Of a stretch of DNA of 53,864 nt, positions 1-53,864 are shown one piece after another (position 1 is the stretch's first letter; the number at the start of each line of letters is the position of its first letter). This stretch comes from Alphaproteobacteria bacterium (GTDB lineage Bacteria > Pseudomonadota > Alphaproteobacteria > Caulobacterales > Aquidulcibacteraceae): contig JAIYAO010000166.1 of NCBI GenBank assembly GCA_027488965.1, positions 1 to 53,864 of the forward strand, read 5' to 3'. Both the position numbers and the translations under genes were made by a program. The notes beneath the pieces are model-generated. The model had not been told where the DNA came from. It searched no databases and saw only the letters and a program-made list of their open reading frames with translations.

Positions 1-1
1 C

Positions 2-2053
<2,052 letters not shown>

Positions 2054-2979
2054 GCGCGCGCCGCTGGCGCCATTCCGCAAACAGGCACGCGCCGATGATC
2101 AGCGCCGCGCCCGCAAACACCGGCGGGCGCGGCGTTTCGGCGAAGAAGACGAAGCCGAACGCCGTCGCCCAGATCAGCCCCGTGAACTCGATGGGGGCGA
2201 GCTTCTGCGCCTCCGCGCGTGCATAGGCGAGGATCAGCAGGTACCAGCCGCCGGCGCCCAGTGCGCCCATCAGCGCAAACCACGGCAGGTCCGCCAGCGG
2301 CGGCATGGGCGAGAGCGCGATGGCGGGCCCCGCCACGATGGCGCACGGGATCGCCGTCTGCAGCAGGCCCACGCTGGGCGCGCCGTCCCGGTCGGCGCGG
2401 GTGCGCAGCAACGCGATGGCCCACGCATAGGCGGCGGCGGAGACGAGCACGGCGATGACGCCCTGCGTATGCTCGCGCGATTGCGCCGTCTCCGGCGGCG
2501 CCCCCTGCATGGCGATGATCGCGCCGGCGAAGCCAACGACACCCGCCGCGATGCTGACGGCGCGCGGACGTTCCCCCACGATGGCCCACGCAAAGAACGG
2601 GATCAGCAGCGGCGCCACGAATGCGATGGTGATGGCCTCCGCCAGCGCCAGCACGCTCAGCCCGTAGAAGAACGCGCCCGCCACCACCACGATGAGAACG
2701 CCGCGCAGCGCATGGGCCCGCACCATCTCCAGCGTGATCGCGGGCCGGCCCGCATGGTTCCAGATCAGCGCCGCCGCGGCCGACCCGAACAGGTAGCGCC
2801 CGAACAGGATCGCCGGCAGGCCATGGCTGACGGAGATGTGCTTGATCGCGGCGTCCATGGCCGACAGCAGCAGGACGCCGACGGCCGCCAGCACCGCCGC
2901 GGGCATTGAGGAAAGCATCGCCGCTTCTACGCCCGCGGGCGGGGCGCTCAAAGGGGGAGAACTGGCGACGGGTGCGCTT

Positions 2980-3043
2980 GACTAAAAGTATGGGGTGCTT
3001 GACATGGCGGTTAGCGCATGTATGATGTCCTTGTCTTTTAGTC
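2980..3043 (+). promoter_or_regulatory. Sigma-70-like promoter bracketed by a 9-bp inverted repeat
   Basis: TTGACA (2999-3004), a 16-bp spacer and TATGAT (3021-3026) form a near-consensus promoter, 62 bp before the ATG at 3088. GACTAAAAG (2980-2988) and CTTTTAGTC (3035-3043) are a perfect inverted repeat placed just outside the promoter on both sides, 55 bp apart start to start. That spacing is about five helical turns and suits a looping repressor. The XRE protein encoded at 4017-4229 in the same operon is the obvious candidate ligand; that link is inference. Confidence 0.65.
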
Positions 3044-3087
3044 GGTGCTGCTTGTCATGGTGGCCCGCTCTTTCGCTGGAGACCACG

Positions 3088-4020
3088 ATGACTGCCCTAA
3101 CGTCCTCCCCCCCGCCGGCCGGTGGCAGACCCAGCCGCATCCTGCGCCTGGCGACGCTGGCGGCCGCCATGGCCGCCCTTTCGGTCACCGGCGCGCCCAA
3201 TCCCCGGACGATCGACGGCCTGACCGCGGCGGGCGCGCCGGAGGGCGCGGCGGGGCTTGTGCTGCACGTGGCCCCCATTCTGCTGGCGCTGGCCGCCTGG
3301 CCCGCGATGCAGGCGCTGGCCCGCGGCCGCAGCCCGCTGGTGCGATCCACCGTCTATGCGCTGACCGGCGTGGTCATCGGGTTCTTCACGGCCGTCTGCC
3401 TCGACCTCTTCGTCGGCGTAGAGCCCGCCATGGAGCGGCTCACCGGGCCGCTCGGCGAGGCGGGCGACATCGACATCGTGGCATGGGCGCTGTCGGGCTA
3501 CAGCCTGTTCAGCGGCGCGCTGATGCTGGCGATCGCCGCCATCGGCACGCCGGCGGCGCGCGCGGTATCGCTGGAGGAGGCCGATCCCGAATGCACGGAG
3601 GTGCGGCGGCGCGACCGGGCGACGTTCGCCTTCTCCGCGGTGGGCCTGCTCGGACAGGGCGTGTTCGTGGGCGCCTTTGCGGTGGCCAACCAGCTCGACG
3701 TGGAGGCCGCCGGGGTGCGCCTCGGCGTGACCGGGGCGGTGGCCGCCGGCGCGCTGGCCTTTGCGTGGGGCTCGTGGAGCCTGTGGCGGCGGTTCGACGA
3801 AATGCAGCGGCGCGCCACCGTGGAGGCGTACGCCTGGTCCGGCTTCGCTGCGTGGTTCGGATGCATGATCTGGGCGGTGCTTGAGAGCCTCTCGCTGGCG
3901 CCGGCGCTGACCGCCTACGGCGCCGTGGTGGGCCTCGTGGTCCTGCAGAACATCGCCGCGACGATCGTCTCCGCCCAGACCACCATGGCGCCGGCCCGCA
4001 GACTGGTGGTGGGCGCATGA
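3088..4020 (+). CDS. Multi-pass membrane protein, first gene of XRE-linked operon
   Basis: This is a protein of 310 residues with about eight predicted membrane segments and no recognised catalytic motif. I chose the ATG at 3088 because GGAG sits six bases upstream and the start follows the promoter at 2999-3026; longer in-frame starts lie upstream of or inside that promoter. Near the C-terminus a cytosolic stretch F-D-E-M-Q-R-R-A followed by A-Y-A-W-S-G (about 3788-3843) resembles a stretch in the membrane protein encoded at 4241-4708. Small membrane proteins with a D-E-x-Q-R-R motif are often encoded beside YozG-type XRE regulators, and this gene overlaps such a regulator by four bases (ATGA). 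Function is unknown; sensing or membrane-stress roles are only guesses. Confidence 0.75.
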   Translation: MTALTSSPPPAGGRPSRILRLATLAAAMAALSVTGAPNPRTIDGLTAAGAPEGAAGLVLHVAPILLALAAWPAMQALARGRSPLVRSTVYALTGVVIGFFTAVCLDLFVGVEPAMERLTGPLGEAGDIDIVAWALSGYSLFSGALMLAIAAIGTPAARAVSLEEADPECTEVRRRDRATFAFSAVGLLGQGVFVGAFAVANQLDVEAAGVRLGVTGAVAAGALAFAWGSWSLWRRFDEMQRRATVEAYAWSGFAAWFGCMIWAVLESLSLAPALTAYGAVVGLVVLQNIAATIVSAQTTMAPARRLVVGA

Positions 4021-4229
4021 AGAACAAGCTTCGCGTGCTCCGCGCCGAACGCGCCTGGAGCCAGGCCGATCTCGCCGATCATCTCGGCGTCTCGCGCCAG
4101 ACCATCAACGCCATCGAGGTCGGCAAATACGATCCGTCGCTGCCGCTGGCCTTCAAGATCGCACGCCTCTTTGCGATGTCGATCGAGCAGATCTTCCAGG
4201 ACGAAGACGTCGCCCGGGCGGCGGAGTGA
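4017..4229 (+). CDS. XRE-family HTH transcriptional regulator (YozG-like)
   Basis: This is a minimal 70-residue DNA-binding protein consisting almost only of a helix-turn-helix. It begins M-K-N-K-L-R-V-L-R-A and carries W-S-Q-A-D-L-A, V-S-R-Q-T-I-N-A-I-E and the family ending I-A-R-L-F ... I-E-Q-I-F. There is no ligand or oligomerisation domain beyond the HTH. The ATG overlaps the TGA of the preceding membrane-protein gene, implying translational coupling, and its own stop is 11 bases before the next start. It most likely regulates its own operon through the inverted repeat around the promoter at 2980-3043; that is inferred from position. Confidence 0.93.
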   Translation: MKNKLRVLRAERAWSQADLADHLGVSRQTINAIEVGKYDPSLPLAFKIARLFAMSIEQIFQDEDVARAAE

Positions 4230-4240
4230 AGGAGGTGGTC

Positions 4241-4708
4241 ATGCAGCAAACCAAATCACAACCGCGCTCCCGGCCCCAGCTGGTGATGTACGGCGGCCTG
4301 ATCGCGCTCTTCGCCTTGGGGATCGCCGTCGGCCTCGTCGACGAAGCCTGGCTCGCACGTTTCGCCACGGAATCGCCGTGGATCGTAATCGGCGGATGCC
4401 TGCTGCTCACGGCGTTCGCCATCGCGGTCAGCGCCGCCTACATGCGCGGCATCGACGAGCTGGCCCAGCGTGCGCACTACATCGCCTGGTACTGGGGCGG
4501 CTCCGTCGGCCTCACGCTTCTGCTGTTTCTCCTCGTGGCGTGGCCGGCGCTCTCGCAGGTCGTCGATGTGGAGGCGCTCACGGCGCCCCTGTCGCGCCTC
4601 TACGGCGAACCCGGCGGCGAGTTCCTGGGCGGCGTCGTCGCCAGCATCCTCGCGCTGACGCTCGGCTATTTCGGCTGGTGGGTCGTCTACTGGCTCCGCA
4701 AGACCTGA
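4241..4708 (+). CDS. Four-TM membrane protein, third gene of XRE-linked operon
   Basis: This encodes 155 residues with four hydrophobic segments, at about residues 16-38, 44-67, 83-105 and 127-150. The start ATG at 4241 has a perfect AAGGAGGT at 4229-4236; a GTG at 4226 overlapping the previous stop is less likely. Between segments two and three lies I-D-E-L-A-Q-R-A ... A-W-Y-W-G-G, which aligns by eye with F-D-E-M-Q-R-R-A ... A-Y-A-W-S-G in the protein at 3088-4020. The two membrane proteins may therefore be distant relatives placed either side of the regulator. I recognise no enzymatic motif. It may belong to the small membrane proteins commonly found next to YozG-type regulators. Confidence 0.8.
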   Translation: MQQTKSQPRSRPQLVMYGGLIALFALGIAVGLVDEAWLARFATESPWIVIGGCLLLTAFAIAVSAAYMRGIDELAQRAHYIAWYWGGSVGLTLLLFLLVAWPALSQVVDVEALTAPLSRLYGEPGGEFLGGVVASILALTLGYFGWWVVYWLRKT

Positions 4709-4719
4709 GGAGGGCCGCA

Positions 4720-5049
4720 ATGCTTTTGCAACATGGCGCCGTCGCGCCGAAACGGAGCGGTCCCATGCGCACAGGATCGGAAATGCGTCGCGGCGCGGGC
4801 GAGCCGGCCGGCCGCCGCGACCTGAGCGGGACTGCCGCCATGAGGGACGAAGTCGACATCGCGCCGGTCGCCAGACTGCGCCTGACCGACGGTGAGAAAG
4901 CCATGCTGTTCGATCTCGCCATGGAGGCCGGCGGGTTTCGCGGCGCCGCCGCCGCCACCCGCAGCGACGCCTTGGCTGCAGCACCGCTGATCCTCGCATT
5001 CGCCCAGGCCTACGTGTCCATCCGCGACCGCGCCGAAGGCATCGTCTGA
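4720..5049 (+). CDS. Hypothetical small protein, fourth gene of XRE-linked operon
   Basis: This is an unrecognised 109-residue protein. The ATG at 4720 follows GAGGAGG with a seven-base gap and lies 11 bases after the previous stop, so it is clearly part of the operon. The N-terminal half is rich in Arg and Gly and looks disordered. The C-terminal half, from L-T-D-G-E-K-A-M-L-F onwards, looks like a compact helical domain of about 60 residues. There is no signal peptide, no membrane segment and no cysteine. A start at one of the internal ATG codons (for example 4765) would give a shorter version without the disordered part. Confidence 0.6.
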   Translation: MLLQHGAVAPKRSGPMRTGSEMRRGAGEPAGRRDLSGTAAMRDEVDIAPVARLRLTDGEKAMLFDLAMEAGGFRGAAAATRSDALAAAPLILAFAQAYVSIRDRAEGIV

Positions 5050-5076
5050 ACGCTTTCAATCTACAAGGAGAACCCA

Positions 5077-6039
5077 ATGCCCGTTTCCAGGAAGGCTGCC
5101 GCCGTGTCGGCCATGGTCGCCGCCATGCTGTTCGCCGGCGCCTGCGCTGCAACGCCCGCGTCCACCAACGCTGCGCCCATGACCGCCGCAGCTGCGCCCG
5201 CCGTGGCCGGTCCGCCGCAACCCGCGGTGTGGGCCGTGCGCGATGCGGACTCCACCATCTACCTCTACGGCACCATCCACCTGCGCAAGAAGGGCGCGCC
5301 GTGGAGCGGGCCCGTCGCCGAGCGCGCGCTGCAGGAGGCCAGCGAGGTGTGGACCGAACTTGAAATCAATCCCGCGAGCGAAGCGGCTGCGCAGCAACTC
5401 GTCGTGCAGTACGGCCTCGATCCGGCGAACAAGCTGACGGCGAAACTGACGCCCGAACGGGCGCAGCAACTGAAGCAGGTCGCCGAGTCCATGGGCCTGC
5501 CGATGGCGCAGCTGGAGACGATGAAGCCGTGGCTGGCCAGCCTCACGCTGTCGCTCTTGCCGATGATGCGCGCCGGCTACGATCCGGCCAACGGCGTGGA
5601 CCGCAACGTCGATCGCGTTGCGGAAGCGGCGGGCAAGAAGATGCGCTGGTTCGAGACGGGGGCCGAGCAGATCCGCTTCTTCGCGGGCTTCGACGAAGCC
5701 GTGCAGGTGCAGATGCTGCAGGACTCGCTCGACGAAGTCGCTGAAGGCGCAGCGCTGCTGGCGCGCATGGAAGCGGCGTGGGAAGTGGGCGACGACGCCA
5801 CCCTCGCCAACGACATGGTCGCCGAGATGCGGCGTGACTATCCGGCGCTCTATGACGTGCTGCTGCGTCGCCGCAACGCGGCCTGGGTGGAGACGCTTTC
5901 GGCCGAGCTCGCGGGGTCCGGCGTGGACTTCGTAGCGGTCGGCGCCGCCCACCTGGTGGGGCCTGACAGCGTGCAGGCGATGTTCGCCGCCCGCGGCGTC
6001 ACGGTGGAGCGAGTCTCGCCGCCGGCGCCGGCGCGCTAA
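5077..6039 (+). CDS. TraB/GumN-family lipoprotein
   Basis: This is a 320-residue envelope protein of the TraB/GumN (ChaN/EreA-like) family. It has the defining G-T-I-H motif at residues 65-68 after a W-A-V-R-D beta strand, and the late G-A-A-H-L-V-G motif that with it marks the presumed metal-binding active site. Some members are thought to be metal-dependent peptidases; the activity here is not shown. The N-terminus is a signal sequence ending A-G-A-C, so Cys23 is probably lipidated. AAGGAG lies nine bases before the ATG. The gap to the preceding small gene is only 27 bases, so it may be the last gene of the XRE-led operon. Its stop overlaps the end of the convergent gene by four bases. Confidence 0.85.
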   Translation: MPVSRKAAAVSAMVAAMLFAGACAATPASTNAAPMTAAAAPAVAGPPQPAVWAVRDADSTIYLYGTIHLRKKGAPWSGPVAERALQEASEVWTELEINPASEAAAQQLVVQYGLDPANKLTAKLTPERAQQLKQVAESMGLPMAQLETMKPWLASLTLSLLPMMRAGYDPANGVDRNVDRVAEAAGKKMRWFETGAEQIRFFAGFDEAVQVQMLQDSLDEVAEGAALLARMEAAWEVGDDATLANDMVAEMRRDYPALYDVLLRRRNAAWVETLSAELAGSGVDFVAVGAAHLVGPDSVQAMFAARGVTVERVSPPAPAR

Positions 6040-6713
6040 TGTCTGGCCTGCAGCCGCGCCTTCGGGGCGCGGGTGCGGTCCAGCAGGAAGCCAAGTGCGG
6101 TGATCGCCAAGTAGGCGGCCAACGCCTGCGGCGCAAAACCGATCACATCCGCGGGCGTGGGGCCTAGCTTGTCGAAAGCATAGAGCCCCACGAACGCGGC
6201 GATCAGCGCCCACGGCGCGATGCGCCCCTCGGGGCCCAGCGGCGTGGTGGCGCCCAGGTACACGAAGAACCCGCCGAACAGCACGACCGCCTCCGACGCG
6301 ATGGCGAGGACGGGGTTGTCCCACCAGCCCAGGCCCACCTTCGGCCCGCCGATCCAGAGTTCGAGATCGGGCGCGTGGACGAGCAGGTCGAGCGCCCAGT
6401 GCGAGAATACGCACGCCCCGATGAGCAGCGCCGCCGGCCAGCCGCCGCGCCGGTCCAGCAGGCGATAGACCAGCGCCCCCGCCGCCGCGAAGGCGAGCGC
6501 GCCGGGCAGGCTGTGGGTGTAGGGCATGTGCTCGAGGCGCAGGTCCGACATGGCCAGGAAGCCCGGCTCGATGCGCCCGCGCTCGATGCCGGTCAGGATG
6601 AAGGCGGCCCAGGCCACGTCCACCAGCTGCACCGCCAGGAACGCCGCGCCGAGGGAAGGGGGCCGCTTCCAAGCCTTCACCGCGAACGCGGGGCCGTAGT
6701 GACCCACGAACAT
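6036..6713 (-). CDS. YdjM/DUF457-like membrane protein, putative metal-dependent hydrolase
   Basis: This 225-residue integral membrane protein opens with M-F-V-G-H-Y-G-P-A-F and contains H-M-P-Y-T-H-S and F-S-H-W-A-L-D-L-L-V-H-A-P-D. The spaced His and Asp residues at the membrane face are what the LexA-regulated YdjM-like (DUF457) family is known for, and members are annotated as putative metal-dependent hydrolases. About six hydrophobic segments follow, and the C-terminus is short and basic. The gene ends against the TraB/GumN gene and is transcribed away from the dcm-vsr region. I see no LexA box upstream. Enzymatic activity is unproven for the family. Confidence 0.7.
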   Translation of the reverse strand: MFVGHYGPAFAVKAWKRPPSLGAAFLAVQLVDVAWAAFILTGIERGRIEPGFLAMSDLRLEHMPYTHSLPGALAFAAAGALVYRLLDRRGGWPAALLIGACVFSHWALDLLVHAPDLELWIGGPKVGLGWWDNPVLAIASEAVVLFGGFFVYLGATTPLGPEGRIAPWALIAAFVGLYAFDKLGPTPADVIGFAPQALAAYLAITALGFLLDRTRAPKARLQARH

Positions 6714-6797
6714 GGCCGCCTCCCTGCTGATTCTCTGGCCTGCCTGTATTCTGGCCGAACCGTAATCTCACTGCTGCCGCAGCGATAGCGCCGGCGC

Positions 6798-6854
6798 TTG
6801 ACCCGACCTGCAAACGAGTCTCAAATGCAATTGCGAGTTATTCGCAACTAGGAG
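6798..6854 (+). promoter_or_regulatory. Candidate promoter overlapped by two Fur-like palindromes
   Basis: Reading rightwards, TTGACC (6798-6803), a 17-bp spacer and TCAAAT (6821-6826) form a plausible promoter. Two dyads cover the -10 and the start point. The first is a 21-bp element at 6809-6829 with GCA-N3-GAG and CTC-N3-TGC arms. The second is TTGCGA-N5-TCGCAA at 6831-6847. Their centres are 20 bp apart. Both resemble Fur/Irr-type iron boxes of proteobacteria. TAGGAG follows at 6849-6854. The promoter elements are seen directly; the assignment to Fur is by resemblance only. Confidence 0.45.
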
Positions 6855-6860
6855 ATGGCG

Positions 6861-7178
6861 ATGCGGGTGTTGAGCACAGGGGCGTGGGCCATCGTGCGGC
6901 TGCTCGCCGCCGACAGCAGGCCCCGCCGGGGCGCGGCGGCAGGGGACAGTCTCCAGGGCGCAGGGGCGGATGGCGCGCTCGAGGCGCTGATGTTCGGCGC
7001 CGCGCCCGATGGCGCGCCAGTTCAGTCGGAGAGAAAGGCCGCCAGCGCCGCCGAGGCCGCCGCGGGATCGCGCAACGCGCATTCCCAGACCACATGCACC
7101 GACCAGCCGGCGGCGGTGAGCGCCGTGAGCGCATCGGCGTCCCGGGCGCGGTTGCGGTCGATCTTGGCGCGCCAGTAG
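6861..7178 (+). CDS. Possible small protein downstream of the Fur-like boxes, antisense to vsr 3' end
   Basis: This reading frame would give 105 residues. In its favour are an SD (TAGGAG) six bases before the ATG at 6861 and the promoter-like block just upstream. Against it, the protein matches nothing I recognise, is Ala/Gly/Arg-rich, and its last half lies antisense to vsr. It may be a real iron-regulated short gene, a remnant truncated when dcm-vsr arrived, or chance. The 6714-7021 interval holds nothing else that I can read as a gene. Confidence 0.25.
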   Translation: MRVLSTGAWAIVRLLAADSRPRRGAAAGDSLQGAGADGALEALMFGAAPDGAPVQSERKAASAAEAAAGSRNAHSQTTCTDQPAAVSAVSASASRARLRSILARQ

Positions 7179-7432
7179 GCGGCGTTGGTGGCGGGGGCGC
7201 GGGCGCCGCGGGCGCAGTCGTGCCCGTGCCAGAAACAGCCGTGGACGAAGATCGCGCGCCGCGCGCGGCGGAAGACGACGTCGGGCCGCCCCGGCAGATC
7301 CTTCGCGTGCAGCCGGTAGCCCGTGCGCAGCGCACGCACGAGACGGCGCACGGCGAGTTCGGGCTTCGTGTCGCGCGCCTTCACCGCCCGCATCACCGCG
7401 GCGCGCTCTGCGGGGGTGAAGACGTCGGTCAT
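7022..7432 (-). CDS. vsr: Very short patch repair endonuclease (Vsr)
   Basis: This is a 136-residue strand-specific T:G mismatch nickase that repairs deaminated 5-methylcytosine at the target of its partner methylase. It carries the family run M-R-A-V-K-A-R-D-T-K-P-E, then L-P-G-R-P-D-V-V-F, which includes the catalytic Asp, and F-V-H-G-C-F-W-H-G-H-D-C with the zinc/active-site His and Cys residues. The length is normal to slightly short. The ATG at 7432 overlaps the TGA of the methyltransferase gene (ATGA), so the two are translationally coupled. Its presence implies that the upstream enzyme makes 5-methylcytosine. Confidence 0.93.
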   Translation of the reverse strand: MTDVFTPAERAAVMRAVKARDTKPELAVRRLVRALRTGYRLHAKDLPGRPDVVFRRARRAIFVHGCFWHGHDCARGARAPATNAAYWRAKIDRNRARDADALTALTAAGWSVHVVWECALRDPAAASAALAAFLSD

Positions 7433-8568
7433 CGCTGCGGCGCGCGCGCCGTCCGCGCCAGCGGCTCCAGCAGGTTGGCCGACAGCCAGCGCACCACCGG
7501 CGCCGCCACGCCGTCGCCCACCAGATGCAGGCCCTGCGTCTGGCTTGCGGGCAAAGGATAATCGTCCGGCAGGCCCATGAGACGCGCCCCCTCGCGGGCG
7601 GTCATCAGGCGTGAGCGCACGCGGTCGCCCTCCACGAACAACAGAGTCTGGCGGCTGGAGCCGCCCGCCGGCGTGCGCAGGCAGCCGGCCACGCCGTCGA
7701 AGCGCACTTCGGCGCGCTGGACCTTGGCGCCGTACTCCACCCGCACCCGCCGGAACAGCGCGCCGACGGCGGGGACGCCGCCGGCCTGCATGTCGTGAAG
7801 CTTCTGGCGCTGCCGCTGGCTCATCATGGCGCGCAGGCGCGCGGTCTTGTCGGCGCTGTGCCAGCAGGCGGCGGGCGCATCTTCCACGATGTCGGCGAGG
7901 CTGGTGTTGCGGCGCGGCGGCGCCGGCAGCCGCCACCAGACCCAGTGCGCGGCGGTGCGCGCATCGAGGCGCGCGTGCGCGGCGATCACACCCTCAGAGT
8001 GCAACGGCGCGGCCGGTCCCGCCGCACGCAATGCTGCAGGCGCTGCGCCACGCACGGCGATGACGAACACCCGCGGGCGCGACTGCGGCACGAAGTGCGC
8101 CGCGTCGATCTGCAGAGCCCCGAAGGCAAAGCCCGCATCGGCCAGCACCGTGGCCAGCGCCGAAAAGTCCCGCCCGTCGCGCGAGGTCAGCAGGCCCGTG
8201 ACATTCTCCAGCGCCAGGATGCGCGGCCCGCGGCCCTCCTGCGCCAGCCCCTCCATCAGCCGCCAGAATCCCCAGAACGCCCCGGACCGCGGCGCATCGA
8301 GTCCTGCGCGGGCCCCCGCAAGCGAGAGGTCCTGGCAGGGGAAGGACGCCCACGCGAGATCGGCGCGACCGGGCAGGTCTCCCGCCTGCACGTCCCAGAC
8401 GTCGCCGGCGTGCAGGTGGGCTGCGCCGAAGGCGGCGGCGTAGGCGGCGGTCTTGGTCCGGTCCATGTCGTTGGCGAACGTCACCCGCCACGCGTCGCCC
8501 AGGCCCAGGCGGGCCATGCCGCCGCCTGCAAAAAATTCGTAAGCTGATGCGTCGGAATCACGGTGCAT
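7429..8568 (-). CDS. dcm: DNA (cytosine-5) methyltransferase, Dcm type
   Basis: This 379-residue enzyme transfers a methyl group from SAM to C5 of cytosine. Motifs are in canonical order. Motif I is F-F-A-G-G-G at residues 12-17. Motif IV is F-P-C-Q-D-L-S with the nucleophile Cys78. Motif VI is E-N-V at 121-123. Motif VIII is Q-S-R-P-R at 162-166. A variable target-recognition region follows, and the C-terminus has G-D-G-V-A-A-P-V-V with motif X-type residues. The start is the ATG at 8568; translation further upstream would run through a tandem repeat. No restriction endonuclease lies next to it in this window, so it looks like an orphan dcm-vsr pair. The recognised sequence cannot be read from the protein. 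Confidence 0.93.
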   Translation of the reverse strand: MHRDSDASAYEFFAGGGMARLGLGDAWRVTFANDMDRTKTAAYAAAFGAAHLHAGDVWDVQAGDLPGRADLAWASFPCQDLSLAGARAGLDAPRSGAFWGFWRLMEGLAQEGRGPRILALENVTGLLTSRDGRDFSALATVLADAGFAFGALQIDAAHFVPQSRPRVFVIAVRGAAPAALRAAGPAAPLHSEGVIAAHARLDARTAAHWVWWRLPAPPRRNTSLADIVEDAPAACWHSADKTARLRAMMSQRQRQKLHDMQAGGVPAVGALFRRVRVEYGAKVQRAEVRFDGVAGCLRTPAGGSSRQTLLFVEGDRVRSRLMTAREGARLMGLPDDYPLPASQTQGLHLVGDGVAAPVVRWLSANLLEPLARTARAPQR

Positions 8569-8625
8569 GCGTCTATAGTAGCCGGAAGGGACGGCTTGCG
8601 CCCGTTGCTCTGCACGGGCCTCCGG

Positions 8626-8686
8626 GCCGGTGGATGGCACGCCGGGTGGATGGCAGGCCGGTTGATGGCAGGCCGGTGGATGGCAG
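8626..8686 (+). repeat. Four tandem copies of a 15-16 bp unit
   Basis: Units at 8626-8640, 8641-8656, 8657-8671 and 8672-8686 share the pattern GCCGG(T/G)-TGATGGCA with one or two changes each. They lie in the divergent interval between dcm and the lipoprotein gene, ending right at the AGGAGG of the latter. Slippage could change the spacing of promoter elements; no function is evident. Confidence 0.85.
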
Positions 8687-8694
8687 GAGGGGGT

Positions 8695-9570
8695 ATGCAG
8701 CTCGGAGGCATCGCGGGACGGCGTGCAGCGGCGGCGCTCCTGTCCGGACTTGTAGCCGGACTGGTGGCCTGTGGCCAGGGCGGCCAGGGCGAGTCTGAGG
8801 GCGGCCCGGGGCTCGCCACATCCCAGCGCCCCGCATTGACCGAGGCGGACATGCGCCAGCAGTCGGCGGCGCTGCTCGCCAAGCTCGGCGCCGGCGCCGA
8901 CGCCGCCACGCGCGTGCAGTATGAAGGCGCCTTCGACGCCACCGGCGCGGAGCCCGACTGGACGCTCGTGCTGCTGCCCGACTACGTGGCCTTCACGCGG
9001 CCCGGCCTTGAAGAGGTCACCGCCATCCCGTCGCCGCGCGATTTCCGCGCCAAGGGCATGTTCGTGGAGGCGGGACCCCTCTCCATCGCGGTCGTCGCGG
9101 GCGCGTGCACGTATGCCGAAGGCGGCGAGACGTTCCCGTTCAGCGCCACCGTGCTGTTCGACGGCATCCCCTATGAGGGCTGCGCACGGGCGGGTGCGGC
9201 GGTGGCCGGCGCCAACGCGCGCGGCTGGGCGGTGGACCTGCCCCAGCTCGTGCCCGCCATCGATGCGTGTCTCGCCCGCGTCCAGGCGCGTCCGGGCCGG
9301 GTGACGATCGCCTACGTGAACGAGGAGAACCAGGCGGCTGTGCGCCTGCTGGAGGCCGATGGCGGCCGCGCCGAATGCACCGCCTCGCTCGATGGGGCGC
9401 AGATCGTGTCGGTCGAGCCGCTGGCGGACCGCGACACCTTCCGCGGCGAGCGCGACCCGCTGTTCACCCGCGCCCCGGCCAACGCGCCCGCGGGCGCGTG
9501 CTACGCGAGCGAGGAAATCAAGGGCTCGTCCGGCGCCACGCTCGGCTGGCTTTCGCGCAAGACCTGCTGA
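8695..9570 (+). CDS. Predicted lipoprotein with COG3650-like region
   Basis: This is a 291-residue envelope lipoprotein. The signal peptide ends L-V-A-C, giving Cys26 as the lipidated residue. The ATG at 8695 was chosen because AGGAGG lies four bases upstream and the resulting signal peptide is well formed. The middle contains V-V-A-G-A-C-T-Y followed by F-P-F-S-A-T-V-L-F-D-G and Y-E-G-C-A, which resembles the repeat found in small COG3650-type envelope proteins. Two further Cys pairs could form disulfides. It is divergent from dcm and converges on the ExoD-like gene with a four-base gap. The function is unknown. Confidence 0.75.
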   Translation: MQLGGIAGRRAAAALLSGLVAGLVACGQGGQGESEGGPGLATSQRPALTEADMRQQSAALLAKLGAGADAATRVQYEGAFDATGAEPDWTLVLLPDYVAFTRPGLEEVTAIPSPRDFRAKGMFVEAGPLSIAVVAGACTYAEGGETFPFSATVLFDGIPYEGCARAGAAVAGANARGWAVDLPQLVPAIDACLARVQARPGRVTIAYVNEENQAAVRLLEADGGRAECTASLDGAQIVSVEPLADRDTFRGERDPLFTRAPANAPAGACYASEEIKGSSGATLGWLSRKTC

Positions 9571-9574
9571 GGCC

Positions 9575-10234
9575 TCAGAACACCGCCATCGCGGCGCCCT
9601 GCAGCATCTGGCCGATCTCGCGCACCGCGGCGAAGCCGATGCGGACGCCTGCCCACGCCACGCCCACCGACAGCACGGCCATGGGAATGCTGAGGAGGGC
9701 CAACCGGCCATCCTTCTGCAGCAGCGCCAGCGCGATGGCGGCCACCGTCATGCCCGGCGGCCAGTTGCCCAGCGGGATCGGCAGGATCAGCACGAAGGCG
9801 AGGATCAGCGTCACCATGCCGAGCATCTGCGTGAACGGCGGCTCCACCAGGAACGTCCAGCGCGGCCCGACGAACTTCTCGATGCGCTTCAGCACGGGCA
9901 GGGCGCCCTTGATCGCCATACGCAGCGCGTCCCGCGAGATGCTCCACGCCCGGATGCGCCGCGGCAGCCACACGCCGTGGCGGCCGAAAATGAGCTGCAC
10001 TGCCGGCGCGATCATCAGCACGCCGAAGATCGTGGACAGCCCCGGGATGTTGGGAATGCAGTTGGGCAGGGCGAGCAGCAGCAGCAGCAGCCCGAACGCC
10101 TGACCGTCCAGGCGCTCCAGGATCTCCCCCACGGTCACCTTTTCCTCGGGAAAGGCGTCCAGCAGGGCGGCCAGGGACGCCGACGCGGTGGTCGGTTCCT
10201 CCGGCAGGGTCGGTGATGAGGTGGCGTCGTCCAT
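9575..10234 (-). CDS. ExoD-family membrane protein
   Basis: This 219-residue integral membrane protein matches the ExoD family, first named in rhizobia for effects on exopolysaccharide and nodule invasion. Diagnostic stretches are L-L-L-A-L-P-N-C-I-P-N-I-P-G, which forms the first hydrophobic hairpin, then L-P-R-R-I-R-A-W-S, and the C-terminal L-P-I-P-L-G-N-W-P-P-G. There are about four to five membrane segments. I start at the ATG at 10234; an ATG at 10261 has no SD. The biochemical role of the family is not established. No polysaccharide genes lie nearby, so the name should not be read as a function. Confidence 0.85.
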   Translation of the reverse strand: MDDATSSPTLPEEPTTASASLAALLDAFPEEKVTVGEILERLDGQAFGLLLLLLALPNCIPNIPGLSTIFGVLMIAPAVQLIFGRHGVWLPRRIRAWSISRDALRMAIKGALPVLKRIEKFVGPRWTFLVEPPFTQMLGMVTLILAFVLILPIPLGNWPPGMTVAAIALALLQKDGRLALLSIPMAVLSVGVAWAGVRIGFAAVREIGQMLQGAAMAVF

Positions 10235-10390
10235 TCTTCGTGCGTTTCCCCACAACCACATGGGGAACAGCGACGGCGCGCGCCAGTGATCCGGGGCGCG
10301 GAACGATCAAGCGCCCGTGAATAGCGTGGAGACGGCCACGGAGTGTTTCGTTCGGGCAACAGCCTGACAGGCGAAAAGCAATGAGCCCGA

Positions 10391-10422
10391 CAGAAAACGG
10401 CGCGGGACCGAGGTCCCGCGCC
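10391..10422 (-). terminator. Rho-independent terminator of the CC_3452-like gene
   Basis: On the minus strand a perfect 11-bp GC-rich stem (10399-10422, two-base loop) is followed by GTTTTCTGT. It lies 34 bases after the stop of the gene at 10457-10801. Confidence 0.85.
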
Positions 10423-10456
10423 GGAGGTGCTCAAGCCTGGGGGAGGCTGGCAGAGC

Positions 10457-10801
10457 TTATTTCTGGGCCACAGCCGTGTTGGACGCCGCAGCGGCCGACG
10501 CGCTGTTGCAACGGGCGAGGCCGTCGGCGTCGAGGTCGCCGAAGGACACGATCGTGCCGACTTCCTTGGCGAGCGCCCGGCAGAGGCGGGCCGTCGGGGC
10601 CACCGGCAGGCGCGCCGTGCAGGTGTCGCCCACGCAGGACCAGATGTAGGAGCCGGCGGCCGCGCTGCGGGCGACCACCTGGGTCTCCGCGGCCACGGGG
10701 GTGGCCAGCTTCGCGTTCACGGTGGTGGACTTGGCCATGGCCACGCCGCCCAGAAGGCCGAACGCCAGGACGGTCGCGACGGCGAACTTGATCTTCGTCA
10801 T
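10457..10801 (-). CDS. CC_3452-family small exported protein
   Basis: This is a 114-residue secreted protein. The signal peptide ends near A-M-A at residue 23. The mature part contains W-S-C-V-G-D-T-C, then R-L-C-R-A-L-A-K-E-V-G, and ends the domain with A-R-C-N. This W-x-C-x-G-D-x-C ... C ... C-N layout is what I know from the small CC_3452 family of Caulobacter-like bacteria. Four conserved cysteines suggest two disulfides in the periplasm. GGAG lies before the ATG. It is a single-gene transcript, with its own terminator at 10391-10422. No molecular function is known. Confidence 0.8.
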   Translation of the reverse strand: MTKIKFAVATVLAFGLLGGVAMAKSTTVNAKLATPVAAETQVVARSAAAGSYIWSCVGDTCTARLPVAPTARLCRALAKEVGTIVSFGDLDADGLARCNSASAAAASNTAVAQK

Positions 10802-11111
10802 AGGGAATCTCCGCTTCAGATACGCTCGCCGCCGTCTTTAAAGTTGACGGATGCGTCACGCAACATCTGAGCTGACCCTAACGCAGTCCCGTCACCACGC
10901 AAGCGGAAAATTGAACAAAAGAGAAATTGTTCATCACTCCGTTGTTACCTGCCGTCTTCGTGGGCAGGGAGGCGCCTGAAAGAACGCCGCGCACTGCCGC
11001 CACGTGAGCCTTGACCGGAGCCCGCCGCGCCTGAACCGTGCCCCCACAGCGCCCGCGCGGCCCGTCCCGCGCCTGCCCCTCAGAGCGCCTGAACCCCGGG
11101 AGAGTCACGCC
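10802..11111 (+). other. 310-bp divergent intergenic region with a 7-bp inverted repeat
   Basis: No gene is visible here. TGAACAA (10912-10918) and TTGTTCA (10927-10933) form a perfect inverted repeat with an 8-bp spacer in an AT-rich patch, about 180 bp before the acyl-CoA dehydrogenase gene and 110 bp before the CC_3452-like gene. It could be an operator for either side. Nothing else stands out. Confidence 0.4.
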
Positions 11112-12446
11112 ATGGATTTCGCCATTCCCAAGGAGATCGCCGACTATCTCGTGGTGCTCGACCGGTTCATCGAGGACGAGATCAAGCCGCTGCAGGCCGC
11201 CGACGACAACGAGCGCTTCTTCGACCACCGCCGCGAATGGGCGCGCACGGACTTCGAGAACCAGGGCCTGCCGCGCCATGACTGGGAGCTGCTGCTGCGC
11301 GAGGCGCGCCGGCGCGCCGACAAGGCCGGCCACCTCCGTTATGCCCTGCCGAAAGAGTTCGGCGGCCAGGACGGCACCAATCTCGGCATGGCGATCATCC
11401 GCGAGCATCTGGCGAAAAAGGGGCTCGGCCTGCACAACGACCTGCAGAACGAGCATTCCATCGTGGGCAACATGCCCGGCGTGCTGATGCTGCGGGACTT
11501 CGGCACCGAGGAGCAGAAGCAGAAGTTCATCCCCGGCAGCTTCGACGGCACCTACATCGCCGCCTTCGGCCTCACGGAGCCGGAGCACGGCTCCGACGCC
11601 ACCCACATGGAGACCCGCGCCGTTCCCGAGACCCGCGACGGCGTGAAGGGCTACCGCATCGACGGCGAGAAGATGTGGATCACGGGCATGCACGTGGCCA
11701 CCCACATCATGCTGTTCGCCCGCACCGGCGGGAATGACGGGGACGCCGCCGGCATCACCTGCTTCATCACCCCGGCCCGCGATCCCGGCGTGAAGATTGA
11801 AGAGTACATGTGGACGTTCAACATGCCGACGGACCACCCGCGGCTGTCGATCACCAACGTCTGGGTGCCGGAAACGGCGATTTTCGGCCAGCTCGGCGGC
11901 GGCCTTTCGCTAGCGCAGCATTTCGTCCACGAGAACCGCATCCGGCAGGCGGCGTCGTCGTGCGGGGCGGCGATGTTCTGCATCGAGGAGAGCGTGAAGT
12001 ACGCCCGCCTGCGCAAACCCTTCGGCGAGGCGCTGGCCCGCAACCAGGCCATCCAGTTTCCCCTCGTGGAGCTCGCCACCCAGACCGAGATGCTCCGGCT
12101 GCTCATCTTCAGGACGGCCTGGGAGATGGACCAGATGCCCAAGCCCGAGGTGGAGAAGCGGCTCTCGGACAAGGTGTCCATGTGCAACTACTGGGCGAAC
12201 CGCCTGTGCTGCGAGGCGGCGGACCGGGCCATTCAGGTCCACGGCGGCATCGGCTATTCCCGGCACAAGCCGTTCGAGCACATCTACCGCCACCACCGCC
12301 GCTACCGCATCACCGAGGGCTCCGAGGAGATCCAGATGCGCAAGGTGGCCGGCCACCTGTTCGGCTACATGGGGCCGCGCCGGAAAGAGTTCGCGGAGAT
12401 GGACGCCGCGCACGAGGCGGCGAAGGCGGCGAAGAAGAAGGGGTAA
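11112..12446 (+). CDS. Acyl-CoA dehydrogenase
   Basis: This 444-residue FAD enzyme introduces the alpha,beta double bond into an acyl-CoA and passes electrons to ETF. The N-terminal helical domain begins M-D-F-A-I-P. The middle beta domain has A-F-G-L-T-E-P-E-H-G-S-D and M-W-I-T-G. The C-terminal helical domain has A-I-Q-V-H-G-G-I-G-Y-S-R and R-I-T-E-G-S-E-E-I-Q, in which the Glu of T-E-G is at the usual catalytic-base position. The extra N-terminal length and the Lys-rich tail (A-A-K-K-K-G) resemble long-chain or branched-chain members. The start ATG at 11112 has GGGAGA upstream. The enoyl-CoA hydratase gene follows after three bases, so the pair probably acts in one degradation route; the acyl substrate is unknown. 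Confidence 0.92.
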   Translation: MDFAIPKEIADYLVVLDRFIEDEIKPLQAADDNERFFDHRREWARTDFENQGLPRHDWELLLREARRRADKAGHLRYALPKEFGGQDGTNLGMAIIREHLAKKGLGLHNDLQNEHSIVGNMPGVLMLRDFGTEEQKQKFIPGSFDGTYIAAFGLTEPEHGSDATHMETRAVPETRDGVKGYRIDGEKMWITGMHVATHIMLFARTGGNDGDAAGITCFITPARDPGVKIEEYMWTFNMPTDHPRLSITNVWVPETAIFGQLGGGLSLAQHFVHENRIRQAASSCGAAMFCIEESVKYARLRKPFGEALARNQAIQFPLVELATQTEMLRLLIFRTAWEMDQMPKPEVEKRLSDKVSMCNYWANRLCCEAADRAIQVHGGIGYSRHKPFEHIYRHHRRYRITEGSEEIQMRKVAGHLFGYMGPRRKEFAEMDAAHEAAKAAKKKG

Positions 12447-12449
12447 GCC

Positions 12450-13241
12450 ATGTCCACCATCCTCCAGTCCACCGCCGACCGTGTCCGCACGCTCACGCTC
12501 AACCGCCCCGACGCGCTCAACGCGCTGACGCGCGAGCTGATGGACGAGATGCGTGATGCGATGGCGGACGCCGCCAACGACAAGGACGTGCGCGCGCTCG
12601 TGATCACCGGCGCGGGCCGCGGCTTCTGCGCGGGCGCCGATCTCATGCAGCCGCCGGCGAAGCCGCCGCTCACGCGCGGGCACGCGGTGGCGGACGGCAT
12701 GACCAGCCATTTCAATCCGTTCGCGCGCGACATCGCGCAGTTTCCCAAGCCCACGGTGGCGGCGGTGAACGGCACGGCGGCGGGCGGCGGCGTGGGCGTG
12801 GCGCTGGCGTGCGACATCGTCATCGCGGCGAAGTCGGCGAAGTTCATCCAGGTGTTTGCGCCGCAGCTCGGCCTCGTGCCGGACATGGGCTGCTCGTGGC
12901 ATCTGCCGCGGCTTGTGGGCGCGGCGCGTGCGAAGGGGCTGGCGTTGCTCGGTGATCGACTGTCGGCGGAGGATGCGGAAAAGTGGGGCCTGATCTGGTC
13001 TGCGGTCGAGGACGCGGACCTGATGGCGAAAGCCCACGAGATCGCCGTGCGTCTCGCCAACGGCCCGACGAAGGGGCTGGTGCGCACGCGCGAAGTGCTG
13101 GCCGTGGCGATGGACAACGATCTGGTGTCCCAGCTCGATCTTGAACGGCGCGTGCAGTTCGAACTCGGCAACACGGCGGATTTCGCGGAAGGCGTGATGG
13201 CTTTCGCGCAGAAGCGCAAACCGCAGTTTTCCGGCGACTGA
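12450..13241 (+). CDS. Enoyl-CoA hydratase/isomerase family protein, PaaG-like
   Basis: This 263-residue crotonase-fold enzyme is probably cytosolic and partnered with the acyl-CoA dehydrogenase three bases upstream. The CoA-binding segment R-G-F-C-A-G-A-D-L and the oxyanion-hole glycines G-T-A-A-G-G-G-V-G-V are intact. At the usual second catalytic Glu the sequence reads L-G-L-V-P-D-M-G, with Asp in place of Glu. The first Glu of true hydratases is also not evident. That pattern matches PaaG/delta-isomerase-type members more than hydratases. It could isomerise double bonds during beta-oxidation of unsaturated or aromatic-derived acyl-CoA; the exact reaction is inference. Confidence 0.88.
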   Translation: MSTILQSTADRVRTLTLNRPDALNALTRELMDEMRDAMADAANDKDVRALVITGAGRGFCAGADLMQPPAKPPLTRGHAVADGMTSHFNPFARDIAQFPKPTVAAVNGTAAGGGVGVALACDIVIAAKSAKFIQVFAPQLGLVPDMGCSWHLPRLVGAARAKGLALLGDRLSAEDAEKWGLIWSAVEDADLMAKAHEIAVRLANGPTKGLVRTREVLAVAMDNDLVSQLDLERRVQFELGNTADFAEGVMAFAQKRKPQFSGD

Positions 13242-13264
13242 TCAGGCAGCGGTGGGCGCCGCCG

Positions 13265-14071
13265 CTATCGCGCGGAGTCCAGCAGGTCGCCCTCGACGGC
13301 CGGCGCTTCCACGTTCGTCCAGCCCTCCACCGGGAATGTGCCGCCGCCGCCTGACAGGAAGACGCCAGTCCACGTGTCGCCGAAGCGCATGAGGCGGATG
13401 CGGCCGGCGCCGATCACGTCGCCCGGTTGCAGCGCGCCGCCGCCGTGTTGTTCGAACAGCGTGGCGATCATGGCGTCGGCGCCGTCGGCTTCGAGCGCGC
13501 GGATCACCGCCACATGGCCGTAGCCGCGGCCGCCGCCGTCCCCCGGCATGGCGATGGACACCACCGACCCCACCAGCGGAGGGCACGCGCTCGATCCGCC
13601 CTTGAAGTAGCGCAGGGATACGGGCGTCGCCCCCGTGATGCGCCCGCCCACCCACGTCCTGTCGCCGAAGCGCGCCGCCACGCCCTGCGCGAGATCGACG
13701 CCGTGGCCGAGCCCGAGACCGATCCGCGTGGGCACGCCGAACGCATCGGCCAGGTAGCGGTGGACGAGCTCCGTGCACTGGTAGAGGCCCTGGGCGTTCT
13801 CGCGCCGCGTGTCGCCGTCGGCGCCGTGCGCGTAGGCGATCACGCCGAAGGCGGCATCGAAGGGAGCGCCGAAATCGCCCCAGGTGAGGCTTTCGGGCTT
13901 GGGCTGGGGCGCCAGTTCCACGAACCGCGTGCCGCAGGCGTTGACGATCCGGTAGGGGCTTTCCAGCGCGGGCGCTTCGGTCTGGGCCTGCGCGCGGCTT
14001 GGCGCCAGCGCGGCGGTCGAGACGCCGATCGCCACCGCGACCACCACGGCGATGGAATGTTCGACGCGCAT
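13265..14071 (-). CDS. Secreted CHAP-domain protein
   Basis: This 268-residue exported protein has a signal peptide ending about A-Q-A at residue 29. The CHAP (NlpC/P60-like amidase) signature is visible as Y-Q-C-T-E-L-V-H-R, with Cys99 the nucleophile, and G-Y-G-H-V-A-V-I with His186. CHAP domains cleave peptidoglycan peptide bonds or act as amidases. There is no cell-wall-binding repeat. The start ATG at 14071 is preceded by GGGGA. The gene is convergent with the enoyl-CoA hydratase gene and divergent from cobT, so it appears to be transcribed alone. Confidence 0.85.
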   Translation of the reverse strand: MRVEHSIAVVVAVAIGVSTAALAPSRAQAQTEAPALESPYRIVNACGTRFVELAPQPKPESLTWGDFGAPFDAAFGVIAYAHGADGDTRRENAQGLYQCTELVHRYLADAFGVPTRIGLGLGHGVDLAQGVAARFGDRTWVGGRITGATPVSLRYFKGGSSACPPLVGSVVSIAMPGDGGGRGYGHVAVIRALEADGADAMIATLFEQHGGGALQPGDVIGAGRIRLMRFGDTWTGVFLSGGGGTFPVEGWTNVEAPAVEGDLLDSAR

Positions 14072-14218
14072 GCATTCCCCGGGAAAGGCAGGGTGTGAAT
14101 ATCGCACGCGCGATTCCGCGCGGCAAATGCGCTCCCCAGCGGCGCATCCCGGCGGCAGGTTGCGCCGGCGCCGTCCCCGCCTGTTTCCCGGGCCGCGCGC
14201 CTCGGCTATCTCTGATCC

Positions 14219-16087
14219 ATGGCCCAGAAGGACACCCCCACCGACCTCTTCAAGCGCGCGCTCTCGCAGTCGACGCGGGCGCTGGCGGGGACGGAGGATC
14301 TCGAAGTCACGTTCGGCGCGGAGGGGCCCCGGCTCAGCGGGGACCGGATCGTGCTGCCGCATCCGCCGCGGGTGCTGTCCGATGCGGAGGCTGAACGGCT
14401 GCGCGGGCATGCCGACGGGCTGGCGCTGCGCCTCGCCCACCATGACGCCCAGCGCCACGCGGCCCTGCGTCCGACCGGCGACAGGGCGCGCGCGATGTTC
14501 GATGCGGTGGAGGAGATGCGCGTGCAGGCGCTCGGCGCCAACGCCATGGCCGGGGTGGCGGCGAACCTCACCGCGGCGCTGGTGGAGCGGTGCGAGAAGC
14601 GCGGGTTCGCGCGGATGGAGGATCGCCAGTCGGCGCCGCTGGCCGATGCGCTGGGGCTGATCGTGCGGGAGCGGCTTACGGGGCTCGCCACGCCGGAGGT
14701 GGCGCGCGGCGTCGCTGAAATCTGGCGCCAGGACATCGAGAAATCCGCCGGCACGCTGGACCGGCTCATCGACGCCATCGGTGATCAGGCCCGCTTCGCA
14801 CGTCTCACCCGCGACCTCATCAAGGAACTCGAACTGGGCGACGAGATCGGCGGCGAGCCGTCGCAGGAGCCCGACGACGGCGCCGACCAGCCCACGCCGC
14901 CCCAGCCGCCGCAGGACGACGGCGCCGAACAGCAGGCCCCCGATCCCGCCTCCATGGAGATGGAGGCCGGCGCCAGCGAGGACCTCGGCGACGAGGACAC
15001 CCAGCAGGTCCAGGTGGAGATGGAGGCCAAGCAGGAAGAGGAGGCGGACTCCCCCGAGGAAGGCGAGCGTCCCATGCGCCCGCGCCCGCGCGGCGACAGC
15101 GACGATCCCAACCTCAACTACAAGGCCTTCACCCGCGCCCACGACGAGATCATTCCCGCGGAAGATCTCTGCGACGCCGAGGAACTCGCACGCCTGCGCA
15201 TGTATCTCGACCAGCAGTTGAAGCCGCTGCAGAGCGTGGTGGGCCGCCTCGCCAACCGGCTGCAGCGGCGCCTGCTCGCCAAGCAGAGCCGCTCGTGGAC
15301 GTTCGATCTGGAGGAGGGCGTGCTCGACACCGCGCGCCTCACGCGCGTCGTCGTCGATCCCACCGCGCCGCTGTCCTTCAAGCAGGAGGAGGACACCGAC
15401 TTCAAGGACACGGTGGTGACGCTGCTGCTCGACAACTCAGGCTCCATGCGCGGGCGCCCGATCATGGTGGCTGCACTGTGCGCAGACATTCTCGCGCGCA
15501 CGCTGGAGCGGTGCGGCGTGAAAGTGGAGATCCTCGGCTTCACCACGCGCGCCTGGAAAGGCGGCATGGCGAAGGAGGACTGGCTGAAAGGCGGGCGGCC
15601 CACGCATCCGGGCCGGCTCAACGATCTGCGCCACGTGATCTACAAGTCTGCGGATGCGCCGTGGCGCCGCGCGCGGCGCAATCTCGGGCTGATGATGCGC
15701 GAGGGCCTCCTGAAGGAGAACATCGACGGCGAGGCGTTGATGTGGGCGCATGAGCGGCTCATCGGGCGCCCCGAACAGCGCCGCATCATGATGGTGATCT
15801 CCGACGGCGCGCCGGTGGACGATTCCACGCTCTCGGCGAACCCCGGCAACTACCTGGAAAAGCACCTGCGCCAGGTGATCCAGTGGATCGAGACGCGCTC
15901 TCCGGTCGAACTCATCGCCATCGGCATCGGCCATGACGTGACGCGCTGGTACCGCCGCGCGGTGACCATCGTGGACGCCGAACAGCTGGGCGGCGTGATG
16001 ACGGACAAGCTCGCGGAGCTCTTCGAGGATCAGGGGCCCGCGGCGCCCGTGGCCACGCGCGGACCGGGCCGGGGCCTGCGCCTGTGA
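14219..16087 (+). CDS. cobT: Aerobic cobaltochelatase subunit CobT
   Basis: CobT pairs with CobS to form the ATPase/activator part of the CobNST cobaltochelatase, which inserts cobalt into hydrogenobyrinate a,c-diamide in aerobic B12 synthesis. The 622-residue protein has the expected parts: a helical N-terminal region, a long acidic Pro/Glu/Asp-rich linker (about residues 210-300), and a C-terminal von Willebrand A domain with the MIDAS motif D-N-S-G-S-M and a later S-D-G-A-P-V-D-D. Length and order are normal. No SD precedes the ATG at 14219. cobS is usually next door in alphaproteobacteria but is not in this window. The stop overlaps the next start (GTGA). Confidence 0.95.
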
Positions 16088-17145
16088 GATACGCGCTCAT
16101 TGCAGTGCTCGCGATGGCGGCGTGCACGCACGCAAGCGTCGCGCGGCTGGCCCCTACGCCCACCTCCGCCCCCGACGCGCGCCCTGTGGCGGGCTTCGGG
16201 CCGGACGAGCGGGCCTGGGAAACCATCCGCCTCTCCGTGCGCGCCGTGCCGCTGGCGCCAGACGCGCCGGAGATGAAGGGCGTGGGCGCGCTCACGTTCC
16301 GCGGCGGTGTGGAGGTGGCCTCCGACGACCGGCGGTTCGGCGGGCTCTCCGATCTCTTCGTGGACGCCGACGGCAAGCTGCTCGCCGTCTCCGACCAGGG
16401 GGACTGGTTCGCGGGCCAGCTCGTGCTCGACGCCGATGGCGCGCTGGTGGGGCTCGCTAACGGGCGGATGAGCGCCATGCGCGGCGTCGACGGCCGGGCG
16501 CTCACCGACAAGTCCGAGGCCGACGCCGAAGACATCGCGCGCATGGCCGACGGGCGCTTCGCCGTCAGCTTCGAGCGCATCCACCGCGTTCGCATCTATG
16601 ACGTGGACGCCAAGGGCCCCGCCGCCGCGGCGGACCAGGAGCTGTTGCTCGACGGCGTGGACGCGCTCACCGCCAACGACAGCCTTGAGGCGATGGCGCC
16701 ATTCGGGGACGATCTGCTGATCGGCGCCGAGGGCATGGACCGCGGCCGCCCGCCGTTCTGGATCACGCCGCCCGTGCCCGCGCAGCTGCCCGCGCCGGCG
16801 GGGCGCGCCGAGGTCACCCGCGGTTACGGCCTCGTCTCGCTGGATCGCCTGCCCGACGGGGACTTTCTGGCGATGGAGCGGTTCTTCGCGCCCCTGATCG
16901 GCCCGCGCATCGTGATCCGGCGGGTGGCGCAGGCGGGCCTGCGCGCTGCGCCGGCGGCGTGGGAGGTGCAGACGATCGCCGAACTTAACCCGCCGGTGGG
17001 CCTCGACAACTTCGAGGGCATCGCCATCGTGGGCGCAGCCGGCGGGGCCGTGCGCATCTATCTGGTGTCGGACGACAATTTCAGCCGCACGCAGAGGACG
17101 CTCCTCTATGCGTTCGACCTTGCAGGGAGCCCGGCAGGGCCCTGA
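16084..17145 (+). CDS. Esterase-like activity of phytase family lipoprotein
   Basis: This 353-residue protein has a short signal sequence ending M-A-A-C, so Cys14 is probably lipidated. The body fits the 'esterase-like activity of phytase' beta-propeller family: G-G-L-S-D-L near the start, repeated acidic turns, [17 protein letters not shown] and a final D-N-F-E-G-I-A then V-S-D-D-N-F-S. The GTG start at 16084 overlaps the TGA of cobT, suggesting coupled translation. Nothing in the sequence links it functionally to cobalamin, and the true substrate is unknown. It ends five bases before the convergent rpmB. Confidence 0.85.
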
Positions 17146-17150
17146 AGCGT

Positions 17151-17447
17151 TCAGGCCGCGGCCTGCTCGCCCAGTTTCTTCTTGAGGTCGCGCCGGATCT
17201 TGGCGGCGCGGGGGGACATGCCGTCCTCCGCCTGCTTCAGCAGGAAGGCGTCGAAGCCGCCCACATGGTCCACCGAGCGCAGGGTCGCGGCGGTGATGCG
17301 CAGGCGGAAGGCTTGGCCCAGCGCATCCGAGTGCAGGGTGACGTTGACGAGGTTCGGCTGGAACTCCCGCTTGGTCTTGATGTTGGAGTGGCTGACCCGG
17401 TGGCCGATCTGGCGATCGGTGCCGGTCAGTTCGCAGCGGCGCGACAT
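17151..17447 (-). CDS. rpmB: 50S ribosomal protein L28
   Basis: This is the 98-residue large-subunit protein L28. It starts M-S-R-R-C-E-L-T-G, and has [18 protein letters not shown] and a basic C-terminal half, as in alphaproteobacterial L28, which is longer than the E. coli form. The C-terminal extension [11 protein letters not shown] is typical of this class. It stands alone, convergent with the phytase-like gene and divergent from the DUF3108-like gene. Confidence 0.96.
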
Positions 17448-17656
17448 GGGGATGCGTCCAGACAGAGGGCGGAAAACGAAGGGCGGACGGATAGGCGAAC
17501 GGGGCGGCGCGGTCAAGCTTGGCGTTCCGGCGCGCCGCGTCCCGCGCCGCCTTTGCGCCACGATCCGTTCATGCTGCAACCATGTGGGCGGGCCTAGTGT
17601 GTCGCCTCCCACGGGCCCACATCTGCGCACGGGCCCACCCGAATGGAGCATCACCG

Positions 17657-18451
17657 ATGAAGCGGATCCTGGCCGCCGCCGCCCTGGCCACCCTCGCGGG
17701 CGCCGCCGCGGCCCCCGCACCGCTGGCCCAGCCCGTGGCCCAGACGGCAGCCCAGACGCCTGCGAGCCGCAGCCTCAACGTGGCCTATGTCATTTCCGGC
17801 AAGGGCCTGGAGGCGGGGGAGTTCCTTTACGGGGTGAAGTTCGAGGGCGGCGCCTATGAGGCCACGGCCCGGCGCCGGATGACGGGCCTCGTGGGCGCGC
17901 TGGTGGGCGACGCCCAGAACTACAGCTATGCCGCGCGCGGCAAGGTCACCCCCCGCGGGCTCGACCCGGACGCGTACCGCCACCAGGGCGGCAAGCGCAA
18001 CCGCCTCGTGGAGGTGGATTTCACGTCCGCCGCCCCCGTCACCACGGCCACCCCCGTGATGAGCATGGGCGATCCCCCCGCCACCGCCGCCCAGCGGGCG
18101 GGGACGATCGACCAGGTCACCGCCATAGCCAGCCTCATCGCGGCGGACGGCGACCCCTGCAACCGCACGGTGCCGGTCCTGATGGACGGCCGCTCCCGGT
18201 TCGACTTCGTGTTCACGCCCGCCGGCCGGGTGGCGGTGAACACGCGGGCCTACCGCGGTCAGGCCATCCGCTGCAGCGTGGCGTTCCGGCCCATCGCCGG
18301 CTTCCCGGACCCCCAGGAGCCCGCCACGCTCACCTTCCTGTTCGCCCGCACCGCCAACGGACTCTATGCGCCCCTTCGCATCGAGATGCCCACGGACATC
18401 GAGCAGATCGGCGTCGCCGTGCTGGAGGCGAAGAGCTTCACGGCGAGCTGA
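17657..18451 (+). CDS. Exported DUF3108-like protein
   Basis: This 264-residue protein has an N-terminal signal peptide ([10 protein letters not shown] ... A-A-P-A). The mature part begins with a [13 protein letters not shown] strand and a G-G-A-Y-E-A-T repeat, which is the layout of DUF3108-like envelope proteins. [10 protein letters not shown] and a disulfide-capable Cys pair occur later. The ATG at 17657 starts a clean signal sequence. Upstream, ATGTGGGC (17582-17589) and GCCCACAT (17615-17622) form an 8-bp inverted repeat in the leader or promoter. The function of the family is unknown; a periplasmic or outer-membrane location is inferred. Confidence 0.75.
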
Positions 18452-18509
18452 GCGGCGCGTTGTGGCGGCGCCGAGAATCGGGCACCATTACTAGCGGTGA
18501 ACAACCGTC

Positions 18510-18547
18510 GAACGAATCACTCAAGGTGGTTCGTCGGTGATTCGTTC
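18510..18547. repeat. 11-bp perfect inverted repeat between convergent genes
   Basis: GAACGAATCAC (18510-18520) and GTGATTCGTTC (18537-18547) are exact complements separated by 16 bases, in the 169-bp interval between the DUF3108-like gene and dcd. A further TTGATTCGATC follows. The stem could act as a bidirectional terminator, though no clean T-run follows on either strand, or it may be a protein-binding dyad. Confidence 0.5.
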
Positions 18548-18620
18548 TTGATTCGATCTTTCCTGTAATGTGCCGGCCCGCGGTCCAGTTCAGACCGGCC
18601 CAGGTCACAGCCTGCGCCCG

Positions 18621-19625
18621 CTAGATCCAGGGCGCGAAGTGCTTGGAAAGCCGCAGGCCCTGACCTTGATAGTTCGAGCCGGTCTCCCCGTAGAGCTTGT
18701 CGCAGGGGGCCGAGAGGCTTTCGAACACCAGCTTGCCCACCGGCTGGCCGTCCTCGAGGATGAACGGCACGTCGCGGGAGCGTACCTCAAGCACGGCCTT
18801 GCCCTCGTGCGGGGGGATGCCGAAGCCCGGATCGAAGAAGCCCGCGTAGTGGGCGCGGAACTCGCCCAGCTCGGGGCGGATGGGGGCCATCTCGGCGGCT
18901 TCGTCGGCGGGGATCAGCACCGGCTGCTTGGACGCGAAGATATAGAACTGGCCGGGGTCGAGCACGAGGCGGCCGTGCCGGGCCTCCAGCGCCTCCCAGA
19001 AGTCGCGCGGGTCGTACTGGCCGAGCCGCTCCACATCGACAACGCCGGAGTGCCGCTTGGCGCGGAAGCCCACGGGCCCCTCGCTGGCGAGGTCGATGGA
19101 GAAGTCCACGTCCCGCTTCGGGTGCGGCGGCCCCCGGCGCAGGCGCAGCTGCGAGAGGCGCGAGCCCGACCGCACCAGCACCGAGAACGTGCAGGGGCTG
19201 ATCTCGGCGTACATCGGCCCCTCGTAGCCCGCCGGCACGTGGTCGAACGCCGACGCGTGATCGACGATCAGGCGCGTGAACACGTCGATGCGGCCGGTGG
19301 AGCTTTTGGGGTTGGCCGCGCCGTGCAGGTGCGGCGGCAGCGCGGCGCGCTCGATCAGCGGCACCAGATACACGCAGCCCGTCTCCAGCACCGCGCCGTT
19401 GGTCAGGTCGATGCGGTGCATCACCAGTTCGTCGTCCAGGCGCTGCGCCACGGTGGCGGCTCCGGGCAGGAAGCTGGCGCGCAGCCGGTAGGCCACTTCG
19501 CCGAGACGCAGGTCCAGGCTGGCCGGCTGGATCTGGTCGGGGTGCAGCGGCAGGCCGGGCAGGATGAAGCCGCGCTCGATGGCGCGGCGGAGTTCCGCGT
19601 CGGGCAGGACGCCGTGGGCCGCCAT
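18621..19625 (-). CDS. dcd: dCTP deaminase, long alphaproteobacterial form
   Basis: This 334-residue enzyme deaminates dCTP to dUTP in thymidylate supply. The motif S-S-T-G-R-I-D-V-F holds the S-S-x-x-R of dCTP deaminases. V-G-F-R-A-K-R and a terminal G-Q-P-V-G-K-L-V-F-E follow. It is about twice the length of E. coli Dcd and appears internally duplicated, as in the alphaproteobacterial 2'-deoxycytidine 5'-triphosphate deaminase family. The start ATG at 19625 has GAGGA nine bases upstream; longer in-frame starts lie inside the metZ leader region. It is divergent from metZ. Confidence 0.93.
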   Translation of the reverse strand: MAAHGVLPDAELRRAIERGFILPGLPLHPDQIQPASLDLRLGEVAYRLRASFLPGAATVAQRLDDELVMHRIDLTNGAVLETGCVYLVPLIERAALPPHLHGAANPKSSTGRIDVFTRLIVDHASAFDHVPAGYEGPMYAEISPCTFSVLVRSGSRLSQLRLRRGPPHPKRDVDFSIDLASEGPVGFRAKRHSGVVDVERLGQYDPRDFWEALEARHGRLVLDPGQFYIFASKQPVLIPADEAAEMAPIRPELGEFRAHYAGFFDPGFGIPPHEGKAVLEVRSRDVPFILEDGQPVGKLVFESLSAPCDKLYGETGSNYQGQGLRLSKHFAPWI

Positions 19626-19730
19626 GCGAAAAGTCCTCAGGTATCGGGCCAACGCTTGGGCCATGAGACGCGGCTGTTGTCCAGTCGCCGGCCGTCTTGA
19701 CGCCACCAGCCCCCTCGTTCACGAAACCGA

Positions 19731-19785
19731 CGCGCCGATTTGAACCCAGCTTGCGGGGCGCATGAAAAATGCCGCTAAACGGAGA
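19731..19785 (+). promoter_or_regulatory. SAM-II (SAM-alpha) riboswitch upstream of metZ
   Basis: P1 is formed by GCGCC (19732-19736) with GGCGC (19757-19761). The conserved loop GAUUUGAACC (19737-19746) and CUUGCGG (19750-19756) lie inside it. The 3' tail AUGAAAAAUGCC then GCUAAA (19774-19779) and GGAG (19781-19784) match the SAM-II consensus. The pseudoknot strand merges with the SD of metZ, whose ATG is at 19792. SAM binding would therefore hide the SD and shut off methionine synthesis at translation. Confidence 0.9.
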
Positions 19786-19791
19786 GCCGCC

Positions 19792-20985
19792 ATGACCGAC
19801 GACCCGACTCCCGACTCCTTCGGCCTCGCCACCCGCCTCGTCCGCGGCGGCCTGCACCGCAGCCCGCACAAGGAGACCGCCGAGGCGATCTATCTGACCT
19901 CGGGATTTGTCTACGACACCGCCGAGGAGGCCGACGCGCGCTTCGCGGGCACGTCGCCAGGCTACCTTTACGGGCGCTACGCCAACCCCACCGTGCGGAT
20001 GCTGGAAGAGCGGCTGATGGGGCTTGAGGGGGCGGAGGAATGCCTCTGCACCGGCTCGGGCATGGCGGCGGTGACGGCATCCGTGGTCGCCCCCCTGCGC
20101 GCCGGCGACCGGGTGGCCGCGCCCCGCGCGCTGTTCTCCTCGTGCCTGTGGCTGCTCGACACGTACCTGCCGCGCTTCGGCGTGGAGGTGGTGTTCGTGG
20201 ACGGCGACGATCTCGACCAGTGGCGCGCGGCGGCGGCAAAGCCCCTGAAGCTCGTGCTGCTGGAGAGCCCGTCGAACCCCGTGCTCGGCGGCGTCGATCT
20301 CAAGGCGGTGGCCGACATCGTGAAGCCCGCCGGCGCCATCGTGGTGGTGGACAACGTCTTCGCCACGCCGCTGCTGCAGCAGCCGCTCACGCTCGGCGCC
20401 GACGTGGTCGTGTATTCGACGACGAAGCACATGGACGGGCAGGGCCGCACGCTGGGCGGCGCCATCCTCGCGTCGAAGGCGCTGATGGACGAGCACTACC
20501 GGGATTTCCTGCGCCACACGGGGCCTGCGCTCTCGCCGTTCAACGCATGGGTCATCCTCAAGGGCCTCGAGACGATTCACCTGCGCGTGCCGGCGCAGTG
20601 CACATCCGCCGCGCGGATTGCCGATGCGCTTGCCGCGCACCCGAAGGTGACGCGCGTGCTCTATCCCGGTCGCGCCGACCATCCCCAGCGCGCGATCCAT
20701 GCCCGGCAGATGAGCGCCGGCGGCACGCTGGTGGCGCTGGAGATCGCCGGCGGGCGCGAAGGCGCGTTCCGCTTTCTCGATGCGCTGCAGCTGATCGACA
20801 TCTCCAACAACCTGGGCGACGCCAAGTCCCTCGCCACGCATCCCGCCACCACCACCCATCGCCGCATCACCGAGGCGCAGCGCCTGCACATCGGCGTCAC
20901 GCCCGGCACGGTGCGCATCAGCGTCGGGCTGGAGACGTGCGAGGACCTGCTGGCCGACATCGCCCAAGCCCTGGAGGCGGTGTGA
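19792..20985 (+). CDS. metZ: O-succinylhomoserine sulfhydrylase
   Basis: This 397-residue PLP enzyme of the Cys/Met metabolism family joins O-succinylhomoserine with sulfide to give homocysteine. Lys212 in Y-S-T-T-K-H-M-D-G carries the PLP. Y-G-R-Y-A-N-P-T, G-S-G-M-A-A and L-E-S-P-S-N-P are also family marks. The K-H-M-D-G-Q-G-R and S-N-N-L-G-D-A-K-S-L stretches are as in MetZ. The ATG at 19792 has GGAG seven bases upstream, inside the SAM-II riboswitch, which itself supports a role in methionine synthesis. apaG starts directly after its stop. Confidence 0.95.
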   Translation: MTDDPTPDSFGLATRLVRGGLHRSPHKETAEAIYLTSGFVYDTAEEADARFAGTSPGYLYGRYANPTVRMLEERLMGLEGAEECLCTGSGMAAVTASVVAPLRAGDRVAAPRALFSSCLWLLDTYLPRFGVEVVFVDGDDLDQWRAAAAKPLKLVLLESPSNPVLGGVDLKAVADIVKPAGAIVVVDNVFATPLLQQPLTLGADVVVYSTTKHMDGQGRTLGGAILASKALMDEHYRDFLRHTGPALSPFNAWVILKGLETIHLRVPAQCTSAARIADALAAHPKVTRVLYPGRADHPQRAIHARQMSAGGTLVALEIAGGREGAFRFLDALQLIDISNNLGDAKSLATHPATTTHRRITEAQRLHIGVTPGTVRISVGLETCEDLLADIAQALEAV

Positions 20986-21381
20986 ATGTACGAGGCTGAG
21001 ACCAACGGCATCCATGTGCGCGTGGCGCCCAGTTTCCTTCCGCAGGAAAGCGATCCCGAAGAGCGACGCTGGTTCTGGGCCTACACCATCGAGGTGGAGA
21101 ACCGCGGCGCGCGCACGGTGCAGCTCGTCACCCGCCACTGGCGCATCACGGACGCCATGGGCGCCCAGAGCAGCGTCGACGGCGACGGCGTCATCGGCAA
21201 GCAGCCGGTCATCCGCCCCGGCGATTGCTTCCGCTACACCAGCGGCTGCCCGCTGGCGGCGCCGTCCGGCATGATGGGCGGGCACTACACGATGGTGGAG
21301 ACGGATACGGGCCGCGCCTTCGACGTGACGATTCCCACGTTCGCGCTCGACAGCCCGGGCGGGCTTGGGCTGGCGAACTGA
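20986..21381 (+). CDS. apaG: ApaG protein
   Basis: This 131-residue protein belongs to the ApaG family: an immunoglobulin-like beta sandwich with W-A-Y-T-I-E-V-E-N, T-R-H-W-R-I-T-D, the G-V-I-G-K-Q-P glycine loop, Y-T-S-G-C-P-L and G-H-Y-T-M-V. ApaG is linked genetically to Co/Mg resistance and Ap4A metabolism, but its activity is not settled. Its ATG begins on the base after the metZ stop, so it is co-transcribed and probably translationally coupled, which places it under the SAM-II switch as well. It is convergent with hslO, 19 bases away. Confidence 0.94.
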   Translation: MYEAETNGIHVRVAPSFLPQESDPEERRWFWAYTIEVENRGARTVQLVTRHWRITDAMGAQSSVDGDGVIGKQPVIRPGDCFRYTSGCPLAAPSGMMGGHYTMVETDTGRAFDVTIPTFALDSPGGLGLAN

Positions 21382-21400
21382 GATTGCCGACGAACCGGGC

Positions 21401-22282
21401 CTAGGTCCCCGGCTCCAGCAGGTACACGCGCGCGCAGAACTGGCAGCGTGCGTGAATGAGCCCGTCGGGCTCCACGAGGTCGGCGGTCTCGGTGGGGTCG
21501 AAGCGCTGCATCAACGCCGCGAGGCGCTCCCTGCTGCAGGTGCAGCGGTCCACCACCGCCGCCGGCGCCGCCATGCGCACGCCGTCCTCGTGAAAGAGGC
21601 GGAAGAGGGCGCGGTCGATGGGCAGCGCGGGATCGAGCAGTTCGGCGTCCGTCAGCGTGTCGAACAGGATGGCCGCGCGCGACCACGCCTCCTCCGTGGC
21701 GCCGCGGGCCTCGTCGGCGGCAACCCGCTGGATCAGCGCCCCGCCCGCGCGCCACAGCGCGCCGTCGCCCGTCAGTTCCTGTCCCACAGCCAGCTTCACG
21801 CGCGTCGGCGTCTGCTCGGAGCGCTCGAAGTACAGTTCCGCACACTGGGAAAGCGTTTCGCCCTCCAGCGGCACGACGCCCTGCATGGGTGCGGTGTCGG
21901 CGCCCTGATCGAGCGTGATGGTGAGCGCGCCGGCGCCGATGAGATCGGCGGGCGTCATGCGCGTGGCGGAAAGATCGCGCGCGCCGACGCGGGCGTAGCC
22001 GCGCAGGGCGCCGCCCGTGCGATGCTCGGCCACCAGCAAGGGCGCGGGGCCATCGCCCTCCGCCTGCACGGTCAGCACGCCTTCCACCTTCAGCAGCGAT
22101 CCCAGCAGGGCCGCAAACACGATCGCCTCGCCCAGCAGCTGCGCCACGGGCAGGGGATAGTCATGGCGGTTGAGGATGGCGTCCACCGTGCCCGCGCCCA
22201 GCCGCGCAAACCGCCCGCGCGCCGGCGCGCCCTCGATGGTGAAAGCCGCGACCGCGTCTTCATCCTGTGGCGCGGACGTCAA
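21401..22282 (-). CDS. hslO: Redox-regulated chaperone Hsp33
   Basis: This 293-residue holdase is switched on by oxidative unfolding of its zinc domain. The zinc cysteines are intact at 247, 249, 280 and 283 (C-x-C ... C-x-x-C). The N-terminal domain has F-A-R-L-G-A-G-T-V-D-A-I-L and L-L-G-E-A-I-V-F-A-A-L-L-G-S. The start is TTG at 22282, overlapping the TGA of the methyltransferase gene (TTGA) with AAGGTGG just upstream; no in-frame ATG is close. It is the last gene of the minus-strand run argD-argF-methyltransferase-hslO. In many alphaproteobacteria hslO follows argF directly. Confidence 0.94.
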   Translation of the reverse strand: MTSAPQDEDAVAAFTIEGAPARGRFARLGAGTVDAILNRHDYPLPVAQLLGEAIVFAALLGSLLKVEGVLTVQAEGDGPAPLLVAEHRTGGALRGYARVGARDLSATRMTPADLIGAGALTITLDQGADTAPMQGVVPLEGETLSQCAELYFERSEQTPTRVKLAVGQELTGDGALWRAGGALIQRVAADEARGATEEAWSRAAILFDTLTDAELLDPALPIDRALFRLFHEDGVRMAAPAAVVDRCTCSRERLAALMQRFDPTETADLVEPDGLIHARCQFCARVYLLEPGT

Positions 22283-23145
22283 GGCGCCACCTTGCGCGCC
22301 ACAAGCACGTCCTGGCCCTGCAGCGGCGTGCGCGACCAGACACCGAGGCTGCTCGCGAAAACCTCAAGCCCCATGGTTTTGTACAGATCGAGGATGACGG
22401 CGCGCTCGTAAGCCAGTGCAGCTTCGGGAAGATGGGGGAATTCCGCCCAGTAGCCATCGCCCGCGTGCTTGAACGAAAAGACGCCGCCGCCTTGCGCAAT
22501 GTAGGCGCGGTGGTCGTGGTCCAAGAGGTAGTAACTGATCGCACAAACCGCGCCCGTGCGCATCACACGGGCGATTTCCGAGAGATAGTTTCTCAGATCG
22601 GCCGGCAGCATGTGCGTGAAGACAGAGATGAGCAGCACGAAATCGATGCTGCTGTCGGCCAGCGGAAAGACATAGGTGCTCGCCGACGTGGCTCCGTCCT
22701 GCCGGTAACGATCGCTCCGCACATTGGCGAGATGGAAGCGGAAGTTCGGGAAGCGCGGCGATATCGCGTCGCTGCACCAGCTGATGGCTTCCGGCATGAT
22801 ATCGATGCCATCGTAACTGCCGGAGGAGTCGAGGTAGCCGGTCAGCGGGACGGCGGCGCGACCGATGCCGCACCCGACATCGAGCACCGCATGGTGGGGC
22901 TGCACTCCGTAGGAGAGCATTTGTTCGAAGATGGCTCGGCTAGAGTCCTCGAAGGATTGATTGCGGGCGGTGACCAGTTCCCACATGCGTCGGGGAGGCG
23001 TGAGCGGGTCGGTAGCGCCAAGCACTGCGTCGCGGGCGTCGAGCGCATCGCAGCGCGCCCGCCAGGCGAGCCGCTCGGTCGCGCGCGCGAATCTTCGCAG
23101 CGGTGGCGGGGTGGCCGCGCGCAGGGCATTTTTCAGGTTAGCCAT
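22279..23145 (-). CDS. Class I SAM-dependent methyltransferase
   Basis: This encodes 288 residues. The Rossmann core is clear: V-L-D-V-G-C-G-I-G-R-A (motif I), Y-D-G-I-D-I-M (acidic end of strand 2), D-F-V-L-L-I-S-V-F-T-H-M (motif IV region) and R-V-M-R-T-G-A. An N-terminal helical extension of about 85 residues precedes the core. The substrate is unknown; the layout resembles small-molecule or sugar methyltransferases more than RNA enzymes. GAGGAAA lies before the ATG at 23145, 14 bases after argF. Its codon use looks less extremely GC-rich than its neighbours. Together with its position inside the argF-hslO pair, this suggests a later insertion. Confidence 0.85.
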   Translation of the reverse strand: MANLKNALRAATPPPLRRFARATERLAWRARCDALDARDAVLGATDPLTPPRRMWELVTARNQSFEDSSRAIFEQMLSYGVQPHHAVLDVGCGIGRAAVPLTGYLDSSGSYDGIDIMPEAISWCSDAISPRFPNFRFHLANVRSDRYRQDGATSASTYVFPLADSSIDFVLLISVFTHMLPADLRNYLSEIARVMRTGAVCAISYYLLDHDHRAYIAQGGGVFSFKHAGDGYWAEFPHLPEAALAYERAVILDLYKTMGLEVFASSLGVWSRTPLQGQDVLVARKVAP

Positions 23146-23159
23146 CGGTTTTCCTCGGC

Positions 23160-24101
23160 CTACGCGCCGCGCAGACACCACAGCAACACGGCCTTCTGCG
23201 CGTGGATGCGGTTCTCCGCTTCGTCGAACACTGCCGATTGCGGGCCGTCGATCACCTCGTCGGTCATCTCCTCGCCGCGGTGGGCGGGCAGGCAGTGCAG
23301 GAACACCGCGTGCGGCGCGGCCGTGGCCATGAGCGCGGCGGTGACCTGGTACGGCGGGAACGCCGCCATGCGCGCGTCCTTGTCGGTATCGCCCATGGAC
23401 ACCCAGCAGTCGGTGACGACCACGTCGGCGCCCGCCACCGCCCGTGCGGCGTCCTGCGACACCTCGATGGATGCGCCGGCGGCGCGTGCGGCCTGCACGT
23501 CCTGCGTGCGCGGCGCATAGGCCGGCGGCGTGGCGATGCGCATGGCGTAGCCCAGCAGGCCCGCGGCATGCACGAAGCTCGCGCACACGTTGTTGCCGTC
23601 GCCCACCCAAGCCACCGTCTTGCCCGCGATGGGGCCGAGGCGCTCCTCGATGGTCATCAGGTCGGCGAGGATCTGGCAGGGGTGGGAGAGGTCGGTCAGG
23701 CCGTTGATGACAGGCGCGTCGGAGGCCGCCGCGAACGCCTCCACGTCCCCGTGGTCGTTGGCGCGGATCATAACCGCATCGACCATGCGCGACAGCACGC
23801 GCGCGGTGTCCTCGATGCTTTCGCCGCGGCCCAGCTGGGTGTCGCCTGCGTTCAGCACGATGGTTTCGCCGCCCAGCTGGCGCATGCCCACGTCGAACGA
23901 AACGCGGGTGCGGGTGGAGTTCTTCTGGAAGATCATCGCCAGCACGCGGCCCGCGAGCGGCGCATCGGGATCGCGCGCGCCCTTCGGCAGGCCCGCGCGC
24001 GCGGCCTTGCGCCGGTGCGCCTCGTCAAGCAGGGCGCGCAGCTCGGCCCCGGTGAAGGCGTGCAGATCGAGGAAGTGGCGGGGAGCGGCGGCGCCCCTCA
24101 C
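23160..24101 (-). CDS. argF: Ornithine carbamoyltransferase
   Basis: This 313-residue enzyme forms citrulline from ornithine and carbamoyl phosphate in arginine synthesis. The carbamoyl-phosphate motif S-T-R-T-R, the H-P-C-Q-I-L-A-D motif, W-V-G-D-G-N-N-V and the ornithine-binding [10 protein letters not shown] are all present in order. It starts with GTG at 24101, overlapping the TGA of argD (GTGA), so the two are coupled. The first residues [13 protein letters not shown] lead straight into the usual N-terminus, which supports this start. Confidence 0.96.
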
Positions 24102-25285
24102 GCCGCCGCCTTCGCTTCGGTGAGCGCGGCGTCCAGGATCGCCACGGCTTCGCTCACGTGGCCGGCTTCCAGCACCAGCGGCGGGGCAAGGCGCACGCAG
24201 TTGTCGCCCGCGACGCCCACGAGCAGCTTCCTCCCGCGCGCCAGCGCCTGCACGGGCTTGGGATCGACCGCGAGTTGCAGGCCGCGCAGCAGGCCCTTGC
24301 CGCGGACATCGAGCACGTAGCCCTTGTGGCGATCCTTCAGGCCCTCCAGCGCCTGGCCGAGGTGGTTGGCCATGTCGTTGGCGTGGGCGAGGAAAGCGGG
24401 ATCGGCCAGCATGTCGAATGCCGCGTTGCCTACCGCCATGGCGAGCGGGTTGCCGCCGAACGTGGTGCCGTGCGTGCCGCGGACCATGCCCTTGGCCGCT
24501 TCGCGCGTGGCGAGGAAGGCGCCCAGCGGAAAGCCGCCGCCGACGCCCTTGGCCACGGCCATGATGTCGGGCGTCACGCCGGCCCACTCGTGGGCCCACA
24601 TCTTGCCGGTGCGTCCCGCGCCGCACTGCACTTCATCGAAGATGAGCAGCGCGCCGACGGCGTCGCATGCCTCGCGCAGGGCGCGCAGGCAGTGGTCGGG
24701 CACGGCGCGGCAGCCGCCTTCGCCCTGCACGGGCTCGATGATCACGGCGGCGGTGGTGGGCCCGAGCGCGGCCTTCAACGCCTCATGGTCGCCGAACGGC
24801 AGGTTGACGAAGCCGGGCAGGCGCGGGCCGAAGCCGTCGATGTAGGCGGGATTTCCCGCGGCGTTGATGGCGGCGTAGCTGCGCCCGTGGAACGCGCCCT
24901 GGAAGCCGATGATGTCGATCCGCTCGGGCTGGCCGTTGGCGCTGTGATACTTGCGCGCCATCTTCAGCGCGCCCTCGATCGCCTCGGTGCCGGAGTTGGT
25001 GAAGAACACCACGTCCGCGAACGAGGACGCCACATACTTGGCCGCAAGCCGTTCCTGGCCCTCGATGCGGAACATGTTGGACAGGTGCCAGAGCTTGCCG
25101 GCCTGCTCCGTCAGCGCCGCCACAAGCTTCGGGTGCGCGTGACCGAACGCGTTGACCGCGATCCCGGCGATGAAATCGAGATAGCGCTCCCCGGTCTTGG
25201 CGTAGAGATAGACCCCCTCGCCGCGCACGAACACCTGCTCCGGCGGGGCGTAGACCGGGAGAAGGGGGCTGGGGGCGGCGGTCAT
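24098..25285 (-). CDS. argD: Acetylornithine aminotransferase
   Basis: This 395-residue class III PLP aminotransferase acts in arginine (and possibly lysine) synthesis. The family marks are [45 protein letters not shown] and [13 protein letters not shown], where the Lys binds PLP. GAGGGA precedes the ATG at 25285. It heads the minus-strand operon argD-argF-methyltransferase-hslO. No ArgR box is obvious in the 100 bases upstream. Confidence 0.96.
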
Positions 25286-25384
25286 GGATGTCCCTCGACT
25301 GGACGGCGAAAGCGCACTTCGGGCGCACGAAAAGGAGCGCGGGTTCTGGCGGCCCGCGCCCTCTCCGTCAAGGAAAGAAGCCCC

Positions 25385-28243
25385 TTACCGGGCGGGCGGC
25401 GGCGTTGTCGCCGCGGGCGTTGCGCGACGAACTTCCACCGGCATGCCGAGGCGGGCCAGCTGCGGCTCGACCACCGACGCATCGCCCACCACCACCCACG
25501 TGAGCTTCGCGGGATCGATGGCCTGCTGCGCCGCCGCCGTCACCGCCGCGCCGTCGAGGGCGCGGTACCGGCGGGCCAGCGTCATCTGGTAGTCGTCCGG
25601 CCGGCCCAGCACCGCGTTGGCCTGGATGGCGTTCAGCACCGCGCCCGCCGTCTCGAAGCTGCCCGGCAGGGACAGCGTGTTGTTGGCGATGGCGCGGCTC
25701 AGCTCCTCGGCCGTCACCGGCTGGGCGCTGCGGAAGGCGGCGATGTTCTGCTTCAGGGCCTCGATGGAATCCCCCGTGCGGTCCGCCTGGACGGGCGCGT
25801 TCACGGTGAAGGCAAGGTCATGCAGCGCCGTGGAGACCGTCGATCCCACGCCGTAGGACCAGCCCTTCGTCTCGCGCAGGTCGCTGTTGAGGCGGGACGT
25901 GAACGTGCCGCCCAGCACGGTGTTGGCGGTGCGCAGGCCGAGCGGGTCGGCGGAGCCCTTGAGGCCCACCGGCATGCCGGCGGCGATCACCGACTGCGGC
26001 GCGCGCGGCCGGTCGATCAGCAGGATGCGGCCCTGGCCGGTGGACGCGGGGTCCACAAAGCGTTTCTCGCCGCGCGGCTCGGCCGGCGCGCGCCAGCCGC
26101 CGAACGCGGCTTCAAGCTGCGGCTTCAGGTCGACGAGGCGGGCGTCGCCCACCACGAAGATCTGCAGCGACTCCGGACGCATCCAGCGCTTGTGGAAGGA
26201 GACCAGATCGTCGCGCGTGATGGCGGCCACGCCTTCGCGCGTCCCCAGTGCGGAGACGCCGCCGTAGGGGTGCGCCGCGCCGAACATGAGCGGCGCAAGC
26301 GTGCGCTGCGCCAGCGCCGCCGGGTTGTTCTCCTCCTGCGCGATCAGCGACAGCTGGATGGCGCGCAGCCGGTCGAGTTCGCCCTGCGCGAAGGCGGGGT
26401 TCTTCACCACATCGGCCAGCAGGTCGAGCGACGGCGCCAGGTTAGGCTTGAGCGCCGTGATGGTGACGTCGGTGGTGTCGGCGTTGAAGTTGGTGGCGAG
26501 CACGGCGCCGAGGCGTTCGGCCTCCTCGCCGATCTGGCGGCCGGTGCGCGTGGCGGTGCCTTCGCGCATGGTCACCAGCGTCAGCCGCTGCAGGCCGGGC
26601 TTCTGGCGGTCGTCGGCGGCGACGCCGGCGTCGAACAGTGCGCGCACGGTCACCACGGGCACGGCCGCGCTGCGCGCGAACGTCACGCGCACGCCGTTGG
26701 ACAGGGTCGTGCGCTCCACGGCCGGGAACGAGAGCTTCGCCTCGCTGGTCACCGGCGGCAGCTTCGAGCGGTCGGGCGCCATGGAGGCGGGCTTGGCCGC
26801 CTGCGCCGCCTGCGGGCGTTGCGCTGCAGTGCCCGCCAGCGCCAGTTCGGCGGCGCCGCGTTCGCCCGGCTGGATCACGATCACGTTGGCGCCGTCGGCC
26901 ATCCACGCGCGCGCGGCGGTGCGCACGCTTGCGGGCGTGGCGCCCGCGTACCAGCCCAGCTGGCGCTTGTAGAAGGCGGGATCGCCCGCGTAGAGCGCGC
27001 CCTCCGCCAGCGCCACGGCCTTGCCGCCGAAGCCGCCGATCTGTTCGAGGCCGCGGATGGTGTCGGCCAGCGTGCGCGTGGCGACTCGCTGGACTTCATC
27101 GGCCGTGGGGCCTTCGGCAAGAAACTGTGCCAGGAGTTCGCGCGTGCGCTTCTCCACCAGCGCCGCATCGACGCCGGGCTTCACGTCCACCGTGAGGATG
27201 GTCAGCCCGGACAGTTGCAGGTCGTTGGAGCCGCCGCCCACGGCCACCGCAAGCTGCTCGTCGCGCACAAGCGCATTGTGCAGCCGCGAGCTTTCGCCGC
27301 CGGCGAGGATCGTGGCGGCCACATCCAGCAGCGTCAGGTCCTGCGAGAGCCGGCCGGGCGTCGCCCACGCAAAGTAGAGCCGCGTGTTGGCCACGCGGTC
27401 GTTGATGACGGTGCGCGTCTCGGCGGTGCGGTCGGGCACGCCGCCCTGCGGTTCGGCCACGGCCGGCCCGCGCGGAATGGCGCCGAAGTACTTCTCCACC
27501 AGCGGGCGCGCCGTGGCGGCGTCGATGTCGCCGGCCAGCACGAGCACGGCGTTGTTGGGCCCGTAGTACTGCTTGAACCACGCCTGCACGTCCGTGAGGC
27601 TTGCGGCGTCGAGGTCCGCCATCGAGCCGATGGTGGAGTGGTGGTAGGGGTGGCCTTCGGGGTAGAGGCCCGCGAACAGGGCGTAGCGGAAGAGGCCGTA
27701 GGGCTGGTTGTCGCCCTGGCGCTTTTCGTTCTGCACGACGCCGCGCTGGTTATCGAGCTTCTCCTGCGTCACCGCCGGCAGCAGGTTGCCCATCCGGTCC
27801 GCTTCCAGGAACAGCACGCGGTCGAGCGCGGGCGTGGGCACGTTCTCGAAATAGTTGGTGCGGTCGGTGTTGGTAGTGCCGTTGCGGTTGGTGGCGCCCA
27901 CTTCCTCCAGCGGCACGAAGAATTCGCCGTCGTAGTTGCCCGAGCCGTTGAACATCAGGTGTTCGAAGAGGTGGGCGAAGCCCGTCTTGCCCTTGGGCTC
28001 ATCGCCGGAGCCCACGCCGTACCAGACGCTGACGGCCACCACGGGGGCCTTGCGGTCGGTGTGGACCACCACCTTCAGCCCGTTGGCGAGGGTGAACTGC
28101 TGGAAGGGGATGTCGATCTGGCGGACGAGGTCGCTCAGCGGCGCCGGGCGCAGGGCGGACGTCTGCGGCTGAGCCGCCGCGGGGCCGAGCAACAACGCCG
28201 ACAGCGCGCCTGCGATGACGACGCGCAGAGCTTGAGACCGCAT
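25385..28243 (-). CDS. Two-domain M16 family zinc metallopeptidase, exported
   Basis: This 952-residue insulinase/pitrilysin-like peptidase has a signal peptide (A-G-A-L-S-A-L-L-L-G-P-A-A-A). The inverted zinc motif H-x-x-E-H is at residues 91-95 (H-L-F-E-H), in the context G-F-A-H-L-F-E-H-L-M-F. A second, inactive M16 half fills the C-terminal half with F-P-A-V-E-R-T-T-L-S-N-G-V-R and G-T-F-T-S-R-L-N-S-D-L-R-E-T-K-G-W-S-Y-G. These enzymes degrade small unfolded peptides in a closed chamber, here in the periplasm. AGGAG lies eight bases before the ATG. It appears monocistronic. The length is normal for the single-chain form. Confidence 0.94.
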   Translation of the reverse strand: MRSQALRVVIAGALSALLLGPAAAQPQTSALRPAPLSDLVRQIDIPFQQFTLANGLKVVVHTDRKAPVVAVSVWYGVGSGDEPKGKTGFAHLFEHLMFNGSGNYDGEFFVPLEEVGATNRNGTTNTDRTNYFENVPTPALDRVLFLEADRMGNLLPAVTQEKLDNQRGVVQNEKRQGDNQPYGLFRYALFAGLYPEGHPYHHSTIGSMADLDAASLTDVQAWFKQYYGPNNAVLVLAGDIDAATARPLVEKYFGAIPRGPAVAEPQGGVPDRTAETRTVINDRVANTRLYFAWATPGRLSQDLTLLDVAATILAGGESSRLHNALVRDEQLAVAVGGGSNDLQLSGLTILTVDVKPGVDAALVEKRTRELLAQFLAEGPTADEVQRVATRTLADTIRGLEQIGGFGGKAVALAEGALYAGDPAFYKRQLGWYAGATPASVRTAARAWMADGANVIVIQPGERGAAELALAGTAAQRPQAAQAAKPASMAPDRSKLPPVTSEAKLSFPAVERTTLSNGVRVTFARSAAVPVVTVRALFDAGVAADDRQKPGLQRLTLVTMREGTATRTGRQIGEEAERLGAVLATNFNADTTDVTITALKPNLAPSLDLLADVVKNPAFAQGELDRLRAIQLSLIAQEENNPAALAQRTLAPLMFGAAHPYGGVSALGTREGVAAITRDDLVSFHKRWMRPESLQIFVVGDARLVDLKPQLEAAFGGWRAPAEPRGEKRFVDPASTGQGRILLIDRPRAPQSVIAAGMPVGLKGSADPLGLRTANTVLGGTFTSRLNSDLRETKGWSYGVGSTVSTALHDLAFTVNAPVQADRTGDSIEALKQNIAAFRSAQPVTAEELSRAIANNTLSLPGSFETAGAVLNAIQANAVLGRPDDYQMTLARRYRALDGAAVTAAAQQAIDPAKLTWVVVGDASVVEPQLARLGMPVEVRRATPAATTPPPAR

Positions 28244-28462
28244 TCCAGTGCTCCTGATTTCGGGCGCGACCCGATCCCGGGCCGCGCGGCGCGCATCGAT
28301 AGACGATAAGGCGCGGCGTGGTAAAGCCGGTTCGGCGCGACAAGGACGCCCTGTCCCCCACGCGGCCCAAAAGCGTCATGCCGCGCAAGATTTTGCCTCG
28401 CACGGCTTGGCCTGCGCCCGCCGGCGGGTATGGTGGGCAAAACGATCTGGGAGGAGAACAGC

Positions 28463-29191
28463 ATGGCGCGCGTTGCGTTGATCACCGGCGGTACACGGGG
28501 AATCGGTCTGGCGATCACGGAGGCCTTCCACAAGGCCGGCTACAAGGTCGCGGCCAACTACGCCGGCAACGACAAGGCCGCGAAGGCCGCCGAGGCGGAG
28601 ATGCCGGGCTTGAAGTGCTACAAGTGGGACGTGGGGGACTACGAGGCCTGCCAGGCCGGCATCCGCAAGGTGGAGGCCGATCTCGGCCCCGTGGACATCC
28701 TCGTCAACAACGCCGGCATCACCCGCGACGGATTCTTCCACAAGATGAACGTCGACCAGTGGCGCGAAGTCATCCGCGTCGATCTCGACAGCCTTTTCTA
28801 CATGACGCGCCCCCTGGTGGACGGCATGCGCACCCGCGGGTTCGGCCGCATCGTCAACATCAGCTCCATCAACGGCCAGAAGGGCCAGGCCGGGCAGGTG
28901 AACTATTCCGCCGCCAAGGCCGGCATGATCGGCTTCACCAAGGCGCTGGCGCAGGAAGGCGCCAACAAGGGCGTCACCGTGAACTGCATCTGCCCCGGCT
29001 ACATCGACACCGAGATGGTGGCGGCGATGCCGGAGGCGGCGCTGGCGAAAGTCGTGGCCACCATCCCCGCCGGCCGCCTCGGCCACGCGCCGGAAATCGC
29101 GCGCGCGGTGATGTTCCTCGCCAGCGACGACGCCGGCTTCATCACCGGCACGACGCTGACGGTGAACGGCGCGCAGTACATCGCGGGGTAG
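28463..29191 (+). CDS. phaB: Acetoacetyl-CoA reductase
   Basis: This 242-residue NADPH-dependent SDR reduces acetoacetyl-CoA to (R)-3-hydroxybutyryl-CoA for polyhydroxybutyrate. The G-G-T-R-G-I-G cofactor motif, N-N-A-G-I-T-R-D, Y-S-A-A-K-A-G (Tyr/Lys active site) and the PhaB-typical F-H-K-M, I-N-G-Q-K-G-Q and C-P-G-Y-I-D-T-E-M are present. GGGAGGAG precedes the ATG at 28463. phaA and phaC are not in this window, although their linkage varies between genomes. A second SDR gene follows 20 bases later on the same strand. Confidence 0.93.
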   Translation: MARVALITGGTRGIGLAITEAFHKAGYKVAANYAGNDKAAKAAEAEMPGLKCYKWDVGDYEACQAGIRKVEADLGPVDILVNNAGITRDGFFHKMNVDQWREVIRVDLDSLFYMTRPLVDGMRTRGFGRIVNISSINGQKGQAGQVNYSAAKAGMIGFTKALAQEGANKGVTVNCICPGYIDTEMVAAMPEAALAKVVATIPAGRLGHAPEIARAVMFLASDDAGFITGTTLTVNGAQYIAG

Positions 29192-29210
29192 CGCCAGAAA
29201 GGCGGACCGA

Positions 29211-29948
29211 ATGGCCGGTATCGAGGGCAAGGTCGTCGCCATCACCGGCGCAAGCAGCGGCATTGGTGAAGCGACGGCGCTCCTGCTCGCCGGTCAGGGC
29301 GCCAGCGTCGTGCTTGCCGCACGCAGGCTTGAACGTCTCGAATCCCTTGTCGCCCGCATTGGTGCGGCCGGCGGTCAGGCCACCTGCATCCGCACCGATG
29401 TGCGCCGGCGGGAAGATCTCGCCGGCCTTGTGGACGCTGCGTGCGCGCGGTTCGGCCGTCTGGACGTGCTTGTCGGCAACGCCGGCGTGATGCCGATCTC
29501 TCCGCTCGACGAGCTGCGCGTCGAGGACTGGGACGACATGATCGACGTGAACCTCAAGGGGTTTCTGTACGGCATCGCCGCAGCCCTGCCGGTGTTTCGT
29601 CGGCAGGGGGCTGGCCATTTCGTCAACATCGCCTCCACCGCCGGGCTCAAGACCGTGCCGAACCAGTCGGTGTATTCGGGCACCAAGTTCGCCGTGCGCG
29701 CCATCTCCGAGGGCTTGCGTCAGGAGGCCGGAGACAAGCTGCGCGTGACGATCATCTCGCCCGGCTTCGTGCGCACGGGCTTTGCGGACAATGTCACGAG
29801 CCCGGAGATCAGGGCGCAGCTCACCGCCGCGAGCGAGAGGTTCGCCATGGCGCCGGACGCGGTGGCCCGCGCCATCGCCTACGCGATCGAGCAGCCGGAC
29901 GATGTGGACGTGGGCGAGATCGTGGTGCGGCCCACCGCCCAGGCCTGA
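29211..29948 (+). CDS. SDR family oxidoreductase, YdfG-like
   Basis: This 245-residue NAD(P)-dependent classical SDR has G-A-S-S-G-I-G (residues 13-19), A-A-R-R-L-E-R-L (Arg pair favouring NADPH), G-N-A-G-V-M, and Y-S-G-T-K-F-A as the active site. The V-Y-S-G-T-K-F-A-V-R-A-I-S-E-G-L-R-Q-E stretch and the late D-V-D-V-G-E-I-V-V-R-P-T ending match the YdfG-like group of small oxidoreductases with broad specificity. It lies 20 bases after phaB and may be co-transcribed. The substrate is not predictable. Confidence 0.88.
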   Translation: MAGIEGKVVAITGASSGIGEATALLLAGQGASVVLAARRLERLESLVARIGAAGGQATCIRTDVRRREDLAGLVDAACARFGRLDVLVGNAGVMPISPLDELRVEDWDDMIDVNLKGFLYGIAAALPVFRRQGAGHFVNIASTAGLKTVPNQSVYSGTKFAVRAISEGLRQEAGDKLRVTIISPGFVRTGFADNVTSPEIRAQLTAASERFAMAPDAVARAIAYAIEQPDDVDVGEIVVRPTAQA

Positions 29949-29964
29949 CGACCGCGATCTCCCG

Positions 29965-31104
29965 TCACCCGCCCGCCTGCCACATCGCCATGATCATGGA
30001 GAACCCGCGGATGTCGCCGCTGGTGGTGCCGGCCATCTTGTTCATCACGTAGGCGTAGGTGGCGCGGGCATCCATGTCGACGATGGCGATGGAGCCGCCG
30101 TAGCCGCCCCAGTAGATCGAGTTGGGATTGACGAACGGCACGATGCCGCCCGACAGGCCAAAGCCCATGCCGTAGCGCACCGGCATGTTGAGCACGAGGT
30201 CCGTGCCCTCGATCTGCAGCTCCAGCGCCTTGCGGCAGCCCGCTTCCGATAGGAACTGGCGCCCGCCCGCCGCGCCGCCGTTGGCGAGGATGGTGTGAAT
30301 CAGCGCCACGGAGCGTGCGTTGCCCGTGCCGCCCGCGGCGGGGATTTCCGCGCCGCGCCACGCGCGCGTCTTCGTCTCGCCCACGTCGATGCCCGGATTG
30401 CCGGACATGTTGGATTGCACGAACGTCTCGTTGCGCAGCTCGCCCTGCGCCTGGCCCGGCGGCGGGGGCAAAAGCTCCGCCACGCGCGCATCTTCCGAGG
30501 CCGGCAGGCCGATGTGGAAATCGGCGCCCATGGGCTCTGCGATCTCTTCGCGGAACACCGTGCCCACGGTGCGCCCTGTGATCCGCCGGATCACCTCGCC
30601 CACCAGGTAGCCTTGCGTCAGCGCGTGGTAGCCGGGCGCCGTCCCGGGCGCCCAGTAAGGCGCCTGCGCGGCCAGAAGGGCGGTGCATTTTTCCCAGTCG
30701 TAGAGATCGGCCTTGGTCAGCGGCTCCTTCCAGCCGGAAAGCCCCGCCGAATGCGCCATCAGGTGGCTGACCTTCACGTCCGCCTTCCCGTTGGCGGCGA
30801 ACTCCGGCCAGTACTTCGCCACCGGCGCATCGAAATCGAGCTCGCCGCGGTCGGCGATCATCAGCGCGGTGAGCGCGGTCATCGTCTTGGTGGTCGAATA
30901 GACGTTGACGATGGTATCCCTCTGCCACGGCGCTGTTCTGGCGGGATCGGCATGGCCGCCCCAGAGGTCCACCACGATCTCGCCGTCCCTGGTGGCGCAG
31001 AACGCCGCGCCGATGTCGGCCCCGCTTTCAAGGTTCGCCGCGAACGCCGCGCGCACCGCCGCGTGGCGATCTCCAATCAGTCCCTGCACCAGTCCATCCG
31101 CCAC
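29965..31104 (-). CDS. Beta-lactamase-fold serine hydrolase, family VIII esterase-like
   Basis: This 379-residue protein has the class C beta-lactamase/EstB fold. The S-x-x-K motif is S-T-T-K (near residue 70) and the tyrosine motif is G-Y-H-A-L-T-Q-G-Y-L-V-G-E. W-G-G-Y-G-G-S near the C-terminus takes the place of K-T-G. No signal peptide is visible, so it is probably cytosolic, as usual for family VIII carboxylesterases. The start is GTG at 31104 with GGGAGGA six bases upstream; that SD is one arm of a hairpin (31113-31129). It converges on the SDR gene. The natural ester is unknown. Confidence 0.88.
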   Translation of the reverse strand: MADGLVQGLIGDRHAAVRAAFAANLESGADIGAAFCATRDGEIVVDLWGGHADPARTAPWQRDTIVNVYSTTKTMTALTALMIADRGELDFDAPVAKYWPEFAANGKADVKVSHLMAHSAGLSGWKEPLTKADLYDWEKCTALLAAQAPYWAPGTAPGYHALTQGYLVGEVIRRITGRTVGTVFREEIAEPMGADFHIGLPASEDARVAELLPPPPGQAQGELRNETFVQSNMSGNPGIDVGETKTRAWRGAEIPAAGGTGNARSVALIHTILANGGAAGGRQFLSEAGCRKALELQIEGTDLVLNMPVRYGMGFGLSGGIVPFVNPNSIYWGGYGGSIAIVDMDARATYAYVMNKMAGTTSGDIRGFSMIMAMWQAGG

Positions 31105-31112
31105 GCGCGTTC

Positions 31113-31129
31113 CTCCCGCTTTTCGGGAG
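31113..31129 (-). promoter_or_regulatory. Hairpin that sequesters the ribosome binding site of the esterase gene
   Basis: In the minus-strand leader, CTCCCG and CGGGAG pair perfectly around a five-base loop (AAAAG). The 3' arm contains the SD (GGGAGGA) of the GTG start at 31104. Folding would hide the SD; melting by heat, a protein or translation would free it. The pairing is seen; the control function is inferred. Confidence 0.5.
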
Positions 31130-31325
31130 ACCCTACAGGACGGCGGGCGGCGGCGTCATCCGGGGGGCTGGAAAGGAAAGCCGGGAAGGGCGCGTAAGAG
31201 ACGGGAAGCGGTTGGATCCGCCGATTATGTTTGGGCAATAGAATGGTGGGAGCGCGCCGAGGTGGGCGACCCCAATCTTGGCGGGCTCTCGGCGCGAGAG
31301 TATCATCGAGACATAGGAGGGACGC

Positions 31326-32036
31326 ATGGCAGGCTTCAGGGTAGCCCGGCACAAACTCTTCGCGCGAAGATTTTTGGCGCGGGCAGCAATGGCCCTTTTC
31401 CCGGAGGATCGCGCCAAGCGGCGTTCGTTCCATGATGCCGCGCTGGATGCGGGCGCGAAGCTCTATGCCGAGCGCGCCGACGCGCTCCCAGACGACGCGA
31501 GCCGTTTCCAGGAATGCCATAGGGCGCTCGTGTTGGCGGGTGTTCGATGCGCCACGCTCTTGGGGGTCGAACGTGCGACAGCGCTCAAAGCGATCGGGGA
31601 CGTCTACAGGGACTTGAGCCAAGACGTTCCCAGGCAGCGTTTCCAGATGCTTTTGACGTTTGCGCCAAACCCGTTGCGCATCCTGCAGAAAACCGGAACC
31701 GCAAAGGAACTCAGGCGCATGATGGGCCAGGACATGGTGGTCAAAGACGATGTCGGGCCAGAGCACTACGCGCTGGTCGTTGAGGGGTGCGCATACAACG
31801 ACTTTTTCAAGAGGCACGGCGAACCCGATGTCACCTTGGTGTTTTGTCAGGCGGATCGTGCCTGGATGGATGTCGTCAACCGCTCAAAGCGACGGCTTTC
31901 AGTCTCTCGCCCCAACACACAATCCACCGGCAGTTCTACCTGCATTTTCCGCTACGAGAACGCGTCGTCCCCTGTGAAGCCGAACGTCGATGTCGCGGCC
32001 TCGCACGCCGGCGATAGGGGTGGAGCGTCGGCTTAG
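31326..32036 (+). CDS. L-2-amino-thiazoline-4-carboxylate hydrolase-like protein
   Basis: This 236-residue protein matches the ATC-hydrolase-like family in its second half: H-Y-A-L-V-V-E-G-C-A-Y-N-D-F-F-K-R-H-G-E-P, then L-V-F-C-Q-A-D-R-A-W-M-D, then a final strand ending C-I-F-R-Y. Named members hydrolyse a thiazoline to cysteine, but many relatives have unknown substrates. AGGAGG precedes the ATG at 31326. The region from about 31200 to 32030 uses clearly more A/T-ending codons than its neighbours, which suggests horizontal acquisition. The tail after F-R-Y (about 45 residues) looks unstructured. There is no signal peptide. Confidence 0.75.
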   Translation: MAGFRVARHKLFARRFLARAAMALFPEDRAKRRSFHDAALDAGAKLYAERADALPDDASRFQECHRALVLAGVRCATLLGVERATALKAIGDVYRDLSQDVPRQRFQMLLTFAPNPLRILQKTGTAKELRRMMGQDMVVKDDVGPEHYALVVEGCAYNDFFKRHGEPDVTLVFCQADRAWMDVVNRSKRRLSVSRPNTQSTGSSTCIFRYENASSPVKPNVDVAASHAGDRGGASA

Positions 32037-32208
32037 AGCCAATCCTCGTCATCGCCCGCCAAGACAGCCGACGGATGGCGCGCCCATAGCATGCCGTCCC
32101 TATGCAGCAGCATTCGGCAAAGTTGACCCAACGGTACTGCGGCGCCGGGGCAACACCTGTGCGGGGAATGTGCCTAACGGCTGCGCACGTCTTGGCGCTG
32201 TCACGAAA

Positions 32209-32230
32209 CCGCCCGGTTCGGCGGGCTTTT
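32209..32230 (+). terminator. Terminator-like hairpin just before the DUF4908 gene
   Basis: CCGCC (32209-32213) and GGCGG (32220-32224) pair around a six-base loop and are followed by GC and TTTT (32227-32230). The ATG of the next gene is only ten bases later. It may end the ATC-hydrolase-like transcript or attenuate the downstream gene. The stem is short, so the call is moderate. Confidence 0.45.
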
Positions 32231-32239
32231 CCCTCCCCC

Positions 32240-33034
32240 ATGTCCACTGACACCGCGTCACACATCGGCGCGCGGGTGACCGGCGCGTTCGCCGCAGCCC
32301 TCGCGCTCACCGTCGCCCCCTCCGCCGCCGCGCAGACCCGCGAGTCCCCGCTCGCGCAGGGCCTGCTCGATCTCCCCGCCAACGACCGCCCTGCCGCCGA
32401 ACGCTACCAGACGCCGGACGGCCGGGTCCGGTTCGTGCTCGACCGGTCGGGCCAGCGGGCGGCGCTGGTAAAGTTCGAGGGCTCCGACGAGGTCCACGTC
32501 CTGCGCCCGGTGCCGGGCCCGCGCGGGGACGACATCTACAAGACGGACACGGGCGATGTGCTCCTGCGCGTCACCGCCATGGGCAGCGTCATCGTCTATA
32601 CCGATCCCGCCCGCATGGGCGCGCCCGCCACGCTGGCCGGCCGCTCCACCCCCATGGCGCCGCCCACCGCGCCGCAGGGCGGCCTGCAGGCCCGGATGGA
32701 GGCGATCCAGCGGGATCTCGCCCGCCGCGGCCGCCCGGTCACCTTCGCCGCCCCCGCCAACGTCACGGCCCCGGCCTCGGGCGTGGTGGCGGACGCCGCC
32801 GCCCGCGCCGCCGAGGGCCTCGCCGCCTCGCCGCAGGCCATGACCGTGCGCCGGGTGGTGATCCGCTACGGCGCCCAGCCGCACGCCGCGGTGGTCAACG
32901 AAAGCCTCACCATCACCGTCGCCCCGCAGATGGGCTACGCCGGCCGGCCCTCCGCCGCCGCCGTGAAAGCCGCCGTGGACCAGCCGCGCCGCGCCCCGGT
33001 GGAGACGGCCGCCGTTCAGGGGCCGGAGCGGTAG
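32240..33034 (+). CDS. Exported DUF4908-like protein
   Basis: This 264-residue protein has a signal peptide (residues about 10-30, ending A-A-A-Q). The mature N-terminus has R-Y-Q-T-P-D-G-R-V-R-F-V-L-D-R-S, A-L-V-K-F-E-G-S-D-E-V-H-V-L, then R-G-D-D-I-Y-K-T-D-T-G-D-V-L-L-R-V-T and S-V-I-V-Y-T, the layout I know from DUF4908 proteins of Caulobacter relatives. The second half is Ala/Pro-rich with an R-R-V-V-I-R-Y-G strand. No SD is visible before the ATG at 32240; the upstream bases are pyrimidine-rich and follow a terminator-like hairpin. The function is unknown. Confidence 0.75.
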   Translation: MSTDTASHIGARVTGAFAAALALTVAPSAAAQTRESPLAQGLLDLPANDRPAAERYQTPDGRVRFVLDRSGQRAALVKFEGSDEVHVLRPVPGPRGDDIYKTDTGDVLLRVTAMGSVIVYTDPARMGAPATLAGRSTPMAPPTAPQGGLQARMEAIQRDLARRGRPVTFAAPANVTAPASGVVADAAARAAEGLAASPQAMTVRRVVIRYGAQPHAAVVNESLTITVAPQMGYAGRPSAAAVKAAVDQPRRAPVETAAVQGPER

Positions 33035-33066
33035 GCTTCAGCCGGATTGGCAGCGCGGTCGCCCCG

Positions 33067-33693
33067 CTAGCCCGCATACCCGCCTTCATCCAGAAACCGT
33101 TGCTCTTCGGGGGTCATGGCCCGCCCGAGGATGGGGTTGCGGTGGGGAAAGCGGCCGAAGCGCGCGACGATGTCGCGGTGACGCTTCGCATTGGCGAAGT
33201 CCCTGCCGCCCAACCGCGCGCAGAGCCGCACGGACCGCTCCTGGTCGTCGAGCACTTCGGCGTGCGCGAACGGCAGGTAGAAGAACTTCTGCAGTTCGAG
33301 GGGCGGCGCGTGGTCGAAGCTCTTCTCGATGGCGATCGCGGCCGCCGCGCGCGCCTGCGGATCGGTGGCGTACATGCGCGGCGTGCCGCGAAAGGCGTTG
33401 CGGGGAAACTGGTCGAGCAGGATGACGAGGGCGAACGCGCCGTCGGGCGTTTCCAGCCATCCATCCAGGTCGCCGCGCGCGGCGCGCTCATGCAGGGCCA
33501 GAAACCTGTTGCGGAACGCCGCGTCGAAGGACGCGTCCTTTGCAAACCACCGCTCCGGTCCCGCATCGCACCAGAAGGCGACGACCTCGACGGCGGCCGC
33601 AGGCGCCTGCAGGTCCGCGGCACGGGCCTGGGGCGTCGCCGTCGCGCTGCCCAAGATGATCGCCAGTGTCATCAACGTGTTTCGCCAGGTCAT
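33067..33693 (-). CDS. DUF924 family protein with N-terminal signal sequence
   Basis: This 208-residue protein carries the DUF924 signature: V-V-A-F-W-C-D-A-G-P-E-R-W-F, L-I-L-L-D-Q-F-P-R-N-A-F-R-G-T-P-R-M-Y-A-T-D, F-F-Y-L-P-F-A-H-A-E and G-R-F-P-H-R-N-P-I-L-G-R. The fold is TPR-like and the function unknown. Most family members begin almost at the F-W motif. Here about 25 residues, T-L-A-I-I-L-G ending A-R-A, form a plausible signal peptide, suggesting export. The ATG at 33693 has GGAG six bases upstream, better than the ATG at 33714. It is divergent from a lysR gene, which may control it. Confidence 0.88.
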   Translation of the reverse strand: MTWRNTLMTLAIILGSATATPQARAADLQAPAAAVEVVAFWCDAGPERWFAKDASFDAAFRNRFLALHERAARGDLDGWLETPDGAFALVILLDQFPRNAFRGTPRMYATDPQARAAAAIAIEKSFDHAPPLELQKFFYLPFAHAEVLDDQERSVRLCARLGGRDFANAKRHRDIVARFGRFPHRNPILGRAMTPEEQRFLDEGGYAG

Positions 33694-33776
33694 GATGATC
33701 TCCAGCCCCGCCATCGGGGCGCGGCGGCAAAATCATCGCTTCTGGTTGCTGCATCAAATGGTGTAACTTCAGCAAT

Positions 33777-34700
33777 ATGCTGAACCAAACTGATCTTTCC
33801 CGGGTCGATCTCAACCTGCTCGTGCTGTTCGAGGCGGTGCTGGAGGAGGGGCACGTGGGGCGGGCGGCGGCGCGGCTCAATCTGTCGGCGTCGGCAGTCA
33901 GCCATGGCCTTTCGCGCCTGCGCGCGCTGCTGAACGATCCGCTGTTCCTGAAGCATCCGAAGGGCGTCGTCGCCACTGCGCGGGCGTGTGAACTCGCGGC
34001 GCCGGTGGGCGACATTCTCGCCCGCGTCCGCGCCGTCGTCGGGCAGGCTGAGCGGTTCGACCCCGCGCGCTCCACGCGGCGCTTCACCCTGGGCGCGCCG
34101 GACGGCGCCTCCGCGGTGATCCTGCCGCCGTTGCTTGCGCACATCGGACGCGAAGCCCCGGGCGTGGATCTCAGCGTGCGCGCCCTGATGCCGCAAGATG
34201 CGTTCGCCGATCTCGATGCCCGCGGCGTCGACATCGCCATCGCACCGCTTGTGGACATCCCGGCGCGGTTCGCCGCCGCGCTTCTCTACGACGAGGAGTT
34301 TGTCATCGCCATGCGCCACGGCCATCCGCTGGGCGCGCAGCCCACCCTCGCGGCGTACGCCGCGGCGGCCCACGTGCTGGTGTCGCTGTCTGGCGACCCG
34401 CACGGCAATGTCGACGACGATCTGAAGGCGCATGGCCTCGTGCGACGGGTGGCTGTGACGGCGCCGAGTTTTCTCTCTGCGCTGGCCATAGTGGGCGCCA
34501 CGGATCTCGTGGCGGCGATCCCGAAACGCCATGCCGAGATGTTCGCATCGCGCTTTGGCGTCGCCATTGCGCCCGCGCCTATTCCCGTCGGGCGCACGCC
34601 CCTGCAGGTCATCGCACCGCAGGTTGCGCTGCGCGATGCGGGGGTGGCTTGGCTGTTTGCGGCCGTGGCTGTCGCCGCGCGTCCGGACGCTAGCCCCTGA
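33777..34700 (+). CDS. LysR-family transcriptional regulator
   Basis: This 307-residue regulator has an N-terminal winged HTH (residues about 9-66: L-N-L-L-V-L-F-E-A-V-L-E-E-G, A-A-A-R-L-N-L-S-A-S-A-V-S-H-G-L-S-R-L-R) and a periplasmic-binding-like effector domain of the NodD/PnbR-like subgroup. The 83-bp gap to the divergent DUF924 gene contains TTGCTG (33746-33751) and CAGCAA (33770-33775), a 6-bp dyad with an 18-bp spacer that could be its binding site. LysR proteins usually control the divergent neighbour. Its stop overlaps the end of the glyoxalase II gene by 11 bases. Confidence 0.93.
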   Translation: MLNQTDLSRVDLNLLVLFEAVLEEGHVGRAAARLNLSASAVSHGLSRLRALLNDPLFLKHPKGVVATARACELAAPVGDILARVRAVVGQAERFDPARSTRRFTLGAPDGASAVILPPLLAHIGREAPGVDLSVRALMPQDAFADLDARGVDIAIAPLVDIPARFAAALLYDEEFVIAMRHGHPLGAQPTLAAYAAAAHVLVSLSGDPHGNVDDDLKAHGLVRRVAVTAPSFLSALAIVGATDLVAAIPKRHAEMFASRFGVAIAPAPIPVGRTPLQVIAPQVALRDAGVAWLFAAVAVAARPDASP

Positions 34701-35454
34701 ACGTGTTCTTCCCCTCGCGCAGCGCCGCGAACGCCGCGTGGTCCGGCTGGCCGGCAAGCCCCAGCGAGGCTTTCAGCAGCGGCGCGCGCAGGAAGGGGTT
34801 CGTCGCTTTCTCGCGTCCGAGCGTCATGGGCACGGTCGGCTTCTTCTCGGCGCGGAGGGCGGCGATCTCGGCGGCGCGGGCGAGGAGGTCGGCGTTGTCG
34901 GGGTCCACGTGCAGCGCGTACTTCGCGTTGCCCTCGGTGTACTCGTGCGCGCAGTAAAGGGTGAAGTCGTCGTGCAGGGCGGCGAGTTTCGTGAGGCTGT
35001 CCCAGAACTGCGGCGCCGTGCCCTCGAACATCTTGCCGCAACCCAGCGAGAACAGCGCATCGCCCACGAAGGCCACACGCTCTGCATCGAGCACGTAGGC
35101 GATATGGCCCAACGTGTGGCCGCCGACGTTGAGCACCCGCGCCGCATGGGCGCCGAGCGTGACGGTGTCGCCCTCGTCGACGATGCGGTCCGGCGCGTGG
35201 CCGATGCGCGTCACTTCCTGCGGGCCGGTGATGAACGCGCCGGTGGCGGCCTTGATCGCAGCGTTGCCGCCGGCATGGTCAGGGTGCCAGTGGGTGTTCC
35301 AGATCTGGGTGATCGTCCACCCCTCGCGCGCGGCGGCGGAAAGGATGGCGTCGGCGTCGGGTGTGTCGACGGCGGCGGTCTCGCCGCTGGCGTCGTCGTG
35401 GATGAGGAAGGCGTAGTTGTCGTCAAGGACAAGGAACTGGCGGATATGGATCAT
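34690..35454 (-). CDS. gloB: Hydroxyacylglutathione hydrolase (glyoxalase II)
   Basis: This 254-residue metallo-beta-lactamase-fold enzyme hydrolyses S-lactoylglutathione in methylglyoxal detoxification. The metal motif is T-H-W-H-P-D-H (His55, His57, Asp59, His60), where Trp replaces the more usual second His-context residue. G-H-T-L-G-H, D-A-L-F-S-L-G-C-G and the GloB-specific C-A-H-E-Y-T ... N-A-K-Y-A and the C-terminal N-P-F-L-R glutathione-binding part are present. The start ATG at 35454 gives the normal N-terminus (M-I-H-I-R-Q-F). It is divergent from the DUF2332 gene. Confidence 0.95.
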   Translation of the reverse strand: MIHIRQFLVLDDNYAFLIHDDASGETAAVDTPDADAILSAAAREGWTITQIWNTHWHPDHAGGNAAIKAATGAFITGPQEVTRIGHAPDRIVDEGDTVTLGAHAARVLNVGGHTLGHIAYVLDAERVAFVGDALFSLGCGKMFEGTAPQFWDSLTKLAALHDDFTLYCAHEYTEGNAKYALHVDPDNADLLARAAEIAALRAEKKPTVPMTLGREKATNPFLRAPLLKASLGLAGQPDHAAFAALREGKNTFRG

Positions 35455-35512
35455 GGGCGGGAGGTAGCACAGGCCCGGGCCCGTGTCGCGGCGCCGGGCC
35501 GGAGGAGGCTGC

Positions 35513-36565
35513 ATGCGTGAGGGATTGCTGGATCATTTCGCCCAGCAGGCGGGCTTTTGTGAGCTGTACGGGTCTCCGTTCACAGCGCGGCTGATCGAGG
35601 CGCTCGCCGCCGACATCGCCGCCGGCGGCCCCACGGCGGGCCTCATCGGGGACTGGTCGGGGTCGTTCCGCGCCGATGCGCTCTCGCTGCGGCTGACGGG
35701 CGCGCTGCATGCCGCGGTGCTGACGGGTCGCGCGCCGGCGCTCGCCGCGGCGTATCCCGCCGCGCGCGCCGACTGGACGATGGCGGAGGTCTGGCCGCTG
35801 GCGCGGGACTTCATCGCCGCCAACCCGGCTTGGATGGCGCAGTTCATCCAGTCGGCGCCGCAGACCAACGAGACGCGGCGCACCATCGCGCTGCTGGCCG
35901 GTTTTCTCGAGATCGCGAAGGCGCACGGCGCGCCCATGGACATCCTCGAGATCGGCGCCAGCGCCGGGCTCAACCTGCACTGGGACCGCTTCGCCTACCG
36001 CACCGCATCGTGGGCGTGGGGCGGGGAGAGCACGGTGAGGGTCGATACGGACTGGTCTGGGCCTTCGCCGCCGGTGGACGCAGACCTGCGGGTGCGCCAT
36101 CGCGCCGCGTGCGATCTGAACCCGCTCGACGTGCGAGACCCCGCGCAGCGGCTGCAGTTGCGCGCCTACATCTGGCCCGATCAGCCGGAGCGTCTCGCGC
36201 GCTTCGATGCGGCGGCGGACATGGCCATCGCAGCAGGCGTGCAGGTGGAGCGGGCGGATGCGGCCGCCTGGCTGGAAGCGAAGCTCGCGGCGCGCGCGGC
36301 AGATGCGGTGACGGTGGTGTACCACTCGGTATTCTACCAGTACCCGCCGCCCGAGACGCGCCAGCGCATCGCCGATGTGATCGCCGCTGCGGGCGCTGCG
36401 GGCCCCGCACCGCTGGTGTGGCTGCGGCTGGAGCCGGAGGCCGTCATCGGCGGACCGCGCGACAGTCTCAGGTTCGTGGTCGATACGGTCTCATGGCCCT
36501 GGGGCGCCCATCGCCTGCTGGCGGAGACGGACGGCCACGTGCGCTGGGTCAAGATGCCGGCGTAG
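35513..36565 (+). CDS. DUF2332 family protein
   Basis: This 350-residue protein starts with F-A-Q-Q-A-G-F-C-E-L-Y-G-S-P. It has the central N-E-T-R-R-T, I-L-E-I-G-A-S-A-G-L-N-L (residues about 144-155) and D-R-F-A-Y, plus V-Y-H-S-V-F-Y-Q-Y near the end, all hallmarks of DUF2332. The E-I-G-A-S-A-G-L-N motif looks like a SAM-binding loop, so a methyltransferase-related role is possible but unproven. GGAGGAGG lies four bases before the ATG at 35513. It is transcribed divergently from gloB and convergently with the mrp homologue. Confidence 0.88.
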   Translation: MREGLLDHFAQQAGFCELYGSPFTARLIEALAADIAAGGPTAGLIGDWSGSFRADALSLRLTGALHAAVLTGRAPALAAAYPAARADWTMAEVWPLARDFIAANPAWMAQFIQSAPQTNETRRTIALLAGFLEIAKAHGAPMDILEIGASAGLNLHWDRFAYRTASWAWGGESTVRVDTDWSGPSPPVDADLRVRHRAACDLNPLDVRDPAQRLQLRAYIWPDQPERLARFDAAADMAIAAGVQVERADAAAWLEAKLAARAADAVTVVYHSVFYQYPPPETRQRIADVIAAAGAAGPAPLVWLRLEPEAVIGGPRDSLRFVVDTVSWPWGAHRLLAETDGHVRWVKMPA

Positions 36566-36571
36566 GCAACG

Positions 36572-37693
36572 TCACTCGAACCGGATCGTCGGCGCGGGCT
36601 TCGCCGCCAGCGCCGCGTTCGCCAGCGCGGCGGCGGCGATGTCCTTGAACCGCGCCGTCAGGGGGTGATCGGGGTTGGCGATCACGAACGGCGTGCCGGC
36701 GTCGGCGCTTTCGCGCAGCGCCACCTCGATGGGCAGTTCCCCGAGGAAGGGGACGCCGGCGGCCGTCGCGGTGCGCCGCGCGCCGCCGTCTCCGAAGATG
36801 TGGACGCGGCCGGCGGGCGTCTCCAGCCAGGCCATGTTCTCCACCACGCCCAGCACCGGGATGTGGGTCTTGTCGAACATCATGATCCCGCGCCGCACGT
36901 CCGCCAGCGCCATTTCCTGCGGGGTGGAGACGACGATGGCGCCGTCGAGCGGGATGCGCTGGGCGAGGGTCAGCTGCACGTCTCCCGTGCCGGGGGGCAG
37001 ATCGAGCACGAGGATGTCCAGCGGCGCCAGCTCATGGCCCCAGGCCACCTCGTCGATCATCTGGCGCACCGCGCTGGTGGCCATGGCCCCGCGCCAGATC
37101 ATCGCCTGCTCGGGATCGACGATGTAGCCGATGGACATGGTGCGCAGGCCGTGGGCCTCGATGGGGCGCAGCATCTTGTCGGGGCCGAACACGGGTTTGC
37201 GCCCGCCGATGCCCAGGAGGGTGGGCAGGGAGGGGCCATAGACGTCGAGATCGAGCAGGCCGGTGCGCATGCCCATGGCGGCGAAGGCGGCCGCCAGGTT
37301 CACCGCCACCGTGGACTTGCCGACGCCGCCCTTCGCGCTGGCCACCGCCACCACCATGGCCACGTGCGGGATGCCCTGCGCCTGCCTGGGGGGCTGGTTC
37401 GGATGGGGGGCATGGGGTTTGGCCGGGCCCTCCGCATGGGCCGTCAGCACCACGGTGACCTTGGCCACGCCCTCCAGAGCCCGGACGGCGGCTTCCGCGG
37501 CGTCGCGCACCGCCGCGAATCGCTGCGCCTCCCCGGCCGGCGCCTCGATGGCGAACACCACGCCCCCGTCGGCGGAGACAAGCAGGTTTCCCACGCGGCC
37601 GGCGGTAACCAAGCCGTTGCCGGATAACGGATCTTTGATCGCGTCAAGGGCGCGCGAAATAGCGTCGCGGCGGGCCTGCAAGGAGGTGTTCAT
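36572..37693 (-). CDS. Mrp/NBP35-family ATPase lacking all cysteines
   Basis: This 373-residue protein has an N-terminal MIP18/DUF59-like domain (residues about 1-90) and a SIMIBI ATPase domain with the deviant Walker A S-A-K-G-G-V-G-K-S-T, D-L-D-V-Y-G-P-S-L-P and D-L-P-P-G-T-G-D. Mrp/ApbC proteins act as Fe-S cluster carriers through a C-x-x-C after V-V-E-N-M. Here that place reads V-V-E-N-M-A-W-L-E-T-P-A-G, and I find no Cys anywhere in the protein. It may still be an ATPase of the family, but it cannot ligate a cluster in the usual way. It is divergent from hflK; the two coding regions start about 110 bp apart. Confidence 0.9.
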   Translation of the reverse strand: MNTSLQARRDAISRALDAIKDPLSGNGLVTAGRVGNLLVSADGGVVFAIEAPAGEAQRFAAVRDAAEAAVRALEGVAKVTVVLTAHAEGPAKPHAPHPNQPPRQAQGIPHVAMVVAVASAKGGVGKSTVAVNLAAAFAAMGMRTGLLDLDVYGPSLPTLLGIGGRKPVFGPDKMLRPIEAHGLRTMSIGYIVDPEQAMIWRGAMATSAVRQMIDEVAWGHELAPLDILVLDLPPGTGDVQLTLAQRIPLDGAIVVSTPQEMALADVRRGIMMFDKTHIPVLGVVENMAWLETPAGRVHIFGDGGARRTATAAGVPFLGELPIEVALRESADAGTPFVIANPDHPLTARFKDIAAAALANAALAAKPAPTIRFE

Positions 37694-37802
37694 GCTTGAT
37701 CCCTATCCGTGGGAGCCACATATCCGGCGCGCACGTGGGAGGGACAATCCCCGCGCGCGCCAAAAACTTGAGGCGCTGCAACCGCCAGAAGGGCCGGCAC
37801 AC

Positions 37803-38882
37803 ATGCCATGGAATGACCAGTCGGGCGATGGCCGGGGCTCAGGCCCCTGGGGCCAGGGACCCCAGCGCCCGCCGCGCGGACCCCAACCCCGCCGTCCCGA
37901 TCGCGGACCCGATCTCGAAGACATGCTCAAGAACCTGCAGAGCCGCTGGCGTCCCGCGGGCGCGGGTGGCGGCGGCGGCATGGGCGGCGGCTTGCGCCAG
38001 ATGGGGCCCTCCGGCTTTCTGGTGCTCGGCGCGCTGATCGTGGCGGGCTGGTTCGCGTCGGGCGTCTACGTGGTGGACGAAGGCGAGAACGGCGTCGTGT
38101 CCCGCTTCGGCAGCTTCCACCGGCTCAGCACGCCGGGCCTGCACGTCCACCTTCCCACGCCCATCGAGACGGTGCGCGTAGAGCGCGTGACGTTCCAGCG
38201 CAGCCAGCAGGTCGGCTTCCGCGACACCGAGGACCGCCCCAACGAAAGCCTCATGCTGACCAAGGACGAGGCGATCGTCGACATCGACTTCACGGTGATC
38301 TGGCAGCTGTCGGACCGGCCGCAGGACTTCGTGTTCAACGTGCGCAATCCCGAGGAGGCCGTGCTGGCCGTGGCCGAAAGCGCCATGCGCGAAACGGTGG
38401 GCCAGAGCGACCTCGAACAGATCATCTCCAGCGAGCGCTCCTCGGTGGAGACGCGCACGCGCGATCTGATGCAGGCGACGCTCAATTCCTACGAGGCGGG
38501 CGTGAAGATCGTCCGCGTGCAGTTGCAGAAGGCCACGGCGCCCGAAGCGGTGATCGAGGCGTTCAACGACGTCGACCGCGCCCGCGCCGACGCCGAGAGC
38601 AGCGTCAACACCGCCCGCGGCGAGGCCGCGCGCATGCTGCAGGAAGCCGAGGCCTACCGCGAGAAGAACGTGCGCGAAGCGGCGGGTGAGGCCGAACGCT
38701 TCAACCTCGTGTACGAGCAGTACCGCCGCAGCCCGAAAGTGACGCGCGAACGGCTCTATCTGGAAACCATGGAGCGCGTCTTCGGCGGCGCCGACAAGAT
38801 CATCGTCGACGGGCGTTCGGGCGCCGTGCCCTACCTGCCGCTCGACCAGCTCCGCAACCGTCAAGGGACGCCCGCGCAATGA
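37803..38882 (+). CDS. hflK: FtsH protease modulator HflK
   Basis: This 359-residue SPFH/band 7 membrane protein forms with HflC the periplasmic complex that encloses FtsH and tunes its proteolysis. The Gly/Pro-rich cytosolic N-terminus (M-P-W-N-D-Q-S-G-D-G) is typical. One membrane helix is at residues about 70-91, followed by the band 7 domain (V-V-D-E-G-E-N-G-V-V-S-R-F-G) and a coiled coil (about 255-310, A-R-A-D-A-E-S ... A-E-A-Y-R-E-K). I use the ATG at 37803; the frame is open back to an ATG at 37692, but that extension does not look like HflK. The stop overlaps the hflC start (ATGA). Confidence 0.95.
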   Translation: MPWNDQSGDGRGSGPWGQGPQRPPRGPQPRRPDRGPDLEDMLKNLQSRWRPAGAGGGGGMGGGLRQMGPSGFLVLGALIVAGWFASGVYVVDEGENGVVSRFGSFHRLSTPGLHVHLPTPIETVRVERVTFQRSQQVGFRDTEDRPNESLMLTKDEAIVDIDFTVIWQLSDRPQDFVFNVRNPEEAVLAVAESAMRETVGQSDLEQIISSERSSVETRTRDLMQATLNSYEAGVKIVRVQLQKATAPEAVIEAFNDVDRARADAESSVNTARGEAARMLQEAEAYREKNVREAAGEAERFNLVYEQYRRSPKVTRERLYLETMERVFGGADKIIVDGRSGAVPYLPLDQLRNRQGTPAQ

Positions 38883-39730
38883 ACCGCACCGTCGCCCTGA
38901 TCGCCGCCGGCGTTTTCGCGGCCTTCGTGCTGATCTCCAACACGTTCTTCGTGGTGGACCAGACCAAGCAGGCCATCATCCTGCAGTTCGGACAGCAGCA
39001 GACCGTCATCAACCGTGTCGGCGCCGATGCGCCCGGCCTCTACATGAAGGTGCCGTTCGTCCAGAACGTCGTATTCTTCGAGAAGCGCAACATCGGCTTC
39101 ACGCTGGCCGAGCAGCTGATCGTGGGCTCCGACCAGGAGCGGCTCGTGGTGGACGCCTTCGCGCGCTACCGCATCATCGATCCGCTGCGCTTCTACCAGC
39201 AGGCCACCTTCGAGGAGCGTGGCCAGCAGCGGCTGGAGACGATCCTTGAATCGGTGCTCCGCCAGCGCCTGGGCGCTGCGCGCACCGACGAGATCATCTC
39301 CTCCCGCCGCGCCGAACTGATGCGCGCCATCGCCAAGCAGATGGACGCCGAGGCCCGCGGCCTGGGCGTGCAGGTGATCGACGTGCGCATCCGCCAGGCC
39401 GATCTCGTGCCGCAGGTGCAGGAGCGGGTGTTCGAGCGCATGCGCACCGAGCGCCAGCGTGTCGCCGCCGAAATCCGCGCCGACGGCGAGCGCCAGAAGG
39501 TGGTCATCATCGCCGAGGCCACCGAGAAGTCGCAGAAGACCAAGGGTGAGGGCGACGCCCGCCGCTCCGAGCTGTTCGCCGGTTCCTACGGCAAGGATCC
39601 GGAGTTCGCGGGCTTCTACCGGTCCATGCAGGCCTACGAGAAGTCGATGCCCGCCGGCACCCGCATGATCGTGCCGCCGGACGGCGAGTTCTTCCGGTAC
39701 ATGCGCGACAAGGACGGCGTGCGGCGGTAG
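38879..39730 (+). CDS. hflC: FtsH protease modulator HflC
   Basis: This 283-residue partner of HflK has an N-terminal membrane helix (residues about 4-24) and then a band 7 domain beginning F-F-V-V-D-Q-T-K-Q-A-I-I-L-Q-F-G. A coiled coil holds the HflC-typical V-F-E-R-M-R-T-E-R-Q-R-V-A-A-E-I-R-A, followed by G-E-G-D-A-R-R-S and a C-terminal F-Y-R-S-M-Q-A-Y-E. It is translationally coupled to hflK. degP follows 154 bases later, as in many alphaproteobacteria, placing two membrane/periplasm quality-control systems together. Confidence 0.96.
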   Translation: MNRTVALIAAGVFAAFVLISNTFFVVDQTKQAIILQFGQQQTVINRVGADAPGLYMKVPFVQNVVFFEKRNIGFTLAEQLIVGSDQERLVVDAFARYRIIDPLRFYQQATFEERGQQRLETILESVLRQRLGAARTDEIISSRRAELMRAIAKQMDAEARGLGVQVIDVRIRQADLVPQVQERVFERMRTERQRVAAEIRADGERQKVVIIAEATEKSQKTKGEGDARRSELFAGSYGKDPEFAGFYRSMQAYEKSMPAGTRMIVPPDGEFFRYMRDKDGVRR

Positions 39731-39884
39731 GCGGGGGCAGGGCGGCCCTGCGCCGCCCGCCTCGCCTTTCAGGATGGACGTCGGCTGCCGGTGAATGCCG
39801 GCGGGACGAAGCGTTGCGCGCCCGACTTTCGCCCCATATTCAGGCTGCAACGCTGTTTCGCTGCGTCGGGACGCCCGGAGCCAC

Positions 39885-41300
<1,416 letters not shown>

Positions 41301-41528
41301 CGATCTCGCACGGGCGGCTTCACCCGCCAGTCCTGGGGCGCAGCCGCCGCCCACATCCTGCGGTCGCGCCGCCGCCGCCCGCACCCGTCCCCTTTGTAAC
41401 GCCCCGCACGCTCGCGATCCGCAGCAGGGTAAGCGCGCGTTAACGCGCCAGCCTTCACAAAAGCTTCACCTTGGCGGGCGCGACGCCGGCCTGAAACTCA
41501 AGACGTGAAGCGTGGTCGAGGCGGTGAC

Positions 41529-42386
41529 GTGAGGTCGGTGACGGCAGCGAGGATCGAGGATCCGGCGGATGGGGCGCCTGACATCGGGCGCGACTGGGTG
41601 CTGGGGGCGGAAGCGAACGCCGCCGGCGCGCCCGCGAAGCTCCCGCGCGGAGACTATGAGCGGCAGCTGCACGGGCTGCAGGTCGAACTCACGCGGCTGC
41701 AGACATGGGTCAAGGACACCGGCCAGCGCGTGGTCATCCTGTTTGAAGGGCGCGACGCGGCGGGCAAGGGCGGCGCCATCAAGCGCTTCGCCGAGCACCT
41801 GAATCCACGCCAGACGCGCGTGGCGTGCCTCGACAAGCCGTCCGACATCGAGCGCGGCCAGTGGTACTTCCAGCGCTACATCGAGCACCTGCCCACCTCC
41901 GGCGAAATGGTGCTGTTCGACCGCTCCTGGTACAACCGCGCGGGCGTCGAACGCGTCATGGGCTTCTGCACGCAGGCCGAGTACGCGGCGTTCTTTCCGC
42001 AGGCGGTGGAGCTGGAGCACAACCTGATCGCCAGCGGCATCACGCTGTTCAAGCTCTGGTTCGACGTCAGCCGGCCCGAGCAGATGCGCCGCATGCTGGC
42101 GCGCTCCGCCGATCCGCTGAAGCGCTGGAAGCTCTCGCCCGTGGACGTGGAGGCGCTCAGCAAGTGGGACCACTACACCGAGGCCGAAGCGGTGCTGTTT
42201 GCACGCACCGCCACCGCGCAGAGCCCCTGGGTGCGCATCAAGTCCGATTGCAAGCGCAGCGCCCGCCTCCAGGCGATGCGCCACGTGTTGGCCGCCATGC
42301 CCTATCCGGGCAAGGACGACGCGTTGCTCGCCGCCGTGGCCGACCCCGCGCTGGTGACGGTGCTTCCCGGCGCGCCGCTGCGCTGA
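41529..42386 (+). CDS. ppk2: Polyphosphate kinase 2
   Basis: PPK2 transfers phosphate between polyphosphate and nucleotides, usually making GTP/ATP or NDP. The protein (285 residues from this start) has Walker A G-R-D-A-A-G-K-G-G, the lid/Walker B segment L-F-D-R-S-W-Y-N-R-A-G-V-E-R-V-M-G-F and the W-K-L-S ... D-H-Y-T-E-A module, in single-domain form. I chose GTG 41529 because GAGG lies seven bases upstream; GTG 41505 is an alternative with no SD. In the 228 bp upstream are GTAA-N7-TTAA (41429-41443), one mismatch from a CtrA box, and a 14-bp palindrome at 41435-41448. Confidence 0.92.
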   Translation: MRSVTAARIEDPADGAPDIGRDWVLGAEANAAGAPAKLPRGDYERQLHGLQVELTRLQTWVKDTGQRVVILFEGRDAAGKGGAIKRFAEHLNPRQTRVACLDKPSDIERGQWYFQRYIEHLPTSGEMVLFDRSWYNRAGVERVMGFCTQAEYAAFFPQAVELEHNLIASGITLFKLWFDVSRPEQMRRMLARSADPLKRWKLSPVDVEALSKWDHYTEAEAVLFARTATAQSPWVRIKSDCKRSARLQAMRHVLAAMPYPGKDDALLAAVADPALVTVLPGAPLR

Positions 42387-42407
42387 AGCAGCGCTTCGGA
42401 GCAGGCC

Positions 42408-42872
42408 TCAGTCCCGCGCCGCGTCCATGATCGCGCGCAGCGCGGCGAGTTTCGGCAGCAGTTCCGCCAGCAGGCCGTCCGGCAGCGCGCCTGCCAGCGC
42501 CGCGATCTGCGGCGTCAGCTTCGCCAGCGTCGCATCGCGCGCCTTCAGGCCCTTCTTCGTGATCTGCACCGTCTTGGCGCGGCCGTCCTCAGGATCCTCG
42601 CGCACCTGCACATAGCCTTCGGCCTCCAGCCGCTGCAGCGTGTTGGTCATGGCCCCCTTGGTCACCTGGAACGCCCGCGCCAGCCGCGCGGGCCCCCACG
42701 CGCCGTGCAGGCGCGCCAGATGGTTGAGCACGTTGAAGCCCGCGCCGGACAGCCCGTCCGGCGTGGACTTCTCAAGGTACGGGCGCGACAGCTGCGCTAT
42801 GATGCCGATCTCGTTGAGCACGCGGAAGGCGAGCGGGTCGGCCTCGAGATAGCGCAACGGCGGTTCGGTCAT
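42408..42872 (-). CDS. MarR-family transcriptional regulator
   Basis: This 154-residue winged-HTH repressor has the recognition region L-A-R-A-F-Q-V-T-K-G-A-M-T-N-T-L-Q-R-L-E and the wing D-P-E-D-G-R-A-K-T-V-Q-I-T. Dimerisation helices at both ends are present. The ATG overlaps the TGA of the nitroreductase-like gene (ATGA), so the two form an operon. A near-perfect 20-bp palindrome at 44056-44075 in the operon's promoter region is the likely autoregulatory operator. The ligand is unknown; MarR proteins beside nitroreductases often respond to aromatic or electrophilic compounds. Confidence 0.92.
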   Translation of the reverse strand: MTEPPLRYLEADPLAFRVLNEIGIIAQLSRPYLEKSTPDGLSGAGFNVLNHLARLHGAWGPARLARAFQVTKGAMTNTLQRLEAEGYVQVREDPEDGRAKTVQITKKGLKARDATLAKLTPQIAALAGALPDGLLAELLPKLAALRAIMDAARD

Positions 42873-44023
42873 GCGCGGATATGCTCCTCAAGGCCGCGCC
42901 GCGGCGTGGGCTTCACCGTCTCGCCATAGCCGATGCGGGCGAGCATCTGAACGGGCGCGTCCGGCGTGCCGCCCAGCATCGCCTGCTGTTCAGCGTAGAG
43001 ATCGGCCATCTCGGGATACTCCTGCAGGGCCATGCTCCACGGATGCATCGCAAGGCCGCGCGCGGTGGCGGCGAGGTTCATGCGCGCGTAGGCGCGGCCC
43101 ACGGCGATCTGCGTGGTGCGGGTGTTGTCGGCGCCCCTGAGCCAGATGAAGGCGGGCGCCGTGTCGGCCAGCTTCTTCCAGATGGCGGCGCCCTGCTTGT
43201 TGGCTTCGGAGGTGGGGTCCAGCATCGCCTTGCGGCTGAGCAGGCCCAAGGCCTTCATCACCTCGATGGCCGGACCATCGAGGACAAGCCCGTCGCGATG
43301 CTTGGCGATCTCTGCGGCGCCGACGCGCATCACGTCGACGCTTTCCTTCAGCGCCGCGGGCGTCGCCGCCTCACGCATCCAGCCGCGCCAGACGAGATCG
43401 CGCATTCTGGCGGCGATACCGGGATCGTTGCTTGATCCGGTGACGAGACCGGCGGCGTCTGCGTCGTCGGCGATCGCAAGACTTGCGGCGCGGAGATCAT
43501 CCGCCGACGGGATGCGTGACGGATCGAACGGTTCGCGATTGGTGCGGCGCGCGGTGATCTGCGCGAACAGGGAATCTTTCGCCACGCCGGCGTCGCCGAC
43601 CATGCGGATGCGCGCCACCGGGCGCGCGTCGAGCACCGGCTGTGGCTCACCCTCGGGCCAGAGCGCGATCTCCGCGCGCTGCCCATTTTCGCGCGCAGCG
43701 AGGTCCAGCAGTTCGAGGAACGCGCCGCAGCCGATGGTGATCTGGCGGTTCGGCGGATCGGTGGCGGGCAGGAGGCGCGTAAGATCGGCGTAGAGCACGA
43801 TCTCGTCGCTGCCGGGCAGGTCGATCAGCCAGGGCTGCATGTTGTGCGGATTGGGGGCGAGGATCGCGTGGGCGAGGGCGAAGCGTCGCGGGTCGGTCTC
43901 GCCGGCGCCGGGGGTGCGCCATGCGGCGATGGCGTCGGGCAGGTTGGCCGGCGCGCATGCGGGCAGTGCGGCTATGGCTGCGGCGCCGGTGAGCAGTTCC
44001 AGGACGTGGCGACGGGTCTGCAT
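42869..44023 (-). CDS. Nitroreductase-like Tat-exported lipoprotein
   Basis: This 384-residue protein resembles the Acg/nitroreductase-type FMN proteins: A-I-L-A-P-N-P-H-N-M-Q-P-W gives the FMN-contacting N-x-Q-P-W, and R-R-T-N-R-E-P-F follows. The C-terminus has L-A-M-H-P-W-S and Y-G-E-T. The N-terminus has a twin-arginine motif (T-R-R-H-V-L) and the lipobox L-P-A-C at residue 23, so it should be exported folded with its cofactor and anchored as a lipoprotein. The ATG at 44023 has GGAG six bases upstream. It is co-transcribed with marR downstream. The electron acceptor is unknown. Confidence 0.85.
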   Translation of the reverse strand: MQTRRHVLELLTGAAAIAALPACAPANLPDAIAAWRTPGAGETDPRRFALAHAILAPNPHNMQPWLIDLPGSDEIVLYADLTRLLPATDPPNRQITIGCGAFLELLDLAARENGQRAEIALWPEGEPQPVLDARPVARIRMVGDAGVAKDSLFAQITARRTNREPFDPSRIPSADDLRAASLAIADDADAAGLVTGSSNDPGIAARMRDLVWRGWMREAATPAALKESVDVMRVGAAEIAKHRDGLVLDGPAIEVMKALGLLSRKAMLDPTSEANKQGAAIWKKLADTAPAFIWLRGADNTRTTQIAVGRAYARMNLAATARGLAMHPWSMALQEYPEMADLYAEQQAMLGGTPDAPVQMLARIGYGETVKPTPRRGLEEHIRA

Positions 44024-44055
44024 GGCGGGCTCCACAAGTTCACCGTTGAACCATA

Positions 44056-44075
44056 ATAGTTGAATATTGAACTAT
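44056..44075 (-). promoter_or_regulatory. MarR-type operator
   Basis: This is a 20-bp AT-rich palindrome with ATAGTT and AACTAT ends around AATATT; nine of ten base pairs are symmetric. It lies 33-52 bp before the nitroreductase-like ATG and sits next to a TATTAT -10 candidate (44053-44058). The size and symmetry are typical of MarR-family sites, and a marR gene is in the operon. Confidence 0.75.
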
Positions 44076-44100
44076 ATAGACGGAGTCAATGGCGCCGCGC

Positions 44101-44160
44101 ACCACCGGCTTCAGCCGGCAAAGTGGATCAGACGAAAGGATGCCGGCTGAAGCCGGCGGT
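44101..44160. repeat. REPIN-like pair of inverted palindromic units
   Basis: The arms 44101-44120 and 44141-44160 are 20-bp inverted copies with a single mismatch, separated by 20 bases. Each arm is itself a palindrome (CCGGCT-TC-AGCCGG), so it can form two small hairpins or one long one. It lies between rnhA and the nitroreductase promoter. It may also end transcription of rnhA. Confidence 0.7.
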
Positions 44161-44175
44161 ACGGGCGGCGGCGCG

Positions 44176-44598
44176 CTACCGCAACGCCTTGATCGCGGCG
44201 CGTGCGAGGCCGTCGGCGCGTTCGTTCATCGGGTCGCCGCTGTGGCCCTTGACCCACTTCCACGTGACGGTGTGGGCCTTCGCGGCGGCGTCGAGCCGGT
44301 GCCAGAGATCGACGTTCTTCACCGGCTCGCGCGAGGCGGTCTTCCAGCCGTGGATCCACTGCGTCAGGCCGTTCTTCACGTACTGGCTGTCGGTGTGCAG
44401 CGTGGCGTGCGCGCCCGCCGGCAGCGATTCCAGCGCCGCGATCGCGCCCATCAGCTCCATGCGGTTGTTGGTGGTGGCGCGCTCGCCGCCGTTGAGCTCG
44501 GTCTCGGCGCCGTCGATCACGACGATGGCGCCCCAGCCGCCGGGGCCGGGATTTCCGCTGCACGCGCCGTCGGTCCAGATGTCGATTCGGTGTGTCAT
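44176..44598 (-). CDS. rnhA: Ribonuclease HI
   Basis: This 140-residue enzyme cleaves RNA in RNA-DNA hybrids. The catalytic residues are all present: Asp10 ([11 protein letters not shown]), Glu48 (N-N-R-M-E-L), Asp70 (H-T-D-S-Q-Y-V), His119 (V-K-G-H-S-G) and Asp129 (N-E-R-A-D). The start ATG at 44598 gives the normal N-terminus, though no clear SD is seen. In alphaproteobacteria rnhA commonly follows thrB directly; here about 440 bases with a decayed membrane-protein gene lie between them. Confidence 0.96.
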
Positions 44599-44602
44599 GG
44601 AG

Positions 44603-45049
44603 CTATTGTAGCCGATGAGGCGGATAGTTTGGCGAGTCGGTTTGTTTTCTGCGTCCCCACGCGAACCAACACGCCGCCAAGGTAAGCGCACCTACCGGTG
44701 ACGCAAAGAGCAGCGATCCTCCTGCCGTCACCGGATTGAGGCAAAGTCCTACAAAAAGACCGACGCAACTTCCGCCGACGATGCAAACGGGGAGACTGTG
44801 AAACACAGGTCGCTTCCGGAACGAACTGGCGAATCCCAGCGCGAAAATTGCCGACGCGGGTATGGAGACTGCGGCTGCGTAGAACCCCCAGATCTACAGT
44901 CATAGAGCAATCGGTTTCTGCGGATCGCTAGCGAGCAAGGTCGTTATCCACACAAGTACCGCTAAGGGTACGATTGCGAAAGCGAAGCCCGCGATCAATA
45001 CATAAGCACGGAGTAAGGGGCCCGGTCGTGAGGTCTTCCTACCCGCCAT
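44603..45049 (-). pseudogene. Decayed small membrane-protein gene with two in-frame stops
   Basis: One reading frame runs from an ATG at 45049 (overlapping the last 11 bases of thrB) to a TAA-type end at 44603. It encodes about four hydrophobic helices: A-Y-V-L-I-A-G-F-A-F-A-I-V, then F-Y-A-A-A-V-S-I, then V-C-I-V-G-G-S-C-V-G-L-F, and finally [10 protein letters not shown]. It is broken after residue 49 by TGA-CTG-TAG at 44894-44902. Both halves are hydrophobic in the same frame, which supports one former gene of about 148 codons. Composition is less GC-rich than its neighbours. Alternatively the first 49 codons (44900-45049) and a GTG start at 44806 could each be short genes. Confidence 0.5.
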
Positions 45050-45998
45050 AATCCCCAACCCCCATCGCCCGCCGGTGAAACGCCAGCTTGTCGGCATACT
45101 CCAGCGGGTCCTTCGGGCGCACCAGCGCGCCGGGGGGCGTGTCGTCCCATGCACGGAGCCGCGTGGCGAAGAAGCGGAGTGCGGCGCCGCGGGCGAGGGT
45201 CGGCAACGCGGTGCGTTCTTCCAAACTCAGCGCGCGCACGCTTTCGTAGCCCCCGATCAGCGCCTGGCCTTTCGTGAGGTTGAAGCTGCGGTCGGGCTCG
45301 AAGGCCCAGGCGTTGAGGGCGACGGCCACGTCGAGCGCCAGCATGTCTTCGCAGGCGAAGTAGAAATCGATGACGCCGCGCGCCTCGTCGCCGAGGAACA
45401 GCGAATTGTCCGGGAAGAGATCCTCGTGGATGATGCCGCGCGGCAGGCCCGTGGGCCACGTGGCCTCCAGCGCCGCAAGGTCGGCCTCGATCAGCGCGGC
45501 GAGGCCGGGGCTGAGACTGTCCGCCAGCGCCAGCCGCGGCCGCAGCATCGGCCCCCACGCGTCCACCGACAGCGCGTTCGCCCGCGTCATGGCGAACCCC
45601 TCGAGCGCGCGATGCATCTCAGCGATCTTGACGCCGATGGCGCGGCACTGGGCCACGTTGGGCCGGCGCGGCGACACGCCGGTGAGGAACGTCACGATGG
45701 CGCACGCCTTGCTGCGCACCTCGCCCAGCAATGCGCCGTCCCGCGTGCGCATGGGCTGCGGCGCCGGAAAGCCCTTCTGCGCCAGCGTCTCCATCACCGC
45801 CATGAAGAAGGGGAGATCGTCCTTCGCCACCCGCTTTTCGAAGATCGTCAGGATGAAGCGGCCGGCGTCGGTCTCCAGATAGAAGTTGGAATTCTCCACG
45901 CCCTCCGCGATGCCCTTGAACGCGCGCGCCGCGCCCAGGTCCCAGGCGGCCAGAAGGGCGGCGAGTTCGGCATCGGTGAGGTCGGTGTAGACGGCCAT
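45039..45998 (-). CDS. thrB: Homoserine kinase, ThrB2 (APH-fold) type
   Basis: This 319-residue kinase phosphorylates homoserine in threonine synthesis. It has the aminoglycoside-phosphotransferase fold of alphaproteobacterial ThrB: G-I-A-E-G-V-E-N-S-N-F-Y-L-E near the start, I-L-T-I-F-E-K-R-V, the catalytic I-I-H-E-D-L-F-P-D-N and the metal-binding G-V-I-D-F-Y-F-A-C-E-D. The terminal F-H-R-R-A-M-G-V-G-D-Y is typical. It belongs to the minus-strand run from ispH to rnhA, eight bases after the kinase gene upstream. The product shares the homoserine branch point with MetZ, encoded elsewhere in the window. Confidence 0.94.
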   Translation of the reverse strand: MAVYTDLTDAELAALLAAWDLGAARAFKGIAEGVENSNFYLETDAGRFILTIFEKRVAKDDLPFFMAVMETLAQKGFPAPQPMRTRDGALLGEVRSKACAIVTFLTGVSPRRPNVAQCRAIGVKIAEMHRALEGFAMTRANALSVDAWGPMLRPRLALADSLSPGLAALIEADLAALEATWPTGLPRGIIHEDLFPDNSLFLGDEARGVIDFYFACEDMLALDVAVALNAWAFEPDRSFNLTKGQALIGGYESVRALSLEERTALPTLARGAALRFFATRLRAWDDTPPGALVRPKDPLEYADKLAFHRRAMGVGDYGG

Positions 45999-46006
45999 GG
46001 GTCCCT

Positions 46007-46816
46007 CTACACCGGCCCGTCCACGCCCAGGATTTCGCGATTGTCGCCGAGGCGGATCACCCAGTTGGCGCGCCGCCCGCCCGCCAGCATGTGGCGGGTG
46101 ATGCGTTCGTAGTGGTTGACGAAGCGGGTGAGGTTGGCGCGCACGTCATGGGGCACGGCGTCCACGGCGATGCCGCGTAGCCCCGCCTCCTGCTCCAGCC
46201 GCCAGCGCGGCACCACATCCCACGACGGCGCGGCGAAGAACACGAAGCAGTCGAACCGGTCGAAGAACGCCTGATAGGGCCCCTCCAGCTGCGCATTGAT
46301 ATGGCGCCGCCACGCGCCTTCGCCGTCGTCATCGAGTTCCAGATCGTTGACGGGCATCTCCAGCGCCTCTTCGGGCTCCGGCATAGCCCCCATGCACCAG
46401 CCGTCCACGAGCTGCACATTCGCCGTGCCGTCGAACAGCGGCCACTCGGCTGCGGGCACGCGATGGTCCGCCAGCTTGTCGAAGCGCGGCAGCGGCGTGC
46501 GGTCGCGCGCGCGGGCGTCGTGCAGCTTGATCAGCGTGCGCTTGGCGAGGTCGAGATCGTGCGTGCCCGGCGGCCCGCGCACCTTGAACAGCGGCGACAC
46601 GTTCGCCGCCAGCGCCTTGCGCTCCGCCGTGGCGAGATAGACATCGTCGAGCGAGAAGTGCGCCACCTTCGGGTTCTGCTTCGCCCACGCCTTGGCGGCC
46701 GTGGTCTTGCCGGACCCCTGCGCGCCCGACAGCGCGATGCGCACGGGGCGGCGCAGCTCCTGGATGAGGTCGCGGGAGAGCATCTCCAGCAGGGTGACGA
46801 CTTCGGCCGTGCTCAC
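46007..46816 (-). CDS. D-glycerate 3-kinase (GLYK)-like P-loop kinase
   Basis: This 269-residue P-loop kinase has Walker A G-A-Q-G-S-G-K-T (residues 31-38), [23 protein letters not shown] and D-G-W-C-M-G-A, plus W-R-L-E-Q-E near the C-terminus. These are the motifs of glycerate 3-kinases of the plant/yeast type, which convert D-glycerate to 3-phosphoglycerate; some bacterial relatives are annotated only as kinases. The GTG start at 46816 overlaps the ispH stop (GTGA). It sits between ispH and thrB, which are adjacent in many relatives. Confidence 0.85.
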
Positions 46817-47790
46817 GCCAGCACGCGCGGCAGCTTGAACACCACGTTCTCGTCGGTCACGCGCACTTCCTCCACCTGCGCGTCGAACCGCGCCGACAGC
46901 GCGCCGATGAGCGCCTCCACGAGGTCCTCCGGTGCGCTCGCGCCCGCGGTGACGCCCACGGTGGACACGCCGTCGAGCCACGCCCAGTCGAGATCGTCGG
47001 CGCTCTCGATGAGATGGGAGGCGGCTGCGCCCGCACGCAGCGCCACTTCCGCGAGCCGCACGGAGTTGGAGGAATTGGCCGCGCCGATCACGAGCACGAG
47101 GTCGCTCTCGCGCGCCAGCGTCTTCACCGCGTCCTGCCGGTTGGTGGTGGCGTAGCAGATGTCCTCCTTGCGGGGAGACGCGATGGCGGGGAAGCGGGCC
47201 TTCAGCGCCGCCACGATCTCTGCGGTGTCGTCCACCGACAGCGTGGTCTGCGTCACGAAGGCGACGGCTGCGGGGTCCTTCGGGGTGAAGCGGGCCACGT
47301 CCGCCAGGGTCTCGATCAGGGTGATGGCGCCGGGCGGCAGCTGGCCCATGGTGCCTACCACCTCCGGGTGGCCGGCGTGGCCGATCAGCACGATCTCGCG
47401 GCCCAGCGCGAACAGCCGCTCCGATTCCACGTGCACCTTGGAGACAAGCGGGCAGGTGGCGTCCACGTAGATCATCTCGCGGCGCTGGGCCTCCGCCGGC
47501 ACCGCCTTCGGCACGCCGTGGGCGGAGAACACCACCGGGCGGTCGGCGGGGACCTCGTCCAGCTCTTCCACGAACACCGCGCCCAGCCGCTCCAGCCGCT
47601 CCACCACGTGGCGGTTGTGGACGATCTCATGACGCACAAAGACCGGCGCCCCCCATTTCTCCAGCGCCCGCTCCACGATCTGGATGGCGCGGTCCACGCC
47701 CGCGCAGAAGCCCCGGGGGGCCGCCAGCAGGATGCGGAGGGGCGGGCGGGGCGCGGGCTGGGGCGTCGGCTGGGGTGAAGTTCCGTCCAT
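46813..47790 (-). CDS. ispH: 4-Hydroxy-3-methylbut-2-enyl diphosphate reductase
   Basis: IspH is the last enzyme of the MEP isoprenoid pathway and makes IPP and DMAPP with a [4Fe-4S] cluster. The three cluster cysteines are Cys29 (G-F-C-A-G-V), Cys113 (A-T-C-P-L-V) and Cys212 (D-I-C-Y-A-T-T). The conserved His residues in H-N-R-H-V-V and I-G-H-A-G-H-P-E and the S-S-N-S motif are intact. A Pro-rich stretch of about 17 residues precedes the usual start. It leads the minus-strand run ispH-glycerate kinase-thrB-rnhA. Confidence 0.96.
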
Positions 47791-47881
47791 CGGCCCTACT
47801 TACGGCGCCCTCGTGTTGCGGGGTAGGGCGACGGCTTGTATCACGCAGCCGGCCCGCAGGGCCCCGTCCAGAGGGGAACAC

Positions 47882-48544
47882 ATGAAGCTCGTCCATCTGC
47901 TCGTCATCCTGGCGGCGATCCCCCTGGCCGCGTGCGCCTCCAACAGGGCCGCGCCGTCACCCGACAGCGACGCCCCCCCGGAGGCGGTCGCCCCGCGGGA
48001 GCGCAACGCGATCGATCGCCTGCTGGGCTCCAACCCCGAGCCCAACGCCGGTCCGTGCCCCCTCCTGGGCGTGCTGTACGATTCCTCGCGCCTGGTGGAG
48101 TTCACCGGGACGGACGAACGCTTCGCCAACGTCGCCTTCACCGGCGAGATGCGCGGCGTGCGCGGCCTGTGCCGCTACACCGGCACCGATCCCATCGAGA
48201 TGAGCCTCGAGATCGACATGGCGTTCGGCAAGGGCCCCGCCGCGCAGAAGGACAGCCGCATCTACCGCTACTGGGTGGCCGTCACGCGCGCCAACCTGGC
48301 GCCGGTGGAGAAGCAGTACTTCGACCTGAACGTGGAATTCCCCCGCGGCGAGGACCGCATGGCGGGCTCCGAGATCATCCAGAAGATCGTGATCCCGCGC
48401 GCCAACGACACCATCTCCGGCGCGAACTTTGAAATCCTCGTGGGCTTCGACCTCACGCCGCAGCAGCTGGCGTTCAACCGTTCGGGCAAGCGGTTCCGGG
48501 TGGACGTGGGCGCCAACAGCCCAAATCCCACGCCGCCGAACTGA
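47882..48544 (+). CDS. Predicted lipoprotein of unknown function
   Basis: This 220-residue protein has a signal peptide ending L-A-A-C (Cys18). The body is soluble with no family I recognise: P-C-P-L-L-G-V-L-Y-D-S-S-R, a short C-R-Y-T-G-T-D-P segment, an M-S-L-E-I-D-M-A-F-G-K-G strand, and a C-terminal F-E-I-L-V-G-F-D-L-T-P-Q-Q-L-A-F-N-R-S. The pattern of strands suggests a beta-rich fold. GAGGGGA lies before the ATG at 47882. It is divergent from ispH. Between it and argS lies a GC-rich hairpin (48550-48578). Confidence 0.75.
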   Translation: MKLVHLLVILAAIPLAACASNRAAPSPDSDAPPEAVAPRERNAIDRLLGSNPEPNAGPCPLLGVLYDSSRLVEFTGTDERFANVAFTGEMRGVRGLCRYTGTDPIEMSLEIDMAFGKGPAAQKDSRIYRYWVAVTRANLAPVEKQYFDLNVEFPRGEDRMAGSEIIQKIVIPRANDTISGANFEILVGFDLTPQQLAFNRSGKRFRVDVGANSPNPTPPN

Positions 48545-48592
48545 CGGGCGCGCCGGCTTCCGGCCGGCGGCCCGGCGCCTTACTGATCCGGC

Positions 48593-50386
48593 ATGACCGA
48601 TCTCGCCCATACCCTGACCGCGCAGGTCGCCGCCGCATTCGCCGCCGAGGGGCTTGATCCCGCACTGGGCGCGGTGAAGCGGTCGGACCGGCCTGACCTC
48701 GCAGCCTTCCAGTGCAACGGCGCGATGGCGGCGGCGAAATCCGCGGGCAAGCCGCCGCGCGCGGTGGCGGAAGCTGTCATGGCGCGGCTGCAGGGCGTGC
48801 CGGAGATCGCGGGGCTGGAGATCGCGGGCCCGGGTTTCATCAACATCGCGGTGACGGACGCAGCGCTCGGCGCGCGCGCCAACGCCATTGCCGGTGATCC
48901 GCGTGCCGGCGCGTCGCGCGTGGCCGCGCCGCGCCGGGTGATCGTGGACTACGGCGGCCCCAATGTGGCCAAGCCGATGCACGTGGGCCACCTGCGCGCG
49001 TCCATCATCGGCGAGAGCATCAAGCGCATCTTCCGCTTCCGCGGGGACACCGTGTGGGGCGACGCCCACTTCGGCGACTGGGGCTTCCAGATGGGCCTGC
49101 TGATCGCGGACTTCGAGGCGCGCCACGGCGTGGTGTCTGAAAGCCTCTCGCCGGCGGCCTGCGACGCACTCAACGCCACGACGCTCGATGATCTGCTGAC
49201 GATCTATCCGGACGCCGCCGCGCGCGCGAAGGCGGATGCGGCGTTCCGCGACCTCGCGCGCAAGGCCACCGCGAAGCTTCAGGCCGGCGACAGCGCCTAT
49301 CGCGCGATCTGGTCCCATTACCGCGCGCTCTCGATGGCGGCGCAGAAGATCGATTTCGCCGCCCTCGGCGTCGATTTCGATCTCTGGAAGGGCGAGGCCG
49401 ATGTCGATCCGCTGATCCCGGGCATGGTCGACGATCTCCGCGCCAAGGGCCTGCTGAAACCTGACGACGGCGCACAGGTGGTGGATGTCTCGAACGGCGA
49501 GACGCGCAAGAAGAAGCTCGACGACGGCAGCGTTGTAGAGGCGCCGTTTCCGCCGCCGTTGCTGGTGATTTCGTCCGAAGGCTCGGCGATGTACGGCACC
49601 ACCGATCTCGCCACCATCGTGGAGCGGGCGAAGGATTTCGCGTTCGACCTGTGCCTGTATGTGGTCGACCAGCGCCAGGCCGACCATTTCGAGCAGGTGT
49701 TCCGCGCCGCCGCGCTCGCCGGCTATGCATCGCGCGACAGCCTGGAGCACATCGGCTTCGGCACCATGAACGGCCCCGACGGCAAGCCGTTCAAGACCCG
49801 CGAAGGCGGCGTGCTGCGGCTGGCGGACCTGATCGAGGGCGCGCGGGAGAAGGCGCGCGCGCGCCTGCGGGCCGACGAGATCGGCGCCGAGTTCAGCGCC
49901 GAGGAGTTCGAGGCCGTCGCCCACAAGGTGGCGGTGGCGGCGATCAAGTTCGCCGATCTCTCCAACTTCCGCGGCACGTCCTACGTGTTCGACATCGACC
50001 GCTTCATGTCCTTCGAAGGCAAGACCGGCCCGTACCTTCTCTACCAGGCGGTGCGGATCAAATCCGTGCTGCGCAAGGCCGAAGAGGCGAAGCTGAACCC
50101 CGGCGCCATCGTCGTCGCGCATGCCAGCGAACGCGCGCTGACGCTGGCGCTGGACGCGTTCGATGCAGCACTCGCCGGCGCCTACGACAAGCGCGCGCCG
50201 CACCTGCTGGCCGAGCACGCGTTCGCGCTCGCGCAGGCGTTTTCAGGCTTTTACACCAATTGTCCGATCCTGCCGGAGAAGGACGAGGCCGTCCGCGCCT
50301 CGCGCCTGGCGCTGGCGCAGGCCGCGCTGCAGCAGCTGGAGCGCACGCTCGATCTTCTGGGCCTTGAAGCGCCGGCGCGGATGTGA
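48593..50386 (+). CDS. argS: Arginyl-tRNA synthetase
   Basis: This 597-residue class I synthetase charges tRNA-Arg. It has the N-terminal Add1-like domain (residues 1-85), the HIGH-type motif [18 protein letters not shown] before it, the catalytic insertion with F-K-T-R-E-G-G-V in place of KMSKS, and the C-terminal DALR anticodon-binding domain with Y-L-L-Y-Q-A-V-R. Length and order are normal. The start ATG at 48593 fits the family. It is convergent with the small PepSY-like gene. Confidence 0.96.
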
Positions 50387-50393
50387 GGGGCCT

Positions 50394-50690
50394 CTAACGG
50401 CCCGCGGCGTACACTTCGTGCTTGACCACTACGCTGGTGCCGGCGTGCACCTCCACCTCGATGCGCAGGCCGTCCTCGCGCCAGCCTTCCACGTCCCAGA
50501 CCCCGTCGCGCAGCTTCGCCTCGTGAAGGCGGATCAGGCCGAGCTCGCGGGCGATGGCGATGGCGTCCTCGCGCGAAACCTTGATGTTTTGGGCGCCGGC
50601 GCTGCGATCCTCCCGTTCGCCCCGGCGCGCGTCTGCCGGGGGCGGCGCCGACGCGACGCAGGCGGCGAGGAGTGCGAGGCCGGCGGTCAC
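50394..50690 (-). CDS. Small PepSY-like lipoprotein
   Basis: This 98-residue protein begins with a short hydrophobic segment ending L-L-A-A-C, a lipobox at Cys11. The rest resembles a PepSY domain: I-K-V-S-R-E-D-A-I-A-I-A-R-E-L-G, then V-W-D-V-E-G-W-R-E-D-G-L-R-I-E-V-E-V and a closing V-V-K-H-E-V. PepSY domains are thought to inhibit or regulate peptidases in the envelope. The GTG start at 50690 leaves a signal peptide with no positive charge, and no SD is seen, so the true start may differ. It is convergent with argS. Confidence 0.65.
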   Translation of the reverse strand: MTAGLALLAACVASAPPPADARRGEREDRSAGAQNIKVSREDAIAIARELGLIRLHEAKLRDGVWDVEGWREDGLRIEVEVHAGTSVVVKHEVYAAGR

Positions 50691-50814
50691 GATGCGGCGT
50701 ATGGAGAATTCCCGGCTGGACAGAGGGCCGCCGCACTATGCAGGCGCGACCGGGACTGGCAACACCGGGCAGGCGAAGTCGCTCCGGGGGGCGGTTCCGC
50801 GGAGGGAGGCACCC

Positions 50815-51363
50815 ATGGCGGCGGCGCGCACGAAGCACGGGCTCGGCCTGTTCTGGGGGCTGTTCGCGCTGGGATGGACCCTTCTGGCCTTGCTGGTGGC
50901 GCTCAACGCGCTCGTGATCACCGACGCATCGCCCGGCGGCATTCCCGATCACCAGGTGGCGGGAACCGCCGCGCGGGTGAACGAGATCCAGGCGGCCTGG
51001 GCGGGCGCCGGCGCCATGGACTACGCCCGGCTCGGCATCGGGCTCGATCTCGTCTTCATCGGCGTGCTGACGGCGGCGGGCGTGATCGGGGGGGTGCGCA
51101 TCGCGCAGGGCGCGGCCGGCCCGGTCTTGCGCGCGCTGGGCGCGTTCACGGCCGTCGCGTTCCTCGCCTTCGGCGGCGCCGATTACACCGAGACCATCGC
51201 CCAGTTCGTGCAGGTCAACACCCGGGGCGACGACGCGCTGGCCGCGCTTGCCGCGGCTGCTAATGCCCCGAAGCTGTCCGCGTTCCTCGTCGCGCACGTG
51301 GCGCTGGCCGCCGGTCTGGCGGCCCGGTTCATCACCCGGAATCGCCCGCCCGCGCCGAACTGA
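50815..51363 (+). CDS. Four-TM membrane protein of unknown function
   Basis: This encodes 182 residues with four hydrophobic helices at about 8-32, 68-92, 97-122 and 150-175. Between helices one and two is a loop of about 40 residues (G-G-I-P-D-H-Q-V-A-G-T-A-A-R-V). D-Y-T-E-T-I-A-Q-F-V follows helix three. No family is recognised. GGAGGGAGG lies six bases before the ATG at 50815. It precedes the glycine riboswitch and gcv genes on the same strand but is separated from gcvT by the riboswitch leader. Confidence 0.7.
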   Translation: MAAARTKHGLGLFWGLFALGWTLLALLVALNALVITDASPGGIPDHQVAGTAARVNEIQAAWAGAGAMDYARLGIGLDLVFIGVLTAAGVIGGVRIAQGAAGPVLRALGAFTAVAFLAFGGADYTETIAQFVQVNTRGDDALAALAAAANAPKLSAFLVAHVALAAGLAARFITRNRPPAPN

Positions 51364-51453
51364 CCGTTTGACACCGTCGCCGCCGCCAACCATGTTGCAC
51401 CGCAACGAACGGTCGCCGACGCGAGTCGCCGCCGGGCGGCCAGACATGTGAAT

Positions 51454-51640
51454 CTCGCGGGAGAGACTGGCGGAAACGCCGGCCCCGAAGGCGCAACCGC
51501 CCCGGAAACGCTCAGGGCAAAGGACCGCGAGAGGATGAAAACGCTGGAAAGCGCGAAGCACCGAAGTGGCGCATCGCCGCCGAAGGAGTAAGCACCGGAC
51601 TGTCATCCGGCGTGAATCTCTCAGGCCCAAGGACAGCGGG
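51454..51640 (+). promoter_or_regulatory. Tandem glycine riboswitch upstream of gcvT
   Basis: There are two glycine aptamers in series. Aptamer 1 is closed by CTCGCGG (51454-51460) with CCGCGAG (51525-51531) and has GGGAGAG, CCGAAGG and CUCAGGGCAAAGGACC. Aptamer 2 is closed by CGCTG (51542-51546) with CAGCG (51634-51638) and has CCGAAGGAGUAA and CUCUCAGGCCCAAGGAC. The short linker is normal. Binding of glycine should turn on the gcv genes that follow. Confidence 0.92.
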
Positions 51641-51686
51641 GGTGACCGGCGCGGCAGCCGGTCGCAGACCCGAATCCGAGGGCCAC

Positions 51687-52844
51687 ATGGGCGAGCGTAC
51701 CGGTTCATTGAAGCACCTCCCGCTCGACGCGCTTTGGCGCGCCTCCGCGAAGAAATTCGGCGATTTCGCCGGCTACGACATGCCCCTCGAGTTCGAGGGG
51801 CTCATTCCCGAACACCACTGGACGCGCACGCAGGCGGGCCTGTTCGATGTCTCGCACATGGGGCCGTGCTTCTTCGCGCTTCCGAAAGGCCACGGCCTTG
51901 AGGGCGACGCCGCGCACCGGGCGGTGGCGGCGATCATCGAGGAACTCGTGCCCGGCGACATCCAGGGCCTGAAGCCCGGCCAGGTCCGCTACACCACGCT
52001 GCTCAACGCCAGTGGCGGCTGCCTCGATGACCTGATGATCGCGCGGCCCGCGGAACCGGGCGCGGCGGGCGATCTCTACATCGTCGTCAACGCCGGAACA
52101 AAGGAACAGGACTTCGCGCTGATCGCGCAGGCCGCCGCCGGTCGCGCCAATCTCGTGCGCGCCGACGATCGCTGCCTGCTGGCGCTGCAGGGTCCGGCGG
52201 CCGAGGCCGTGGCGCGCGCGGTGATCTCCGACGATCTCGGCGCCATCAGCTTCATGCAGGTGAAGCGGTTCGATGCGTTCGGCCGGCTCACCATCACGCG
52301 CTCCGGCTATACGGGCGAGGACGGCTTCGAGATTCTGGTGCGCGCCGAACACGCGGGCGCGCTGGCGGCGGCGTTGCTTGCGGACGAACGCGTGAAGCCC
52401 ATCGGCCTCGGCGCGCGGGATTCGCTGCGGCTGGAAGCGGGGCTCTGCCTCTACGGCCACGAACTGGACGAGACGATCTCGCCCATCGAGGCGGACCTTG
52501 CGTGGATCATCCAGAAGCGCCGTCGCGCGCTCGGTGATTTTCCGGGCGGTGCGCGCATCCTGGAGGAAATCGCCGAAGGCCCGACGCGCAGGCGTATCGG
52601 CATCCGCCCGCTGGAGCGCGCGCCGGCGCGTGATGGCGTGGAGATTCACAAGGACGGCCGCAAGGTCGGCGTCGTCACCAGCGGCGGCTTTTCGCCCATC
52701 CTCAATGCGCCGATCTCCATGGGCTACGTGGAGACGGCGCTCGCCGTCCCCGGAACCCGGATCGACCTCATGGTGCGCGGCACGGCGCGCCCGGCAGAGA
52801 TCGTCGCCCTCCCGTTTGTCCCGCATCGCTACAGGAAAGGTTGA
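51687..52844 (+). CDS. gcvT: Glycine cleavage system T protein (aminomethyltransferase)
   Basis: This 385-residue protein takes the methylene group from the H protein to tetrahydrofolate and releases ammonia. Family marks are F-D-V-S-H-M-G near the start, L-L-A-L-Q-G-P-A-A, S-G-Y-T-G-E-D-G-F-E, G-L-G-A-R-D-S-L-R-L-E-A-G-L-C-L-Y-G and the final K-V-G-V-V-T-S-G-G-F-S-P. GAGGG lies before the ATG at 51687. It is led by the glycine riboswitch and followed by gcvH after three bases. Confidence 0.95.
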   Translation: MGERTGSLKHLPLDALWRASAKKFGDFAGYDMPLEFEGLIPEHHWTRTQAGLFDVSHMGPCFFALPKGHGLEGDAAHRAVAAIIEELVPGDIQGLKPGQVRYTTLLNASGGCLDDLMIARPAEPGAAGDLYIVVNAGTKEQDFALIAQAAAGRANLVRADDRCLLALQGPAAEAVARAVISDDLGAISFMQVKRFDAFGRLTITRSGYTGEDGFEILVRAEHAGALAAALLADERVKPIGLGARDSLRLEAGLCLYGHELDETISPIEADLAWIIQKRRRALGDFPGGARILEEIAEGPTRRRIGIRPLERAPARDGVEIHKDGRKVGVVTSGGFSPILNAPISMGYVETALAVPGTRIDLMVRGTARPAEIVALPFVPHRYRKG

Positions 52845-52847
52845 ACC

Positions 52848-53216
52848 ATGGCCGCGCGCTATACCAAGGACCACGAATGGGTGCGGGTGGAGGGCGATGT
52901 CGCCACCTGCGGCATCTCGGTGTTCGCCGCCGAACAGCTGGGCGATGTCGTCTATGTGGAATTGCCCGCCGTCGGCCGGCAGGTGGAGCAGGGCGGCGAG
53001 ATGGCCGTGGTGGAGAGCGCCAAGGCCGCGTCGGACGTTTACGCGCCGGTGACCGGCGAAATCATCGCGGTGAACGATGCGCTGACCTCGAACCCCGAGA
53101 AGGTCAACGAAGGCCCGGAAGGCGAGGGCTGGTTCGTGAAAATCCAGCTCACGAAGCCCGGCGAAGTCGACGCCCTCATGGACGAAGCCGCCTACGCGGC
53201 GTTCGCCAAAGCCTGA
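52848..53216 (+). CDS. gcvH: Glycine cleavage system H protein
   Basis: This 122-residue lipoyl carrier shuttles the aminomethyl group between P and T proteins. The lipoylation lysine is Lys59 in [26 protein letters not shown] and the glycine-rich ending [12 protein letters not shown] are as expected. It starts three bases after the gcvT stop. Confidence 0.97.
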
Positions 53217-53253
53217 TCCCAAACCCTGACCAACGCCGCAGGAAAACAGCAGA

Positions 53254-53864
53254 ATGCGTTACCTTCCCCTGACCGACGACGACCGCGCGGCGATGCTCGC
53301 CGCCGTGGGCGCCCGCAGCATGGACGATCTTTACGACTGTGTGCCGCGCGAAGCGGTGCTCGATCGCCCCGTGGCGCTGCCGGCGCACCAGGGCGAACTG
53401 CAGGTGGAGCGGCTCATGAGCCTGCTCGCCTCGTGCAACCTGCCGGCGGGCAAGACCGCGTTCTTCGTCGGCGCCGGCGCCTATCGCCACCACGTGCCGG
53501 CAAGCGTCGATCACCTGATCCAGCGCAGTGAATTCCTCACCACCTACACGCCCTACCAGCCCGAAATCGCGCAGGGCACGCTGCAATATCTCTACGAGTT
53601 CCAAACCCAGGTGGCGATGCTCCTGCAGATGGATGTGGCAAACGCCTCGCTCTGGGATGGCTCCACCGCCTGCGCCGAAGCCGCGATGATGGCCACGCGC
53701 GTGACGAAGCGGAAGAAAGTGATCGTCTCCGGCGGCGTGCATCCGCACTATCTCGAAGTCACGCGCCTTTTGTGTGAAGCGAACGGTGTGGAAATCGTGG
53801 CGCTCGCGCCCGCGATTGATGGCGAAGCCGAAACCATCCCCCACATCGATAAAGATACCGCAGA
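53254..53864 (+). CDS. gcvPA: Glycine dehydrogenase (decarboxylating) subunit 1, 3' end outside window
   Basis: This is the N-terminal part of the P-protein alpha subunit of the two-subunit type, which decarboxylates glycine together with GcvPB. Visible are [22 protein letters not shown], the [22 protein letters not shown] motif and [12 protein letters not shown]. The frame is open for 203 codons up to the last base. AGGAAA lies before the ATG at 53254. It continues the riboswitch-led gcvT-gcvH operon. The split form implies that gcvPB follows beyond the window. Confidence 0.93.

Follow-up and report, generated by a model that had tools for sequence, protein, structure and literature searches.

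What does an exported TraB/GumN protein do at the end of an operon that also encodes membrane proteins and a minimal DNA-binding protein? The question is raised by positions 3088-6039 of the window, by which we mean the whole stretch of 53,864 nucleotides of alphaproteobacterial DNA that was analysed. As the initial annotation described, five open reading frames run on a single strand (+) with gaps of -4, 11, 11 and 27 bases, and all five are present. The first, memA (3088-4020), encodes a 310-aa multi-pass membrane protein whose C-terminal half is a 4TM domain with a DE motif (D237-E238-x-x-R241). It is followed by the gene for an XRE/Cro regulator of 70 aa (4017-4229), by memB (4241-4708, with an alternative GTG start possible at 4226), whose 155-aa 4TM product has a DE motif of its own (D72-E73), by a small lineage-specific gene (4720-5049, 109 aa) and by the TraB/GumN gene (5077-6039, 320 aa). 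Both of the multi-pass membrane proteins that had been proposed are there, and the minimal HTH regulator was confirmed by an HTH_3 Pfam match (6.6e-15). MemA, MemB and the 109-aa protein had no match above curated cut-offs in Pfam or NCBIfam.

The product of the last gene matches TraB_PrgY_gumN of Pfam (PF01963; Tiki superfamily) at 6.7e-72, and the match is full-length (positions 1-263 of 263), scoring 242.9 bits where the cut-off is 26.8. The family is marked by two GxxH motifs and by conserved Glu and Arg residues, and Tiki has metal-dependent peptidase activity. The motifs GTIH (G65, H68) and GAAHLVG (G289, H292, G295), recognized earlier from the sequence, are indeed intact, and 91-92 of 93 relatives share these residues; for the PF01963 set of G65/H68, E94, E193, R266 and G289/H292, all present here, the figure is 91-93 of 93. 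As to the proposal of an exported lipoprotein, the lipobox departs from the canonical form (AGAC); one relative (L027) retains the aligned Cys23, there as LMGC, and we describe the protein as exported and probably a lipoprotein. An AlphaFold2 model built from two sequences only had a mean pLDDT of 51. The protein is probably a metal-dependent hydrolase acting on a periplasmic peptide, perhaps on the inducing signal itself; the proteolysis suggested earlier would follow from family membership, and localisation to the envelope is plausible. Known members act in pheromone shutdown in Enterococcus, lie in the gum cluster of Xanthomonas, or include YbaP of E. coli, and to our knowledge none of them stands under an XRE/membrane pair.

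A comparison of gene neighbourhoods bore out the linkage of the TraB/GumN gene to the XRE/membrane pair in many other genomes. An XRE gene precedes TraB, with both on one strand and no more than 2 kb apart, in 41 or more of the 150 genomes of the window's order (window included; at least 17 of 31 in family f1 and at least 24 of 30 in family f3). Another alphaproteobacterial order shows this arrangement in 17 or more of 118 genomes. These counts took in only part of the matches, namely most of those listed for the first order and, for the second, the main ones of family f17 with a few others, so all of them are lower bounds; genome G053, which is linked (in locus L123), stands outside the count. 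All 59 counted linked genomes have the genes on the same strand, and all but one in the same order; in three loci (L029, L036 and L105) the XRE and TraB genes overlap by 4 bases. The linkage spans three families, with signs that the module has been transferred between them, and a plasmid of Sphingomonas parapaucimobilis has an HTH gene, three hypothetical genes and TraB/GumN in a row. In a tree from which 5 of the 93 TraB rows were left out as repeats or near-copies, the TraB proteins of XRE loci all fell in one supported clade, with the genome's other TraB outside it. The gene maps came from a simple ORF chooser and include some spurious ORFs. Together these data support a conserved unit of a membrane protein, a 70-aa XRE protein and TraB/GumN, which recurs in other genera and families beyond chance. 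Of the five-gene unit first proposed, this core (memA-type gene, XRE and TraB/GumN) stands, and the small gene and the second membrane gene do not belong to it constantly, the memB type differing among lineages. The core is also divisible: in a phylum sample, 22 of 30 TraB loci had no such XRE within 1.5 kb, and among 40 loci, hand-chosen from XRE matches with no listed TraB nearby, the XRE/membrane pair occurs with other genes downstream, so that TraB is one output of several. No paper on an XRE-membrane-TraB unit came up in searches of the open-licence PMC literature, one of which, worded without a slash, may miss the printed form.

The membrane proteins, though without a family name, share a signature. 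The DE motif is common to MemA and MemB, lies after the second membrane helix of the 4TM unit, and is invariant in three alignments. Among the membrane ORFs adjoining such XRE genes in 71 of the 95 loci, 84 of 89 have the Asp-Glu pair, compared with at most 21 in any of 200 shuffles. In the XRE/DUF2178 gene pairs of streptomycetes and haloarchaea, an XRE protein of the same type is encoded next to, or in overlap with, a small membrane protein that has a DER motif, but only the motif is shared: neither MemA, MemB nor the relatives tested matched the Pfam model of DUF2178 (PF09946), and a profile comparison with three sequences on one side gave a probability of 0.9%, so membership of DUF2178 was rejected. 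The AlphaFold2 model of MemA, again from two sequences only, had a mean pLDDT of 51.

A consensus scan found a promoter (TTGACA at 2999-3004, 16 bases, TATGAT at 3021-3026; + strand) that scores 11/12 and is the only promoter-like site in 2500-6800 (mean of 0.2 in shuffles). The same single scan detected no sigma-70-type promoter at 4709-5076, where separate promoters had been considered, or elsewhere inside the operon. Two imperfect palindromes with 5-base spacers, both read on the + strand, flank this promoter as candidate operators: O1 (CTTGAC-TAAAA-GTATGGG, 2977-2994) lies upstream of it, and O2 (CCTTGTC-TTTTA-GTCGGTG, 3029-3047), an 11/14 match, overlaps the expected transcription start. 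Upstream of the operon in 32 of 55 loci, the palindrome CCTTGTC-N5-GACAAGG occurs at 12/14 or better, compared with 0 of 55 downstream regions, 4 of 275 shuffles, and 0-6 of 55 for other spacers; GCTTGACA was found in 31 of 54 loci when the conservation of the promoter was followed. O1 is the sole exact match of CTTGWCWWWWNGWMNNGG in its own genome, a pattern derived from O1 itself and its relatives, and the site pattern had 6 matches there against 4 for a reversed control. We regard the operon and its candidate operators as well supported by sequence comparison.

The core bases of these putative operators appear to go with residue 29 in the recognition helix of the XRE protein, which is Thr in the window. 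At a cut of 11/12 or better, CTTGTC-N5-GACAAG occurs in 26 of 34 Thr29 loci and C[A/C]TGAC-N5-GTCA[G/T]G in 12 of 19 Ala29 loci, each group having the other type in none, and neither type occurs in the 55 downstream controls. At a looser cut of 10/12 the Ala-type pattern also arises by chance, downstream of 7 of the 19 Ala loci and upstream of 11 of the 34 Thr loci. The patterns were taken from the same loci in which they were tested, many of them related, and in a phylogenetic test the co-variation fell on only 2-3 independent branch pairs, too few for significance. The window's own operators were left unclassed by the two-type comparison.

How might so small a regulator be controlled? The XRE protein (P0002) has no sensor domain within its 70 residues. 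It resembles CylR2 from the cytolysin operon of Enterococcus faecalis (phmmer, E 5.6e-12, 59 residues aligned), which is described as acting together with CylR1, a suspected membrane protein, and as binding at the promoter (PMC3709268). That pair is like the window's in its short XRE protein without a sensor domain and its adjacent gene for a suspected membrane protein and, if the candidate operators are true sites, in its binding at the promoter. It differs in belonging to another bacterial class and in its output, a lantibiotic rather than TraB/GumN; furthermore, the regulators here lie inside the output operon rather than divergent from it. The DE motif shared by the membrane partners here may be another difference. 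A similar logic is known from the LytTR regulatory systems of streptococci (HdrRM, BrsRM), in which a small membrane protein encoded in the same operon keeps a DNA-binding protein in check, but their DNA-binding domain is LytTR rather than XRE and their membrane proteins are unrelated. The closest solved relative of P0002 is 9k3w (E 1.5e-25 over 62 residues), likewise an XRE protein, entitled 'Transcriptional regulator, PbsX family'. No paper on it was found in the open-licence PMC literature; Zymomonas papers on a 'PbsX family' were set aside, as their retrieved passages use the name for phage terminases, not regulators.

Based upon these comparisons, we judge it somewhat better than an even chance that the locus is an envelope-response operon under autoregulation, in which DE-motif membrane proteins control a CylR2-like XRE protein and TraB/GumN is the envelope output. 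The XRE protein would bind the operators around its own promoter and repress it. MemA and MemB, by analogy with CylR1/CylR2, would hold or release the XRE protein depending on a membrane or periplasmic signal, and release of the XRE protein would lead to production of the entire operon, including the exported TraB/GumN protein.

The nature of the signal could be otherwise. In an envelope or metal-stress response without any peptide, the membrane proteins would sense the state of the membrane and TraB/GumN would handle damaged or metal-loaded periplasmic proteins. Copper induces a TraB/GumN gene of Erwinia amylovora along with copA and cueO (log2 change 2.5-3.6; PMC12542790), and the genes downstream of similar pairs (DUF898 with an M48 peptidase, alpha/beta hydrolases, a CAAX protease) also favour this. 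Yet none of the operon's five genes is a metal-resistance gene, and the Erwinia passages, in which an HTH gene is also induced, do not mention an XRE/membrane pair; we consider this account rather improbable. A peptide-signalling circuit, with a small secreted peptide as signal, the DE-motif protein as receptor, XRE as switch and TraB/GumN destroying or trimming the peptide, seems to us unlikely to a slightly greater degree. TraB/PrgY of Enterococcus offers a parallel, since it keeps the cell from answering its own pheromone. In genus g5 of the same family, memA is separated from the operator by a signal-peptide-like ORF of 35-36 aa in 9 of 10 memA loci examined; the 7 different proteins encoded by this ORF have nearly fixed length and a dN/dS of about 0.3, although dS approaches saturation and some of the sequences do not differ. 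The same genus has a second XRE system with secreted-type ORFs of 63 aa, at the equivalent place in L123. The likeness of the XRE protein to CylR2 fits as well, as does a proposal, seen in passages on graspetide loci, that a Tiki/TraB family peptidase takes part in peptide maturation (PMC8939145). Against this, the 35-aa ORF matched only those nine among the loci compared, and the window lacks such an ORF, its memA directly following the operator as in L217 of g5. Because the peptide gene of g5 heads its operon, the circuit retains some weight; its fullest form, a pheromone-like system of alphaproteobacteria with fast-evolving secreted peptides, DE-motif receptors gating a CylR2-like XRE directly, signal shut-off by TraB/GumN and a module passed between families with its own operators, is a shade less probable again.

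It is also conceivable that the genes are merely co-inherited, the XRE and membrane genes regulating themselves and TraB being a bystander transcribed by read-through from their promoter. That either part occurs without the other (at least among the listed matches) would fit, but the fixed strand, the nearly fixed order, the 4-base overlaps and the recurrence in three families with signs of transfer make this doubtful. More doubtful by far is an anti-phage or other defence module, as the initial annotation had suggested. Defence loci often contain XRE regulators and small membrane proteins, but nothing here points to such a locus: PADLOC matched only the XRE protein, and only with HTH-bearing models such as HTH_VI, capH and RmrA, and the operon's neighbours in the sister genome G132 match those in the window (an EamA transporter, a ClpB-like gene, named from sequence, and a YdjM-like gene).

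On the preferred reading of an autoregulated envelope-response operon, TraB/GumN, a family that spans archaea to animals and for which few roles are known, gains a testable regulator, a control site and membrane partners. The data also suggest that a single Asp-Glu motif marks one class, to which many of the unnamed membrane proteins next to XRE regulators would belong, and that this class may be a simple, one-step membrane-to-DNA signalling device in use by many alphaproteobacteria.

The linkage of the small gene to the XRE pair does not hold outside the genus: the gene is almost restricted to that genus, which supplies 3 of the 4 genomes with it among 60 of the family. Within the protein, the last ~70 residues are the conserved part, and the true gene may be 4840-5049: in the sister genome L028 the earliest available start codon yields a protein of 69 aa, which begins near Met41 of the window's (ATG at 4840), so the gap after memB may be 131 bases. 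A good GGAGG precedes 4720, which speaks for the earlier start.

All five open reading frames of the operon (plus strand, 3088-6039) were confirmed on the sequence, with the coordinates and gaps that the initial annotation had given them. The XRE and TraB/GumN proteins are clear family members, and memA, memB and the small protein matched no Pfam or NCBIfam family above the curated cut-offs. PADLOC gave no support to the suggestion that the genes form a defence-like module: it returned a match for the XRE protein only, to HTH-bearing models. We lean slightly towards reading the whole as a conserved, self-regulated operon encoding a new form of XRE plus membrane-protein regulatory pair, in which the XRE would repress its own operon from putative sites around the promoter and TraB/GumN would be the output; the odds for the parts of this reading are not independent of one another.

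That the operon is a conserved unit is, in our judgment, nearly certain. When 200 genomes of the order were searched with memA, 24 yielded relatives. XRE (69-88% identity) and TraB occur together in 17 of the 19 stretches read (18 from this search set plus L027), the exceptions being L034, whose stretch lacks TraB, and L038, the window genome's own second TraB. This second TraB/GumN gene lies on another contig (G000:C77:14418-15206), and no XRE of this type was present in the 10.6-kb stretch read around it. Independent searches for XRE and for TraB covered 150 genomes of the order, the window's included; once their coordinates were joined, at least 42 genomes carried both on the same strand within 4 kb. 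TraB lay downstream of XRE, within 2 kb, in at least 41 (at least 17 of 31 in family f1 and 24 of 30 in family f3), and one linked genome, from family f5, had the reverse order. In another alphaproteobacterial order, at least 17 of 118 genomes showed the linkage, every one in family f17. A class sample spread over families gave linkage in 3 of 19 TraB-bearing genomes (search rows plus 1.5-kb flanks), and in a phylum sample an XRE of this type lay in the flanks of 8 of the best 30 TraB loci (the window and 7 of 29 others), all within the same three families. The XRE-membrane-TraB unit is real, yet limited to a few alphaproteobacterial families in what was sampled. We infer that f1 includes Hyphomonadaceae (L027) and that f17 lies near Sphingomonadaceae; a named example is the Sphingomonas parapaucimobilis plasmid NZ_CP155756.1, with the order HTH, three hypotheticals, TraB/GumN.

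Linkage of all five genes, as initially proposed, stood in part: the membrane/XRE/TraB core recurs, the membrane-gene arrangement varies, and the small gene was found in 4 of 60 family genomes, three of the four from the window's genus. One genome of that genus, G192, has the small gene, XRE and TraB, and neither membrane gene turned up there. A sister locus supports a candidate small-gene start near 4840 rather than 4720. Within the constant core, 4-base overlaps are frequent; the end of the membrane ORF overlaps the XRE gene by 4 bases in 33 of 89 membrane ORFs, and the XRE and TraB genes overlap in L029, L036 and L105. At many f1 loci memA stands ahead of XRE, at f3 loci a memB-like gene is often ahead, sometimes with a memA-like gene behind as well, and tandem TraB genes are common at f17 loci. 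In L043 (by Pfam) and in L118 and L123 (by likeness), XRE and TraB are separated by the gene of an alpha/beta hydrolase whose N-terminus is signal-like.

As expected of the single operon initially described, no separate internal promoter was found: TTGACA (2999-3004) and TATGAT (3021-3026), both on the plus strand, form the only promoter-like site in a consensus scan of 2500-6800. An 8-mer count around XRE genes ranked GCTTGACA first (31 of 54 loci versus 0.58 expected), as it did in a separate set of 40 other XRE loci (20 versus 0.24 expected), and the promoter and palindromes were seen on reading the places where it occurs. Palindrome comparison gave two putative plus-strand operators, O1 (2977-2994) and O2 (3029-3047); since O2 follows TATGAT, it should overlie the transcription start, fitting repression. 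The palindrome CCTTGWC-N5-GWCAAGG, a pattern derived from the very loci scored, matched at 12 or more of 14 positions in 32 of 55 upstream regions, versus 0 of 55 downstream regions and 4 of 275 shuffles, and other spacer lengths gave 0-6 of 55. When the pattern was slid over the 32 promoters, the next best peaks lay 21 bases either side of the main operator (3.9 and 3.6 sd). These half-site peaks are weaker than the main one at the 32 loci, and might point to several adjacent XRE dimers. A further peak falls 54-55 bases upstream, at O1's place (2.6 sd; at least 9 of 14 positions match in 8 loci at -55 and in 5 at -54), and because it is no higher than the peaks at 8 and 13 bases, O1 is less sure than O2. 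Through these predicted operators, the operon is very probably autoregulated. In the window's genome, a pattern built from these sites gave 6 matches with at most one mismatch, two of them at the operon, including the only exact one; a reversed control gave 4, placing the other four matches at background, so the XRE regulon may be chiefly this operon.

Residue 29 of the XRE recognition helix varies together with the operator. In the first set, f1 and f3 loci carry SRQT, apart from three f3 loci that have SRQA and from L123 and L125, which have SRQS; SRQA occurs in 16 of 16 f17 loci, and SRQS is common among the other 40 XRE loci. Under a looser typing (10 of 12 matches, better-scoring type assigned), CTTGTC-N5-GACAAG was found in 29 of 34 Thr loci (1 opposite; 4 unclassed, including the window) and C[A/C]TGAC-N5-GTCA[G/T]G in 17 of 19 Ala loci (2 unclassed), at a cut that admits chance Ala-type matches in 7 of 19 downstream regions; both Ser loci were unclassed. 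At 11 of 12 matches, 26 of 34 Thr and 12 of 19 Ala loci were assigned to their own type, with none opposite and none downstream. This co-variation, though underlain by only two to three independent changes on the TraB tree, supports the XRE as the likely operator binder.

TraB motif residues are retained in 91-93 of 93 sequences, and TraB is likely an envelope hydrolase. In a tree of 88 TraB sequences, one supported clade of 73 rows contains every one of the 66 that come from XRE loci, plus 7 labelled unlinked; the window genome's second copy lies outside it. The copies of f3 loci L106 and L107 and of one f1 genus (L042, L045, L120, L122) are nested among f17 copies, which suggests that TraB has moved between families. 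L106 and L107 have the Ala helix and a GAC-N5-GTC core (below the typing threshold in L106). In the f1 genus, both helix and sites are of the Thr type.

The membrane partners share an Asp-Glu pair, found in 84 of 89 membrane ORFs (from 71 of 95 loci) versus a shuffle mean of 12.8 and maximum of 21. In the ORFs as listed, it mostly comes after membrane helix 2 of a 4TM unit, with surroundings resembling WRRxDExxRR, and both residues are invariant in three alignments with members picked by hand (17 memB-like, 17 memA-like and 18 short 4TM proteins). By profile comparison, the C-terminal half of memA and the short 4TM proteins are homologues (96.5% probability over 124 columns); memB has the motif region in common with the latter (84% over 27 columns) and matched memA at 81% over 64 columns. 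DUF2178 proteins adjoining such XREs (two Streptomyces, one Haladaptatus) carry a DER motif, with likeness confined to the motif. Because of its basic residues, the Asp-Glu loop may be cytoplasmic and contact the XRE. It is somewhat probable that the membrane proteins gate the XRE.

In g5, another genus of the window's family, a conserved 35-36-aa ORF lies between the operator and memA in 9 of 10 memA loci examined (L027, placed with g5 by likeness, L029, L030, L031, L033, L035, L036, L215 and L216), encoding 7 different proteins; it is absent at L217. We read it as signal-peptide-like, with a seemingly hydrophobic tail of ~10 residues ending in Ala. Differences at codon positions 1, 2 and 3 number 345, 223 and 514, most at the third, with dN 0.35 and dS 1.18. 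TraB/PrgY acts in pheromone shutdown. The XRE of the window's operon is CylR2-like, CylR1/CylR2 being a regulator pair (PMC3709268). Because small ORFs, a CylR2-like XRE and TraB occur together, the boldest reading would be a peptide circuit; its probability is low because the window itself has no 35-36-aa ORF ahead of memA. A second XRE system of the g5 genus has diverse 63-aa secreted-type ORFs (L123, L169, L171), together with helix SRQS and an alpha/beta hydrolase; TraB then follows in L123.

A membrane ORF (by set criteria) was also found at 29 of 40 XRE loci, chosen by hand, without TraB linkage among the matches listed. The genes behind the pair vary (20 proteins searched), and include alpha/beta hydrolases, DUF898 plus M48 peptidase, a CAAX protease and a MATE transporter; housekeeping genes there, such as glycyl-tRNA synthetase, are probably outside the unit. 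Plasmids of Labrenzia, Azospirillum and Eleftheria carry the pair without an obvious output gene. A Qipengyuania citrea plasmid (L180) has the order XRE, YjgN, M48, alpha/beta hydrolase. The pair heads DUF898 (YjgN) genes in L180, L165 and L167, with an M48 peptidase next in L180 and L165. On Deinococcus gobiensis plasmid P3 (L178:340-2701), an erythromycin-esterase family gene lies directly ahead of a membrane gene with the Asp-Glu motif and an XRE; EreA is held to belong with the Tiki/TraB superfamily.
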